64,000 nt of DNA, from the NCBI GenBank assembly GCA_003194525.1, contig NBIV01000028.1, positions 62,001 through 126,000 of the forward strand, given 5' to 3'. This document shows, piece after piece, positions 1 to 64,000 of this stretch. Below the pieces are notes generated by a model. It did not search any database and was not told the origin of the DNA. It was given only the letters and a program-made list of their open reading frames with translations. Origin of the DNA: Gracilariopsis chorda (Eukaryota > Rhodophyta > Florideophyceae > Gracilariales > Gracilariaceae). Position 1 is the first letter of the stretch. Each line of letters starts with the position of its first letter. Made by a program: the position numbers and the translations under genes.

Positions 1-1012
1 TCATGCAGGGCATGAAGCGTTTCGTGAAATACATGGTATATGGTAGAATCAACAATACAGTATGTTCATCCAAGGTGGAGATAACTTGTGCAACCTAGAA
101 TACGTAAATTCAAGCGTAGTACAACCGGAACAGATACAGAAAAAGCAATAAAACTACATTTACTTTGAGTTCTTACAAGTTTGTGGCGTAAAAGTCCAGC
201 AAGACTAAAAAACTGAAATGTGAAAGTGCGCTACCCTAGACAAAAAATTTGGCCTAATAGAGCAGCCACGTGAGCCAGAAAGTTTAATTGAGCTCGATAA
301 AAGAAGAGGCACTAAAAAGGTGTACGATTTGACACATCTTCCGCAATAACCTGTGGAGAAACGCAATGCTTTAACACAAGATGCTGCCCGGTCGGACGTG
401 CCTCAGCCGTCAGTAGAAGGATTTCCTAGAAAGCCCGGGCAGAAGATGGGCTCGATGATCTGAATGATAGAACTCAGGAGACGCTGCTCGAGGGCTGTGG
501 AGCCGGACGGGCAACTGCGTCAGGCGTGGTCAGGGAGCACGCGTAGAGTGTTGGCGGTCGTGTAACACTCCTGTCTTACGGTGCAAAGGAGTAGTAAAAG
601 CTAGTGGGCAGTCTGTATCTTCAACTAGAACAAGAAATTAGTTCGTTTGGTGGGATAACGTCTTCCTTTACTCGTTTCTGGGGGTCGGGGGGTACTGTCA
701 TCCTAAGTAGAACCGCCGGCCCCAAGGTGCACCTCGGCGACGAAGCACCTCGGGAGATATGGGCCAATGGCGGGCTTGCGTACGCACTACCTAAAAAGTA
801 ATTTAAATGTTGGAGAGTGGGTGCAGAACTGACCACGATATGTTTAAACTCGACACTCTTTCCATTTTTCACAAGCAGCGCCCTAGTTGCAATCTTGTGT
901 CACGATTTCATCGCATGACACTTCTTGGCTCTCATGCGTCGATATTGCTTGCTATGATTGCACTACGTATGCCCAATTCGTATTTTGTTAATCAGTTGCT
1001 GCATAAACGCAT
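1..1012. other. Left flank of the Copia element, no gene recognised
   Basis: Only short open frames (under 85 codons) occur here and none resembles a known protein. The 604-801 segment is GC-richer than its surroundings and may be a remnant of an older element, but I cannot assign it. The last five bases (1008-1012) are the left target duplication of the Copia insertion. Confidence 0.5.
1008..1012. repeat. Left target site duplication of the Copia element (CGCAT)
   Basis: The five bases CGCAT immediately before the left LTR are repeated at 17674-17678 immediately after the right LTR. A 5-bp direct duplication is the usual integration footprint of Ty1/Copia integrases. Confidence 0.9.
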
Positions 1013-1309
1013 TGTCGTCAGATTCGTACGTGTCGAATTAAGATGAACGATTGTAATTGAACAAAGGTGCGCGACCCTACCGAACGTAGTACACTTAGAT
1101 AGCTGACAAAGGTGAAAGGTCAGAGTATAGAGGTATACGGAGAAGGAACGGGCGCGTGCAAGTGTTATAATAACAGCGAAGATGCTGAGAGTAAACAAAG
1201 GAGAGGGCCAAGAGAGAGAGAGGGCGGACTCCGGGCAATAGTGCTTAATACTGTGCTCACATTGTATTTGACAGTACTTGTAATTGACATGGAATCTACA
1301 AAACCCACA
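1013..1309 (+). repeat. Copia left LTR
   Basis: 297 bp, begins TGTCGTCAG and ends CCCACA. It matches 17377-17673 over its whole length at about 95% identity. Its left edge abuts the target duplication and its right edge abuts the primer-binding site. Confidence 0.9.
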
Positions 1310-1322
1310 GTTATAGGCCCAG
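1310..1322 (+). other. Copia primer-binding site, half-tRNA type
   Basis: The 13 bases directly after the left LTR read GTTATAGGCCCAG. This is one base from the complement of the anticodon-stem region of initiator tRNA-Met, the site that Drosophila copia uses with a cleaved half tRNA. It does not start with TGG, so it is not a 3'-CCA-end primer site. Assignment of the primer is inferred from this resemblance. Confidence 0.6.
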
Positions 1323-1666
1323 CGCACCCATCATCACTCAACCTTCTCGAACCACTGAGATTGGAGTCAAATACAGACAAATAAATGTGGGGCCAGAGTG
1401 TTCGAATATGGCCGAAAAGGATCCTAGACTATGCCGAAGGAGGCGACAACAGAGCAAAAGGTGTAGCAAACAATTTGTGTCTTACCATCTATTCCTGCAT
1501 GAATTACGGGTATCAACAACTGGTCAATCGATCCGTGGAAGCAGGCGAGATATGTTTGCGCAGCAACACCAACACTTAGAACGATGAACGGATAGACGCA
1601 CTAGAGAAGATTATCAACATCGTCCCCAAGGATTCTGTTTCAGACTCAGTCCGACGCAAAGTTAAG

Positions 1667-2500
1667 ATGATTCAAACGATACACAACTGTATTCGAAAAG
1701 AAAAAGAAAGCTTCAACGCGTACGCAGACAGATTCTATGGCCACGCGCAAGCGTATCTAAACCTATCAGGTGGAACCGAGAACGGACAAGACAGCCAAAC
1801 CTTCGCTATGGTACTGTTGGAGAATGCAAATCTACCAACAATAACGTTTAACAATGTAGTATCTACACTCATTGCAGCCGCCAGAGTCAACACAAGTACC
1901 GTTGATAAGTACCATCAAATAACGTCCACAAAACTCAACATGATGAAAGAAATCTTAGCGAAGATAATGATTCTCAACGTTTCTCAGACAACCCATGATA
2001 ACAACACGATACCCGGAACTATAACAGAGAAATTCAACCTAGAAGAAGTGAAACAGTGCCACGAGATCACCAAGAATATCTTGAATCCGCACAAGTTCGT
2101 AATGACAGAAAAGTCAGAAGGATGTTTTATACGCCTGAGAGATGCAGTGGCAGCAATCAAATACTTACAGATCGAGACCGCTACGGAACAGAAAATCTCA
2201 ACTAACGCAGAAGAAGGAGCCAAGGTCGCGAGGACCATGATAGCCGGAAGGGGCTCAAACACGTATGGATTCCTTCAGAAACGAACATCGTTCCGCAAGA
2301 AAGGGAATTGCTGGGCGTGTGATAAGCCGGATCACCAGTGGAAGGATCGGAAATGCGAGATGCACCCACTAAATAGAAAGAGACCCAATGCGAGACATGA
2401 GGAACAGCCGTGGGCAAAGAAGCATAAGACAGACGAAGACGAGGATCGCACGAACAAGAACCAAGATTCGAAACCAGAGCAGAGCCAGTGTTTTCAGTAA
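1667..2500 (+). pseudogene. Copia gag-like region
   Basis: An open region of 277 codons in the expected gag position. It is rich in Lys, Asn and Thr and ends with a Cys/His cluster (CWACDKPDHQW) like the nucleocapsid zinc knuckle of Copia Gag, followed by a highly charged tail. It is part of the broken element. Confidence 0.6.
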
Positions 2501-3099
2501 GTAGGATCGGTGAGCCCCAACCAGATCCTAATCCGATTTTAGACGAAGGGGCACCTACATCAACTGGAGGCATCATCACAGCGGCACGCATATGCGATAT
2601 ACTCGGAATACAACTCAGCGCAGAACCAACGCGTGAGGAATACTTACAAGGATGGGGTCCGAACGGAGTGAACGCTAAACCAGTTAAATATTCATGGAAG
2701 TTGACCGTAAACGACGAATAATCCAAACCGTTATCCTTGACGTTCGACCTCACCGACGGAGACAACCCACTAATCATCCGACTCGACATCAAGCAATATG
2801 CAGATACCATTAAAAGGGGGAAACAAAAGAAGATCATAATCGAACGACCAGAAGATAAAGGCCCTCGTACCCTCCCGATATGCATTGATACAAGCGGATC
2901 CGACAAACGACTGAAACTACTTATGGTCCCGCAACCAGCCACGATTAGAATTTCCAAGATGTTGCTCACCACCTCCAATCCAAGCCACACAAGAGCTATG
3001 AATACACTCGCAAAACGAATACACAGATACACACACGCCCCGGCAGACCAGGTAAAAGGCATATGCAATGATGCCGGAATCCTAGAAGACACACTCAAG

Positions 3100-3809
3100 T
3101 AAGCCATAGATGCAGTATCGAATACATGCGATATCTGCGCCCAGTCCGGACCGCCAACGGTGTCAAGAAAAATATCACTGACACCTGTCAACAAGCACTT
3201 CAACCAGGAGATACAAATCGACTTCTTTTTCCCAGACATCAACGGCGAGAAACGAACCATACTTCACATCACAGATAAAGGTACAGGGTACTCAGAAACC
3301 GCCATCGTGACAGATGGTCAGCAACAACTATCTTGAAAGAGATAGAGTCTATATGGATATGCAGACACGGCTGTCCACTGAGGGTATCAGCAGACGACGA
3401 ATATAATTCGCCAGCCTTAAGAGCGTTCTGTATCAGCCACAACATAAAATATCGCGCAAGACCAGCAAGAAGACACAATAAGTTGGGAATAGTGGAGCGG
3501 AAGAATCAAACAGTGAAGAGAATCATTGAGAAAATCAACAAGGAAGGATCACAGGAAAATCACCACACTATACTCACAAGAGCAACATTCCTATCCAATA
3601 CCTTCTCGGGCTCGACGATTCTCAGCTCATTCGAGTTAGTAAAAGGCTACAGTCCTTTGTTGCTGGGAATACAAACCACAGTCGTATCAGATGAAATCCT
3701 TGACGCACACAAGGAGCAAGTAGCAACACGAGCGCTACAAAGGCTGTTGAAGACACGATCACCCATTAATACCAGCTCTCATGTACTACTCCAAGGTAGG
3801 AGAGTATAA
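3100..3809 (+). pseudogene. Copia integrase core region
   Basis: Fragments resembling the retroviral integrase core: a strand reading TDKGTGYSET, then DDEYNSPALR and the GIVERKNQTVKR helix, which is the usual NGxxERxNRT-type motif around the catalytic Glu. It lies upstream of the reverse transcriptase part, as in Copia and unlike Gypsy. It belongs to the broken element. Confidence 0.7.
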
Positions 3810-4455
3810 GTTTTCATCAGACCATCAAGAGGGGCAGGTTATTGGACAGAAGCAGAAGTTATCGACCCCAGAGAACACTACGTCCTTACAAGAAGGACAA
3901 GACAAGGCAGAACGATGAAGAATGCATACGAAGACATACGTCTCATACCAGAGAACCCGTTAGGAGCCGAACTCATGCAAGGCACACTCGAAAATGCCCT
4001 CGGATATGAGAATAATTCATCGGAAGAAGGGGGAAGAGAAGAGAATACATCAACAGACATGCTTCCGACGAATAACCACATGATTTCCTCGCAAAGAACC
4101 AACGAAGAAGCCGAACGGAAAGACATTGGGATACACGCAACGAACAGAGCAGAGAAGGATGACACCCCAGCTGAGAAAGAACTGAAGTCCGACAAGCAAA
4201 GAGTTTTGAATGACATATTCAATCACATCGGAAGTAAACAGGTCAAAAGGAGAGAGCTTGCGTTCGCACCGACATTGATTGTAGACGAGGCATTCGAGAA
4301 TGAACACAATACCAATTGGGCAGACGCATACATACCCATTCCGGAACACGAAGTCGGACGGGACGCAAACGTCATAACATCACACGTTGTCTACAAAGTC
4401 AAAACCGATGAAGATGGGGAACGAACAATGAAGGCCAGGATTGTTCCACACGGGA

Positions 4456-4460
4456 ACAGA
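4456..4460. repeat. Left target site duplication of the Gypsy element (ACAGA)
   Basis: ACAGA precedes the LTR at 4461 and is repeated at 15971-15975 directly after the second LTR. This shows the Gypsy element landed inside the Copia sequence. Confidence 0.95.
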
Positions 4461-5268
4461 TGTGGTGCAATGCCCCAAAGGGGAAAAACACCGAAAGACG
4501 TCCGGGATCTTCCTCTCACGAGGTGAACCCAGTTGGGTAGAGCCCTCCCAGAGGTGTCACGGCGAAGCCGGTTTGTAAGACCAGGGACACCTGTCGCGAC
4601 TCGCGCAGGGAGGTGAAGGCGAAGAATCGGTATCCGCGTGAGCGGGGTGTGATCCTCAGTAGAGGTATGTTTCCACGTAAGTGGGGGTGTGTGAGCGGAT
4701 GCGCACACGAGGGCCGCGGATAGCGGGAGGTGCTACCCTAAAAAGGGGAAAGAGGAAGGACGAGTGGGTCGCGAGAGCGACGAGTAGATACGGCAATGCC
4801 GGTGGACAGGACTCCCTATACAGGGCGAAACACCAATATGATTGGAACAATTAGTACTCCCAATGATGGGTCTCCTTTAGATGTGCAAGGGGGGTGAACT
4901 TCCGTACACTACGGTGCTTCCCTCCAAGGAGGAGTTGAGAACACGCGGAGGCGGTAAAGCTCAGAGCCAATTCCCCAGGTTGGGGTCCCTTGTTGGGGAA
5001 GGTTTACTGGTGCGACGGCAGTGCGCCGTCGCACTAAGTACTAGCTTCCCAGAAATGGGTGTGAAAATAATAAATAAAATTAACTAAAATACTCCACATT
5101 CCGTGGCAACATCCACTACTGTGGCCAACCGCCAATTGACCCAAAAACCGTGTCCCACGTGTCCATACCCACCATTGTGGGGCGTAGTTCATATACACAC
5201 TACACAACCGATAATATCGGGAAAGCGTTCAAGTACCCAGAATCCCTCCCTGAGGGCGTTGCACTTCA
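4461..5268 (-). repeat. Gypsy downstream (3') LTR
   Basis: 808 bp, begins TGTGGTGCAA and ends TTGCACTTCA on the plus strand, nearly identical to 15164-15970. It contains more than twenty short hairpins, for example at 4473-4483, 4512-4523, 4528-4537, 4634-4645, 4654-4665 and 4674-4685. Confidence 0.95.
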
Positions 5269-5281
5269 TATCCCCCCCCTT
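5269..5281 (-). other. Gypsy polypurine tract
   Basis: On the minus strand the bases just before the downstream LTR read AAGGGGGGGGATA, a classical purine run that primes plus-strand DNA synthesis in LTR elements. The position agrees with minus-strand orientation of the element. Confidence 0.85.
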
Positions 5282-5325
5282 AAGACGGGAAAACGACCGC
5301 GGGCGCGGAGGATTCCCAGACGAAA

Positions 5326-7113
5326 ATGGGTGATAAAAGCGCGTGCTTTGTCTCCGGTTCTCCGGTAAATCCCTCTGCACCAGAGTCATCAAGCACACAA
5401 ACGACAACAACAGCCACCCTCCAAAAGGGACAAATGAACGACGACAACCATATCAACAGCCACAGCCAACCGCCGAGACTTCTCGGGCGGTACACCACCG
5501 GTTTCCGGTCAGTTCCCCTGCCTCAGGGCGATCGAAATCCGGTACAACCGGGGAATATGGCTGCTGCAGCCGACCATCCCTTCGCACTACCACCTTCGGT
5601 GGTGTCCTCCGGAACCACTCCGGTGTCCAACTGGCCAACCTACAACACCCTGGTGGGGCTCAACCCGATGAATCGGAATCACGCGTCGCGCCTGCGCCTT
5701 GCCCCGTGGTTTCACCCGGTCGCTGTCCTCAATGAGGGGTTGGTCACCGCTTATGCGGATGGTTCAGTCACCCTTCCGGGGGATCTGCCCAGAGCAGTCA
5801 CCACATCGTGGGATTGGCGTCACCGGATTGCGATTCCGCGTCACCACCTCCAAAGAAACTCGGGCGAGACCGTCGCTGCGGCGCAGACCGCGTTGACGCG
5901 GATGGCGTACCAACGGCAGAGCCGGGCTCCATTCGATGTACCGGTCCCACCGGAGTTTGGCTTCGACGTTAGCTACTTCCGCACTCGCGGGGAGATTGGG
6001 TACGGCGAGAACCTGTTCCGCCTCGAGACCCTCGCTTGGAGGAATTTCCCCGCAGCGCGGCAAGAGGCCCTTTGCTGGGAGCGACCTATTATTCGGGCGG
6101 AGTTCAGGTACCTTCCCCGGCAATACCGGTCCAACTTTCTCCAAAACTTCATCCGCTACGAGCGGCGTTGGCGATCCCGATTCGGGTACTTTATCCCGTA
6201 TCAGAACGTGGAGATAGAGCGGATTGCGCCGCCTCACCGACTAGGTCGGTATGTAGCACTCCCCGAGTGGTGGCGCTTCCATGAAGCCTGCCGGGGGTGC
6301 TACATAGAACTCCCGCCGGTACTTACGTACCTCGGTTCGCTGCTCATGCAGGATCCCCGGTCGGGGTTGTGGTCCGTAGTGGTTACGGAGTGGGCGGCCC
6401 GCAGTGCGGCTTATATCCTCAACGAGGCGTACGACCAGTATCGTCTCTGGTTCCTTCAACCGCGTGTGCGGGCAGCGATCCGAAACCTGGATCTTCGCAT
6501 CCCCCTTGGGGGCCAGGCCAACAATGAAGAGGTCCTCCAATTACTTGGGTACATCGACAGTGTTAGCTGGAGTGAGGTCCCGCTGGAGCAAAGCGGTCGT
6601 CTGGATGGCGGCAGCGGTAACACCGGTGGTCCGGGACTCGGTAGAAACACCGCCCTTGCGGGGGATTTTATCTACTTCGACCCCTGGGAGTTCCGAGAAA
6701 TTTCCTCCGAGGAGGCGCGAGAGCTTCGCGATACGCCCCGGCATGTGCCGGAAGACCACCCGGTGGGGTACGTCGATTCTGACGACTACTACCGCGCATA
6801 CGGCGGGGATGACCCAATGGTCGATAACGAACCGGAAGAACCCGGGGAGATGGACGTAGAGGAAACCGGCGCTAGCGCGGAAGCTTTCCCAGAGGGGGTA
6901 TCTCCGGCCGAGCCGGCTGCTGACCCTTCAACGGCAAGTGCCGGACCTTCTATCTCCAGCGGGGTGACGGCGAATGAAAACGAAATCATCGCACGTTTCC
7001 TCCGGGGTGCCGGTCTTAGCGCTGCCGAGGTATCGGGGGATGTCACCACCATGGCGGACGCGTTGGCCTACCGCCTTGCTGGGGGTTACGCCCCGGACGA
7101 TGGGGGTGAGTGA
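5326..7113 (+). CDS. Antisense accessory ORF of the Gypsy element, unknown protein
   Basis: A 595-codon frame with an ATG start, on the strand opposite to gag and pol, beginning 58 bp inside the LTR that would act as its upstream region. I recognise no domain. The N-terminal 80 residues are Ser/Thr/Gln-rich and look disordered. Residues about 110-400 are rich in Arg, Trp, Tyr and Pro and look globular. The last 130 residues are acidic and Gly/Ala/Pro-rich. Antisense extra ORFs between integrase and the 3' LTR are known in some plant Gypsy lineages, but I see no similarity to a named one. The hairpin pattern runs straight through it (for example 5590-5602). A role in the element's life cycle is only inference. 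Confidence 0.6.
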   Translation: MGDKSACFVSGSPVNPSAPESSSTQTTTTATLQKGQMNDDNHINSHSQPPRLLGRYTTGFRSVPLPQGDRNPVQPGNMAAAADHPFALPPSVVSSGTTPVSNWPTYNTLVGLNPMNRNHASRLRLAPWFHPVAVLNEGLVTAYADGSVTLPGDLPRAVTTSWDWRHRIAIPRHHLQRNSGETVAAAQTALTRMAYQRQSRAPFDVPVPPEFGFDVSYFRTRGEIGYGENLFRLETLAWRNFPAARQEALCWERPIIRAEFRYLPRQYRSNFLQNFIRYERRWRSRFGYFIPYQNVEIERIAPPHRLGRYVALPEWWRFHEACRGCYIELPPVLTYLGSLLMQDPRSGLWSVVVTEWAARSAAYILNEAYDQYRLWFLQPRVRAAIRNLDLRIPLGGQANNEEVLQLLGYIDSVSWSEVPLEQSGRLDGGSGNTGGPGLGRNTALAGDFIYFDPWEFREISSEEARELRDTPRHVPEDHPVGYVDSDDYYRAYGGDDPMVDNEPEEPGEMDVEETGASAEAFPEGVSPAEPAADPSTASAGPSISSGVTANENEIIARFLRGAGLSAAEVSGDVTTMADALAYRLAGGYAPDDGGE

Positions 7114-7304
7114 AACCTCTAGTCCAGTTTCCTGGTTCTTCTTTCCCTGGCTATGCAAGTTAGTGTAGTGTAGTATTGTGGGGAGCTAGCTGCTCCCTTG
7201 AATAAACTTTCCCGTTTAGAACGGTGCTTCTCGGTTGAGTTCCCCGTCTTCGACGGACCTTGTCTTGTTATCCTTTCCTTTCGCTCTCCGCTCGCGCGGC
7301 AACG

Positions 7305-8054
7305 TTACCCAACTTGGGCATTTACCAGCGTGGCTGGAGCTGCAGTTCCCGTTTGACGGTGGTATCGCACGACCTGCGACCGTGGGAGGTGTTCCATTGG
7401 CTCCCACGTATCCCCACTGGGGTCGTACCCGTACCAGCGGACGCGGTATTGTAGAATACCATCCTGGTCCCAGGTGTGTCCGACAAGTCGGTCTACTACG
7501 AACTCTCGTTCGTAGACCTGCCGGCCGTGCCGGGTGGTGGTTGTAATCCCTGGCGAGGGTTGCCCGCGGTGCGGTATAATGTCCCTTAGCAGGGTGTTCG
7601 GCGATAACTCCGACGTTGCCGTGCGCTGTCCTAGTGGCCGCTGCTCATGCGGGAAAATATCCCTCAAGAGGGTGTGTGGTGCCACGGTTTTCACCGGCAA
7701 GTCGTTCCCCAGAGGGGTGTCGTTGTTTCCGTCTTCACGGTAGGCCGGGCGAACCGCCAGTCGGCGGGGGACTTGGGTTCCGCTTTCGCGGTTGAGCGCA
7801 CGAACCGCGAGTTTGCGGGAAGATGACCGCTCCTGCGGGATCGGCATTTCCACAATCCCCTGGGGGGTCCCGTGCGACACGGTGATTGGGTGGCAAACCG
7901 CCTCCCTGCCAGGCGCACGAGCGCTCTGCACCATACGTTCCGGCGATGCCGTGGTGTCCCCGGCTACTGACGGGTTGCCTGGGGCTAACTCCGGGACACC
8001 GGTATTTTGGTCAAAATTCCCCTCTGGGGGGTTCCGGCCAGGTGCCGATGACAC
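7305..8054 (-). CDS. Gypsy chromodomain ORF
   Basis: A separate minus-strand frame downstream of the pol polyprotein. Its C-terminal part (about residues 180-240) is a chromodomain: YEREFVVDRLVGH, then YRVRWYGYD and DTWEPMEHL, with the aromatic and WEP positions typical of the fold. Chromodomains define the chromovirus branch of Gypsy elements and tether integration to methylated histone H3, although there they are normally fused to integrase. The N-terminal part is low-complexity and contains two similar copies of a TLLRDI(F/I)PH motif. The start codon is uncertain. Confidence 0.75.
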   Translation of the reverse strand: MSSAPGRNPPEGNFDQNTGVPELAPGNPSVAGDTTASPERMVQSARAPGREAVCHPITVSHGTPQGIVEMPIPQERSSSRKLAVRALNRESGTQVPRRLAVRPAYREDGNNDTPLGNDLPVKTVAPHTLLRDIFPHEQRPLGQRTATSELSPNTLLRDIIPHRGQPSPGITTTTRHGRQVYEREFVVDRLVGHTWDQDGILQYRVRWYGYDPSGDTWEPMEHLPRSQVVRYHRQTGTAAPATLVNAQVG

Positions 8055-8156
8055 CCTTTTCAGGGGAATTGCCGCTGAGCGCAGTGCACCATCTCCGTGA
8101 GGAGGAGCAGCGTCCGGTACGACCGGTTTCGAGCGTGCGATGGCGCGCGTTATTCC

Positions 8157-11100
8157 CTAGTTCCTCGGTTCTTCGCCGCAGCGATGCGGGGGTTGGCGTA
8201 AATTATTCCCCGTAGCGGGGGCTTTGATTCCGTCAACGACGGGAGGCGTTTCCGGTGCTTTCGAGCCAGGGCTTAAAGCTTCGACTGCAGCTTGGCCGCC
8301 TTTTTCCCCAAGAGGGGTGTGGGTATTCCCCTGTGAGGCCGGCGTATCTGGGCGCCCCTTCTCCGCAGGGCGCGGGTCTGATCGACCTGATTGAACCGCT
8401 TCCGCGGGGACTTCCGCCAACGGCGGCTTCGAGGCATCGGGCGATTGCCTTTCCGCTGCTGCGGTATTGGAGTGAGGCTTCTCGTTTTCCCGGGACAAAC
8501 GGTGTATTTGCCGCTTTTGCAGGGCCTGTGCGTCTGGTTCCTGTTGCACAGCACTGCCCGGGAACGGGGGATTAGTGTCGCGTGACATACTCCGTGCTCC
8601 ACGGTCAGTGTTCCGTATGTTACGGTGTGTTTCCCGTTGCGACGGTGATATCGTTCCTCGAAAACGAGTGTTCTCCTCCCCCTCCTTAGACGGAGCGGCG
8701 GGATAAGGGATAACATTCCCCGCCTGGCGGGTATAGATGCGCGCCAGTGGGGCAGACGTGGTAGGGGCGGGCGCTGAGGGGCCCGAATTACCCGGCTGAG
8801 CCGGTGAGTCCGACAGAGTCGGTAGGTCTGAGAGTCCCCGGCTGGGGTGTGGTAGTACCGTAGGTCTAGTACTCCCGGATTGTTCCGGTGTAGCGGAGTC
8901 CGTAGAAACGGGGTTGCCTGGATCCAGGACTACCTCTGACGAGGGAGGAGGGGCGAGGACAACACGATCACGGGAAATCCGTTCGTGCGTGTCCCCCATC
9001 TCTACCACGACAGTGTCGGTGTTAACAGAGATCACCTTGAAGGGTCCATCCGCCACAGGCGAGAGTTTGTGACGCTTCTCCCGTTCCGGGTTGTAGTATT
9101 CCTTCCTGATGAAGACGTAGTTATTTGCCCGAATCGGGGATGGTTTTCCTCGCACGCGAGCGTCAAAATCGCGCTTGTAAGCGGCTTGGGCCCGTGCCAT
9201 AGACTTCCGCGCAGCGGGGACCAGCTTGGAAAGCCATCGCTTCCATTGCTGCCGGTAGATACCCACAGATGGGAAATTGTCCAAGGTAGCTTGGGGTTCC
9301 AGCGCCACAGGCGGGGGTGTTCTAGATAGAACTAACTCGAATGGCGAAACTCCGGTAGTCCGGTGTACCTGCGTATTGTACGCGTAGGTTACCGCATCAG
9401 CGTAGAGATCCCAATTCGTTGGGTGGTCAGCGACGTAGGAACGTAACGCCGCGAGTAACGTCCGGTTAAACGGTTCAACTTGCCCATTACACTGGGGGTG
9501 GTAGGTAGTCGTGAACAAGTTCTTGACATCCAGGATGCGACAAACATCCTGGAAGAACTTGCTCACGAACTGCTTCCCGTTGTCGGAGAGCACCTCCACA
9601 GGGGGACCGTAGACGAAAATCCAGTGCATCACCAGAGCCTGGGCCACCGTGAGAGCGGTTATCCTCCGAAGAGGGACAGTCCGTACCAGTTTAGAAAAGC
9701 GGTCGGTAATGACAAGTAGAAACTTGTTTCCACGTTTCGTGGTGAGTAATGGTCCGAGAATATCGATCGCAATAAACTCGAGCGGCGCCCTTGCGGGGAA
9801 TAGTTTCATCTTCTTCGCATTTTTGCGGAGTTTGACGCGATTCTTCGCGCATTCGCTACAAAACCGCACAGTTGCGTAGCAATCCACCGCCATTGCGGGC
9901 CAATAGAAATCCCTTCGCAGGGTTAGGTAGAGTTTCCTCCCACCTGGGTGACCTCCAATGGGGGCGTAGTGTGATAGATGTAACACCCGCGATTGCAGGG
10001 AATGTGGTACCACAATCTGTGGGCGGGCTTCGACCTTTCTTACGAGGTAGCCTTTGTCGTTTACCCCGAAAGGGAGATCTTCACCACCGTTGATACGGGC
10101 ACGAATTCTCGTACAGAATGGGTCGCCGAATTGTTCTCGGATCATTTCTTCCGGTGATACCGGTACAAAGTATCCCGGTAAAGGGTTCTCAGATTTATCT
10201 CGCGATGCGAGTAGTTCGTCAAAATCAGCATCCTCGTCCCAGGTTTCTGGCCTAGCCTCGACGGCATGTTCCGGATCATCCGGGTCTATAGCCATGAAGC
10301 ATGGGACTTCATCATCCTCCGTTGGGAGTGCTTCCCCACTTGTGGGTAACCGCGATAAAGCGTCGGCCTGAGTGTTCTGCGCACCCTTTTTATAAATGAC
10401 TTGAAAGTCATATTCCGCGAGGCGGAGTCTCCAGCGCATGAGGCGTCCCGACGGGTCGGAGATATTCATCAACCACCTCAATGAGGAATGATCCGTGTAC
10501 ACGGTGAAGTGAATTCCCATAAGGTAGGGGCGCAGAGTGGTCATCGCCCATACGACGGCGAGGCACTCTTTCTCCGATACGGAGTAGTTCCGCTCATGAA
10601 CATTGAGCGAACGTGACCAATAACCAATTGGATGTCGTTCCCCCTCGGGGGTGGTTTGAAAAAGAGCACACCCGACTTGGTAGTCGCTCGAGTCCGTATC
10701 TACGGAGTATGGCAACCCAAGTTTTGGGAGATGTAGGATTGGTGCTGATGTGACAGCCTCCTTCAAGGAGTTAAAGGCTTCTGATTGCTCCCGCGTAAAT
10801 GTTCCCAGTTTTGGGGGGTTGCCCTTTCGCAACAACGCGTTCAGGGGCGCTGCAGTATCCGAAAAGTTCGGGATAAACCGTCGATAGACGTTGACCAGCC
10901 CCAGAAAGGAGCGCAGTTCCGTTTGAGTACGGGGTTCTTTCGCCTCAACGAGGGATTTGACTCGAGCTTTCTCGATCGCTAACCGTCCAGGACGGATAAT
11001 GTGACCCAGATACTTCACAGTATCTGTGAAAAACTCGCATTTCCTCAACTTGAGGGTAATTCCCGCATCGCGGAGTACGGTCAGCACGTCTCGGACGTGA

Positions 11101-12866
11101 GTGAGATGGTCGTCCAACGAGTTGGAGAAGATGATAATATCATCAAGGTAGACCAGACAACTCCGCCACTTAAAGCGGTTGAGTAGAATATCTACTGCAC
11201 GCTGAAAGGTGGCGGGGGCGTTGGTTAACCCAAATGGCATCCGCTTGAAGCGGTACGTTCCTGCATGGCAGGTGAATGCGGTTTTGTCGCGATCCTCCTG
11301 TCTGACAGGTACTTGCCAATATCCCCAATTGGCATCAAGGGCCGTGAACACGGTGGCGTCTCCAAGGGAGTCAATGCACTCGTCCATACGAGGGATGGGG
11401 TACGTGTCCCTAACAGTCACGGCATTGAGCCGGCGGTAGTCGACACAGAACCTCCAGGTTCCGTCAGCCTTTAAAGCCAGTACAACTGGGGATGCCCAGG
11501 GCGATTGAGCGGGCTCAATCACACCTGCGCGGAGCATCTTGTCCACCTGGGACTGCTCCTCTTCCCGAGCTTTCGGACCTGCCCTGTAAGGGGGTTGTGC
11601 AACCGGTCGCGCACCGGGGATTAAATCGATCCGGTGTTCCGTTGCATCAATCTCGCCAAGCGAGCCATCCCACATTGTGGTGAATTCCCGTAACATAGTA
11701 CGGAGTTTGTCGCGGTGCGACTCTGGCACGTGGCTGAAGTCCAGCGCTTCAAGTGCTTTTTCCGGATCAATCCGGTCATTGCTCGATGGAGCATTGTCCT
11801 GTGGAACAGGTGTGGTTCGCAATTCCGAGTTACTCGGTATGTTCGACGCTGAAGTAGTGGTTTCCTCCCCCTCCTTAGACTTGACGTCTTCGGACGGCGG
11901 GGTGAACTCCTCAGAAGAGGTGGTAACTCCGAGTACATCGGCGGCTGTCATCTTCGTTGGCAGCATTCCCATAGGATGGGGGGTTACACTCCCAATTACT
12001 TGGTGTTTGACCAGATACTGGGGGTGTTTGCCAAGGTTGGCAACCAATATCCGGAAAGGAACATCCGGGGAAATGGAGACAATTCCATTAGCCAGCGCCA
12101 GCTGGGATTTCCCGTACAACGAGGCGAGGGGTTGTATAACCCGAAGACCGTGTTGACGGGAATTTACCTGTACCCAGACTTGGGACTCAGCCGGTATAGA
12201 AACCGAGGCAGCGACGCGGAGCTTGGTGGACTCGCGGGACGCGGGCGGTGGTTCCTGCGCAGCAGGGAGCGGAACTTGTTTCCGAGAGGACCGCTTTAGC
12301 GGGCGGCGAACAATCGGAACCGACGATCCGTCGTCAAGTTCTACACGCCTGAGGCGGGGCCTGATTGCGTCGACAAATCTGTCGCAGTAATCACATCCCA
12401 GTATGACTGGTGCTGCCAGTGAACGGCAAACGATGAAGTCCAACTTCACCACAGATGTACCAAGTCTCACGACGAGGTCCACTGTGCCCACCGTTTGTAA
12501 CGGATTGTTGTTCGCATCCGAAATGTCGGGGACCGCGTCAGAGCGGATACGCGACCGCACAAGCGGGGGTAACAATGATTCCACGACAAAGTTGGGGCCT
12601 GCACCTGTATCCAGGACGGTGAGAAACCTCACCATAAACTGGGGGTCAAGGCCAAGGTCGGCATAGACCTTATAATTGCGCTTGGCCAAGACCAAGACTC
12701 TACCGGGAATCCGGGGATTTTTACTCCGTATCCACGGGCGACGCAACACACCGAGGTGCGCAGAGTCCGCGTCAGCGGTGTCTTTCCTCGAGAGGACTTT
12801 CACCGGGGAGCGAGGCGAGGACGCCTCGGGCGCCAACAGCCTCGTTTTTGAGGACGCCTCTCCCAA
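8157..12866 (-). CDS. Gypsy Pol polyprotein (protease, RT, RNase H, integrase)
   Basis: About 1,569 codons. Visible in order: an aspartic protease (LDTGAGPNFV); reverse transcriptase with the YLDDIIIFS active site; RNase H beginning DTDSSDYQVGCALFQ; an HHCC zinc finger (HLSHYAPIGGH ... CSECAKN); and an integrase core with IAIDILGP, LSDNGKQF and NGQVEPFN carrying the D-D-E triad. A GPY/F-like module (LSPVADGPFKVI) follows, then a long Ser/Pro-rich tail. Integrase after RNase H is diagnostic for Ty3/Gypsy. The frame differs from gag, as is common in the family. Confidence 0.92.
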   Translation of the reverse strand: MGEASSKTRLLAPEASSPRSPVKVLSRKDTADADSAHLGVLRRPWIRSKNPRIPGRVLVLAKRNYKVYADLGLDPQFMVRFLTVLDTGAGPNFVVESLLPPLVRSRIRSDAVPDISDANNNPLQTVGTVDLVVRLGTSVVKLDFIVCRSLAAPVILGCDYCDRFVDAIRPRLRRVELDDGSSVPIVRRPLKRSSRKQVPLPAAQEPPPASRESTKLRVAASVSIPAESQVWVQVNSRQHGLRVIQPLASLYGKSQLALANGIVSISPDVPFRILVANLGKHPQYLVKHQVIGSVTPHPMGMLPTKMTAADVLGVTTSSEEFTPPSEDVKSKEGEETTTSASNIPSNSELRTTPVPQDNAPSSNDRIDPEKALEALDFSHVPESHRDKLRTMLREFTTMWDGSLGEIDATEHRIDLIPGARPVAQPPYRAGPKAREEEQSQVDKMLRAGVIEPAQSPWASPVVLALKADGTWRFCVDYRRLNAVTVRDTYPIPRMDECIDSLGDATVFTALDANWGYWQVPVRQEDRDKTAFTCHAGTYRFKRMPFGLTNAPATFQRAVDILLNRFKWRSCLVYLDDIIIFSNSLDDHLTHVRDVLTVLRDAGITLKLRKCEFFTDTVKYLGHIIRPGRLAIEKARVKSLVEAKEPRTQTELRSFLGLVNVYRRFIPNFSDTAAPLNALLRKGNPPKLGTFTREQSEAFNSLKEAVTSAPILHLPKLGLPYSVDTDSSDYQVGCALFQTTPEGERHPIGYWSRSLNVHERNYSVSEKECLAVVWAMTTLRPYLMGIHFTVYTDHSSLRWLMNISDPSGRLMRWRLRLAEYDFQVIYKKGAQNTQADALSRLPTSGEALPTEDDEVPCFMAIDPDDPEHAVEARPETWDEDADFDELLASRDKSENPLPGYFVPVSPEEMIREQFGDPFCTRIRARINGGEDLPFGVNDKGYLVRKVEARPQIVVPHSLQSRVLHLSHYAPIGGHPGGRKLYLTLRRDFYWPAMAVDCYATVRFCSECAKNRVKLRKNAKKMKLFPARAPLEFIAIDILGPLLTTKRGNKFLLVITDRFSKLVRTVPLRRITALTVAQALVMHWIFVYGPPVEVLSDNGKQFVSKFFQDVCRILDVKNLFTTTYHPQCNGQVEPFNRTLLAALRSYVADHPTNWDLYADAVTYAYNTQVHRTTGVSPFELVLSRTPPPVALEPQATLDNFPSVGIYRQQWKRWLSKLVPAARKSMARAQAAYKRDFDARVRGKPSPIRANNYVFIRKEYYNPEREKRHKLSPVADGPFKVISVNTDTVVVEMGDTHERISRDRVVLAPPPSSEVVLDPGNPVSTDSATPEQSGSTRPTVLPHPSRGLSDLPTLSDSPAQPGNSGPSAPAPTTSAPLARIYTRQAGNVIPYPAAPSKEGEENTRFRGTISPSQRETHRNIRNTDRGARSMSRDTNPPFPGSAVQQEPDAQALQKRQIHRLSRENEKPHSNTAAAERQSPDASKPPLAEVPAEAVQSGRSDPRPAEKGRPDTPASQGNTHTPLGEKGGQAAVEALSPGSKAPETPPVVDGIKAPATGNNLRQPPHRCGEEPRN

Positions 12867-12883
12867 AGGGGAGACTCCCTCAG

Positions 12884-15058
12884 TTAGTTTTCCGCCTTCG
12901 GCGGTGGGTTGGTTTCCTCGACAACGAGTGCTTCATCCCGTTGACGGGGGTTTCTATCCGCATAAGCGGGGGTTGCAACGGATGGTTGCGTGATCTCCCG
13001 AATCGGGGTGTATGAAGCTTGCCGCGCACGCGGGGTCTGTGGTAGGGCGTGAGAAAAGTCCGTTTTAGCACGGAGGTAGGAAGCCGTCGGGACGGAACGT
13101 TTCTCCTCTGGAGTGAGGGCCTCATAATTTGCCACCACCTTGGCCATATCCTTCAGTGAACAAATACACTGAGGAGAGGTATGGCCATGGGCATAGCACA
13201 GGTGGCAAATGAGAGCCAGCACCGCGACACGCGGATTATTATTCCGAGTATCGGAGAAGCGAACCGCAGGGCGGGTGTCAGTCCATCCAGGCCGTTGATA
13301 ACGGGATTGACCGTTTGAAAACGGGAGTCGTTGGGGTTGAACCCGACTGTTACCACCGTATAGAACGGGATCTTCTGTTCCCGTATCATGGGTCATCTCC
13401 GTCGTTGACGGTAACTCACTGGTGGGTATCGACACACCATCCCCCTGCGCTAAATGCACGGTATCAAATCCCTGTCCAGGGTTCCCATCCGCGGTGAGCG
13501 GGAGAGAGGAAGCTTCGCTTTCCAGCAACAACGCCTTGGCGGATTTAGACCGATTGTTCGGAGTTCTTGCACGAAGTGCATCCCCTTCCGCTCGAGCGTG
13601 TTGGACCAGCTCGAGGTAGGTGATCCTTCGCTCGTCCTCCCGATAACGGGTAACTAAACTCCGGATTGCCGGGTCAAGACCATCAATGAACATGGTACTG
13701 CGCTCCCCAGCGGGGTATACGTTACCACATCTGTGGAAAGCCTTGTTAAGGCGCACCGAGTAATCGGTCTCGGTCTCTCCAGCACGCTGGCGTGTATCTC
13801 GCAAAGCGAGGATAGCCTGCTGAATAGCGGTGTTGGTGGCGTAGGAGCGCAGAAGATACTGCACAGCCTCCGGCCAGCAAGTAACTCCTCCCTCGGAGGC
13901 GCGAGAAGATCCTCGGACAGAGGTGTATTGGTCCTCGGCCACTCCCCGTAAGAAATACGGTAAAGCCAAATAGGCTTGTCCCTCATTCATACCGAGGATA
14001 TCGGCCTCCGCTACAAAGCGGGATAGGAAATCCAGTACTAGGACTGGGTCCTCTCCAGTAAAATACTGGTTGCGGAGCGAGAGCTGCATTCGCTTAATGC
14101 ATTCTCGCACCTTTCCCGTACCACGGGGCGTACGTCCAAGTGACGAATCTTCAAGCCGGTAGTACCGGTATGATAAAAGCTTCCGGTAATCCGGGTTTGT
14201 CGGTTTCAATTCCCGGAGACCGGGGTGTCTTCTCCCCTTCTGGCGGGTTCGGACCACACCTTCAGTGGCCGATGACCGCTTCGAGCGGGAGGAGTAGCCT
14301 CGCTTCTCGTCCTCCGAGTCGGAGTCCGAGAAGCTCGAGCTAACCGAATGGTTTCGGGGTGAGTCCGACGATGTCGAAGAATCGGAGTCCGAATATTTTC
14401 GGTGATGTTTCCGTCGGTGACGGCGTTTCTTCTTCCCAGCAAGCTGGTCGTTGTGCGATGCCTCGTTTACCGGATCACCCGGGGATGGTTTGTCCATGAG
14501 GACGAACTGCTCCAGCGTCTCCAGGCGGGCACCAATCCGATCAAATCGGGCTTCAACTCCTTCGATGAAGGCGGCGGGTTGTCCCAAACTCTCCAACACG
14601 GAGTTGACGTCAGACCGTAAAATACGGAGCTCCTCGGCGACCTCCTTTACGGGGGTTGCCGAGACCACCTCTTGGAGGGATTTTAGTTCCCCTACAAGGG
14701 TGTCATGGGCGGTCCACAGAGCGCGGACCTGGGATTCCAGGGAAGTCCCCTGGGGGGTGTTATCACCCGTTCCACGGGGGCTTGAAGCCGCGACAGCGGG
14801 AGCAGGCCGGGGTGCCTGGGGCACTGCGGCAACAGCCGGAGTCGATGCTGCATTCCCCTGCGGGGGTGATAACGAGGGCAAAAGGAGGTTCCGGGGTTCC
14901 CGGTCGGGGGTATCATTCCGCGATGAAGCGGCGCCAGCACGGCTGGAACTTGTCCGTATAGGGATACGGGGTACGAACCGAACTTCGGAAGAGTCCGCGT
15001 TGTCGCGGGAGCGACTACGCGTAACCACTGGCTCCGCGTCGGAGGGATTTCTCGACAT
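12884..15058 (-). CDS. Gypsy Gag
   Basis: A 724-codon frame with an ATG start 90 bp downstream of the primer-binding site. The N-terminal third is disordered (Ser/Arg/Pro-rich). A central helical part (about residues 290-480) has the look of a Ty3/Gypsy capsid, including YFLRGVAEDQY and LNKAFHRCG. Near the C-terminus a CCHC zinc knuckle (CHLCYAHGHTSPQC, spacing C-2-C-4-H-4-C) indicates a nucleocapsid. Pol follows 17 bp later. Confidence 0.85.
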   Translation of the reverse strand: MSRNPSDAEPVVTRSRSRDNADSSEVRFVPRIPIRTSSSRAGAASSRNDTPDREPRNLLLPSLSPPQGNAASTPAVAAVPQAPRPAPAVAASSPRGTGDNTPQGTSLESQVRALWTAHDTLVGELKSLQEVVSATPVKEVAEELRILRSDVNSVLESLGQPAAFIEGVEARFDRIGARLETLEQFVLMDKPSPGDPVNEASHNDQLAGKKKRRHRRKHHRKYSDSDSSTSSDSPRNHSVSSSFSDSDSEDEKRGYSSRSKRSSATEGVVRTRQKGRRHPGLRELKPTNPDYRKLLSYRYYRLEDSSLGRTPRGTGKVRECIKRMQLSLRNQYFTGEDPVLVLDFLSRFVAEADILGMNEGQAYLALPYFLRGVAEDQYTSVRGSSRASEGGVTCWPEAVQYLLRSYATNTAIQQAILALRDTRQRAGETETDYSVRLNKAFHRCGNVYPAGERSTMFIDGLDPAIRSLVTRYREDERRITYLELVQHARAEGDALRARTPNNRSKSAKALLLESEASSLPLTADGNPGQGFDTVHLAQGDGVSIPTSELPSTTEMTHDTGTEDPVLYGGNSRVQPQRLPFSNGQSRYQRPGWTDTRPAVRFSDTRNNNPRVAVLALICHLCYAHGHTSPQCICSLKDMAKVVANYEALTPEEKRSVPTASYLRAKTDFSHALPQTPRARQASYTPIREITQPSVATPAYADRNPRQRDEALVVEETNPPPKAEN

Positions 15059-15147
15059 GAGAAAATACCGTTACGACGGGAAACGATCACGGAACTTCCG
15101 GTGAATGAAAACAAACCTCGTAGGAGGGAAAACAAAAACCGATTCTA

Positions 15148-15160
15148 GGTCGGGAGACCA
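15148..15160 (-). other. Gypsy primer-binding site
   Basis: On the minus strand the sequence TGGTCTCCCGACC begins three bases after the upstream LTR. It starts with the TGG complementary to a tRNA 3'-CCA end. I cannot say which tRNA it matches. Confidence 0.8.
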
Positions 15161-15163
15161 CTT

Positions 15164-15970
15164 TGTGGTGCAATGCCCCAAAGGGGAAAAACACCGAAAG
15201 ACGTCCGGGATCTTCCTCTCACGAGGTGAACCCAGTTGGGTAGAGCCCTCCCCGAGGTGTCACGGCGAAGCCGGTTTGTAAGACCAGGGACACCTGTCGC
15301 GACTCGCGCAGGGAGGTGAAGGCGAAGAATCGGTATCCGCGTGAGCGGGGTGTGATCCTCAGTAGAGGTATGTTTCCACGTAAGTGGGGGTGTGTGAGCG
15401 GATGCGCACACGAGGGCCGCGGATAGCGGGAGGTGCTACCCTAAAAAGGGGAAAGAGGAAGGACGAGTGGGTCGCGAGAGCGACGAGTAGATACGGCAAT
15501 GCCGGTGGACAGGACTCCCTATACAGGGCGAAACACCAATATGATTGGAACAATTAGTACTCCCAATGATGGGTCTCCTTTAGATGTGCAAGGGGGGTGA
15601 ACTTCCGTACACTACGGTGCTTCCCTCCAAGGAGGAGTTGAGAACACGCGGAGGCGGTAAAGCTCAGAGCCAATTCCCCAGGTTGGGGTCCCTTGTTGGG
15701 GAAGGTTTACTGGTGCGACGGCAGTGCGCCGTCGCACTAAGTACTAGCTTCCCAGAAATGGGTGTGAAAATAATAAATAAAATTAACTAAAATACTCCAC
15801 ATTCCGTGGCAACATCCACTACTGTGGCCAACCGCCAATTGACCCAAAACCGTGTCCCACGTGTCCATACCCACCATTGTGGGGCGTAGTTCATATACAC
15901 ACTACACAACCGATAATATCGGGAAAGCGTTCAAGTACCCAGAATCCCTCCCTGAGGGCGTTGCACTTCA
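15164..15970 (-). repeat. Gypsy upstream (5') LTR
   Basis: 807 bp, matching 4461-5268. I find one substitution (15253 against 4550) and one missing A in an A-run. The substitution falls in the loop, not the stem, of a CCTC/GAGG hairpin. Confidence 0.95.
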
Positions 15971-16272
15971 ACAGAGACAAGGAAAAAGAGGACATCAGGA
16001 AAGACTCCGCCACAGTACAACTGGATATCATTAGGCTCCTCATCTCGATCACAACATTCCTAGGCTTCAGACTCGCAGCTATCGATATCAAAGGTGCATA
16101 CCTTCAGAGCGGTCTAATAAGAAGATCCGTATTTGTTCGCCTACCCCGAGAATGGAACGGAATGCGCGGTGTGTTGTGGAAGCTAACGAAACTTCCCTAC
16201 GGTATAGTGGAGGCAGGAAGGCAGTGGATGAAGACCGTAGAAGAGTGGATGCTCACATACGGAGGCCTATAA
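15971..16272 (+). pseudogene. Copia reverse transcriptase, first part
   Basis: This sequence resumes the Copia immediately after the ACAGA duplication. It encodes the Copia RT signature AAIDIKGAYLQS, then WKLTKLPYGIVEAGRQW. Copia RT continues in degraded form to about 16640. It is part of the broken element. Confidence 0.75.
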
Positions 16273-16623
16273 CGCATATTCGGCATTGGGCAACTGTATA
16301 TCAAACGAGAAAACAAGAAGATCATACTGCTAGTCGCCAAGCTCACTGAAGACTTTCTCATGGCCGGGAACGTGAAGGAAATGAAGTATTTCATCTCAAA
16401 AATAGGAAAGAGGTTTGTCATCGGGAAGGCAGTGGTGGATTAGAAGATCCTATTCAGCGGATGCGAAATTCAACAGGACATGAATGGGTCGATAACTATG
16501 TCCATGCATAGATACATGTAAAGGCTGAAAATTATCCACCTCGATCGAGCAAGGCGTAAACAAATACTCTCCAAGGTGACGGAAAACGAAAAGAAGTAAT
16601 TTAGATCTCTAGCGGGGGCTTTA

Positions 16624-17335
16624 TTGTATCTGGGTAATGTAGTAATGCCACAAGCATCTCTCATCGCGTCGCTTATGCAACAAAGAATATTTAGACTCGC
16701 GGTTCAGGACATCATCGACGCAAATACATCAGTTACCGAACTTCTCCAAATGAATCCCGTCTTACAATTCATTAATCCTACACAAATACAAGATGCCGCT
16801 ATCGTAACATTCTCAGACGCTGCACATGCAGGAAAAGAAAGAAGCTATGGACAGTCAGGGATGCTACAAGGACTGAAGATTAAGACGCCGAACAGAACCA
16901 TATTCCACACTATCGACTGGTCCAGCCATAAACAGAAGAGGATTTCGTATTCTGCGTATGGCGCAGAAGTTCTTGCGTGTTCCTTTGCTGATGACAGGGG
17001 TTTCTACTTGAAAAACGCAATGAGATCGATGTTCGGCAACTGTTCGATAAATCCATGAAGTGGTTGTAGATTCTAAGGCATTATGGGACACCATAACTAC
17101 ACTGCACGAAGGAAACGAATATAGACTGAGACCGACCGTACAACGTATCAGGAATAGCTTCGAATCCAGAGAGCTTGACAAGTTCATGTGGATCCAAGGG
17201 CATCGTAACCTAGCCGACGGTCTAACAAAACGAAACTACGACATCCAGAGACATATCGACCCTCCCTGTTACACTGGGATATGGAAAGACAACCACGAGC
17301 CGGAAAAGGAAGTTAACAGCAGAAGCTGGATATAG
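16624..17335 (+). pseudogene. Copia RNase H region
   Basis: Fragments typical of the Copia C-terminus: FSDAAHAGKERSYGQSGM (RNase H first Asp), SSHKQKRISYSAYGAEV (the Ser/Glu helix), VVDSKALWDTI (second Asp), and WIQGHRNLADGLTK near the end. They lie just before the polypurine tract and right LTR, as expected. Confidence 0.75.
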
Positions 17336-17368
17336 TGAAGCTAGAGTTGACCAGTGATCCGGTCAAAT

Positions 17369-17376
17369 AAGGGGAG
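17369..17376 (+). other. Copia polypurine tract
   Basis: AAGGGGAG directly precedes the right LTR, in the position used for plus-strand priming. Confidence 0.8.
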
Positions 17377-17673
17377 TGTGGTCAGATTCGTACGTGTCGA
17401 ATTAAGATGAACGATTGTAATTGAACACAGGCGCGCGACCCTACCGAACGCAATACACTTAGATAGCTGACAAAGGTGAAAGGTCAGAGTATAGAGGTAT
17501 ACGGAGAAGGAACGGGCGCGTGCAAGTGTTATAAGAAAAGCGAAGATGCTGAGAGTAAACAAAGGAGAGGGCCAAGAGAGAGAGAGGGCGGACTCCGGGA
17601 AATTGTGCTTAATACTGTGATCACATTGTATTTGACAGTACTTGTAATTGGCATGAAACCTACACAACCCACA
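17377..17673 (+). repeat. Copia right LTR
   Basis: 297 bp, begins TGTGGTCAG and ends CCCACA, about 95% identical to 1013-1309. It is followed at once by the CGCAT duplication (17674-17678). Confidence 0.9.
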
Positions 17674-17787
17674 CGCATTGTGCCCGTTCACGCCGCGAAC
17701 AAACCTTCAACGCCAAACCAAGTAAGTGGATGCGGGATAAGGGCTGAAGTGTTATCTGTTGGAGATATGTGAGTCGAGTTAGCTTCG

Positions 17788-18078
17788 ATGGGAAGCACTA
17801 AATCAAAAAATTAGGAGACAGTATCTTTTCGTAGGTTTCTCAGAGCTTGTACAGCAGCAAGAAAGGAAAACCAGCCGCAAACAGATCAAGAAAACTGTAG
17901 AAAGAATCAAGACGAGAAAGAAGTGGAGCGTGGTGATGAAATTCCAATTTTGCTGTGGCGCAAACGACCAAAACAACTTGAGTCTGGTAGGAAGATTTTA
18001 GCGGGAGTACATTTCAATCCTAACCCTGCAGAAGCGTTATTGATGCTTTTTGAAAAAAGTGATAAGCATTTCTGTTAA
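17788..18078 (+). pseudogene. Short frame with one internal stop, unknown
   Basis: From the ATG at 17788 a frame of 97 codons runs to TAA at 18076, broken only by a TAG at codon 9. After that stop it reads as ordinary, charged protein sequence (a Lys/Glu-rich stretch, then LLWRKRPKQLESG and HFNPNPAEALLMLFEK). The first residues MGSTKSKN would suit N-myristoylation if the frame were intact. It lies outside the LTR elements. I do not recognise it; it may be a decayed host gene or a 3' fragment. Confidence 0.25.
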
Positions 18079-18151
18079 GAAAGGGCCGCTTCAAATTGTG
18101 CTCGTTATTGTAAACAGAGTTCTTGTTTCTGTGTGTCATGGCAGCAGAATC

Positions 18152-18337
18152 TTAGATTTTGGCCATGTCTTTGACGATTTCTAGCCTCTTGTTAAGTGCT
18201 TCAAATTGCGCCGGTGAGAGGGTTACCGCTAGCGCATTGAATTCTCTCTGGGAGGGTATTTCGCGAGCATTAGGCGGAAACGCATGCAATGGACCCCGAC
18301 GTGAAAGCATAAACTTGATTGCGTCACAGATTTTCAT
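18152..18337 (-). CDS. Small hypothetical protein (61 aa)
   Basis: An ATG-initiated minus-strand frame whose translation looks like a real small helical protein (for example LSPAQFEALNKRLEIVKDMAK at the C-terminus). It lies about 260 bp from the start of the divergent R3H/G-patch gene. No family recognised. Its short length means it could still be chance. Confidence 0.35.
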   Translation of the reverse strand: MKICDAIKFMLSRRGPLHAFPPNAREIPSQREFNALAVTLSPAQFEALNKRLEIVKDMAKI

Positions 18338-18598
18338 TTTTTAAATTTAGCAACTCATAGAACGGCCCCAAAGTCTTGAATGAATCTTCTACGGAGGTTA
18401 CTGTAATGCTGACTGACATAACTGAACTCTTTCACATTTGTTTTGAAGCTATTTCGTCTCTGCGCACCGCAGCATGAGAACTTGGTGGGCTGCTCTAATG
18501 CCACGGAAACGCGCTGAAAACCCGCTGCAGTCGAACTGCCCTGCTTGTCTCAGGCATTCCTCGTCGCGAGAAGTTCTACCTCGGCTCTATCTAAAGTG

Positions 18599-19462
18599 AT
18601 GCCTCGTCGTAGGGGGACCCGTCGCAATGGGCGTGGAGTAAATCATCGCTCCAGGCGAAATGCAATTCTTGAAGAAGCCCTAACAGATTCTGACCACCCG
18701 CCATCAATCGTGGACTCAGCGGAATGCTCCACGTCTTCGCTTTCCTCAGCAACAGAGGACTACGTTGCAAACCTGGCTGAAAATGCTTCGAGTTCTGACG
18801 AGACCGAAATGAACATTGTGGATCGTTCTGAAGAAGTACCTCAGCTCATCGCGCCTCAGCTCACCGCTGCTCAACGCAATATCATATCCGAGTGTTCTCG
18901 GGCGTATGACGTGTTTTGTGCACCTGATCGAACTGAGACGCAGTTCAAGTGCCTTCCGACCAAGAAGGCGTTGCATAGGCTCGCACTACACAAGGCGGCT
19001 GAACTGATGGGTGCCACTTCGGAGTCTAGCGGAAACGGCAAGGACCGAAGTGTGGTTATGACGATGGACATCGGTAGCGAGGTCAGTCTGAGCCGAGAAA
19101 GCTTTCAGGGCGGACTCGAAGCGATAGCGAACGAGCTGTTCAGCGCTCTGGGAAAGAAGGGCAGAAAGGAACGGCAGAGTGATAGGAAACGGCGACGACA
19201 GGTGGAACGTCGGCACAGGGAAGTGGATAGCTTTTTGAATGATAGTTTAAGAAAGAAAAGTTCACGTGCTCCAGGGCGGTCTAAAAGGAACAGAGGCAGA
19301 ATGAACACCGTTGAACAAAGAGTTGATCAGAATAATGTTGGCTATGGTATGTTGGAACGCATGGGTTGGCGGGAAGGGCAGGGCCTTGGCGCCCAACAAC
19401 ATGGGTTGCGCGAGCCGTTAGAAGCAGAACATCGCCGCACTCGGGCAGGGCTTGGAATATGA
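18599..19462 (+). CDS. R3H and G-patch domain protein (Sqs1/Pfa1-like)
   Basis: 287 residues from the ATG at 18599; upstream in-frame sequence has no ATG. The first 35 residues are Arg-rich, followed by an acidic/Ser disordered stretch. Around residues 105-165 is an R3H-type nucleic-acid-binding segment, with the Arg-x3-His signature in HRLALHK and a following GNGKDRSVVM strand. A Lys/Arg-rich linker, probably nuclear localising, precedes a C-terminal G-patch at about 245-286 (GYGMLERMGWREGQGLG). R3H plus G-patch is the architecture of yeast Sqs1, which activates the DEAH helicase Prp43 in ribosome biogenesis and splicing. That role is inferred. The 3' end converges on the next gene with only 8 bp between stop codons. 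Confidence 0.75.
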   Translation: MPRRRGTRRNGRGVNHRSRRNAILEEALTDSDHPPSIVDSAECSTSSLSSATEDYVANLAENASSSDETEMNIVDRSEEVPQLIAPQLTAAQRNIISECSRAYDVFCAPDRTETQFKCLPTKKALHRLALHKAAELMGATSESSGNGKDRSVVMTMDIGSEVSLSRESFQGGLEAIANELFSALGKKGRKERQSDRKRRRQVERRHREVDSFLNDSLRKKSSRAPGRSKRNRGRMNTVEQRVDQNNVGYGMLERMGWREGQGLGAQQHGLREPLEAEHRRTRAGLGI

Positions 19463-19470
19463 AGGCACAT

Positions 19471-19879
19471 TTACTCCAGGTCGCTAGAATAGATGACAGG
19501 CGGTGTGTTAGTCTTGGCATGTGCGATTGTACAACATTATCAATACGTACTCATCATCAAAATCCGCACCGCCAAGGTGCGCGTAAAACGGAACGAAGAC
19601 GCCGGTTCTCGAGGCTGCGTCGTTTACGTTCTGCATGCTAGCCGCCATTTGCGCGGAGGCGTCGTCGTCGTCGTAGGCGTCTGCGGACGCCATGTCGACG
19701 TCGATGTAGTCTTCTTCGGCGTCTGCAACCATCATGGCGTTCTGATTATTCGCGTCTCCGTTGGCGAAATCGCGGCCTCGCTTGCGCGAGTTGGCAGGCG
19801 TGGATGCTGCGTTACGCGTTAGTGGCAGTAGCGCGGGTAGTGTGGCGTTGTTTGCAGGCTGCACTCGCGGTGATGGCAT
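19471..19879 (-). CDS. Small acidic protein with one 67-bp intron, unknown
   Basis: The unspliced frame starts at the ATG at 19879. A GTACGT donor (minus strand, 19550-19545) and a CTAAC branch-like site with a TTCTAG acceptor at 19484 define a 67-bp intron. Splicing gives exons 19879-19551 and 19483-19471 and a 113-residue protein ending in an acidic DFDDDDLE tail. Without splicing the frame ends in a less natural 11-residue extension. The protein has a basic SRKRGR motif, then acidic DVDMASAD and DDDD stretches. I recognise no family. It lies 185 bp downstream of the cofactor C gene on the same strand and converges on the G-patch gene. Confidence 0.5.
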
Positions 19880-20064
19880 CGTGGGACTGCCGTTTGGGAT
19901 CGGATCGGTGGCTGGCTGCCCGTAGAAGAGAGGGTTACGCGCTTCGAGTTGGGACCAAGTGTGCCCTTTTTTGAGAGAAATACCCGAGGATAGGTAATGC
20001 TGTCCTCCTCGGGTATCTTATGGGCTCGTGGGTTGCCTTCCAGCGTGCTGATAATTCTGACGGG

Positions 20065-20871
20065 TCAAGTCGACTGCGCTCCACGGGGCGTTCGCTTCTC
20101 GCTCACCAGCTGCCAGTTGGGGCTGCTCCCTTCGCGTAGCCAGCTGAAGTCCTTCACGTCGTTCCAACAGCCCTTACGTCCGTCCAAAACCAGCTCGCCA
20201 AAGCGCATGCTATCACAATTCTCGATTATCGGCGCGCTTCCAGAGCACGTCCACAACGAGCATGCGTGCGATTCGTGGATACGCAGTTGGTGACAAGCCA
20301 CTTCAATATCACATCCGTCGCAGTTGGACATGAATACAGATCCGTCTACGAACGCACCTTCCACGTGACAGCGCGTAAGCTGCGAGAAACGTAAAGCGCG
20401 TAGACTGCCTTTGAGCGAAACGCGCACGTTTGTGAGACCGACCAACGAAACATTCTGTTCGCGCAATGAATCAAGCTCGATTTTGCCGTTGCGAACGCTG
20501 GCAGAATCAATCAGCAAACCGTTTTCAGCCGCGCGTGGCGCTTTCTGCGGCGTCAAGGCGGCATCTTGTTTGGGCGGTTGGGCGATTACTTCTGACGGTG
20601 TCTGCGTGAAGCGAAATCTACGACGAGGTTTGAGCCGCGTTCGAACGTTGTCCACTTCAAGTTCCAGGGCGGACAGGGTCTCTGAATTCCGACGAATGTC
20701 ATATTTGGTCCACCATTCCGCGCCCTGCGCTACGAGCTCTCGAAGGGAGTCCAGCTGCGCGCTTAGGGATGGGAGTGAGGTGATCGAGGCGGAGTTTATG
20801 GCGGCTTTCAGTAGGTTGCATTTCGAAATGAAGTTGGCTTCCAGCTGCTCTGCTTTTGATGGCGTGTTCAT
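20065..20871 (-). CDS. TBCC: Tubulin-folding cofactor C (TBCC)
   Basis: 268 residues, ATG start. The N-terminal 80 residues form a helical spectrin-like region (LDSLRELVAQGAEWWTKYD). Residues about 115-265 are the beta-helical C-CAP/cofactor C domain, with CHQLRIH carrying the Gln-Leu-Arg arginine-finger site (Arg about 197), followed by SAPIIENCDSMRFG. TBCC stimulates GTP hydrolysis by beta-tubulin in the cofactor D/E complex and so releases folded tubulin dimers. The arginine finger being present suggests an active GAP. It is short for the family (human about 346 residues), mainly in the linker. Single exon. Confidence 0.85.
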   Translation of the reverse strand: MNTPSKAEQLEANFISKCNLLKAAINSASITSLPSLSAQLDSLRELVAQGAEWWTKYDIRRNSETLSALELEVDNVRTRLKPRRRFRFTQTPSEVIAQPPKQDAALTPQKAPRAAENGLLIDSASVRNGKIELDSLREQNVSLVGLTNVRVSLKGSLRALRFSQLTRCHVEGAFVDGSVFMSNCDGCDIEVACHQLRIHESHACSLWTCSGSAPIIENCDSMRFGELVLDGRKGCWNDVKDFSWLREGSSPNWQLVSEKRTPRGAQST

Positions 20872-21418
20872 TTGGGGATGCGGTGGAAAAAAGCGCGACG
20901 CGTTGAGGATTGGGGCGGGGAGGATTAGGTGACCGGATCGTCACACGATGCGGTTGGTTAGGTGTTTGTTGTAGGCGTGTTTTGGCGGGATACAGTACGC
21001 TCTTGCAGGCTCGCGCACTTCGTAGATAAATAGAGGGAGTTGTAGCTCGGCGTGCTTGGCGACTTTTCTGATCGGGTCGTAGCCAAAAAAGGAAAGGTGA
21101 AGCAACGTGCGATCACGACTTATGTTCGTGACAAATGTGGGGCGTGCAAAACAAAGCCTTTTGGCGTACAGGACAAGAAAGGCTGTCCTTCATTTACGAC
21201 ATGCGTTGAGATGGTTCTAAAGCACACACAACATGATAAAAAGAGTAGGCAGTCTTCACACAACAGGGTAATCCAAGTAGTGTTGCGAAGTATCTACAAA
21301 GACGCGCAGAGAAATTCATATGTGAGTCCCTTCCAACTTGTGTAAACCGTAGAGATTGCGAATAATATTACAAACGACACACACACACATCAACGTAGTT
21401 TCTTGTGGTTGGCGTGGC
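20872..21418. other. Intergenic, no gene seen
   Basis: 547 bp between two minus-strand genes; it must hold the 3' end of the SUMO-interacting-motif gene and the promoter of the cofactor C gene. A (CA)n microsatellite lies near 21377. The frame at 21052-21345 has no ATG start and no similarity that I can see. Confidence 0.5.
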
Positions 21419-22945
21419 TCAGTGACGGCGAAGTGGCGGTTGGTTGGCGATGCGACCGCGTCGAGCAGTGAGTACTTGAGCGGCTTCCCTTATACGTTCA
21501 TCCTCCGAGTCAGAGCACAGGTTAACAACTTCAACGTCATCGTCAAGCAGCACCTCAGAAGAAGGAAAGCGTTGATTCGGTTCATCACACAAGTTAATCA
21601 CCTCAACTTGCGAAGTCGAAAGCGGCGTCCTACGACGGTGTTCGTCACGACGCTCATCATGGTTACGAAAATGACGACGACGGATACTTGCATACGAATT
21701 GACATTGATGACGGGCTGATGCACCCCGGTTTGAGTGCCGACTTCAAGAAGTCTCATCTTTCTGGGCGGCGAGACGGGACGGCGTGAAAATGCGCCTGCG
21801 AGAAGGCTGTGACGAGAGAGAGGACGGTGTGCATATCGCGGAGCAGAGCGGGTGGAAGCGGAAGATGAACGGGTATGAGAAGAGTTTGAAACGACTTGAC
21901 CGAGCGCAAGACTGGGTGGACTGGGCGGTGCGACTCGACGAAGACGGCGTTTGTCGATGGCGGGGGTGCGCTGCGTGATACGTTGAAACGAACGGCGTCG
22001 AGAGGGAGAATGCGACAAGTTGCGAATGTCGTGCGATACCGATGATGACGACGCACTGGTGCTGCGACGGCGACGGCGGGGAGGGGTGTCTGCGGCGGGC
22101 GGCGAATGCGGTACGTAGACGACTTCGGACGGTTCTGTACTATCGGCTCGGCGCGGCGTAGAGTTACGATGAAGAGCGCCTTCAGACGAGGAGACGTCAC
22201 AAGAGCGCTCACGCGACGCGTCAAGCGGCGAGGGGGAGCGCGAAGGCGTTCTGTAAGCGCGCGACGCACCGTCAGACGCGTCGCGCGGCGAGTCGCGCTC
22301 AGGTGTGACGCATTGCACGGAGGAATTTTCGGGACTGGTGGGGTAGGAGCGGTACGGGTCGCCGGCGGAGATTTGCGCGATGGTGAGTTGCGAGAATTTG
22401 CGCGCACGGCTGGACAATGGTTCCACGTGTTTGTTGAGGGCGTCTAGGAAGCTGCGCGGTTTGGCCAGCCGGGGCAGGCGTTGCTGTGGCGCGGCTGTGG
22501 AAATGGTGGTGGGTGGCGGCCGCGGCGGTGGGGGAGGGGTGTGTGACAAGTGGCCTTCTTCTTCGTCCGCGTCGACAGCGTAGTCCGGGGGCGGCGAGGC
22601 CGCCGCGTCTGACGACGCGGAGTGTGATTCGGATGATGAGGGTTCTTCATCGGCGAGGTCGTCGAGGCGGGGGCGCTTTCGAATGGGCGGTGAGGAGAGC
22701 GGACCGGATCGTCGAGGGGGGGGCAGTTTCATGCGCCGGGGGGAGGGGGAAGCGGGCGTGACGGGGGGACGGTGATCGGGGCCGATGAAGTTGGAGGAGG
22801 ACGAGGTGCGCGCGGTGGAGCGGGAGGGCGATGCTGACGGGGTGCGAGGGCACAAGTCGCCGAGCGCTATGGCGCGACGAGGCTGAGCGCGAAGGGAGCG
22901 CGTCACACTGCGCGCGGGGGACACGCGGCTTCGACGGATCGGCAT
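21419..22945 (-). CDS. Disordered nuclear protein with tandem SUMO-interacting motifs
   Basis: 508 residues, ATG start, single exon. Almost the whole chain is Ser/Arg/Pro-rich and predicted disordered, with many SP and TP sites and an acidic patch near residue 130. Two strong SUMO-interacting motifs lie near the C-terminus: VEVINLCDE (about 447-456) and VEVVNLCSDSEDE (about 470-482). Each has a hydrophobic core flanked by acidic or phosphorylatable residues. A third, weaker candidate is VVYVPHSP near 275. No RING, nuclease or other catalytic domain is visible, so it is not a SUMO-targeted ubiquitin ligase on its own. A scaffold in SUMO-rich nuclear bodies is the natural inference. Function unknown. 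Confidence 0.6.
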   Translation of the reverse strand: MPIRRSRVSPARSVTRSLRAQPRRAIALGDLCPRTPSASPSRSTARTSSSSNFIGPDHRPPVTPASPSPRRMKLPPPRRSGPLSSPPIRKRPRLDDLADEEPSSSESHSASSDAAASPPPDYAVDADEEEGHLSHTPPPPPRPPPTTISTAAPQQRLPRLAKPRSFLDALNKHVEPLSSRARKFSQLTIAQISAGDPYRSYPTSPENSSVQCVTPERDSPRDASDGASRAYRTPSRSPSPLDASRERSCDVSSSEGALHRNSTPRRADSTEPSEVVYVPHSPPAADTPPRRRRRSTSASSSSVSHDIRNLSHSPSRRRSFQRITQRTPAIDKRRLRRVAPPSPPSLALGQVVSNSSHTRSSSASTRSAPRYAHRPLSRHSLLAGAFSRRPVSPPRKMRLLEVGTQTGVHQPVINVNSYASIRRRHFRNHDERRDEHRRRTPLSTSQVEVINLCDEPNQRFPSSEVLLDDDVEVVNLCSDSEDERIREAAQVLTARRGRIANQPPLRRH

Positions 22946-24329
22946 TGCGGATGCGCGTTGCTGTTCCTCTGCAGGCGGCGCGTGTGTGACGTGGCGGCGA
23001 CTGGGCGGCGACTGAGTGGCCTGGCTGGCGGCGTCGTGCGGGCTGACGGGGGTGGCTGCTCCCTTGGCGCAGGACGGCGTCTCTGGGACTTTTCAGGATA
23101 AGTTTCGATGGCGGTTGCCGGTTGCTGACTGTTGCCGGGCTGGTGATCTCCCTCTGCGTAGCTTGGGGCTGGGGGTGTTGGATATGTCTTAGTGTGGTTA
23201 ATTGCTCTGCTTCTGCTGTTGCAGGCACGAGCTTATGCTATTGGGTCGTCTGTTTAAGTGAACAATATGACGTTACCTCTCACAGAAGGTGGCTCTTTAG
23301 GCTCTTCGGCTTCTGGTAGTACTCGACTGAACGGTAGGAGGCACTAGGCACTCTTCTCCCGTCAGAGGAAGATAAAATTCCTGTCTGTACTTTAGCAAAA
23401 TGCTCAAGCGTACCAGAAAAATTTGATGTATTACCGCTCAAATGCGAGATACGAAAGTGACAGGACAGTGGTCAAATGCGATGCTCCCGATCTTACACAA
23501 TGGTGGCCGTGCGGCACACAGATCTGCAAAACACGCAAAGACAAAGAAAGCAACGGCGCGAAGCACCAGTTGTCAGTGAAACAGGCTTGGAAGGAGAAGG
23601 GGGCGCTGCAGCGGCTGGTGTTGCCAGGAGCGCCGGAGAGAGTAAGCAATCGGGGCGTCGGGCCCGCTATTTATACACTTTTCGACCCCCCAGAAACGGG
23701 CCCAAAAACGGACCCCGCGCCGCACCGCGGCAAATGCACAGTGTTGCACCTCAGTTACACAGCCGCGCCCGACGCAATTGTATCCGCTTTGTATCACGCC
23801 TGCGTTTGTGACGGTGTGCGCCTGTTTTTTCGTCTCACTTGATCCGGTTGCGGTGGCGCACCATTTCGTTCCGGCGAATAGCGCGGGGCAGATTCGAGAC
23901 CGCTGCTCGCGCTCGCTCGATGAGGTGTCGCGTGCACGTGCATGCACTGCGCACGCTCCCGTCGTGCTGTCTCGACGTGTGGCCCGGAGCGCTCAAACCT
24001 GCGCCTGCGCAGATTCTTCGGAACCCCCTTCCGTCATGGAACGCAGTGTAAGGTGGTTGGACCGCGTTGGAACGCTATACACGTGCACGTCGTGTATATC
24101 AAGAAACGTGGATGACGGTTACACGTAGCCCACTTGTTTGCACTCTGTTGGCACGCGTTTGCCCTACACGCTGAATCTTCGTCACTCCCACGTTGAAAGC
24201 TAGCTAGTAGGTGCAGCTGTCGGGAGAGCGAAAGATAGCGTCCTGCGCTCAGGTCTTCTTCAGCTCAGATTCTCCCCCACGTCATCGTCCGCTCTCTGAG
24301 ATCCTCAATTCTGTGCATCTGTGTGCGTC
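22946..24329. other. Divergent intergenic region, no gene recognised
   Basis: 1.4 kb between the start codons of the minus-strand SIM protein and the plus-strand M13 peptidase. It must contain both promoters. A TATTTATAC box-like sequence lies near 23668. Frames at 23423-23842 and 23573-23947 resemble nothing known and overlap each other on opposite strands. Confidence 0.5.
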
Positions 24330-26466
24330 ATGGTGGCTCTTGTCAACGGTATCGATGTTTCTAACCTGGACACCTCCGTCTCTCCGGTGTCCGATTTTTA
24401 TCGATTTGCAAACGGCGGATGGTTACAGCGCAATCCAATCCCTGAGGAATACTCCAGATGGGGTGCATTCGAAGAGTTGGTAGAGACCGGCAACACTCAA
24501 CTGCGTCAAATTCTGGAAGAGTGTTTACAAGATGACAGTAACACCGATCCGAATCGAAGCGCCGTTCGAATCGTTTATGCCACTGGAATGGACGAGAACG
24601 CTTGTGAACAGCATGCATTGCAGCCGATTCAAGACGTCTTGAGCGCTATTCAACAGCTTGATGAACCGCATCAAGTGCTCTTGCTGTCGGCCACCATGCG
24701 TTCGGAAATGGGCGTCACTCCTGGCGGATTTGCGTTCTATAGCTTGCCAGATGCGAAGAACAGCTCTTGGGAGGTTTTGGGACTGTCTCAGTCCAATTCG
24801 CTCGGTATTGGAGATCGCGACTTTTACTTTAGGGAAGATAAACAGCACATTCGTGACAAGTATGTCGAACACGTTGCAAGAATGCTCGTGCTCACCGGTT
24901 GCGATCAACACACTGCTGATGAAAAGGCCAAGCACCATATGGATTTGGAAACTAAGATTGCTGCTTCTTGCCGCACCAAGACGGAGATGCGAGACCCGTT
25001 GAAGACCTATAACAAGTTTGACGGCGTTGACGACCTTGTGGAACGGACCAAGTCGGATGATAATCAGTTGCCGTGGGCTAAGTTTTTTGAGCTTGTTGCG
25101 CTTTCTGACAGTGCTACCAAAACCATTATCGTTGACAACCCCGACTTCTTTGTCAACTTTACGAAGCTGCTGTATGAGGTTGAAATGGATGTGTGGAAGA
25201 CCTATCTCACCTACCATGTCATGAAAAGAATGGCCAATTACCTCTCCAAGGCCGTCAAAGAAGAGCATTTTGCCTTCTTCGGCACCGTCATGACAGGGCA
25301 GCCGGAAATGAAACCGCGCTGGAAACGCGTTTTGAACAGCGGTGTCACCGCTCTCTTAGAGCACTGTCTTGGAATTTTGTACACCGAACGTCATTTCACG
25401 CCGTCTGCCAAGCAGGCGTGCTTGGAAATGGTCCACGTTCTCACAGATGTTCTCTCAAAGAGAATAGACGTGTTGGACTGGATGCAAGAGGAAACCAAAG
25501 CTAAGGCAAAACTGAAACTGGCGCACTTTCGACCGATGATCGGATACCCGGATAAATGGGAGGTGGAAGACATCCCCGAATTGGTCGACAAGCTTTCCAT
25601 GGACCAGTCGTATGCGGCGAATGTTCGCGCGTGTAACGTGCGTAACTTCAAAAAGGTTATTGACCGAATTGACAAACCGGTTGATCCGCATCGATGGGAA
25701 ATGCCACCTACAATGGTGAACGCTTACTTTCACCCTCTCAAGAATGTTATCGTGTTCCCCGCTGCCATTCTGCAACCGCCTTTCTTCTTCCACCCCACCG
25801 AGGAATCACCTTTTGGAGACCCTGCAGTCAATTTCTCAGCAATTGGTGCTGTGATTTGTCATGAGATCTCGTAAGTTTTATACTTCATATTGTTTCTACG
25901 CACTCTATCTTGCACACTTTCAGCAACTAACTGAATCTTCTGCCTTGTCATGTTTCTTTCTCCTTTCCTTCATCGCTTCGCGCAGACATGGATATGATGA
26001 TCAAGGACGTAAGTTTGACGCGAAAGGTGAACTTGTAGACTGGTGGACAAAGGAAGACGCAGCCGAATATGAAAGACGGGCGGCCAACATGGAAAAGCTA
26101 TGCAGCGATTATAAGTTCTTTGACAAGAACTTGAACGGAAAGCTCTGTCTTGGAGAAAACATTGCGGACTATGGCGGCGTGAAGCTGTCTTATGCCGGTC
26201 TCAAGGCCTTCATGGACAAGCATGGACGCTTGCCTGATACGGATGGATTCACGCCGGAGCAACGCTTTTTCTTGGGCTGGGCTACCATCTGGCGTAATAA
26301 TATCAGGGAGGAGAACGCTTTGCAACGGATTATAATGGATCCGCATGCGCCAGGTGAATTCCGTGCGAACATTGTTCAAGTCATTGACGACTTCTACGAG
26401 GCGTTTGGAGCGAAGGAGGGCGACGCGATGTATCAACCACCAGAAGCAAGATGTGAGATTTGGTAG
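24330..26466 (+). CDS. M13-family zinc metallopeptidase (PepO/neprilysin-like)
   Basis: Exons 24330-25870 and 25986-26466 give 673 residues. The family signature is complete: N-terminal SDFYRFANGGWL; NAYFHPLKNVIVFPAAILQPPFF before the active site; zinc motif HEISH followed by GYDDQG; and the third ligand in GENIADYGG. The 115-bp intron (GTAAGT..GCAG) cuts the HEISH motif between Ser and the second His. M13 enzymes cleave small peptides on the amino side of hydrophobic residues. There is no signal peptide or N-terminal membrane anchor, so this is likely a soluble cytosolic enzyme like bacterial PepO rather than a membrane neprilysin. The C-terminus ends in EIW, close to the family's usual CxxW end. 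Start chosen at the ATG; the in-frame GTG upstream is unlikely in a eukaryote. Confidence 0.9.
25871..25985 (+). other. Intron of the M13 peptidase gene
   Basis: 115 bp, GTAAGT donor and TTCGCGCAG acceptor with a pyrimidine-rich stretch. Removal restores the reading frame exactly through the HExxH motif, which confirms the boundaries. Confidence 0.9.
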
Positions 26467-26660
26467 CTAGGATAGCTTTCCGTGCTCGATACCAGCAACG
26501 GCAGTGCCGTGTTAAGGCCTTTTTGCCAGTCGAAGGCGGTGTGCCATTCATCGCTGCGTGCGCTTAATCCGTGTGCGTTGTACATGGAGAAGTGTGACAT
26601 TCGGATAGGATGTCCTAGCTATGAGAGTTATATCGTTGTTTAAAGAGTTTTGTAATATTG

Positions 26661-29615
26661 TTACACGGTCACTGGGGTTAGGCTGGTTCTGAGACAGGAG
26701 GGGAGTCCCAGAAGGCTGCAAATCTCTGGTCGCCTACAGGAGGACGAGCTCTTTTGGTCGCTACAGACTCCATGAGTTAGAGTGGCTCTGCAAGACCCGG
26801 ACTCGGACTCTGTAGAGCACTGTTTGGCGGTCTCACGAACAGCATCCTTCACGCTAGGTCTGGCATGTTTTTGCTCACGATCTTCCCCACGTTCATCAGC
26901 ATGAAGTGGTTCTCTCGGGCTCCCATCCTCTGCTTGAGTGCGATCGACATCATCATCTGTAGATTGAGTAGGCCCCGTCCTTGTATCCGAATCTGCCTTT
27001 GATATTTCTGTCTCGTCCCCGTCCTCCATAACCTCAACGTCGCCACCATCATTGGCATTCGCACAATACTCAGCATCAAACGCTTCTTTCTCACTACTAT
27101 CCCCCGCTGCAGTATGGGGGTCATCATCGTCAGCTGATTGCACAGGTCCCGCGCGAACAACTGCAGCTGCGTCAAACAAATCTTCACCATCGTCTGCGAT
27201 TTCTCCTCGTGTGTCTTCATGATCTGTCGCACTGTCTTCAGCGTCATGAAGTCCTTCTTGAGAGCTGTTTTCTGCGATAATCATGTCGTCACCATCTTTT
27301 GAGGGCTTAGTTTTTGTATTTGTGAGAAACGCGTCTACATCATCACTTGAAACATCGCCTCTGTCCGCGAGTTCGCCTTTGCAGACCTCACCCGCACCCA
27401 CACGGCTTTCGTCATTGCTTGTGGACTGCAAATCATCTGCATGTCCATCTCCGTCCACCTTTAGCAACTCCGAAGCTTGAGTAGCCATGTCCGCAACCTT
27501 CTCACCTTTTTCAATATCATGATCTCCCGTAGTGTCCTCGGTATCACGCGGTTGTCTCCGAAAACCTTCGTCTATCAGAGTATAGTCGACACCATCATCT
27601 GTGGCTTGGGTAGTTTCCGTACGGACATCTGCGTCCGCGGTTGATATCTCTGAATCTGGCTCATCACCCGCCATGTCGAGCTTGTGATCTCCAGCACCGT
27701 ATTCAGTATCAACTGGTTCACTCAGATTACGACCTTCCGCTGAGCTTTGAGAGTCATTTCCTTCTGTAGAAAGAGTAGGTCCCAGCTGTGTGTCTTCATC
27801 TTCTTCATTTAGCTCTGAACCCTTATCACCATCTACAATATCACCATTATCAACCTTATGGAAATCCACGTCGTCTTCAATTTCACCAGCTTCTCTTTTA
27901 TCATCGTCTTCTACTGTGGGACGGGCGCCGAAATCATCAATCGACTGACTTGTATCTTCAAACGCATCCTGAATCGCCTCCGACAACTCTGACTCCTTCC
28001 TCTCTTCCGCAGTTGCGCGTTTGTCAGGGAAATCACTAGTACCTTGCTGGACGTTATCGACAATATCACCCGCTGGTCCCTCATCGTGCTTCTCAGTCCC
28101 AGAATCACGTAGATCGTCGTGTTCAGAACTGTCACTTACAACTCCTGCAGAAACACCCTCGACGCCCTTTTCAGCACGCGCATCTTCAAGATCCGTGTGA
28201 TCCGTTTGAACAACGCCAGCACTTGTATCAGACGGCGAAGCGTCGTCTTTATGTACTAGCGCTTCTGACTCGTTTACGACATCAGTTTCGATTGTTGACT
28301 GAATGGCATGTCGTTCTGAAATGGTGTCTTGTTCAGCTTCAGACTCGTTAGCATCGTGAGATTCGCGTTGATAATAGGGGGCCTCCTGCAATTCACTCTC
28401 CGCAGAATCATGGCGCTCTAACTCAGGCTGCTCTGCCACAGAAGGCGCAGAAGACGGTAAACGCTCGTGGTGCTCTTGTGCTGTTGATTCGGAAGTGAGA
28501 TCAACTTTAGGTTGATTATCGAGACTCTCCTCAAGTTTCGTTTCCGCTTTGAGCTCTATGGCGTGTTGAACTGTAGCGATTTCGGAATCTTTTAGAGACC
28601 GCTCTTGCAGGGGAGGTTGTTTCAAAGGTTGACGGGGAACTTGCTCAGAGTTTAACACGTCGACGACGAGATCGGTATCGGGCTGAATAAGTGGTTTGTC
28701 TTCAGCAGTTGGAGGTGTCGAGGATTGTTGTGGTTCACTTCCGGGCTGCGTCGCAGGTTGACTTGTTTCACGCTCGCCGACGTGAGCGTGAATGTCCGCT
28801 TGATGACTCGTCGCTGGTGGAGCTTCTACAACGGTTTTCTTCTCCTTCACGGGCGGAGTACTCGTACGATGAGCATGGTCGAAGGTGTGCATATCTGAGC
28901 GAGAGGAGGTATCGTAACGAGAATCAGGTGTAGAAAAGGCGGTTCTGAAAAGCCAAGCAGTGATCCTAAACGGGGTGGAAGCGATATTCACGGTGGGTCT
29001 GACGATGAAGGCATTAATGTTACTATTTTGCAAACGGCGATTTGCAACGTAGGCGGCGGCGACGAAGAAAAGCGCGAAACAAAGCACAACGACAAAATTA
29101 GCAAACAGCTCCGTTCTGCGAATAGACTTGAGTGTAGACTGTCCCGAAGTAACGGTTTCGCCATAGGTAACATGTTGATTTCGCGTAAGTTTCAACCGTC
29201 GGGTAGACTCTTCAACCACATCTCCAGCCACATTGGATCGTTGAATTTCCTCACCGACAATAGCAGCGGTTCTTCTTAACGCGTCGTTAATCTCTGCAGC
29301 AAGTCGTCCTGCGGTGCCCTGTTGAGAGTGCAGTTCGCTTTGCGGAGGTGGTTGTATGAGGGCGTTTCGATCGGCGTTCAAAGCGGCTTGTCTTGCCTTG
29401 ATTCTTGCGGATTTGACGGCTTCCCTCGCGCGAAGTATGTAGGAGGAAAGCTGTTTGAACAGGGCTGTGTCGGAGGTTTCTTCGCAGACGAGTTCTAGGT
29501 CGTCGGCTGCGCGCGATACGCGGCGTGATAGGGAGGCCAGTTGCGCGGGTGACGCGGCTGCGTTTAGGTTGTTGAGCGCGTTCATGAGCGCGGTGGCTTC
29601 TCGGGGCAGCGCCAT
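26661..29615 (-). CDS. Sec20-like Qb-SNARE with a giant acidic C-terminal tail
   Basis: 984 residues, ATG start, single exon. The N-terminal 100 residues are helical. Residues about 105-168 match the Sec20/BNIP1 SNARE region (STRRLKLTRNQHVTYG then LKSIRRTELFAN), followed by a membrane segment at 170-191. Sec20 proteins act with Ufe1/Use1-type partners in Golgi-to-ER fusion and normally stop soon after the membrane segment. Here about 790 residues follow, which would lie in the ER lumen. They are highly acidic, low-complexity, and built partly of degenerate 45-50-residue repeats around a TQSTDDDVD-like motif. No HDEL-type retrieval signal is present at the end. The last 60 residues are Cys/Ser-rich and could reflect an unrecognised last intron. 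Confidence 0.65.
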   Translation of the reverse strand: MALPREATALMNALNNLNAAASPAQLASLSRRVSRAADDLELVCEETSDTALFKQLSSYILRAREAVKSARIKARQAALNADRNALIQPPPQSELHSQQGTAGRLAAEINDALRRTAAIVGEEIQRSNVAGDVVEESTRRLKLTRNQHVTYGETVTSGQSTLKSIRRTELFANFVVVLCFALFFVAAAYVANRRLQNSNINAFIVRPTVNIASTPFRITAWLFRTAFSTPDSRYDTSSRSDMHTFDHAHRTSTPPVKEKKTVVEAPPATSHQADIHAHVGERETSQPATQPGSEPQQSSTPPTAEDKPLIQPDTDLVVDVLNSEQVPRQPLKQPPLQERSLKDSEIATVQHAIELKAETKLEESLDNQPKVDLTSESTAQEHHERLPSSAPSVAEQPELERHDSAESELQEAPYYQRESHDANESEAEQDTISERHAIQSTIETDVVNESEALVHKDDASPSDTSAGVVQTDHTDLEDARAEKGVEGVSAGVVSDSSEHDDLRDSGTEKHDEGPAGDIVDNVQQGTSDFPDKRATAEERKESELSEAIQDAFEDTSQSIDDFGARPTVEDDDKREAGEIEDDVDFHKVDNGDIVDGDKGSELNEEDEDTQLGPTLSTEGNDSQSSAEGRNLSEPVDTEYGAGDHKLDMAGDEPDSEISTADADVRTETTQATDDGVDYTLIDEGFRRQPRDTEDTTGDHDIEKGEKVADMATQASELLKVDGDGHADDLQSTSNDESRVGAGEVCKGELADRGDVSSDDVDAFLTNTKTKPSKDGDDMIIAENSSQEGLHDAEDSATDHEDTRGEIADDGEDLFDAAAVVRAGPVQSADDDDPHTAAGDSSEKEAFDAEYCANANDGGDVEVMEDGDETEISKADSDTRTGPTQSTDDDVDRTQAEDGSPREPLHADERGEDREQKHARPSVKDAVRETAKQCSTESESGSCRATLTHGVCSDQKSSSSCRRPEICSLLGLPSCLRTSLTPVTV

Positions 29616-30095
29616 TGTGAGCGGACAGCGGGGCTACCCGGGTGGTGAGGGAAGACGACGGGGACGGAGACGATGCGAGGGGTGGACTCCCGATATGATA
29701 TGGTGATAGATAACTAACACATATACAGTACACAGTACATACGGTTTGCGTGGAACGGCACGTGACGGTGCGTGGCGCACGCAGTTTCCCCCGCGAGAAG
29801 CGCTTGAAGCGTGAAACAAAACGGATGCGCAGCGGCTCCGCCAAGCGCGCATTGCAATAACTCGCCGGCGAAAAGGGTGAATTTACACCCATCGCGTAAA
29901 AAAATTAAAGGTTGCGGCACGAAGCCGAACTTGAGCGCCCTCCTACACGCTTCCAAGCAGCACCTGACGCCGGTACAATGTGCAGCACTCTTCTCCCCCA
30001 AGTCCGCTGTTACGCTTTGCCAAGCTTGAGTTTACCCCTCCTCCCTCCGCTTGCCAGTTCTGCGCTCTTCATCAGCCTATTCTACACACACATCC
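29616..30095. promoter_or_regulatory. Divergent promoter region of the Sec20-like and Hpc2-like genes
   Basis: 480 bp separate the start codons of two divergent genes, so both promoters and 5' leaders must lie here. No clear TATA box pairs with either start. Inferred from layout only. Confidence 0.45.
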
Positions 30096-31814
30096 ATGCA
30101 GAGCGGCGTGCGAATCCGGCTGAACCCGCTGGGCGGCAATCAACTCAACATTCGCGAGGCGCTGCGTCTCTGTCTGCCGCAATCGGGCAGCCCGTCCGAA
30201 AGCGAGGAAGAAGAGGAACAACTTTCTTCACACTCTTCACAACCGCGTGCCCGCACGAGGGCAGTAGCTGATGACTACGACTATGACGATGATTTCATCG
30301 ATGATGGAGACGCTGATCAGCCTGATGAAGACGATAAACAGGAAAAGGAATTCGGTGGATTTGGTGGATTCTGGGTCGGCACTGAACAAAATGCTAACTC
30401 TACCCGAGCTGTTGCTGACGGTAATCGACTGGGAAATGTAGTGCTTGAGAAGCTTCCAGTTCGACAAAGTCGACTGGTGGCGGCGCAGAGTATGGGCGCG
30501 CTTCCGCAACGTGTTCAAGGTAACGCTGCTGCTACAGCAGCGTCAACTGTCGCAAAGCATGCTTCTTCTGGAGGAGGCAGTGCTTCTGCTTCTGCTTCTG
30601 CTTCTGCTTCTGCCAATGCGATCACGCCGCAAGCAGCGTTGCAGACGAAGGGTACTGCAGGTGCTGCTGCTGCCGCTGCTGCTTGTGCTAGTGCAGGTGG
30701 GGCTGGTGCTGGGGCGGTCAACGCCGCACAATCGGCTCTACACGCGGCGGCGGGAAGCAGTGCACAGCCCGGCGTTGTACGCGTGCAACCAAAACCAGCG
30801 GGAGCGACGAAACGGACGACAGTAGCGACGACAAAGCCCGCCTTAGCGTCGCCAGCAGCGCCCGCATCAGCGCCGCAAGCGGGGCACTCGAGCGCCGTCA
30901 GCAAACCAAGCAGCAGCAAAGGCAGCGGCAACAAAGGTAGCAACAGCAAGCCCGGCGGCGGCAAATCAACAAGCACAGCGCAGCAAAAGGGCGTGGCAGC
31001 GACGACGACGATGGGTACAGGCAGAACTGGACAGTCTGGACGTCCAAGCAAAGCATGGCAAAGTTTACAAAACTCGATTCGAAGCGTGGAGCACTTCTGC
31101 GCGACCAAGTTTGTGGACAAAAAGGTGCGGCTGAATGAGCCAGTGATGCAGGAACATTTGCATACGTTGTTGCGCGCGGCGATTTCTGCGGGCGAGGCAA
31201 AGTTATATTCGGATATCGCGAGGGAGAAACGCGTGGTGGCTGTGTCGGATGAGTTGTGGAGCACGTTGAACAAAATGTTGCGCACGAAGAGGGCAAGCGT
31301 GGAAACGCTGGGACACGCGTTGATATGGAGCGCGAGGGAGCGCGTTAGGGAGAAGGAGGTGAGTCGGGTGGAGGAGGTTTTGAGGGGATATTTGCAACGG
31401 AAGCGCGGTGGGGCGGATGCGGTGCGCGTTGAGTGGAATGACGAGCTTTGTGAAATGCTTTACGAGTGGTTTGGAAAGAAGAAGGAGCTGCTTGCGGCGC
31501 GAAACCAGCTGGGCAGTCGCGTGAAAAGCGTGAAGAAAAGCGTCAACGGGTGGGTGACGGCGCTGAAGAAGAACGCGTTTCATGGCTTTTCGGTGGCGGA
31601 GGAGGAGATTGTGAAGGCGTTTCGAGGCGTGGAGGAGAAGAATAAGGCGAAGAAGCGGAAGAGAGAGGAGGAACGGGCGGCGGTGAAGAAGGTGAAGAAA
31701 GTGGCGTCTGCGCAGCAGGCAAGCGGCGCTGGCGCTGGCGGCGGCGCTGGCGCAGGTGGCGGTGCTGCGGCGTGTGCACCTGCGGCTGCGGCTGCGGCGG
31801 CGGGGGGGAGGTGA
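30096..31814 (+). CDS. Hpc2/ubinuclein-related HIRA-complex subunit
   Basis: 572 residues from the ATG at 30096; the in-frame extension upstream lacks an ATG. At about 58-95 is the Hpc2-related domain: DYDYDDDFIDDGD followed by GGFGGFWVGTEQ, matching the (Y/F)D..D.FID(D/N)SE ... GGFFVN pattern that binds HIRA. Residues 130-300 are a low-complexity Ala/Ser/Gly region with a perfect Ser-Ala repeat. Residues about 320-480 form a helical block resembling the ubinuclein middle (UBN_AB) domain. The tail is Lys-rich, then Gly/Ala-rich. Ubinuclein/Hpc2 binds the histone H3.3-H4 dimer in the HIRA replication-independent chaperone. The HRD match is good; the middle domain is a weaker call. Confidence 0.7.
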   Translation: MQSGVRIRLNPLGGNQLNIREALRLCLPQSGSPSESEEEEEQLSSHSSQPRARTRAVADDYDYDDDFIDDGDADQPDEDDKQEKEFGGFGGFWVGTEQNANSTRAVADGNRLGNVVLEKLPVRQSRLVAAQSMGALPQRVQGNAAATAASTVAKHASSGGGSASASASASASANAITPQAALQTKGTAGAAAAAAACASAGGAGAGAVNAAQSALHAAAGSSAQPGVVRVQPKPAGATKRTTVATTKPALASPAAPASAPQAGHSSAVSKPSSSKGSGNKGSNSKPGGGKSTSTAQQKGVAATTTMGTGRTGQSGRPSKAWQSLQNSIRSVEHFCATKFVDKKVRLNEPVMQEHLHTLLRAAISAGEAKLYSDIAREKRVVAVSDELWSTLNKMLRTKRASVETLGHALIWSARERVREKEVSRVEEVLRGYLQRKRGGADAVRVEWNDELCEMLYEWFGKKKELLAARNQLGSRVKSVKKSVNGWVTALKKNAFHGFSVAEEEIVKAFRGVEEKNKAKKRKREEERAAVKKVKKVASAQQASGAGAGGGAGAGGGAAACAPAAAAAAAGGR

Positions 31815-32016
31815 TCGAGTTGGACTGAATTTGGTGGTGTGGGGCGCTGTGGCACACGGACTGTAAGCAGAGGGATGCGAGAGGGGGGCGCGGTCGCAAG
31901 GCAGTTGGCGGCGTGAAAGTGGTGCGACGTATGTAGGGCGGTGCGGGGGGCGGCAGTTGCGACGACGCGGATTTGGATCGGCGTTGACGTTCTCGAGGAA
32001 GCGACGGCGGGGGAAG

Positions 32017-33242
32017 ATGGGCGTGTATACAATTGTGCAGGCTAGCGTGGTTGCTGTGCTGCTTATGGAGGCGGCGGTGCGCGGTGGGGCGGAGATGCTG
32101 CGCTTGCCGGGGCGCACTACGGTGGCGGTTGGGCTGCCGTTGCTGACGGCCAACGAGAGCTTGGAGTGGGAGGTTGGCGAGTGGGGAAGCCGATTCGTGC
32201 TGATGGCGGAAGTTCGCCTTCCGGGGTATCCGCGCGCGCACTCGAATGAAGTTCGGGCGTTGCTTTCGGTGGCGTCCGCGAACGTGAGGCGGGAGGATAG
32301 ACGCGGACGGCGGCGCGGACAGTCTGTGTTGTTTGTGAGCATGTGGGTGGAGGTGAACTGGACGGCGCAAATCAGGCTGCGGGTGGCGGACCACTCGGCT
32401 GGAAAGGGGGGAAGTGGCGGCGGTGTGATGTATGTGCGACGTGGTGGGTCGATTGAGGGAGCGTGTGTGGGGGGGATTGGACGCGATTCGAGGCGGTGTA
32501 ACGGGAAGGGACGGTGCGTAGTGCGGGACGATGATGTGGCTGCATGCGAGTGTGCGAGGGGCGTGTTTGGCGACTCTTGTAATGAGCGCTTGTTGAGACA
32601 ACCGCGCGTGACGCCACGGCCGGCGTGGGACGGCGAGGTGACGGCGCTGCCGCAGAGCGCGGTGCTGAGAGTGAGCGGACGGGAGACGTACGCGTTTGCG
32701 TGGGGGGGAAGCGGCAGGGCGTTCACGCGCGTGCGCGTGCTGGAGGGCGGCGTGCGCGTGCACGGGCGGAAGCGCTTCGTGGAGGGAGGGGGGGGGTGGT
32801 GACGGTGGCGTGCGGCAAGGTGCGGAGGGGGGGGGAGCTGCCGTCGGCGGGGGGGGGGAAGCCGGGCGTGGCGGAGGTGGCGGAGAGCACGCGCACGACG
32901 CCGCCGCTGCTGGAGGTGGTGTGCCAGACGGGGGGGGAGGTGCGGCGCGGGCAGTGGGCCACGTCGCTGTGGACGGAGGACGCGCGCGACGCCGTGGTGA
33001 GCGTGCACATCAGGCCGTGCGGCGGGAAGGGGACGGAGGACTGCCCGCTGGCCACGGACGGCGGCGTGCCGTGGGGCGTCGTGGCCGGCGCGCTGGCCGT
33101 CGTGGCCGTGCTGCTGGCCGTCGTGGGCGCGCTCTCCGTCGCGCTACTGCTCCGCAAGCGCCGCTCCACGCGCGACCGTCCGCCCTCCGCCGCTTGGCAG
33201 CGCCTCGTGCGCGTCCCGTCGCTGCGCTCCACCCGCGGCTGA
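32017..33242 (+). CDS. Single-pass membrane protein with EGF-like motif, RING-less, frame broken at a poly-G run
   Basis: Starts with a signal peptide (MGVYTIVQASVVAVLLMEA). An EGF-like six-Cys segment lies at about residues 155-185 (CNGKGRCVVRDDD ... CECARGVFGDSC), and a second beta-rich part follows. The upstream frame then ends at 32802, but a second frame, open to 33242, continues the same kind of protein. It ends with a Cys pair, a membrane segment (LAVVAVLLAVVGALSVALLL) and a short basic tail. The switch falls in runs of 8-9 G near 32785-32840, so it is either an assembly length error, programmed slippage or a real frameshift. The ectodomain layout parallels that of the next gene. Codon positions are very GC-rich. 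Confidence 0.6.
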
Positions 33243-33340
33243 CCCCCCCCCTGTAAAATATTTTGTGCACCTCGCCCCCCGCTGTCGTGCCCCGACCACC
33301 CTCCCCCCCCCCCCCCAACCCCAACCCCAACACCCCCCAC

Positions 33341-35303
33341 ATGGCCTCCGTGGGGCGTCGTGTCTCGCTCGCTTCTGCCGTGCTTTCCCTTCTTCTTCCT
33401 CTTCTTCTCCCCCTCTCCCCCTCCCCCCCCGCCGTCGCCGCGCACTCGTGCCCCCACAGCCCGCCGCCCCTGCCCACTTCCTTTCCCAAGTTCCACAACG
33501 TTTCCGTCTCCGTTCAACTGCGCGCCGCGTGCTCCGTGCGCTTCGCGCTGCCCTTCGAGGTGTCCGCCCGCAATCCGCTTTTCATCTCCCTGCACTACCT
33601 CCAGCCAACCGTTCAAACCCGACGTCCGCATCCGCTAATCCTGCTTCACAATGACGAGCCGCTCAATGTAACTCCCCCCCTCCCCGAATTTCTCTCACCC
33701 GACTCCACCCTGCCCGAGCACAACTCCCGCCAGCATTACAACTCTTGGCTCACACATTCCGTACTCTACGCAGACAAAGCCGTGCCCAAACCGCATCTCA
33801 CCATCATAAACGCCGCAACTCCGTATCCTTCAGATCCAACTCTTCCATTCCTCAACGCACGTCTCACCCTCGTCAGCATGAACAACGAAAGCGATATGAC
33901 CTGCAAACACGTCGGCTGTCCAAGTCCTGCACGCTGCACCTCACACGCCCCAAAGCCTCCACCCCGACTCCTGCGTTGCGACTGCGCGCCCTCGCACTCC
34001 ATCGGCCCGCAATGTTCAGAGCCCCTGCTCAGCGCCAACAAAGGCGAATCAAATAATGCTTCAGCGCTTGAACAGCTTGATCTCCGCCTCCCAAACCTCC
34101 GCCAAAGCTACGTCGTCTTCGTCAAGCCGTTTCGAACCGCCTATGTTTCAATCCACAACGTACGTCCCAACCGAAACTATCAAATCCGCATTTCCGTCTT
34201 GAAAGGTGCTACTACCCACCACAATCCCTCTGTTGCAGTTGCTAGCGTGTATCAACCTGACAACAACCGCTCTGTCATACCGGACTTCAACCCGTCTCGT
34301 CGTGTCAACCTTCGACGAGCTTCGAACAGCCGCTTTGCGACAGCCGATATCCCCTTTTTTGTCAAACAACTTCCATTCATAATTGCGCTTACTGCCAATG
34401 CATCACTCACAAATACAACGCAGCTTGACGATGTTGTGTTCGCTCTTCGTCTTCCTCCGCACTGTACCAATTGTGCCGCCTCTGCGGGCATGAAACGATT
34501 CTTGCCGCAGGCTCTGCTCCCGGTGTGTTTGTCGCTTATTGCAATCGCTGCGCTTGCCGTCCTGGTCGTGTTTTGGCTGGATCGACGCGCGGGCATTACC
34601 AAACTGGTTGACCGACTTTCGGAGACCGAGTTGTCACGTATGTATCCTTTGTACGTCCCGGATGCTTTTCAGGGGCAATGCCCCATCTGTCTGTGTGACA
34701 TGCAGGTCGGTGAGCAACTTCGTGCTCTGAGATGTGAACACACCTTTCACGCCGAATGTCTAGACGTAAGTTCAGTTTCCACTTTTGTACGTCCTTTCCT
34801 TTCGCCGTGCCTTGCCATGTGGTCTGCGTTTGTGCTAACTCGTGTTTTGTGCGTGCGTCGCGCAGCCGTGGTTATGCGAGAACCGAGCAAGCTGTCCTAC
34901 CTGTCGTGCCGATGTTCGCGTCGAACATCTTTCCGACAATCATAACAATCCAATGTGTCCTTCCGCACGCGCCTGTCTCGGAGCAATGTTCCGCACGCCC
35001 CGAGATGACGCAGATAATGAGCAATCTCCCGAACAACAACAACAAAGACAACAGCAACAAGCAGTGCAAGCCAACGGTGCATTGCATGGCCAGCCAAGCA
35101 GAGTTGCACTTCCGGATCGACGGCACCCACCTCCGACTGCTCGAACCGCTTCTAGTACGCCTAGAACTCGCTCCACGGCACATGCTGCTTCTGACGTGGC
35201 AAGTGAGGACTTGTCCATGCATACCGCGCTTGACATTTCCTTCGGTAGTAGTCAGCGACGCCCTTCTTCTTCCGGTACTTTTGATCTTTCACAGCCGCCT
35301 TGA
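33341..35303 (+). CDS. Membrane RING-H2 ubiquitin ligase with EGF-like ectodomain
   Basis: Exons 33341-34765 and 34866-35303 encode 620 residues. Order: signal peptide (LASAVLSLLLPLLLPL); a beta-rich ectodomain with N-glycosylation sites; an EGF-like Cys cluster near 185-225 (CKHVGCPSPARC ... CDCAPSHSIGPQC); a second ectodomain; a membrane segment at about 390-412; then a RING-H2 finger at 447-488 (CPICLC ... CEHTFHAEC ... CPTC; C3-H2-C3 spacing). The cytosolic tail contains a Gln-rich stretch. Membrane RING-H2 ligases (RNF13/GRAIL type) ubiquitinate membrane or endosomal cargo, but their ectodomain is a PA domain, which I do not see here. The 100-bp intron (GTAAGT..GCAG) splits the RING. The ATG lies only 98 bp after the preceding gene. 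Confidence 0.8.
34766..34865 (+). other. Intron of the RING-H2 gene
   Basis: 100 bp, GTAAGT donor, TCGCGCAG acceptor. Splicing at a codon boundary joins the CLD of the first RING half to PWLCENRASCPTC and gives correct RING-H2 spacing. Confidence 0.9.
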
Positions 35304-37027
35304 ATTAGTTGACGTCCTTGTATTCCCTGTACTTCTTTGCTGCGGTCGCACGCCCCCCGTTCCTCCGTTTTCCGACAACCGCGCGCTGATTTTGTCTATG
35401 ATGGGTGTAAGGATAACCGCCGCCTTTTGGAAACTCTTGTGACGCGGTGGTTTCTCCTTCCTTGTCAGTATGGCACTGTTTGAATGTATAATGGGCGTTA
35501 GGGAGACGGCTTCTTGGCCAGACGTCATCTCTTCATCTGCGCGCTGAGATTCATCATGCAGCTACTGTGAATGTATATTTGCATCTCCAAAGCTCGACGA
35601 GTAACGTTTTCCCTTTTGCTATAGCTCGTCTTTGTCGTATTTACGAGCAGAAGCAAAGGGAATTACGTGAGTTGGTTGGCACTCGTGCTGTTTTTCGAAC
35701 CCCCTTACTCCCAACGCATCCTCTGCTTTTCACCCCTTTCGTTGCACGCTTACCTTATTACAACTTGTTTTCAACTCCCTAAAGAAGAACATCCCCACCG
35801 TACTTGCTTTTGTGTGCAACATTTCGCCAGGTGTAGATCCATGCTAAGCTTTAGATTCGTTGCTACCTTTTTTGATTCTGTGCCTTATCTACCGTCGGCA
35901 CATCGAACGAATGGGAATCACAAGATTCTCAAAATGCTGCACGATACGTAACTTATGCTCATGGATGCTGTGTGCAGTCGTGCGCTGACCATGTGCAATG
36001 CACGTGCATCACGTTTTGTATGATTGCTGCTCTTTCATAGCTGCTCTGTTCTCCGCCGTTCGATACGCCTTTGAAGATGCCGGTTTGCGTGTGACGGCAT
36101 TGTACGAAAGTAGACCCCAATCATTTGTCTGTTTGCGTGCTTTCATCATATATCAAACAAACTGGTAGGGGGCTCTCCAGTACGATGCTTTTATACTAAA
36201 GGGTTAGTGGTCTGCAACCGTTTACAAGACTATCCCCTTCACTGCGGGGGATAGTTTTGTATATGGTGGCAGACCGCGGGGTCCCTCATACTGAAGCTCT
36301 AAACGCATGAACAACATACCCTTGTAGCGATATCGTAGTACTATATGTTTGGTGGCACAGGTACAACTTGCCTCAACCCGAAGCAAGAGTGAACTGAAGA
36401 GCTCATGTTTTAATGCATAGCTGCACCTTTCGTAGCAGTCTATCCCTTTACACGCATCTTGGATGAACAGCAACCACAAATCGATGAAACTAGGGTTTCC
36501 CGGAAGAGGGTAAGCAAGAACCAATTGCGTCACTTTGAGCTTCTTCGTCAAGGAATACTTGTCATTGCGAGCTCCACCTTGAACTTTAGCTTGAAGTTCT
36601 GTTTAAGATCTTAAGAAAGAAGGCCTCAAGTCGTCCCTAGCGCACGCAATTCTCATCCGTGCAGTCCCCTCATATGTCACGAATGTGCTGTCTGCCCAGA
36701 GAGTTCAAGGATGCGGTTGGTCGGTTGGATTGGGCTCTTTTAGTCGAGAGTTGCTTGTGGTAAACAGAAGAGCAAGCTTTATGGACTCCCCGTCCACGTT
36801 GTAGTCCTGTGCTTTCGTCTTTCCTCCAATGCCCGTAGACATTCTCCTCGAACCGAGGACACAGTGCGACGTCTAAAGTAAGGCCGTGGCATCGTGCCAT
36901 AAAAGACGGCTGTCACTTCTCGCGTGGTCTCTCCCAGCAGTATATGGTCAACCATAGACTTGTATATCGTCGACGTATCTGGGTTACGCATTATGGTCGT
37001 CGTCCCTGCAGTCTACGGCGACTGCAG
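35304..37027. other. Convergent intergenic region, no gene recognised
   Basis: 1.7 kb between the ends of the RING gene and the minus-strand Nudix gene. Short frames (for example 36222-36551 minus, which lacks an ATG start, and 36670-36991) show no recognisable similarity. It contains the hairpin at 36210-36274. Confidence 0.5.
36210..36274. repeat. Long near-perfect hairpin
   Basis: Two arms of about 28 nt (36210-36237 and 36246-36274) separated by a 9-nt loop. They pair at most positions: GTCTGC on the left against GCAGAC on the right, and TATCCCC against GGGGATA near the loop. It could be a small-RNA precursor or a minimal MITE. No coding gene overlaps it. Confidence 0.5.
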
Positions 37028-37840
37028 TTACCGTGGCGTCAAGCCTAGTCTCAGTCCCAAAGCAAGTGTAGAGACTGCATGCATGGCCACCACCCCCTCT
37101 GTGTTGATCATGTGCTCTAACGCCTCTTCCATACGGTGTAACGGCACACTCACAACCTCGATGTTCTCGTTCCCATCCAATTGCTGCCCCTCACTTGTAC
37201 CTTCCACCTCCACCTCCACCAGCGAAACATTCTCCGCACTGAGACCGGGCGACAACGCAGCAGCCGCATGTGTCCGAGTGATACGACCCTGAAATCCAGT
37301 TTCTTCCTTCAGTTCTCGAAGTGCCGCCTCTGCCAAGCTCTCTCCCTCATCTACCAGGCCTGCTGGAAGCTCGACACTCACTGCGTTCAGCGGAGGCCGA
37401 AACTGTTTCACGAGTAGTACGCGCTCTACGTCATCCGCCAAGCGAAGACGCGCGAGAACAACAACCGCATCCACATCCATGGCGGTGCGTGTCGCCCGAT
37501 TTACAATGTCCCAATGTCGGTCGTACTTATTGGGCTCGTCTTGATCAAAACGATATGAGATGGTCTGCAACTGCAACCATCGAGTTGATGCGTGGGTTTC
37601 AATACGAGAAACATCTACGCTCCCGCTCACATATCCGTTTGATCCGGCTTCACGCCGGATCAGAGACGAGATCGGTGGTTCAGAGACTGGAGGCATCCTT
37701 GGGGGTCGTGTGAATGCAGAATCATTGACTGTGCGTCGAAAGACATAGGAGACCCTACTGCCCCAACAGATCGAGCGCATTCGTCTCTGCGTGCTAATCC
37801 CTGCCTGGAGATTGTTTCGAAATGACGAGCATTTCAACAT
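37028..37840 (-). CDS. Nudix hydrolase, ADP-ribose pyrophosphatase type
   Basis: 270 residues, ATG start. The Nudix box is complete at about 161-183: G-x5-E-x7-REL-x-EE-x-G, reading GLVDEGESLAEAALRELKEE then TGF. The preceding VLLVKQFRPPLNAVSVELPAG is typical of the ADP-ribose/NUDT5/YSA1 group, whose members hydrolyse ADP-ribose and other nucleotide sugars using Mg2+ bound by the box glutamates. The first 40 residues are basic with almost no acids (FRNN, TQRRMRS, VFRRTV) and may be an organelle transit peptide. Substrate is inferred from the group. Single exon, with a short leader before the intergenic region. Confidence 0.85.
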   Translation of the reverse strand: MLKCSSFRNNLQAGISTQRRMRSICWGSRVSYVFRRTVNDSAFTRPPRMPPVSEPPISSLIRREAGSNGYVSGSVDVSRIETHASTRWLQLQTISYRFDQDEPNKYDRHWDIVNRATRTAMDVDAVVVLARLRLADDVERVLLVKQFRPPLNAVSVELPAGLVDEGESLAEAALRELKEETGFQGRITRTHAAAALSPGLSAENVSLVEVEVEGTSEGQQLDGNENIEVVSVPLHRMEEALEHMINTEGVVAMHAVSTLALGLRLGLTPR

Positions 37841-38876
37841 CCTGTTTCAGTGAGTTGGCATGCACTCTGCCTGGTACTGTTCGTACCGTTGGTACGGTAA
37901 ACGGTTTACCCCTGTAAGACGCGGAGTTGTTATTATGCAGTGCTTCGCCACCCCTGATCTGAATGTCCATCATGTGGAATCCTTGGTCCTCGTACCCAAC
38001 ATAGGGCCACCCGTGCGGATACCTGTATTGCGAACGCATCACGATCACAGCAAAGCCGTCCGAATATGTGACGAAACAGCGAGGTCTGATCTCCGGGAAC
38101 ACCCTACCCTGGTACCCTCTAGAGGCAGCCCAAAATTAATGGGCTCGCGGTGATGAGACAGTCAGCATTGAGCTACTACCTTGATGCATCAACGTGGTCA
38201 CCGCATATTACGCCCAGCTCTAGAGCTTCAGAGCAATATAGATATTGTTCAGACGGAGGAAGTTGTGGCTACATAAGGTAGTCACAGTGACTTCTTCGTC
38301 ACGTCGGAAGCTTACACATTCCTGATCCCGCTGTCACTGTCTCTTTTCAAGCGAAGACAGTGAGATCGCAGAATGGTCAGAGGAATAAAAGGCCCCCTCG
38401 TGGATCGAAGAGGAAGATCCACGAGGCAGACGTGCCCTCTCTTTCTCCCCAGGAGTTCGAAGCACGAACTCCACCATCCGTTTTACAGAAAGCCGCCGAG
38501 CGGTCGCTATTGATCTTAACACCGTGCATGGGGCTCGGGGATTTACATGCATGGTGCTTACGCTCAGTTCTGCCGAAGACATGAAAACTGATGCCGGTCT
38601 GTACTAGTTCAATCTTAGAGGAGCGTAATATTTCAAGTCTATAAACAACACTGCCCAGCAAATCATACGTATGTACACCTTCCCATCGCTGCGTATCAAC
38701 GTATCATAACGAGATTTCCGGTTAGGAGTACTGTTCTTTGCACCGGATGCCATTGATACCCCCAGTCAAAACTCCGAGTTCCAACATCTGCATCACACTT
38801 AGAGTTCTCTGGATATACAATCCAAGGCGTGTACCATCGATATTGCAGAATTGCCTGCGGAGCGTGCTGTAGCCAA
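37841..38876. other. Intergenic, uncertain short frames
   Basis: About 1 kb. A minus-strand frame at 37794-38102 has a protein-like composition but lacks an ATG and overlaps the Nudix start. Another at 38334-38582 (minus, ATG start, 82 codons) is Ser/Arg-rich. Neither is recognisable, and I would not call either a gene on this evidence. Confidence 0.4.
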
Positions 38877-40400
38877 CTAATTCTCAACTTCATCGTCATG
38901 CTCTTTCCTACCCCCAGCCAAGGCAGCTGGCTCGGTCATGCAGTCGCTCTCAGTACCATATGTGAGGTACTCGGTACTGCACTGAGCGATGAGCTCCACA
39001 CTTCCCTCTGTGACTACTTTGGTGACAACACCATCCGTGAAATACTCAGTGCTGCACTCGCCGATGTCCTCCGCGCTAGGCTCTGCTGTTGTTTCGGTAG
39101 CAGAATCTGTTCTCAAATATGCTGTCGAACCAGAGAACTGCTGCAGTATACGCGGTTCTAAGGCCGCACTGTTAGTATCTGAGCCAAGTATACTCCCCCC
39201 AACTCTACAACCCTCCTCCTCTCTGCTCCTTAGATGGAGAATGCTTTTCTCCAACATCTCTGAGTATTCGATGACCTCTAGCAAATGGTTTTCTAAGTCA
39301 TCGATCTCAGTCTGCTTTCTGAGAATCGCGTTTGTCAGCCCGTTGTTATCTCTTTCAAGTGCGTGGCTGATATTTATGTTTCGAAGCTCTGCGCACTCTG
39401 CTTTGACCTCTCTTGTGTCAGCACGGGTTCTTCCCGGGATAATTCTGGCGAGTTTATGTTTCCCCTGATGTTTCGCTCCATCATTTCCACGGGCCTCGGC
39501 AGGTCTCACGGTATGTGTACCGAAGCAGCCAAGGCAGTCAAGCGGGTTGTGCCTCTGCCCGCTCTCGCGGGATGCAGATGAGACAGCTGGTACTTCGGAG
39601 TCTACCGGGCTTGCTACCCACCTGAACAACGACCGATGAAGCCTGCGAAATCTCCCTTTGCGCTTGAAGAATGAGCAAATTCTTGAAGGTCGACAACCTT
39701 CAACAGTATGGGATTCGAACAAGTGCCCGCCGTTTTCCTGGTGGGATGGCGCAAAAGTTCCATCAGTCCCTGCAGTGTGGTCGTTCGTATGTGGGGGAAA
39801 GAGATCTGTCGGAACACTTCCCACATCCTCCCGACGGTTGCGGGTTGAAGTATCCCCCATGAACCGTGAGCAATATGTCCGAATAGCTCCGAAGATTCGA
39901 TTGGGTTTGCCGTGCGAAGAGTCCACATCGCCGTCCAGAAGAGCTCCATATACTTCCCTATGCAAGTTTCGCAACTCTTGCAGCTGCATCCTCAGCGTGT
40001 CAGTCGTTTCCGCTTGCGACTTTTGCCGACGTTCGACCACCCGTGCACGTCTCCTTACTTGCTTTGTTTCAAGCTGGGCAGACTCCGCCGTGTGTTTCAA
40101 GTGCTGAACCCTGTGTTGCAGGCGGTCTGTGCACTCTTCAAGGTCCTTTTTTTCGCTCTCTAGTTGAGCGCAACGTATTTCCCGAGCGGTGAGTAGATCC
40201 TTCTGCTCACCAAGTGCACAGCACAGCTGCAAGACCGTATCACAGTGATCTTTGCATTTATCCATGACATCAGGTCCAATGTGCGTGTAGGCAGAGGTAT
40301 ACGTGAAGCTTCTCGGCAGAAACTGGAACGGTTTAGAATGCGCGTCTCGTCCATGAAAACAGGGAGCATTGTTAACAATGTGACTTGAGTACCAAGCCAT
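38877..40400 (-). CDS. Coiled-coil protein, unknown family
   Basis: 507 residues, ATG start, single exon. Two coiled-coil regions are visible, about 55-160 (heptads in EKKDLEECTDRLQHRVQHLK) and about 325-395 (EIDDLENHLLEVIEYSEMLEK), separated by a Ser/His/Arg-rich linker with a Cys pair. The C-terminal 100 residues are Glu/Thr-rich with a short internal repeat: ECSTEYFTDG and QCSTEYLTYG about 25 residues apart. No known domain. A diverged, broken copy of its last 130 codons lies at 48945-49325 in the opposite orientation, so the gene or its 3' end has been duplicated. Its proximity to mobile DNA means it could itself be element-borne. Confidence 0.55.
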   Translation of the reverse strand: MAWYSSHIVNNAPCFHGRDAHSKPFQFLPRSFTYTSAYTHIGPDVMDKCKDHCDTVLQLCCALGEQKDLLTAREIRCAQLESEKKDLEECTDRLQHRVQHLKHTAESAQLETKQVRRRARVVERRQKSQAETTDTLRMQLQELRNLHREVYGALLDGDVDSSHGKPNRIFGAIRTYCSRFMGDTSTRNRREDVGSVPTDLFPPHTNDHTAGTDGTFAPSHQENGGHLFESHTVEGCRPSRICSFFKRKGRFRRLHRSLFRWVASPVDSEVPAVSSASRESGQRHNPLDCLGCFGTHTVRPAEARGNDGAKHQGKHKLARIIPGRTRADTREVKAECAELRNINISHALERDNNGLTNAILRKQTEIDDLENHLLEVIEYSEMLEKSILHLRSREEEGCRVGGSILGSDTNSAALEPRILQQFSGSTAYLRTDSATETTAEPSAEDIGECSTEYFTDGVVTKVVTEGSVELIAQCSTEYLTYGTESDCMTEPAALAGGRKEHDDEVEN

Positions 40401-43400
40401 TGTTTGTTGTTATAATCAGAAAATGTAATATAACGGTGGAGGAGAACAAAGAACCGGAAAAGAATGCCAAAGCGCGAGCAGAACAAGTCGAAAGGGGAGC
40501 AGACCGACGGAGAAGAATGGGACCGGGAGATTTGGGCAGAAATATGAATGACGGAGATCGGTAGTAAAGGAGAGAGAAAAGATACAAGGAAAAAAGGGGG
40601 AGGGCAGGGGGTGGGGTTGGGGATGTAGAGACAGTGGTTGTGTCTAAAAAGTGGTGAGATGGGTCAGACCATTCGCCTCGTCCTCGGGTCTGACGATGGA
40701 CCGTTTTATAGTGCTTCGGAAACATGCTGCCATCCCCGTCAAGCACTCACTGCTCGTGAAAAGATTCCACGAAGGAGAAACATTCAATAGATTATTGACA
40801 TGAAAGTACCGAACCTTGCCGTGACGTAATCACCAAGACTGACAGAGATTCAAGACGACTTAAGTGCACAAGCTTTTTCAACTCTCTCACGTGCAGAGCG
40901 AGTAATACGACAAACCTTCTTTTTCACTGTTAGTTTCGGTCATCTTTCGCTTGGAGCCTGTCCGGTGGCGGCAGGTAGATGGAGTTCCACTTGTAGCTCC
41001 AAGTGTTTCCATTTGTGGATGGAGTTCCACTTGTATCTCAACTTGTTATGAATGCAGTCTCTTCCTACATACTCGAGATGCTCGAACAGCAATCATTGTC
41101 ATACAAACGACCACTCTCGAAATAGGTGAAGAAATGATGAAATCATTGTGGAGATGAAGAGAATGACGCACCTAACAATTAATTAATCGTTTCTATCTTA
41201 GGTATATATCGATTTCTCTTTCTCTAGTTCTGATTTGTAGGATAATGTAGCCGTTGAGCTACATCATATTTCGTGACACCAGGCCCTTTCCAATCACAAG
41301 GCAGGACTGTCCTTTGAAACAAAATATCTCTCTCGCCAGGAGTGGAGCGCAATCAATTGGGATTGCAATCTGCAGGGCTCAATGCAGGTAGATAGGACTT
41401 TAAACGTACAGTTAATGTGAAGTAAAACACATACCTCGTAAGAAGTTGCTTTTGAGGTGACCGTTTAATATCTTCTTGAACATTCGAGGTTACGTAGTAA
41501 AGTCGCCTGACAGAAATTCAACGTCTTCTCCGAGTTTTGTAAGACAGCAGTGCTGAAGAACTATCATTTTGTCACAAGACCGACACAACTGCCGACAAAA
41601 ACAAACATTCTTTCTTCAAAAACAGTGCTATCCTCACACCATGACTACAACGCATTCCACACCAAGTCCTAAATAAGCGGTTTAGGCGTCCGTTTAATAC
41701 AAGTGCACAGAGCACTAAACCAGAGTAATGGATAGTTATGCCCACTAGAGTGCTTCTAATTGCAAAAACTGTATGCCGGACTGCAATGAAGGATAGATAT
41801 TGCAATCCAGACTGCGTTTTAAGTTAAGAGATTGAAATCTGGTTGATGTACAATAATTCCTTGCAATCGACTACGGCATTGCATCAAAGCACAGCAATCC
41901 CTTCCTCTTCAGATTGGTTCCACCCCTGTCTCTTGCCGAATGTCAAAACTTTCTTTTTGCCACCTATAATCGCAATGCTTCATTTCCCGTTCTTGAGTTG
42001 GTGGTCACCCAAAACACGGTGTGGGTTGAAAACAGCCTTTCGAATATGGAAGTTCGTTTTCTTGCGATGATATTGTTGTTTTTTATCGGTGGCAGGAAGC
42101 AGAGTTGTCGGCATCATTTTAGATACCTTGCAATGCACTGACTGTGTTGGCAGAGACTCTTCATCAGAATCGACCAGATTCCTCCAAGTATGTTACACAC
42201 CCGGCTTGATTTAAGGGATCAAATTCAAGCTGTAAACATCAAGCTTCACGCGGTGATCATCATGATGATCATAGTCATCACTTGAAGATGGTTTCTAAAA
42301 TTAAGCATCATGAAGTACCGATCATGTGGCAGGTTACCGCAGTACATTGTTAGAAAATCGAAGGGCGCTCACCAGAACTCATCACAAAGCTAGGCAGACT
42401 GTCATAGTCAAAACGACTAGGCCACATGTCCGGTGTGAACTGATGATAGTCGCAGCTGGTACACGTATATCAACCACCACACAGACACCAGCGGAGAAAG
42501 CTGCAGCACACTGTAGCACGGCAAAGGACTGGCTGGTAAATAGGAAGGCGCTGGCCTTTTCCGAGGAGAGAACGCGATTCTTCACTGGTATTTATATATC
42601 TCAAGACTAGCAATAGCTCTGCAGATCTGACTATCTTCTATAGCTTCCATTCTAGAATTGTCTATCCTCTACAAGCTTCGTGACAAATTAGCTTGTAGTA
42701 CGTCACTGTGTTTCACTGTAATCAGCAATATTGTTGCTGATGCTTGATGCGGGCGATTGTAACCTAATTCCCATTGCGACATGTTAACTCTCTAAGAAGC
42801 TAGTCTCTGCCACGATGAAAAAGTTCTCGAGGCAGACCCACGAACGGATCCATTTTGTTTCCTCTTTGTACGTATCAACAGGAAGCTCGGCACACCACAG
42901 CGAGCGCATCAATGATATGTGGGGCTAATGCCTGTTCCCGTGGGATCTCTCAGCGCATTACATCCAGCAGAGAGCGAATTACCACCGCGCTCTAGAGATG
43001 AGTCACGACAGCTTAAACTTCAACCTCTTTTGCCTGGACGAGTTTCACGAACTCTAGGGTCGATACCAATGCCCTGTTTTCAGAAGTCGATGCATTTGAA
43101 TGGCACGAATCAAAGGGCTTCGAACGTAGACAAGCTTGAAGCACATTGTTTGAATTCGAAGCCTGTTGTTTTGAATCGAAGTCGACACCAATTTCCAACT
43201 AAAGGAACTGGTTCTCATAGGCCGATTCGCAACATAACAGCCGTTATGGTGGCCCTTGTGAATGAGAATTAGTTGTGTTGCCATCATGGGAAACCGCAAT
43301 TTCTTATCTGAAGATAATTCTACCTAGAAAACACGGGAATAGCGGGTCTTAGACCCATAACTTACCATACAGAGCTGGATACATCCGCAATTGCGGAAGG

Positions 43401-43814
43401 CTACCAACGGTATCATACATTAATTATTCTGCATTGCAGAGTCTGCAACAGGCGCTATCACATTAAGCACAGGCGTGCCAGCACTGTAAGAAGCTTTCAG
43501 CCCTCTTGTATCTACCTTTGTACGAAGAGTATGCAGTGCGAGAACTAGTTGCCTAGCGTGCGCTTATTAGAAACATACAGATACATCATGTACGTGTAAG
43601 TATCGTTGTACAGTGCACGAAACGCCGTTAAGCACACCCAGACACAAGCTTCTATTGCAGGGATCGGCATGCTTTTGCGGTATACCGATGTGGTGCACGC
43701 TGCACTTTGGTTAGTCAATCACATCCGTAGACTCATTTTGTAATAGATAAGAACTACAGCTGTGCTATCAATAAAACACCTTGCGAAACTTCTTTAAACC
43801 CACGAAATACTATA
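40401..43814. other. AT-richer gene-poor region, nothing recognised
   Basis: 3.4 kb. Frames are short and unlike known proteins. A GGAGTTCCACTTGTA motif occurs twice (near 40980 and 41022) as a local duplication. A perfect 18-bp palindrome, TGATCATCATGATGATCA, lies at 42254-42271. Confidence 0.5.
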
Positions 43815-44973
43815 TGACACATGTCACAAAAATGGCGGAACTTTCTGCCAATTCAAACTTCTTGTCTAACACTACTTAGTATTAGTGACAGCAAACACTG
43901 AGTTGCTTGTCTATCCCAACGAAAGACCCTAAATATGGCGAGAGGAAAGTACTTGTCTCAATTTGAGAAAGGACAGATATCCGCACTCCGCCATGAAGGA
44001 CTCTCTTTAGGTTAAATTGCAGAGCACGTACAACGCTCCGTCGGGGCTGTACGAAGCTTTTTAAGTTCAAAAAAGAAGCCATATCAGCCCACCATTGCAA
44101 AGAAGTTTCGAAAACTGTCCCCATAGCGACATCGCGCTTTGCTACGGGAGGCACGCAAGGGCAACTCAAGTGCATCAGCTCTGAAAAGGGAACTCAATCT
44201 GACTGTATCTGTTCGCCGAGTGCAGCAGCTACTTAAAGAAGAAGAAACCTTGAAATATTCCAAAATGATGCAGGGCCTGAAGATGACCGAAGATCATAAG
44301 GTAGCACGGTTACAATGGGCACGAAGCAACATATCTAAAGGGGACTTTTTTGGAATAAAGTTTTGTTTTCAGATGAAAACAAGTTTAACCTTGACGGCCC
44401 AGATGGTCTTCCATATTACTGGCATGATTTGAGAACAGAACCGCGACGTCTTTCCTCCCGTGTTGGAGTTGGTAACTCGGTCATGGTTTGGGGTGCGATA
44501 TCATTGTATGGAGTCAGTGACTTATTATTTTTATCGGGCACTCAGGATTCTAAGAAGTATTGCGATACCCTATAGCTTGGACTACTACCTTGGACTGCAG
44601 AAATATTTGGACCTATGTCAACCTGGGTGTTTCAACAGGACGGTGCATCCATTCATCGTTCTGCTTTTACAAGAAACTGGCTACTGCAACATCAAGTTCG
44701 GCTATTATCCTGGCCTGCTAAGTCCCCAGACCTTAATATAATTGAGAATGTCCGGGGGTTAATGGCTAGGAAGGTTTACACAAATGGTAAGCAGTTCGAC
44801 AATGTCGAGGACCTTACGGAGTCTATTCTAAATGTATGGCGCAGTCTCACTGCAGACTACATCCAGAAACTGTATCGATCTATTCCCAGACGCTTGTTAG
44901 CTGTGATGGACAAGCGTGGTGGTGCTACAAAGTACTAGAGAAGTAAATGCGTGCAGTTTTACTACATGTGTCA
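43815..44973 (+). mobile_element. Tc1/mariner DNA transposon, decayed
   Basis: 1,159 bp flanked by TA on both sides (43813-43814 and 44974-44975). The ends are inverted: TGACACATGT on the left and ACATGTGTCA on the right, with A-rich similarity continuing inward. TA target choice, size and the DD34E transposase place it in the Tc1/mariner superfamily. Confidence 0.85.
43935..44938 (+). pseudogene. Tc1-like transposase pseudogene (DD34E)
   Basis: The frame begins with a helix-turn-helix (FEKGQISALRHEGLSLG) and later carries FSDENKFNLDG, VWGAISLYG, the QQDGASIH aspartate and LNIIENVRG glutamate, with 34 residues between those two. It is broken by an in-frame stop in the N-terminal HTH, a second stop about 35 codons later, and frame changes before FSDEN and between the second and third catalytic blocks. 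It cannot encode a working enzyme. Confidence 0.85.
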
Positions 44974-44975
44974 TA

Positions 44976-45188
44976 ACTTATGTCGCGTGCTTAAACCTAT
45001 TTCGCTGTATGATTTTAGTTTGTATTCCGTATGAAACGGAACTGCGTCAAACACATACCACTGTCTTTTCAGGCACCCGTTTTGCCCTTATGCAAGCATG
45101 ACTAGTGTCATTCTTGAACCTTTGAAACGCCTTTATGGGCAGTCGGGTGGGTGTGCTTAAAGGAGTTTTGCGCACTGTACCAACGGTA
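44976..45188. other. Spacer between Tc1 and piggyBac elements
   Basis: About 210 bp with no feature that I can support. Confidence 0.4.
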
Positions 45189-45379
45189 TCTAGTGTCTAT
45201 CGGACCGGTGCGCTGACCTCATATGAGGTCATTTTGACCTCAAATGAGGTCAGCGCAACGGCACGCAAAATTAAAAAAAAAATTGAAATCTGATCCGCAT
45301 GGCCCCACATTTCAAATTTTGAACTTGAAACATGGCCTACCGGGTGGTCTTTCAACTATAAGTACTTGTAGAAGACGAC

Positions 45380-45460
45380 CACTGAGCCATAACAGCAGCT
45401 CAGTGGTCGTCAGGTCACATGCGAGCAGCAAAACATGAGTTCGAACCTCGCTGAGTTTCA
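45380..45460 (+). repeat. tRNA-like / SINE-like sequence inside piggyBac copy 1
   Basis: An A-box-like AGCTCAGTGGTCG near 45398 and a B-box-like AGTTCGAACCT at about 45438 are spaced as in a tRNA promoter. The A-box is also the right arm of a perfect 14-bp inverted repeat (GACGACCACTGAGC / GCTCAGTGGTCGTC). A proper cloverleaf does not form well, so I call it tRNA-derived, not a tRNA gene. Confidence 0.35.
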
Positions 45461-45778
45461 TAAAACTCCAAAACTCCTTCGGGAGCTCGACTAATTCTAA
45501 ATATCTTTAAACTCTCAGAACGTTTATAACACCCACTTGAACAGCAGAAAGAATACGGTGACATCTGTTAAAGGGGCAGTTTCGTAATAGAGTTTAAATA
45601 ATCTAGCAAGTCTAAATAACGCGGATTGAATTAGTAGGGGGCCAAAGGTAAAATGAACTTATTGTAAACTTTTGCATTCAAACATAGATTTTTAATATAA
45701 AAAACGAAGGTTGACAAGGTTGTGGACATCTTCGTCAGCTTCTGAACTTCATTATACCGTGACACTCTTCAATGTGTT

Positions 45779-47836
45779 TCATAAAACAATCTCTATTAGT
45801 ACCAGTGTGACATAAAACACTTCTTTTTCCTTTCTGATATAGCAGCCAGAACATAAAAACTTGGACTTTGTATTACCTTTGCAGAAACTGCATCGTCCTT
45901 GATATAAATCTTTTGTAATCTTGCCATCCTTGTTTTTTCTCCTTCTATTCGTCTGCATTAAATGCAAGCCAGTGCATGCAAACATTGGCTTCTCATGATC
46001 ATTTTCACATTGTTGCTCATCTCTGCTCATTAGACCTGTGGTATCCCATGTATTCTCAATTAGTTCATCAGCCAATTGGCAATAGAAGTGGTGCGGACTT
46101 TTCACGTTTCGGGTTCCATTTGCGGCTTTGTACAACTTCCAGGCGTCCACAATACAAATCGATAAAAGAGAGCAGTTCACTCGAAATGACCACTCTTTCA
46201 CTTCAATTTTCTTCTCCAGATTCAGATCATCTTGTCTGCATCTGTTATGGCGATCGACCATTGAACAGTTTTTGTAATACTCTTCACACACTTCGGGAAT
46301 TGCGACCTCCATTTCCACTTTCTTAGAAATATTTCCCTCCCGTCTCCACCTTTCTCGAATTATAGGACAGCCAGGACTAACCGTGCCAGAGGTTGATACG
46401 AAATACCTTCTTTCTCTGTCCATCCACATTACAGCCATTATATCATTATTGATAATGCTTCCTTTCGATAGCATAGATACAAAATCTCCCCTGTCTGATA
46501 AAGTAGTTTCGGAGAGATGTGTCATCGGATATTCACGAGTAGCATTTTTGACAACTCCAGTAAACCTTAAACCTTTTTCTAGTAATGCTTTCGCTGTACT
46601 GACAGACGCAAAAAAGGAATCCGCACATACCAACCGTCCTGATCCAAACCATGGTTGCACTAAGCGAAGTAAGACTGCCGTTCCATGGTCGTTATCAGAA
46701 TCAAAAACTTGTTCCGGAATATTTGCACCCATATTGAGCTCAATGTTCAGCATTATGCCACTTCGTGCACAACATACGGCCTTCATTTCAAGACCATTTT
46801 CCGGCTTTCTGTCTAATGCCGTATAGTGCGGAAGCCCGACATCAATCCAATTACCGCCTAATCCGTACCATCGTGACATTCCTTCGTCAACACATAAGGC
46901 ATGTGATGGCGTGACAAAAGACCGACGATGGTCATTGATTGCCTTCACAAAATCTGTTACGAAGGACCAACGCGCGATTCCTTGCTCTTCAGTCACACCA
47001 TTTCCGCTGAAGCATATTGAACTTCTAAGCATTTCAAATCTGTTCCGTGACATCGCAAGACCAATATTTGGCTGAGGAATAAACTTAGAAAAAGGCTCGA
47101 GGCTCCAAAGATCCCGTCTGTTAGAGAACTCAATGCGAGTCATGAGGATAAGAATTCCAAAGAATTTGAGCAATTCTCCCCCTGAAGTCCTCCGAACGTC
47201 TTTGCTTTCTAACCGAACATTTGTTCTGTTCACTATGAACTGCAAATGCTGCATAGGGAACATCCAAAGAAATAAATCTAATGCACTCATGTTTGGAGAA
47301 ACATGACGCGGTGAGATAAAATCTCCAGCTGGGCCACCCACTTTCCACTGATGCATTTGCATACAACCATTCAGAGGACTCAACGTCGTACAGGTTTCCC
47401 ACACACGACCGTGAATCACAGTTGATTGGACAGGTGCATTTTCGCTTAATAAACTTGTTTGCGGCTGCAAAACTTGCATCTGAGATGGTGTGACAAGAGC
47501 ATCTTCCTCGATATTTTGCGTATTAATGGGTTCGACCTCGGTAATAGGCTCTTCTGCAGCATTCACGGCTTCGTCAACACCGGTACCTAGCTTGACACTA
47601 GATAGAGGTAGAGTTACTTCTTTTTCTCGGTTCGGTAGACGAACCTTCACAGTCAGAAAAGTGAGATTTCGATTGTTGATCTTACGTATGTCAACATTGA
47701 ATACAGAACCGTGTACCGTTGTTGAATTCCATAGAGATCCGTAATAACGTTTGCATTCAGCGTCATTTGTAACCAGACGAGCACGACTGTTGACAGTTGT
47801 TCCAACAGTTCTGCGAAGATCTGTGGACGGGGCCAT
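45779..47836 (-). CDS. piggyBac-type transposase, copy 1
   Basis: 685 residues, ATG start. DDE_Tnp_1_7-type catalytic aspartates are seen in CVDEGMSRW (about 315), CADSFFAS (about 406) and WMDRERRYF (about 473). The C-terminal Cys-rich finger starts CSFCKGNTKSKFLCSGCY. Compared with copy 2, a one-base difference in a T-run after EKEVF changes the last 13 residues and loses the final Cys/His part of the finger. About ten amino-acid differences exist elsewhere. A 93-codon overlapping frame (47653-47934) covers the 5' end in another phase and is open in both copies. Confidence 0.88.
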   Translation of the reverse strand: MAPSTDLRRTVGTTVNSRARLVTNDAECKRYYGSLWNSTTVHGSVFNVDIRKINNRNLTFLTVKVRLPNREKEVTLPLSSVKLGTGVDEAVNAAEEPITEVEPINTQNIEEDALVTPSQMQVLQPQTSLLSENAPVQSTVIHGRVWETCTTLSPLNGCMQMHQWKVGGPAGDFISPRHVSPNMSALDLFLWMFPMQHLQFIVNRTNVRLESKDVRRTSGGELLKFFGILILMTRIEFSNRRDLWSLEPFSKFIPQPNIGLAMSRNRFEMLRSSICFSGNGVTEEQGIARWSFVTDFVKAINDHRRSFVTPSHALCVDEGMSRWYGLGGNWIDVGLPHYTALDRKPENGLEMKAVCCARSGIMLNIELNMGANIPEQVFDSDNDHGTAVLLRLVQPWFGSGRLVCADSFFASVSTAKALLEKGLRFTGVVKNATREYPMTHLSETTLSDRGDFVSMLSKGSIINNDIMAVMWMDRERRYFVSTSGTVSPGCPIIRERWRREGNISKKVEMEVAIPEVCEEYYKNCSMVDRHNRCRQDDLNLEKKIEVKEWSFRVNCSLLSICIVDAWKLYKAANGTRNVKSPHHFYCQLADELIENTWDTTGLMSRDEQQCENDHEKPMFACTGLHLMQTNRRRKNKDGKITKDLYQGRCSFCKGNTKSKFLCSGCYIRKEKEVFYVTLVLIEIVL

Positions 47837-48050
47837 TGTGTACGAATTTTTTTGACGATAGTGCTTGATGTGACAGCTACGACTGTTGGTGATGTGTTGT
47901 GGACATGGTTCAGCGCTGCCGGCGTAGAAGACATGATGAGAAGATCAAAGCGAAAAAGTTTTTGGAAAAGTTTTAAGGTTTTGATAAAGTTCTAGAGTAA
48001 TTAAGATTGACCTCATATGAGGTCGCTGGTCAGATAGACACTAGAGTTAA

Positions 48051-48944
48051 CGTTCGCTTGTTCCCATATCACTTGCAGGACGCCGGTGTATGTGTGAGAT
48101 TATATGAGCTCGTGTCCATTCTTCCTGGTCTACGGCAGGGGTTCAAATTGAAAAGAACCCTTCTCTCTCTCTAGAGAAACCAGTAACATTTCTGGCCATG
48201 TTCGTGCTTTTGATTCGATGTCAAAATCTTGAAATTCTGATGCACGTGATACTGTATGTATGCAGATGATGTGAGAACAAGCGAAGGTTTGGGATGGGCC
48301 TGATTTCGATAGAACAGCATCTCAGAAATCTCAGTAGGACTTGAGAAATTCCCGCGCATACTACACGTACCGAAGGGTACATAATCTTAAAGAAATGGAT
48401 TTCTTTGAATATCCCTTCATGTATTGATATAATATAATAAGTATTGTTATTATCCACTGATCGCATTTGGAAATTGAAGCCCATGCCACTTTAATGACTA
48501 TATTGTATTCGACCTAGCGCGCGTTGCAAAGTAAATTTCGCAACCAGTGTATAGTCGATGTTCTATAGCTTAATAACTTAAGGAAATTGAAAATGGGCAT
48601 ATTGAGTATAGGCCTCGGTGTGAAACCGCGAGGGGATGGGTGGGAAGAAACCATAGGTGAGAGCGGATTGAGCCTCAACGTCGGCTGGTCTGTCAGATTA
48701 TACCAGAGCAGCCAAATCCTCTTCCTGTCGACTGCTCTCATTCGCTACGCAGTCCGACGGGGTTCTTCTTCTTCTTCTTCTGTACCGACGGATTGTTTGA
48801 CTGTTTTCGAACGCTCGGCACCGCCCGCTACCACTCGGTCGTTTCCAAGAATATATGGCCGTATTCCGCGAGATAGTAGAATGAATTCTGTCGACTTTTT
48901 TCAATGGAGCCATTGAGATTTTGGAAGTTAAGATTCATAGAAGG
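48051..48944. other. Intergenic, nothing recognised
   Basis: About 0.9 kb of short frames without similarity. A TTC trinucleotide run occurs near 48765. Confidence 0.45.
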
Positions 48945-49325
48945 AACAGGCCACGCTAATACTCAGATATGTTGGGTAAACGGATTCTTCATCTAAGGAG
49001 CAGAGAGGAGGAGGGTTGTGGAGTTGGGAATTGTATGCTGGACTCCGATACTAACAGTGCACCCTTAGAACCGCCTATACTGCAGCAGCTCTCTGGTTCG
49101 ACAATGGATCCGAAAAGAGATTTTGCTACAGGAACAACAGCAGAGCCCAGCGCGGAATACATCGGCGAGTGCAGCATTGAGTATTTTCACGGATGGTGTT
49201 GCGAGCCAAACAGTTACACAGGTAAGCGTGAAGCTCATCGCTGAGTGCAGCACCGAGTACCTCACAGATGGCAACCCTTTGCTGAGAGCTAGTGCATGAC
49301 GTAGCCAGCTGCCTTGTCTAGGTGG
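48945..49325 (+). pseudogene. 3' fragment copy of the coiled-coil gene
   Basis: This plus-strand segment matches the last 130 codons of the gene at 38877-40400: LHLRSREEEGC, SDTNSA, LEP.ILQQ.SGST and GECSIEYF reappear in order. Similarity continues to the original stop region (CCAGCTGCCTTG). It is diverged (roughly 80% by eye), loses frame after ECSIEYF, and lacks everything upstream. The inverted orientation suggests a segmental duplication rather than tandem amplification. Confidence 0.7.
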
Positions 49326-50745
49326 GAAGCTTCTTTCATTTTACAAAGTCTTTTCTAATCCAAGCAACGGCGAAGTGACGCAAGTGCCAAAGCAATGTGT
49401 AATATCCTTTGTCTTTGCACTTGGATCACTGTGAGTCACGCGCCATCGGATTGCAATCCGACAAAAAGATAGCAATCGATGGAAACGCAGCCCTGAATCT
49501 GACATATTATCACGAATGCAATTGTGCAACTTGTTTCACTGTACCATGTTGTGCAATAAAGCGGACAATGACCAAATCAAGTCTTGGCGCCGCGCAAGCG
49601 AGCATGGCATCTGATCTGGCATCACATGGCCCCAAATGGTTTTGACAGGGTTCTTTGCGGACAGAACGCCGGGATCTGAACAAGGTGTGTTATGCTAGCT
49701 GATTCTAAAGCCAGAAATCGCCAAGACCAAAGGGAAACGAACGGTAGGATGCCGCCAGTGCTCCTGGGTGGCAAAAACTCAGTACATGCAATCAACCCTG
49801 TCGTGGCGTGCACCTTAGCTGGCGTCCTCTAGAGTTTGGGAAGGTAGCAGCAGAGAAAAGCATGAAAAAAGGCGAGACGCGCCAGAACGAAATGGATGCG
49901 CAATCTGGTACAAGCCGATCCGCCTTCATGAGGTGTACCCGTCTTCCCTCCACTATCGAGGAAAGCGAAATGGACAGGCGATTGGGTCTCTCACGGAGAC
50001 CAGCAACCTTCCGTCACATGCGCAATCGGGTCTCCCCGCATAAGTTTAAGGCTGATCTACTGTGTTAATGGACGTTTGCTAGTGAGAGTAACTCGGCTGT
50101 TGCAAGGTGAGAGTAAACAGTAGTCATTAGCTACATTAAGGTGACTGAGACTTAGATCGGTATTACGGGGCAGCGAGAGTATTTCCTGGTCAAGCAGTGG
50201 CCACGGTGTTCGTGGTTATCATGCGGCAAGGTAGTCTGTATTTGTTCAAAGATTGTCTTCGGGCCGTTTGACGAGAGGACACTTGCCTTGTAGGATTAGA
50301 ATCTACCACGCTTTCGTAATTTGTAGCATGCGCTCATAAACATACATGCATGCAAGTCTTGGGGGATTTGAATCCTTCCATCTCTTGTGCGCCCGCTAAT
50401 CGGGCGCTGCTTACTACGGAATGTTTTATTTTTTAACACATAAGCGAATCTTGTATCACACCCGTATCCTGACGGAGACCCCTTGTTGAAAGAGGATGGG
50501 ATTTAGTGCTGCCCTTCCTTGACAGACAAGGCTTCTTTTTGTAGAAGCCTTACCGTGCTTTCGGAATTAGGAAGACGTCCCGTATACCAAAACAAAGACA
50601 ACAAGGAGGAGGCTGGTTCCGTTCCATTCAGGAATCAGCATGTCGCATGCCTAGTACCTGGTGGCCGGAAGAGCTGCTCGCCTCTTCTTTTTTATTTTGG
50701 GTTCAATATGTCTGATTACGGCATATTGATAGAGGTTTTTTCTTT
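49326..50745. other. Intergenic with diffuse repeats
   Basis: 1.4 kb. The stretch 49925-50010 resembles 51395-51475 (shared CCCGTCT(T/C)CCCT and TCGGGTCTCTCA-like blocks), so both may derive from one old repeat family. No gene recognised. Confidence 0.4.
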
Positions 50746-51150
50746 TTATGAGAAAAACCTCTCTCTCCTAAGAAAGGCTAACAACTTCTGTGGCCACTGG
50801 CGGACTATCTCCGCCAAAGTCTTACCTTTTCTCTCTGCTGCGGTAGGAAGCTCGCGTCTCCTAGAATCTGTCCGCTTTGTACAACGAAGCACATAGTGTT
50901 CAGCGCTGTTGGTAGCGCGCGTGTTACAGTCACATCGTGATGGTTTCCCTTCTATGTAACTTGCAACAGGGTGAAGCTTCGGCGTGTGTCCTACATAGAT
51001 CTGAGACAGCGTGACTTCTGCTTTCCGAGGCGATATGATGCCTTGTAGTTCTTCTGGGACATCATTGATCAAAGGCTTGGCTCTAGAGGCAGCCATTATT
51101 CGTGTCTTGGCGTCCTCAAAGTAGACCGGTACTCTGATCGCCTCGATAGA
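50746..51150 (-). mobile_element. LINE (non-LTR retrotransposon) C-terminal fragment
   Basis: The minus-strand frame ends with a segment typical of the region after RT/RNase H in non-LTR elements: LSQIYVGHTPKLHPVASY, then CDCNTRATNSAEHYVLRC (a C-x-C-x8-H-x4-C cluster), then RRREL and FLRRERFF. An upstream stop precedes 51150. No RT domain remains nearby, so this is a truncated 3' part. Frame and Cys/His spacing are the only evidence. Confidence 0.5.
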
Positions 51151-52590
51151 AAGAGACGGTTACTTTGACAAAAATCCCTCCTGCTTCATCAGAATTAGCA
51201 TATAGCGTCTAGCATGTAAACAATAACTTGCATTACGCTCAGAATCGGCCAATCTTGAAGTTGTGCATGACACCGTGCGCCCTATTACACGCCGGGAGAC
51301 GACGAAAACCTGACAATTGGTGGGGATCCACGTGGAGAGGAGCATAGCATGCAAGGTTAGGATAGCCTGGCAACTGCTACACTTCAGGAAGTCAGCCCCC
51401 TTTACATGGTGAGCCCGTCTCCCCTTTGATCGAAGCAAAAAGTATGATGGGCTTCTAATCGGGTCTCTCAGGAATCTTTTCTCAGAGTATAATTGTATAT
51501 TAGAGTACTCTTACATTGAGTTTGGGTGTCTTGAGCCCCGAGAAAAGAAAAGATGCAACACAAACATTCCCGGGCACATGCAGTTCCGCCCGTCGAAGTG
51601 GGCCGACCTTCCGAAAAAGTCAGAAAAGCCTATCAACGTTGCGCCTGACGAGGACACCAAACAGAAATGCAACTGGGTCTGTGTACTAGGGAAATTTAGC
51701 CGTCGAATAGACGATTAAGCCTGTACATCCTAGAAAGTTAATACCGTTGCCTCGGAATTAGGGTCAGTGCCCGCAAAAATACACGCACGCACATTCCCGA
51801 GGTTCAAAGTACCAAGGTTCACACATGATGTACGCCACTCATGACGCTTTGTTCATTCAGTGCTTTTTTGAGAACAACGAAAACGAAAGCAACTTATGTT
51901 CAGCGACCAGGACGAAAGAGAGGGTTCTTGGTGAGGATATTACCTGAGCAACAAGTCTCAACTTTATCCAGCTCCAAAAGGGCTAGAGGACACCGATGGA
52001 ACAGTTTCAACAACTGGAAAGAAGGCCCGCAGCAACTTCAAATCAACATGGACAACTTTCGGGTCTTGTGCAGTCTAGCAGTGGGTGTGAAACCTTTGGG
52101 CCGCAAGGAAAAAATTGCATTCCTTTCACTTGTTTACGTTGGGTGGACTATTAAGCATTGTGAATAGATGCCGAACTGGCCCAGTTCTAAGGAGCTAATG
52201 TTGGGCACTGCGCTGAAGTCGAGCTGACGTCGATACCAGAATATGCCCCATAATAGACCCAACAGTAAGGACCCAACAGTAAGGAGGCCCACCATATCGT
52301 TACTTTGTTCTATCTCCGAACTTCTTTGTGTTTCTTTTTGTCTGCGCACCCCCTGATTCTGAAGCAACTCGTGTCACTGTTATGTTTGCATGCTACTCAC
52401 AGTCTTTCCAACAGTTGAGGTCTATATCTATTATTTGACTTCGAGACATACTATACGTCGAATTTGCCTTACGAACGAAGATAAAACCTGAGTTGAGGGC
52501 TTACTGCCTTCACACCGCAGCTATCAGCTTTGCATAGTCATCTTCTTAACAAAGAAAGCGTCATTCTTCCGCTGATGCCTTTCCCCGACA
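51151..52590. other. Intergenic upstream of the PP2C-like gene
   Basis: 1.4 kb. A frame at 51841-52167 (plus, ATG start, 108 codons) is basic and unrecognised. The promoter of the PP2C-like gene should lie in the last few hundred bases. Confidence 0.4.
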
Positions 52591-54267
52591 ATGAGTCGCG
52601 AAAGATCAAAGCACCGTCGTCACTTGATGTATGATGATCCAGTGGAATGCGGCATCTTTTCTGCGACAAAAGACAGGAGAATACCTGACGAAACTCGTAC
52701 GGTGTCGGAGGTGCATAGGTCTCCAGTTCAGATTGCGACGTACGCTATCTTTGCCGGTCATGGGGGGGCCGCTGCAGCCGAGTTGTGCGCCCGGAATTTT
52801 GTGCCAACTTTGTTGACGGATTCTGTACTCAAGCGAGACCCCGAACGTGCTATCCGCAATGCGTGCCAAGCTCAGGAAGCTTTCGTTCTTGCGAAATCGG
52901 CTCTTGATTGCGCTTACTACGGAACGACTCTGTTGTTCACAATGATATATGGACAGAAAGTCTACATTGCGAACATTGGAAATTCAAGAGCAGTGCTAGC
53001 AACCAAAGACGGAGCGCAAGCCATTACACAAGAACATGATGGATCGAATTCTGAGGAAGTTGCAAGGGTCACTGAGGCAGGTGGCTTCTTTCAGGACGGG
53101 AAAGTCAACAACTTGATTCCTATCACTAGGTCTATTGGTGATCTTGAACTAAAGGACAGAAAGCACATAACATTCCCGAATAGAAAGATGACGGGAGACA
53201 TAATCATTGGAGTTCCAGATATCTATCAGAGAAGGCTTTCCCCACGTGACGAGTTCCTTGTTATGGCAAGTTCCGAAGTTTGGAAGAATTTGTCAAACAA
53301 CGTGGTAGTGCAAACCATCAAAGACTCTCTAAAGCGCGGAGACAACCCTAGAACAGCTGCCAAGAAAGTTGTACAAGCTGCTGTTTCTGCCGGCGCAAGA
53401 CGCTCCATTACTGTAATGATCCTTATCTTCCCCACCTCGACAAGAAGGGGACACGACAAATCAGTTGCTCCCCCAAGTTCCAGGCGAGGATCTCGACCAA
53501 GCTCTATCAAAAGGCACAGTTCTAACGCCGAACAAGAGCTTCGCTCAGCGAAACATGTGAATAATGTCCCAGCTTTTGTGCTTGCGGCTCAAGCGCAAGA
53601 ACAGAATCGTGCGGCCGTGCAAAGGAACGTTCCGGACTCCTCCCCGATAACATCCCCATCAGGACAGGCTCTCAGGAGTCCTATTGGCCATGAGGATGTC
53701 ACGCATAAACGGGACGAACAACTCGCTTCCACTCCTTTTTTATCTCTCAACGCTTTAGCTGGGTCGAGCAGCAACACCTCTGCCTACCCCAAACGACAAC
53801 AAGAGAAAAAGGCTCAACCCGAAAAGTCTGGAACTTTACGATACAAATCTCGAGCTGCAGTGAGAGGTCACACAGTGTTGGGAACTACGGCGGTTGGGCC
53901 ACAGAAGCGAAATGATCAGGAGTCATTTCCACAAAGGCACCGAGAAGTGACACGGCCACCTCCTGTTGTGATTGAACAGCGCATTCGTGATGGTGTCGAT
54001 CCCTTCGTATCACCTCGCGCGAAGACTGCTACCGTGTCGAGAATTTCTGAGTTGACAGCAAGTGGAGCTACGATGGGGAGAGACTCTTCGCATGGCTTAG
54101 AGGAGACAGGTTCTGGTACTGGACAGCCGTTTGACGATGCTCCTGGACTGGCCGACTTCAATTCTGCCGGACCTTCAAAGGTGAGATATCGCGAGGATGG
54201 CACTGTTCACACTACACGCTTTGGTTTTTGGAGAGAGCTCGGACGAACTTTCGGAAGACGTAAGTGA
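52591..54267 (+). CDS. PP2C-fold pseudophosphatase with long disordered tail
   Basis: 558 residues, ATG start. Residues about 20-285 follow the PP2C/PPM fold: YAIFAGHGG (54-59), YYGTTLLF, YIANIGNSRAVL, AITQEHDG, a GG turn, ITRSIGDLELK, DEFLVMASSEVWK (about 222-234) and RRSITVMILIF (about 271-281). The residues that bind the two metals are changed: the DGHGG aspartate is Ala, the ASDGxWD block reads ASSEVWK, and the usual DN before ITV is RS. PP2C activity needs these acids, so it is probably inactive, like TAB1-type pseudophosphatases. The remaining 270 residues are Ser/Arg/Gln-rich and disordered, ending in a basic FGFWRELGRTFGRRK motif. Function unknown, perhaps a scaffold or substrate trap. 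Confidence 0.8.
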   Translation: MSRERSKHRRHLMYDDPVECGIFSATKDRRIPDETRTVSEVHRSPVQIATYAIFAGHGGAAAAELCARNFVPTLLTDSVLKRDPERAIRNACQAQEAFVLAKSALDCAYYGTTLLFTMIYGQKVYIANIGNSRAVLATKDGAQAITQEHDGSNSEEVARVTEAGGFFQDGKVNNLIPITRSIGDLELKDRKHITFPNRKMTGDIIIGVPDIYQRRLSPRDEFLVMASSEVWKNLSNNVVVQTIKDSLKRGDNPRTAAKKVVQAAVSAGARRSITVMILIFPTSTRRGHDKSVAPPSSRRGSRPSSIKRHSSNAEQELRSAKHVNNVPAFVLAAQAQEQNRAAVQRNVPDSSPITSPSGQALRSPIGHEDVTHKRDEQLASTPFLSLNALAGSSSNTSAYPKRQQEKKAQPEKSGTLRYKSRAAVRGHTVLGTTAVGPQKRNDQESFPQRHREVTRPPPVVIEQRIRDGVDPFVSPRAKTATVSRISELTASGATMGRDSSHGLEETGSGTGQPFDDAPGLADFNSAGPSKVRYREDGTVHTTRFGFWRELGRTFGRRK

Positions 54268-54836
54268 ATAGAGTTTCTGTGAGCCGAGTGAGTGAGTCAT
54301 CCCCTCCGTCCGAGTTGCGGGAAGGAGACGATGCCACATTGCTTCTTTACAACGTTTAACCGGTACCGTCGCTAGAAAATACTTGGATGTCGGTTACAAT
54401 GGATATGTGCCATACGATTGAATATAGTTTCCTTCACACCCCTTCGAAGCACCACGTCTTGACGTCGAACGATACGCTGGGCATATGGAATTATTTTCTC
54501 GGTCGCTGATATTCGAAGCGCTTCGGAGAAAGAGAGATTACATTTCTGTACATTAAACAAGTTTCTCATCCGCTGCGAACTTTCGGAGTGTCGAAACAGA
54601 CGTTATCATCTTACAGGAAATGATACACCATAGCGGACACACGAGAAAAACACATTAAGAGCATATGTGGCCTACGTTCATACACGCATGTTCGCGTAGT
54701 CGCTCTTTATGGGTTGTGCACCGGAACGCGTTTACAGCCACAGAACCTTAGTGCATACGACAGGGAAAATGTGAACAGATAATAATCGTGATACTCTACC
54801 ACCCAAGGCACCGTTCATAGAGGTCGATCATCAGAG
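54268..54836. other. Convergent intergenic region
   Basis: 569 bp between the stop codons of the PP2C-like gene and the UBL-thioredoxin gene. No gene seen; the frame at 54372-54569 (minus) is short and unrecognised. Confidence 0.45.
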
Positions 54837-57188
54837 CTATTCCTTGGAAGAGTCTTGTTCTTTGCTTTGGTCTTGAGATTGTTGGTTGCTATCATTATTG
54901 GCGTCCTGCATCGACAGACGAATCGCTTCTTGCAATAATCTTTCCTCCTCTTCCGCCGTAGTAGGAGCCCCTGGGTATGAAGGTGGAGGAGGATTCGAAG
55001 GCGTCTGATTGGGACCAGGTTGCGCCCCAGCGTTCTGACCTGGGGTACCAGTTCCAGGCATGGGAGGGTTGGCCATGCCCGAGAACATATTGGCCAATCC
55101 CGTGTCGAGATGGCGTCTTGCTTCGTTCATGACGGCAGGGTTGGAGGCCATAGCATTTTGCAGACGCATGAGAGACGGATCGTTCTGAAGTCTTTGTAGA
55201 GTTCCAATATCTCCGGTGGTCATTGCCCTATGCGCTTCAGCCAGCCGCTGCATAGCCGTAGGGTCAGCCATGATCTCCTGCGTGGTTTGCATGAAGTTGG
55301 GGTCCGCAAGCATCTGGTTGACAAGACCTTGTGTAGCTGAGTCCCCCATTGCATTAGCCATTTCCGGAGGTATCTGGTCCATTAACCCGGCCGGTGGGTT
55401 GAAACCGCGGTTCGTAGTAGCCCCTGCAGGCGGGTTCGGTGTCGCCCGAGTTTGAGAGGGCTGCGGCTCACTCGCGCCACCAGCGGCAGCAAGTGCTTGT
55501 TCAAGCTGGGTGTTAATAGTGCTGAGCTCAGGATTGGCAGCTGCGAGCTCAGGCAAGACAAGGAATCGTTCTCCGTTCTCGTTAACCTGTTCAAAACCAA
55601 AGGCGCGCATTGCATCTGAGCCACCAGGCTTGCTTGCTAATCTAGTTTGGAAGGTCTGGTTCGCTGTGCGCACCTTACAGTATTTGGCTTCACCCGGATG
55701 ATTGACCACATTACGAACAAAAGTGAGTAAGGTACGTACGGCGACGATGAATTCCTGTTGCGTGCAGTGCCGTTTCAGAGTAGTGAGCGCGGTGAGTACA
55801 TTTCGCGTGAGGGCGCCGGGAGGTGAGGGACCCACTGAGGAACGAGAAGCGCCTGCCGACGACGAGGCCGGGACAGAGGTGGAAGGGGACACCTGCGTCC
55901 GATATTTGCGCACACTGTTCTCGATGAGCGTGGCATTTGCTCCAGAGAAGGAGTGGACACACTTCGAGTTAATGTAGAAATGAAAGGTTGGATAACCGGC
56001 AATACCAGACTCACTAGTGAGTTGTCTGTTTTCGGAAGATGCCTCAGTATCGACCTTGACAAAGGTGACGTCGGAGAACCGGCTGGCGAGGCGTTCAAAA
56101 ACGGGGGCGATCATTCGACACGGGCCGCACCACGGGGCGGACCAGTCGACCACGACAAGACGGTGTTTAGCGCAGTTTTGCAAGACGGCGTTCAACTGGT
56201 GTCCGCCATTGGTGACATGACACACCGTGCCTGGAGGAACGATAGGCTTCGGAGCGGCAGGGGTTTTGGAGGATGATGCGGCAGCAACGGCACGGGTGTT
56301 TTCGACGAGATGAACTGCACATCTGTCGGTGATGTTAAGCGCGTCAATGGTCTTCGGATCGGGGAGCAGACGGCCGTTAAAGATGAGACGCTGCGCAAGC
56401 TTTGGAATAGCATGGGCGCTCTCGATGAGGGCCTTCAGTTCGTGGACGTGGCAGGAGGGCGGGACATTGGTGAGCGGTAGAGATTTACCCTTGGCGGTTT
56501 TGATGGTAAGCGAGATGCCCTTTGCAGCTTCAGCCTGTGGCTGCTTTTGCTCTTCAAGACGCTTTGCTTCCTCCGCGGCTTGTTTCTCGCGCAATAACTT
56601 TTGTTCGTTAGCTTTCTGTTCCGCGTGCTCCTTCTCCTTGAGCATGCGTTGTTGTTGCTGTCGCTTCGCTTCCTCCTGCGCCCTGAGCAGGGCGGCTTGT
56701 TTTTCCTGTTGCTCTTTTTGGAGTCGCAGCTGCTCCTCTTTCTTGCGCTGTTCCTCAAGGGCCTTTGCGCGCTGCTCCTGTTCAAGTCGCTCCTGCTCCA
56801 TCCGAAGCTGCTGCTCCCTCTTCAAACGCTCCTCTTCCTCGCGCTGTTTCTCCCGCTGCAAAGCCAGCTGTTTCTCGCATTCGGCGTATTGCGCATCAAT
56901 GTTCGCTGCCAGATCGTCGATTTGGACCACCAAGCCGGAGATGTTTGCACTGAGCTGACGGATTTTGTCGACCATTGAGGGGCCGTATGTGCGTTTGTTG
57001 GGGTCCTTCTCGCCCTGGTCCGCTTTGAAAACGAACTTGTCGACGACGGGTTGCAGCTGAGAGAGGCGGGTTTGCACGTCTGCGAGCGACTGCTTGCGGG
57101 CGTGAATGGGCTCTGTGGACGAAGAGAGAGCGGATACGGAGGCTTGCAGGTCGTCGACGTCGCCGACCGTGCGCTTGAAGAGAGACAT
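54837..57188 (-). CDS. UBL-thioredoxin-PUB-STI1-UIM multidomain protein
   Basis: 783 residues from the ATG at 57188; upstream in-frame sequence runs into the divergent promoter. Order: helical N-terminus; a Glu/Gln/Lys coiled coil (about 100-215); a ubiquitin-like domain (about 221-292, ISLTIKTAKGKSLPL); a thioredoxin domain (about 315-420) with active-site WCGPC and the cis-Pro in YPTFHFY; a PUB domain (about 463-545, TLLTFVRNVVNHPGEAKYC) of the kind that binds p97/VCP tails; an STI1/DP-type helical repeat (about 620-690, NQMLADPNF, MASNPAVM); and a C-terminal UIM (EEERLLQEAIRLSMQDA). UBL and UIM suggest a shuttle between proteasome, ubiquitin and p97, with an active redox module. The combination is not one I know. 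Single exon. Confidence 0.8.
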   Translation of the reverse strand: MSLFKRTVGDVDDLQASVSALSSSTEPIHARKQSLADVQTRLSQLQPVVDKFVFKADQGEKDPNKRTYGPSMVDKIRQLSANISGLVVQIDDLAANIDAQYAECEKQLALQREKQREEEERLKREQQLRMEQERLEQEQRAKALEEQRKKEEQLRLQKEQQEKQAALLRAQEEAKRQQQQRMLKEKEHAEQKANEQKLLREKQAAEEAKRLEEQKQPQAEAAKGISLTIKTAKGKSLPLTNVPPSCHVHELKALIESAHAIPKLAQRLIFNGRLLPDPKTIDALNITDRCAVHLVENTRAVAAASSSKTPAAPKPIVPPGTVCHVTNGGHQLNAVLQNCAKHRLVVVDWSAPWCGPCRMIAPVFERLASRFSDVTFVKVDTEASSENRQLTSESGIAGYPTFHFYINSKCVHSFSGANATLIENSVRKYRTQVSPSTSVPASSSAGASRSSVGPSPPGALTRNVLTALTTLKRHCTQQEFIVAVRTLLTFVRNVVNHPGEAKYCKVRTANQTFQTRLASKPGGSDAMRAFGFEQVNENGERFLVLPELAAANPELSTINTQLEQALAAAGGASEPQPSQTRATPNPPAGATTNRGFNPPAGLMDQIPPEMANAMGDSATQGLVNQMLADPNFMQTTQEIMADPTAMQRLAEAHRAMTTGDIGTLQRLQNDPSLMRLQNAMASNPAVMNEARRHLDTGLANMFSGMANPPMPGTGTPGQNAGAQPGPNQTPSNPPPPSYPGAPTTAEEEERLLQEAIRLSMQDANNDSNQQSQDQSKEQDSSKE

Positions 57189-57611
57189 GGCTGCGTGTGG
57201 GGGGGGGGGGAAGGGGGAACGAAAGGAGACGCGTTGCGGTGAGATGGCATCGGCTGCGCATGAACGGGCAGCTCTCAAGAGCGCGACGGCTCTCCGGCGC
57301 AGTCGCCGCCACGCAGCGCTGGAAGGCGGTGCGCAGCGAGGCGGCGCTCCACGTGTACACGCGGCACACGGAGCATGATGTAAGCGCGGCTTACAGAGGA
57401 TGCAACGCCGTTGGCGAGAGCAGAGATCAAATGCAGTTGGATGAGGGGCGAGCGCGCGCGAAGCGCAATGTGATGATAATAAGCGCGCCAAATATATGTA
57501 ATAGGCAGCTGCACAGGTACGAAGATAGCTGGATAGCACGTAAGGCACGCGGCGGGGCGCTCGTTGTCCTCCCATCCGTCGCTCCACCCGCAGTCCTTCG
57601 CCGCCGCCGCC
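57189..57611. promoter_or_regulatory. Bidirectional promoter region
   Basis: 423 bp separate the start codons of the UBL-thioredoxin gene (minus) and the LIN9-like gene (plus). Both promoters must lie here, so they may share elements. A poly-G run occurs in the 5' leader near 57200. Inferred from layout. Confidence 0.5.
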
Positions 57612-59243
57612 ATGCGTCGCAAGAGCGTTCCCCCGCAGTCGGCGTCGCCGCCGAAACGTGCGCGGCCTACCTCCTCCGCTGACACCGCCGTTCTCTCCAT
57701 GCCCGCGCAGCACTGGCCCCATACCGAGTGGTTTCAGAGCGCCCTCGACGACCCTTACTTCACCCACTCCGACTTCCACGCCGTCGTTGCAAGTAGAATG
57801 ACCCAGCTTTCAGACCTTCTTTCATCGCGTCTCACACGACGCCAACTCTGTCGTATTCGCGCCGCTATGTGTAACATGCTTCCTGGCGGATTTGTGCAAC
57901 CGCGTCGATTCTCCTCCCCGTTCTTGCTTGCAGAACGCGCCGAACTGGCCATGTACCGTAATGACGCTCGTCGCGTGCTGCGCGGACTCGACTTGCTGCC
58001 TTCTGTGGACCCTACCACGGGCGATCAACTCCCGCACAACTGGTGGTCGCGCCATCGATGCGCGCCTCCCAAACCGCTATCGCGCGGCGCTCAGGTGCTC
58101 GTGCGTACCTTGACACAGCCCTCACAACCTTCAAAGCAAGCCCACCTTCACGTTCGACCCGCAATCTTCCTCTCCCTCGAAGCCGACGCTCACAACCGTG
58201 TGCGCTTTCAAGACGACGCTTCGGAACACATTGTATCTGACATGGATGTAATGATACATCCTTCCTCATCCAGTAACTCAAACTCCGTCGTTCAGTCTCC
58301 CCTGCTACCAACCGCCCAACCCTTCGACCGTTCCCCCGCCTCGGCTCGCTTTTCATTCTCTCCCTCTACCATGCCAGGTCCCATATTCGACTTTTCCACC
58401 TTTCCAGACGCATCTCCAAGCGTTATTCAGCTTTACCAGTCTCCGCGACCCACAATTGTATCGCCTCGCAGACCGCTGGAAGTCAAGACTCAACGCGGCG
58501 ACCAGTTTGAATGTGATGTAGACGTCCATCGTATCGCCGAGTCTATGCGTCTTCTCGACAAGAAAGAGCAACTTTTGTCCTCGCTCAAGCTCTTGAACGA
58601 CGCTGTGTCCGCTACAAACGCCCCTGGACAACCGCCCTCCGAGGCAACCGCCGCAAAGTACAACTCTCTTCTTTCCGCACTTGAACAGGTCAACGCTGAA
58701 ATCAACATGCACTTAGAACCACATCGATCGAATCCACATCCACCCCCGCCAAATCTTTACATCAGCACCGATATGGATCCATCCAAATTTGAATACACCC
58801 CTGAAAGAAAGACGTCTATGCCCCTGTCAATGTTGAAAGTGGCCCCTACTTCACCTAAGCTCCACAAGAGAGATGCGGGGTCTCCTGGCGGTACCCTGGC
58901 TCATTCCCCACAGCTACGTCCGGAGAACATGGCCAAGAACGTTGACTTTCGTGCTGCAACTGGAACAGCTCTGTTCGCAAAAGCGCTTACCAAAGCCGCT
59001 TTGTCTAGGCTTCCTCAAGACAATGCACTCAAGTCTGCGCCAGCACCGGTTAGAGCAGATGTTATGGAGTGTGTAAGCGCGTGTGTGGCTGTGCTGGTTC
59101 GAGCGAGAGCAACACGCGATTTTCACTGTGTAGATGAACTTATAGATGGCCTTCGCTCTCGTTTTCCGGCCAATGCTGAAGCTATTGACGCCATTCAATC
59201 GGCCGCCAGAGTACTTGAAACCAGTTCGAGTGACAGCGGCTAG
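57612..59243 (+). CDS. LIN9/ALWAYS EARLY homologue, DREAM/MuvB complex subunit
   Basis: 543 residues from the ATG at 57612; the upstream in-frame TTG is not a likely start. Residues about 36-130 are a DIRP domain: WFQSALDDPYFTHSDFHAVV, LTRRQLCRIRAAM, RRFSSPFLLAERAEL. A Tudor-like beta segment (about 155-220) follows. At about 300-372 is the LIN9 helical region that pairs with LIN52 in the MuvB core (IAESMRLLDKKEQLLSSLK ... LLSALEQVNAEINMHL). The C-terminal 100 residues are helical. LIN9/ALY proteins nucleate cell-cycle transcription complexes with E2F/RB or MYB. There is no N-terminal SANT domain, so it resembles animal LIN9 more than plant ALY. Single exon. Confidence 0.85.
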   Translation: MRRKSVPPQSASPPKRARPTSSADTAVLSMPAQHWPHTEWFQSALDDPYFTHSDFHAVVASRMTQLSDLLSSRLTRRQLCRIRAAMCNMLPGGFVQPRRFSSPFLLAERAELAMYRNDARRVLRGLDLLPSVDPTTGDQLPHNWWSRHRCAPPKPLSRGAQVLVRTLTQPSQPSKQAHLHVRPAIFLSLEADAHNRVRFQDDASEHIVSDMDVMIHPSSSSNSNSVVQSPLLPTAQPFDRSPASARFSFSPSTMPGPIFDFSTFPDASPSVIQLYQSPRPTIVSPRRPLEVKTQRGDQFECDVDVHRIAESMRLLDKKEQLLSSLKLLNDAVSATNAPGQPPSEATAAKYNSLLSALEQVNAEINMHLEPHRSNPHPPPPNLYISTDMDPSKFEYTPERKTSMPLSMLKVAPTSPKLHKRDAGSPGGTLAHSPQLRPENMAKNVDFRAATGTALFAKALTKAALSRLPQDNALKSAPAPVRADVMECVSACVAVLVRARATRDFHCVDELIDGLRSRFPANAEAIDAIQSAARVLETSSSDSG

Positions 59244-59559
59244 TTTTCTGTACCTCTTTGGTCTTTTTTTTTTGTTCCCTGTGGTCCATTACTGGGAAGT
59301 TCCCGTTGTGAGATCTCCGCGCGTTCTCGACGTTGTCAACCTCTGGCCATTTGAAACTCGGCAACTGCAATCTAATCTGTTACTAATCGTACTATATTGA
59401 ACTATTTCCATCTGCTTCGTATATCATAAACTTAACTTTGATTTCCAACCCGTGTTTGCTGTTGTTTGCAACCTGATCAGACATCGTCAGGGTCAGAGCC
59501 GCTAGTGTTGCGATAGTTCTTGTTTTGCTCCGTTCTGCTCTCTTGGCAAAAGGCAACCA
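59244..59559. other. Convergent intergenic region
   Basis: 316 bp between the LIN9-like and Rit1 stop codons; presumably both 3' untranslated regions. Nothing else seen. Confidence 0.5.
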
Positions 59560-61299
59560 TCATGGGGAATTAGTTAACGCAGAAGAGGGTGTTGGTGAAC
59601 TGAAGAAGCGATTAAGTTGTTTCAGAGTAGCGCGTGAGAGTTCAAACTGCGGAAACTTGCAAGTGAAATGGAGCATTGTGTTGTGAACTGTTTCTTTATC
59701 CACAAAGCCAATAGTCTCTTTCCTTGGCAGGCGAACCGTGTAACCAGCGTGATCTGACAACTCACCATCTTCAACGCATTGGTGCCTGTCATGGGATTCA
59801 CAGTGCCATGCAAGCCACGCAATCGCCAAGCCCGCACACCAGTCACCTTTCTTATCCGTACTGCAAATCAAAACGTCCTTTCTCATGTCGACGCAGTACT
59901 CTCGAAGTCGTGATAGACATGGCCCTAGGGCCCTTCCGAAACCGTACTTGAAGTCCAGTTTTCCTTTCTTGTCCACTAGAGGCATCCAATCCACATGTTT
60001 GGGCGTTTCAGTTGGCCGTGTATTGGCGTCGTCAAGCTTTTCGGTTGAGGCAGGTGGCGGTTGTTCGTCAACTCCGAGCACGATAACGTATCCCACTCTA
60101 GAGGACACTGAACGCAACAGTATTGGTAGATCGTGCCGCGTCAAACGGCGCAATAGTATCCGGGATGACCAAACTCGCGTCCCAATCGTCGAATCCGCTG
60201 TACCAAACGCTGCGTGTTTGGAATTTCCCGCGACACCGTCCGGTTCTGACAGAATACTGGAGATTTCGTTTCGAAGCTGTGCTTCAACGTGCATTGCGCC
60301 TTCATTGGCTCCGGATCCGTTCGCAATGGACAGAAGTCTGTCATGATGATACCAAAACAGCGATGGGGTCAAACCACAACACCACGCTTCCTCGTCATCC
60401 CCCGCGCCCTGCACATAAGCAAAACCAACTGGTCGTGGCGCAAATGTAACACCGCATACAACTTGTTCCACGAGAGAAGGCTCAATAAAGGATCGTTCAC
60501 CGTCCGGTACGACCTTGCTAGCTGATATACATACAATTGGTGTAAAATCGAGTTGTTGAAGTGGTATGCCATGCTGCCATAAGGTGCTTTCCGGGCTAAC
60601 CCAAATGGGACGGAGAGGCTTCAGTCGTTGAGCGCTGGCATTCTTGAGTGTGGGAACGGTGTTTTTAAGAGTGGGAAGTGAACGACGCCAGTCAGCAAGC
60701 CACTGCGGTAATTTGTTTTGAATGTGATGACGCTCCGACTGTGGGACGTCGGGATGCAAATGAATACGGGCGCATTGGTCGCACACGGTATTCGCATCTG
60801 TACATGTGGTGCAGGGGTATAAAGCGGCAACATTGTTGATAACGGCGCACCAAATGGGGACGGTTTTCATAAAGCTATCTGGAAAACGTTTTCCACGTCT
60901 TGTAACGTCTACGAGGACGACGGCACCGAACTGAATAGCGGCTTGCAGCACGTGTATGTTTGGGCGTCTTAAGGAGCTGCTCCACTGCCCATAATGACCG
61001 TCGGCGCTTTTGAAAGCGGCGGTATATGTCGGACTGTCTTGTATGACTGGAGGGACATACCAACTTCCCGCTCTGGCGTTTGCGAATAGCGGTATGCGAG
61101 TGGTTGGAAATAGGGCTTGACAGAGACGAAGGGCGGTGTTGGCGTCGTGGGAGATGGAAAGAAAACGAGCCCTTAATCCGTGTTCAACCTTTCTCAAGCT
61201 CTTCAGCACTTGGTTCTGGTCGTAGGCAGCTGTTGAGAAAGGTGTTGGGCGTTGTGTTTCGCTGGCGGCGGGGGTTGGGTCCGGTGAAGAGATGCTCAT
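59560..61299 (-). CDS. RIT1: Initiator tRNA 2'-O-ribosylphosphate transferase (Rit1)
   Basis: 579 residues, ATG start, single exon. The Rit1 N-terminal domain is clear: RFLSISHDANTALRL, FANARAGSWYVPP, AAFKSADGHYGQWSSSLRR, then VVLVDVTRRGKRFPDSFMKTVPIWCAVIN. The C-terminal DUSP-like domain (about 470-560) includes LICSTDKKGDWCAGLAIAWL, where a phosphatase-like loop is replaced as in other Rit1 proteins. Rit1 transfers ribosyl-5-phosphate to position 64 of initiator tRNA-Met, which excludes it from elongation. Known from fungi and plants. The length is close to the fungal enzyme (about 510), with an extra Cys-rich insert near 160-180 (CTTCTDANTVCDQC). Confidence 0.9.
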   Translation of the reverse strand: MSISSPDPTPAASETQRPTPFSTAAYDQNQVLKSLRKVEHGLRARFLSISHDANTALRLCQALFPTTRIPLFANARAGSWYVPPVIQDSPTYTAAFKSADGHYGQWSSSLRRPNIHVLQAAIQFGAVVLVDVTRRGKRFPDSFMKTVPIWCAVINNVAALYPCTTCTDANTVCDQCARIHLHPDVPQSERHHIQNKLPQWLADWRRSLPTLKNTVPTLKNASAQRLKPLRPIWVSPESTLWQHGIPLQQLDFTPIVCISASKVVPDGERSFIEPSLVEQVVCGVTFAPRPVGFAYVQGAGDDEEAWCCGLTPSLFWYHHDRLLSIANGSGANEGAMHVEAQLRNEISSILSEPDGVAGNSKHAAFGTADSTIGTRVWSSRILLRRLTRHDLPILLRSVSSRVGYVIVLGVDEQPPPASTEKLDDANTRPTETPKHVDWMPLVDKKGKLDFKYGFGRALGPCLSRLREYCVDMRKDVLICSTDKKGDWCAGLAIAWLAWHCESHDRHQCVEDGELSDHAGYTVRLPRKETIGFVDKETVHNTMLHFTCKFPQFELSRATLKQLNRFFSSPTPSSALTNSP

Positions 61300-61486
61300 C
61301 GCCGTTCTGGCGGATCAACAGATGCAGGTGTGTGCACAGGCGGGCAGTGTGTCTGTTCTTCTTCAGTGAAAGAGCAGATTTTGAAAGCGTCAAAAATAAC
61401 AAAGCCACATTATGAAATGACAAGTCGCAGATTTCAAATTGATTCAAGGCTGCAGCATCGTAGACGCGGCCGATGCCGTACCATAG
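61300..61486. other. Spacer between Rit1 start and piggyBac copy 2
   Basis: 187 bp that should contain the Rit1 promoter, unless it was displaced by the transposon. Confidence 0.4.
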
Positions 61487-61534
61487 TGAGGTCGCTGGTC
61501 AGATAGACACTTGTCTATCTGACCAGCGACCTCA
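61487..61534. repeat. 23-bp perfect inverted duplication of a piggyBac terminus
   Basis: Left arm 61487-61509 and right arm 61512-61534 are exact reverse complements (core GGTCAGATAGACA / TGTCTATCTGACC) with a 2-nt centre. The right arm is the normal start of the element, so the left arm is an extra terminus joined head to head. No TTAA lies between or beside them. Confidence 0.9.
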
Positions 61535-64000
61535 TATGAGGTCAAATGACCTCATATGAGGTCAATCTTAATTACTCTAGAACTTTATCAAAACCTTAAA
61601 ACTTTTCCAAAAACTTTTTCGCTTTGATCTTCTCATCATGTCTTCTACGCCGGCAGCGCTTAACCATGTCCACAACACATCACCAACAGTCGTAGCTGTC
61701 ACATCAAGCACTATCGTCAACAACATTCGTACACAATGGCCCCGTCCACAGATCTTTGCAGAACTGTTGGAACAACTGTCAACAGTCGTGCTCGTCTGGT
61801 TACAAATGACGCTGAATGCAAACGTTACTACGGATCTCTATGGAAGTCAACAACGGTACAAGGTTCTGTCCTCAATGTTGACATACGTAAGATCAACAAT
61901 CGAAATCTCACTTTTCTGACTGTGAAGTTTCGTCTACCGAACCGAGAAAAAGAAGTAACTCTACCTCTATCTAGTGTCAAGCTAGGTACCGGTGTTGACG
62001 AAGCCGTGAATGCTGCAGAAGAGCCTATTACCGAGGTCGAACCCATTAATACGCAAAATATCGAGGAAGATGCTCTTGTCACACCATCTCAGATGCAAGT
62101 TTTGCAGCCGCAAACAAGTTTATTAAGCGAAAATGCACCTGTCCAATCAACTGTGATTCACGGTCGTGTGTGGGAAACCTGTACGACGTTGAGTCCTCTG
62201 AATGGTTGTATGCAAATGCATCAGTGGAAAGTGGGTGGCCCAGCTGGAGATTTTATCTCACCGCGTCATGTTTCTCCAAACATGAGTGCATTAGATTTAT
62301 TTCTTTGGATGTTCCCTATGCAGCATTTGCAGTTCATAGTGAACAGAACAAATGTTCGGTTAGAAAGCAAAGACGTTCGGAGGACTTCAGGGGGAGAATT
62401 GCTCAAATTCTTTGGAATTCTTATCCTCATGACTCGCATTGAGTTCTCTAACAGACGGGATCTTTGGAGCCTCGAGCCTTTTTCTAAGTTTATTCCTCAG
62501 CCAAATATTGGTCTTGCGATGTCACGGAACAGATTTGAAATGCTTAGAAGTTCAATATGCTTCAGCGGAAATGGTGTGACTGAAGAGCAAGGAATCGCGC
62601 GTTGGTCCTTCGTAACAGATTTTGTGAAGGCAATCAATGACCATCGTCGGTCTTTTGTCACGCCATCACATGCCTTATGTGTTGACGAAGGAATGTCACG
62701 ATGGTACGGATTAGGCGGTAATTTGATTGATGTCGGGCTTCCGCACTATATGGCATTAGACAGAAAGCCGGAAAATGGTCTTGAAATGAAGGCCGTATGT
62801 TGTGCACGAAGTGGCATAATGCTGAACATTGAGCTCAATATGGGTGCAAATATTCCGGAACAAGTTTTTGATTCTGATAACGCCCATGGAACGGCAGTCT
62901 TACTTCGCTTAGTGCAACCATGGTTTGGATCAGGACGGTTGGTATGTGCGGATTCCTTTTTTGCGTCTGTCAGTACAGCGAAAGCATTACTAGAAAAAGG
63001 TTTAAGGTTTACTGGAGTTGTCAAAAATGCTACTCGTGAATATCCGATGACACATCTCTCCGAAACTACTTTATCAGACAGGGGAGATTTTGTATCTATG
63101 CTATCGAAAGGAAGCATTATCAATAATGATATAATGGCTGTAATGTGGATGGACAGAGAAAGAAGGTATTTCGTATCAACCTCTGGCACGGTTAGTCCTG
63201 GCTGTCCTATAATTCGAGAAAGGTGGAGACGGGAGGGAAATATTTCTAAGAAAGTGGAAATGGAGGTCGCAATTCCCGAAGTGTGTGAAGAGTATTACAA
63301 AAACTGTTCAATGGTCGATCGCCATAACAGATGCAGACAAGATGATCTGAATCTGGAGAAGAAAATTGAAGTGAAAGAGTGGTCATTTCGAGTGAACTGC
63401 TCTCTTTTATCGATTTGTATTGTGGACGCCTGGAAGTTGTACAAAGCCGCAAATGGAACCCGAAACATGAAAAGTCCGCACCACTTCTATTGCCAATTGG
63501 CTGATGAACTAATTGAGAATACATGGGATACCACAGGTCTAATGAGCAGAGATGAGCAACAATGTGAAAATGATCATGAGAAGCCAATGTTTGCAGGCAC
63601 TGGCTTGCATTTAATGCAGACGAATAGAAGGAGAAAAAACAAGGATGGCAAGATTACAAAAGATTTATATCAAGGACGGTGCAGTTTCTGCAAAGGTAAT
63701 ACAAAGTCCAAGTTTTTATGTTCTGGGTGCTATATCAGAAAAGAAAAAGAAGTGTTTTTATGTCACACTGGTACTAATAGAGATTGTTTTATGAAACACA
63801 TTGAAGAGTGTCACGGTATAATGAAGTTCAGAAGCTGACGAAGATGTCCACAACCTTGTCAACCTTCGTTTTTTATATTAAAAATCTATGTTTAAATGCA
63901 AAAGTTTACAATAAGTTCATTTTACCTTTAACCCCCTACTAATTCAATCTGCGTTATTTAGACTTGCTAGATTATTTAAACTCTATTACGAAACTGCCTC
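61512..64000 (+). mobile_element. piggyBac-superfamily transposon, copy 2, runs off the window
   Basis: Plus-strand copy almost identical to copy 1. The 5' end carries two GACCTCATATGAGGTC palindromes (61529-61544 and 61548-61563), where the equivalent end of copy 1 has one. The 3' flank is collinear with copy 1 to the window edge. By that comparison about 0.4 kb, including the far terminus, lies beyond 64000. Confidence 0.9.
61736..63838 (+). CDS. piggyBac-type transposase, copy 2, intact
   Basis: 700 residues, ATG start. Catalytic aspartates as in copy 1 (VDEGMSRW about 315, ADSFFAS about 406, MDRERRYF about 473). The full C-terminal Cys/His finger is present: CSFCKGNTKSKFLCSGCY, then CHTGTNRDCFMKHIEECH, which in piggyBac enzymes binds the element's ends. 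With all three acids and the finger in place it looks functional. A frame at 61638-61919 overlaps its 5' end in another phase. Confidence 0.9.
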   Translation: MAPSTDLCRTVGTTVNSRARLVTNDAECKRYYGSLWKSTTVQGSVLNVDIRKINNRNLTFLTVKFRLPNREKEVTLPLSSVKLGTGVDEAVNAAEEPITEVEPINTQNIEEDALVTPSQMQVLQPQTSLLSENAPVQSTVIHGRVWETCTTLSPLNGCMQMHQWKVGGPAGDFISPRHVSPNMSALDLFLWMFPMQHLQFIVNRTNVRLESKDVRRTSGGELLKFFGILILMTRIEFSNRRDLWSLEPFSKFIPQPNIGLAMSRNRFEMLRSSICFSGNGVTEEQGIARWSFVTDFVKAINDHRRSFVTPSHALCVDEGMSRWYGLGGNLIDVGLPHYMALDRKPENGLEMKAVCCARSGIMLNIELNMGANIPEQVFDSDNAHGTAVLLRLVQPWFGSGRLVCADSFFASVSTAKALLEKGLRFTGVVKNATREYPMTHLSETTLSDRGDFVSMLSKGSIINNDIMAVMWMDRERRYFVSTSGTVSPGCPIIRERWRREGNISKKVEMEVAIPEVCEEYYKNCSMVDRHNRCRQDDLNLEKKIEVKEWSFRVNCSLLSICIVDAWKLYKAANGTRNMKSPHHFYCQLADELIENTWDTTGLMSRDEQQCENDHEKPMFAGTGLHLMQTNRRRKNKDGKITKDLYQGRCSFCKGNTKSKFLCSGCYIRKEKEVFLCHTGTNRDCFMKHIEECHGIMKFRS

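What the first reader, a model, noticed from the sequence alone, without database searches (positions are those of the whole stretch)
4461..15970. Gypsy element studded with mini-hairpins along its whole length
Perfect short palindromes of the form 4-5 bp stem, 3-5 nt loop recur about every 20-40 nt throughout this 11.5-kb element, and almost nowhere in the Copia around it or in host genes. In the 116 bp at 12892-13007 there are five: CCGCC-TTC-GGCGG, CTCG-ACAA-CGAG, CCCG-TTGA-CGGG, CCGC-ATAA-GCGG and CCCG-AAT-CGGG. The 808-bp LTR holds more than twenty (for example CCAC-GTAA-GTGG at 4674 and GTCGC-GAGA-GCGAC near 4771). They occur in LTRs, in gag and pol, and in the ORF on the other strand, so they do not follow one coding frame. 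The only LTR substitution falls in a loop. Possible meanings (inference): a beaded RNA fold for packaging or protection, a code for a bound protein, or a trace of repeated palindrome gain.
Basis: seen in the sequence. Interest (0 to 1): 0.9.

Follow-up and report, generated by a model that had tools for sequence, protein, structure and literature searches.

The report
Retrotransposon written in tiny DNA hairpins
A mobile genetic element in a genome that looks like a red alga's carries several hundred tiny, exact self-complementary hairpins along its whole length, in a layout that differs between its relatives, which suggests a structural code that its genes have had to accommodate.

Summary
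In the element (4461-15970) perfect 4-bp stems with 3-5-nt loops occur 4.15 times per 100 nt, against 1.11 in the rest of the window. The signal is a defined object: CC at the stem base, 4-5 Watson-Crick pairs in all, loop of 3-5, GG; 218 against 15.3 expected. Pairing just outside is avoided; wobble pairs are far less enriched (1.8-2.3x) than perfect ones (12.5x). Synonymous-codon shuffles remove most of it. Two related gypsy families, 65-67% identical over a pol part, carry it too; in one of them CC sits one pair further in. The rest of the window, eight random samples and a 1.5-kb stretch of another gypsy do not. Positions mostly turn over between families. Unshared mutations break 32 hairpins and make 8, so no mutational generator is evident. 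Purifying selection on stems is suggested in family A (p=0.008), not seen in C; an earlier stronger result was confounded and is withdrawn. Most likely: a family-specific code read on a single-stranded form of the element by its own binding protein, like dispersed packaging signals. Function and strand are inferred.

The parts
4461..15970 (-). Ty3/gypsy chromodomain retrotransposon (family A), sense strand is minus; carries the hairpin array throughout
   Evidence: LTR pair, RT/RNase H/integrase/chromodomain by Pfam, ACAGA duplication and LTR ends
4461..5268 (-). LTR (3' LTR in sense orientation), 808 bp, 33 hairpins of stem >=4/loop 3-5, 23 CC-based
15164..15970 (-). LTR (5' LTR in sense orientation), 807 bp, one substitution and one 1-nt indel from the other
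4456..4460 (.). target-site duplication ACAGA, left copy (right copy 15971-15975)
12884..15058 (-). gag ORF (724 aa); 55 CC-hairpins; 34 homologs, 6 of them named Agarophyton chilense, 9 (others) with Pfam PF03732
8157..12866 (-). pol ORF (RT, RNase H, integrase); 89 CC-hairpins
7305..8054 (-). ORF with chromodomain; 22 CC-hairpins (29.3 per kb)
5326..7113 (+). antisense ORF (595 aa), no Pfam family passes its cut-off; homologs in Gracilariopsis, Gracilaria and in family C; 37 CC-hairpins
12892..13007 (.). example block with five perfect mini-hairpins (four CC-based, one CTCG-based)
4461..15163 (.). hairpin array counted once (one LTR plus interior): 235 CC-hairpins at 223 centres, mean spacing 47.9 nt, 8 of 222 spacings below 15 nt; largest gap 220 nt (9417-9638)
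15148..15160 (-). probable primer binding site TGGTCTCCCGACC, 3 nt inside the 5' LTR
   Evidence: sequence; the assignment is by convention (recalled), tRNA not identified
5269..5281 (-). polypurine tract AAGGGGGGGGATA next to the 3' LTR
   Evidence: sequence; assignment by convention (recalled)

Best explanation
The element carries a dense, family-specific array of exact mini-hairpins, one per 48 nt on average for the CC-based class: CC at the base, 2-3 further Watson-Crick pairs, a 3-5-nt loop without a motif, GG, then an unpaired flank. Shown: the object, its exactness, its presence in LTR and coding parts and on both coding strands, its presence in three related families with two layouts, its absence from the controls taken. 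Inferred: the array is kept by weak distributed selection on density, and is read on a single-stranded form (genomic RNA or first-strand cDNA) by a nucleic-acid-binding protein of the element itself, most plausibly Gag with its CCHC knuckle (or the antisense-ORF protein), for self-selective packaging and condensation, as dispersed packaging signals do in RNA viruses.
For: CC-based hairpins 14x (218/15.3) while GG-, GC- and GT-based ones are 1.0-1.4x, so base stability alone does not explain it. Pairing just outside is avoided in A (21 vs 56 expected) and B (2 vs 12.7). Family C has one extra pair outside CC (xCC type 8.6x, CC-terminal 4.6x) against A (4.9x, 14.1x) and B (4.4x, 16.0x). In A the flank is strand-asymmetric in LTR, gag, pol and chromodomain ORF and, more weakly, in the antisense ORF (p=9e-11 overall), as expected of a single-stranded reader. 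Double changes at paired sites between families restore pairing in 79 of 161 cases against 35.8% in controls, p=4e-4, neighbouring pairs not being independent. Unshared mutations break 32 and make 8 hairpins, so something other than present mutation keeps them. In the part of A without recombination between subfamilies shared variants avoid stems (1 shared/13 single against 43/56, p=0.008). Gag has C-x2-C-x4-H-x4-C (read by eye from the translation).
Against: Purifying selection is not seen in family C (6 shared/18 single in stems against 37/148, p=0.59), nor in the first 1400 positions of A1 or A2 (p=1.0 each), and B has too few variants. The stronger test was confounded by a recombinant segment; the p=0.008 could share that problem if the shared variants are clustered. 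In C, counted as CC-terminal hairpins, unshared gains equal losses (6 and 5). Loops carry no motif, unlike the known packaging signals. Low G-U tolerance does not suit an ordinary RNA fold. Most hairpins are not at the same place in related families. One-mismatch relics are enriched about 2.3x in B and C and 1.4x in A (summed), which selection for perfection alone would not give. The flank bias of A is not shared by B or C. No binding, expression or probing data.
Confidence: 0.4

Rival explanations
1. Mutational origin: reverse transcriptase (or a host polymerase) folds back on its nascent strand with a 3-5-nt loop and copies 4-5 nt, writing new mini-palindromes; they persist by chance and recombination.
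For: Positions turn over between families; Watson-Crick-only pairing is natural for a copying process; shared variants do not avoid stems in C; relic excess in B and C; in C, CC-terminal gains equal losses (6 and 5); gains overall (8) exceed the 3.4 expected.
Against: Unshared gains number 8 against 32 losses in ungapped places, and the ungapped CC-type gains printed differ from the nearest copy by 1-2 substitutions, not by a copied arm; copying would not make pairing just outside rarer than chance (21 vs 56) nor prefer CC about tenfold over GG; residues under stems are nearly as conserved as others; 0-2 compensated double changes per pair of close copies.
Confidence: 0.2
2. Shield against small RNAs or hybridisation: a hairpin every ~48 nt makes many sense and antisense fragments of 21-24 nt self-paired, so that host silencing RNAs load or pair poorly.
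For: Needs exact pairing on both strands, which would explain why wobble gives little benefit; covers LTR, gag, pol and antisense ORF alike; density rather than position is kept; many near-identical copies indicate a successful family.
Against: Does not explain CC at the base, avoidance of extra pairs, the one-pair shift in C, or the strand-asymmetric flank of A. No small-RNA data.
Confidence: 0.15
3. Generic genome-wide RNA structure (as in viruses with genome-scale ordered RNA structure), of which short GC-based hairpins are the visible part.
For: Mean folding z of -0.88 (+) and -0.96 (-) in 36 element windows against -0.36 to +0.15 in three control stretches.
Against: Wobble little favoured, stems of 7 or more hardly enriched (6 vs 3.0); GG-based stems of equal stacking energy barely enriched; extra pairs avoided.
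Confidence: 0.1
4. The hairpins act on first-strand cDNA or other DNA of the element (pausing, strand transfer, protection, integration complex) rather than on RNA.
For: Near-perfect Watson-Crick requirement; DNA folding parameters give larger z in the element (-1.65 and -1.39) than RNA ones, with controls near 0 (+0.18 to -0.22); the slight excess of G-T pairs is on the plus strand, the sense of first-strand cDNA (summed 79 vs 34.3, against 50 vs 27.9 for A-C).
Against: The wobble difference is small and differs between families; T.G and C.A may be mutational neighbours of C-G pairs. I know of no cDNA-binding protein of this kind (recalled).
Confidence: 0.1

Closest known systems
Dispersed packaging signals of RNA viruses (MS2 and others; PMC6281560, passages seen)
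   Same: Many stem-loops spread through the genome with a shared recognition feature, whose precise sequences vary around it.
   Different: There the recognition motif described for MS2 is in the apical loop and a 5' bulge; here the loop is free and the fixed part is the stem base, pairing is almost strictly Watson-Crick, and there are over 200. Binding is untested.
Genome-scale ordered RNA structure (recalled; the term was searched, one paper in the listing uses it)
   Same: Structure excess along a whole genome that synonymous choice encodes.
   Different: Wobble little favoured, narrow range of stem length, CC base, extra pairs avoided.
Ty1/Ty3 cis-acting RNA elements (PMC4974528 and PMC11381356, passages seen)
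   Same: Ty3 is a gypsy relative with Gag-RNA recognition; its packaging sites are said not to be precisely defined, UTRs and POL are both implicated, and scattered sites are considered possible.
   Different: Ty3 nt 429-4979 are reported dispensable for retrotransposition when proteins come in trans; no mini-hairpin array appears in the passages seen.
Repeated hairpin elements (bacterial REPs, sponge mitochondrial hairpin elements; listings only)
   Same: Short palindromes in high number.
   Different: Those are copies of related sequences; here stems vary widely and only the architecture is shared.

Membership tests
Ty3/gypsy LTR retrotransposon with chromodomain | RT, RNase H, then integrase, then chromodomain | tested here: met
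   RVT_1, RT_RNaseH, Integrase_H2C2, rve in pol ORF; Chromo in the next ORF
Ty3/gypsy LTR retrotransposon with chromodomain | LTRs, target duplication, PBS, PPT | tested here: met
   PBS and PPT read by convention, tRNA not identified
Dispersed packaging signals | many stem-loops spread over the genome in excess of chance | tested here: met
Dispersed packaging signals | shared recognition motif in the loop | tested here: not met
   460 hairpins: loop composition near background, the one departure being A at 40% in the first place of triloops; the shared motif is in the stem base
Dispersed packaging signals | bound by the element's own coat protein | not testable with these tools
Genome-scale ordered RNA structure | folding energy below shuffled controls along the genome | tested here: met
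   modest
Genome-scale ordered RNA structure | G-U pairs accepted on the RNA strand | tested here: not met
   three families summed: sense-RNA wobbles (AC+CA on +) 50 vs 27.9 (1.8x), plus-strand wobbles 79 vs 34.3 (2.3x), other mismatches 232 vs 132.2 (1.75x), perfect 381 vs 30.5 (12.5x)
Fold-back template-switch palindromes | new palindromes appear as clustered copied changes at about the rate of loss | tested here: not met
   8 gains, 32 losses in ungapped places over A, B and C-type; ungapped CC-type gains printed differ by 1-2 substitutions; exception: CC-terminal hairpins in C, 6 gains and 5 losses
Transposed hairpin repeats (REP-like) | copies of one sequence | tested here: not met
   the commonest 4-nt arm next to the loop makes up 32 of 460

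The most novel reading that the evidence does not exclude
A lineage of red-algal gypsy elements has evolved a whole-genome structural code: hundreds of exact mini-hairpins whose base-pair layout is specific to the family (CC at the base in A and B, one pair further in for C), read on a single strand by a co-evolving element protein so that each family recognises its own nucleic acid, with protein-coding sequence on both strands rewritten to fit.
Probability: 0.35. Interest if true: 0.93.

Novelty: categorically new. Interest (0 to 1): 0.82.

Why it matters
If right, it is a genome-long structural code in a retroelement, and it differs between sister families in a way that can be tested with 12-nt oligonucleotides. 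It bears on how LTR retrotransposons pick their own RNA, which is described as not clearly defined in Ty1 and Ty3 (passages of PMC4974528), and on how much structural constraint a protein-coding sequence can bear. If instead it is mutational, it would point to an unknown palindrome-writing activity.

Tried and rejected
MK-type test with fixed differences between subfamilies A1 and A2 first seemed to show strong conservation of synonymous sites in stems. Searches showed that A1 and A2 differ mainly in one recombinant segment (L009 positions 1 to about 730, ~24% diverged, few hairpins), so the test was confounded and is withdrawn; inside the segment CC-stems differ at 13 of 70 and 6 of 52 sites against 122 of 508 and 122 of 546. 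The replacement is weaker: p=0.008 in A beyond position 1400, nothing before it, none in C, no power in B.

Codon-phase test: CC-hairpins are about equally enriched in the three phase classes (6.1, 8.3, 6.8), so it separates little. Four-fold sites: stems less changed in 3 of 6 directed comparisons at P<0.02, in the others P 0.05-0.26; driven by sites that are stems in both families. Rfam: no match at gathering thresholds. Viral contigs: no relatives. Structure prediction of the antisense ORF: switched off. Seven literature searches showed no account of such an array in the papers listed (open-access library only, 10-20 titles listed per search).
Full report
What is there. Positions 4461-15970 hold a complete-looking Ty3/gypsy element in minus orientation: two LTRs of 808 and 807 bp differing by one substitution and one indel, target duplication ACAGA, gag, pol with RT, RNase H and integrase, a chromodomain ORF, and a 595-aa ORF on the other strand. 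The genome has 91.3 Mb in 1081 contigs. Named homologs of the antisense ORF come from Gracilariopsis chorda and Gracilaria domingensis (2 of 5 hits) and of gag from Agarophyton chilense (6 of 34 hits), so the host is probably a gracilarialean red alga; this was not tested further. The family is large: 41 LTR matches listed, 40 of them near 100% identical (40 of 1776 candidates scored), and 131 pol matches (131 of 3944 candidates scored).

The observation. Perfect stems of at least 4 bp with loops of 3-5 nt are 3.2-3.9 times more frequent than in dinucleotide shuffles. The excess is confined to short loops and is greatest for stems of 4-5 bp (295 vs 121 and 137 vs 29; 6 bp 22 vs 9.1; longer 6 vs 3.0). 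Resolved by the outermost two bases, CC-based hairpins are 218 against 15.3 expected, CT 4.4x, CG 3.0x, the rest 0.5-1.7x. CC...GG spans of 11, 12, 13 and 14 nt with up to three inner pairs all formed are 52, 92, 61 and 17 against 6.1, 6.3, 1.8 and 1.0; spans 9 and 10 are 2.2x and 2.6x; 15 is 6 vs 1.3 and longer ones are 3 or fewer. By the slightly different count there are 235 CC-hairpins at 223 centres.

The object is exact. One step outside the CC/GG base, pairing occurs 21 times against 56 expected from the marginal composition, and 34 against 62 two steps out. Perfect inner pairing is enriched 12.5x over the three families, plus-strand wobbles 2.3x, sense-strand wobbles 1.8x, other mismatches 1.75x (summed). 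In family A T.G (25 vs 8.0) and C.A (13 vs 5.8) stand above the rest. Flanks are strand-specific in family A: T before in 113 of 235, A after in 35 of 235, where equivalence of strands would make these equal (p=9e-11); the bias is present in LTR, gag, pol and chromodomain ORF and weaker in the antisense ORF. B has another flank bias and C none that is clear.

It overrides coding. Shuffling synonymous codons within each ORF reduces the counts from 55, 89, 22 and 37 to 5.1, 13.1, 3.7 and 7.1 (200 shuffles each), which is still 1.3-1.9 times the dinucleotide expectation. Proline, glycine, arginine and threonine are over-represented under CC-stems. In the pol part, amino-acid identity to related families is nearly the same under stems as elsewhere (0.66-0.75 against 0.68-0.72; lower in 5 of 6 comparisons). 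Density is lower in pol (18.9 per kb) than in the LTR (28.5 per kb).

Relatives and controls. Two other gypsy families, B and C, are 65-67% identical to A and to each other over the aligned pol part. Both are enriched (hairpins of stem 4, loops 3-5: 2.4-3.1x in 30 loci). In B, as in A, CC is terminal (16.0x; A 14.1x); in C one pair lies outside CC (xCC type 8.6x, CC-terminal 4.6x) and then pairing is avoided (12 vs 22.7). C carries its array through gag, pol and a stretch with an antisense ORF 42% identical to A's. Controls: rest of window 0.7x, eight random 5-kb samples 1.1-1.2x (32 against 26.5 by the looser count, summed), the flanking unit 1 against 1.9, and L077, a 1.5-kb RT stretch of another gypsy, 0 seen of 0.4 expected and 16 stems of 4-5 bp with loops 3-5 against 17. 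Only this one other gypsy family was sampled, and only in a short piece.

How it evolves. Between families most hairpins are at different places: 24 of 140 shared centres for A against B, 2.4 by chance; for CC-hairpins 13, 10 and 10 shared centres against 0.07-0.21 by chance, of which 10, 7 and 5 have the same 5' arm. Where both partners of a pair have changed, 79 of 161 are again complementary, control 35.8% (p=4e-4). Among near-identical copies, unshared variants in ungapped places break 19 and make 2 hairpins in A, 6 and 3 in B, 7 and 3 in C (C-type; 5 and 6 for CC-terminal ones in C); random single-base changes would give gain-to-loss ratios of 0.09, 0.10 and 0.17. Without selection such a bias would erode the array, so either selection maintains it or a generator acted that is not visible in these variants. 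Some 'gains' may be old states kept in one copy, and post-insertion mutation may dilute an RT-linked process. Direct evidence of selection is mixed: in A beyond alignment position 1400, shared variants are 1 in stems and 43 elsewhere while singletons are 13 and 56 (p=0.008); before it there is none (p=1.0 in A1 and in A2); in C 6 and 37 shared, 18 and 148 single (p=0.59); B too few.

Reading. The layout is too specific for generic folding and the exactness does not suit an ordinary RNA fold; the flank asymmetry of A points to a single-stranded reader; the layout shift between families resembles a recognition code. I therefore favour a distributed signal read by an element protein, and leave open RNA or cDNA. 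The mutational, shielding and generic-structure rivals are not excluded. Packaging determinants of Ty1 and Ty3 are described as not clearly defined (passages of PMC4974528 and PMC11381356), and a 2026 survey of inverted repeats in 118,019 genomes does not contain the word retrotransposon in its main text (term search of PMC13155455).

Noticed in passing
L009 1-730 (window 9501 to about 10230): Two subfamilies of A differ mainly by a ~24% diverged segment whose divergence falls off over the next ~600 nt, a sign of recombination between element lineages; L035 has a different breakpoint.
   Followed up: partly
5326-7113 (+): Antisense ORF with 50% and 47% identical proteins in Gracilariopsis chorda and Gracilaria domingensis and 42% in family C; no Pfam family passes its cut-off.
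   Followed up: partly
12884-12932 (-): The pol frame is open from about 12932, overlapping the end of gag by some 50 nt in another frame, so frameshifting is likely; two mini-hairpins (12892, 12917) lie in the overlap.
   Followed up: no
1003-17666: The element lies within a unit bounded by 300-nt repeats 16.4 kb apart (94% identical); its ORFs look Copia-like by eye but Pfam names neither of two tested.
   Followed up: partly
CC-hairpins of family A, third pair: The third base is G in 49%, 58% and 71% of hairpins of spans 12, 13 and 14 (29% at span 11), giving CCG...CGG.
   Followed up: no
L041 (family B): B has its own flank bias (A at -2, G at -1, A at +1) unlike family A (T at -1, G/T at +1).
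   Followed up: no
G000:C119:222930-223753: An LTR copy 90% identical to A lies there; it would allow a non-coding test of stem conservation but could not be fetched.
   Followed up: no
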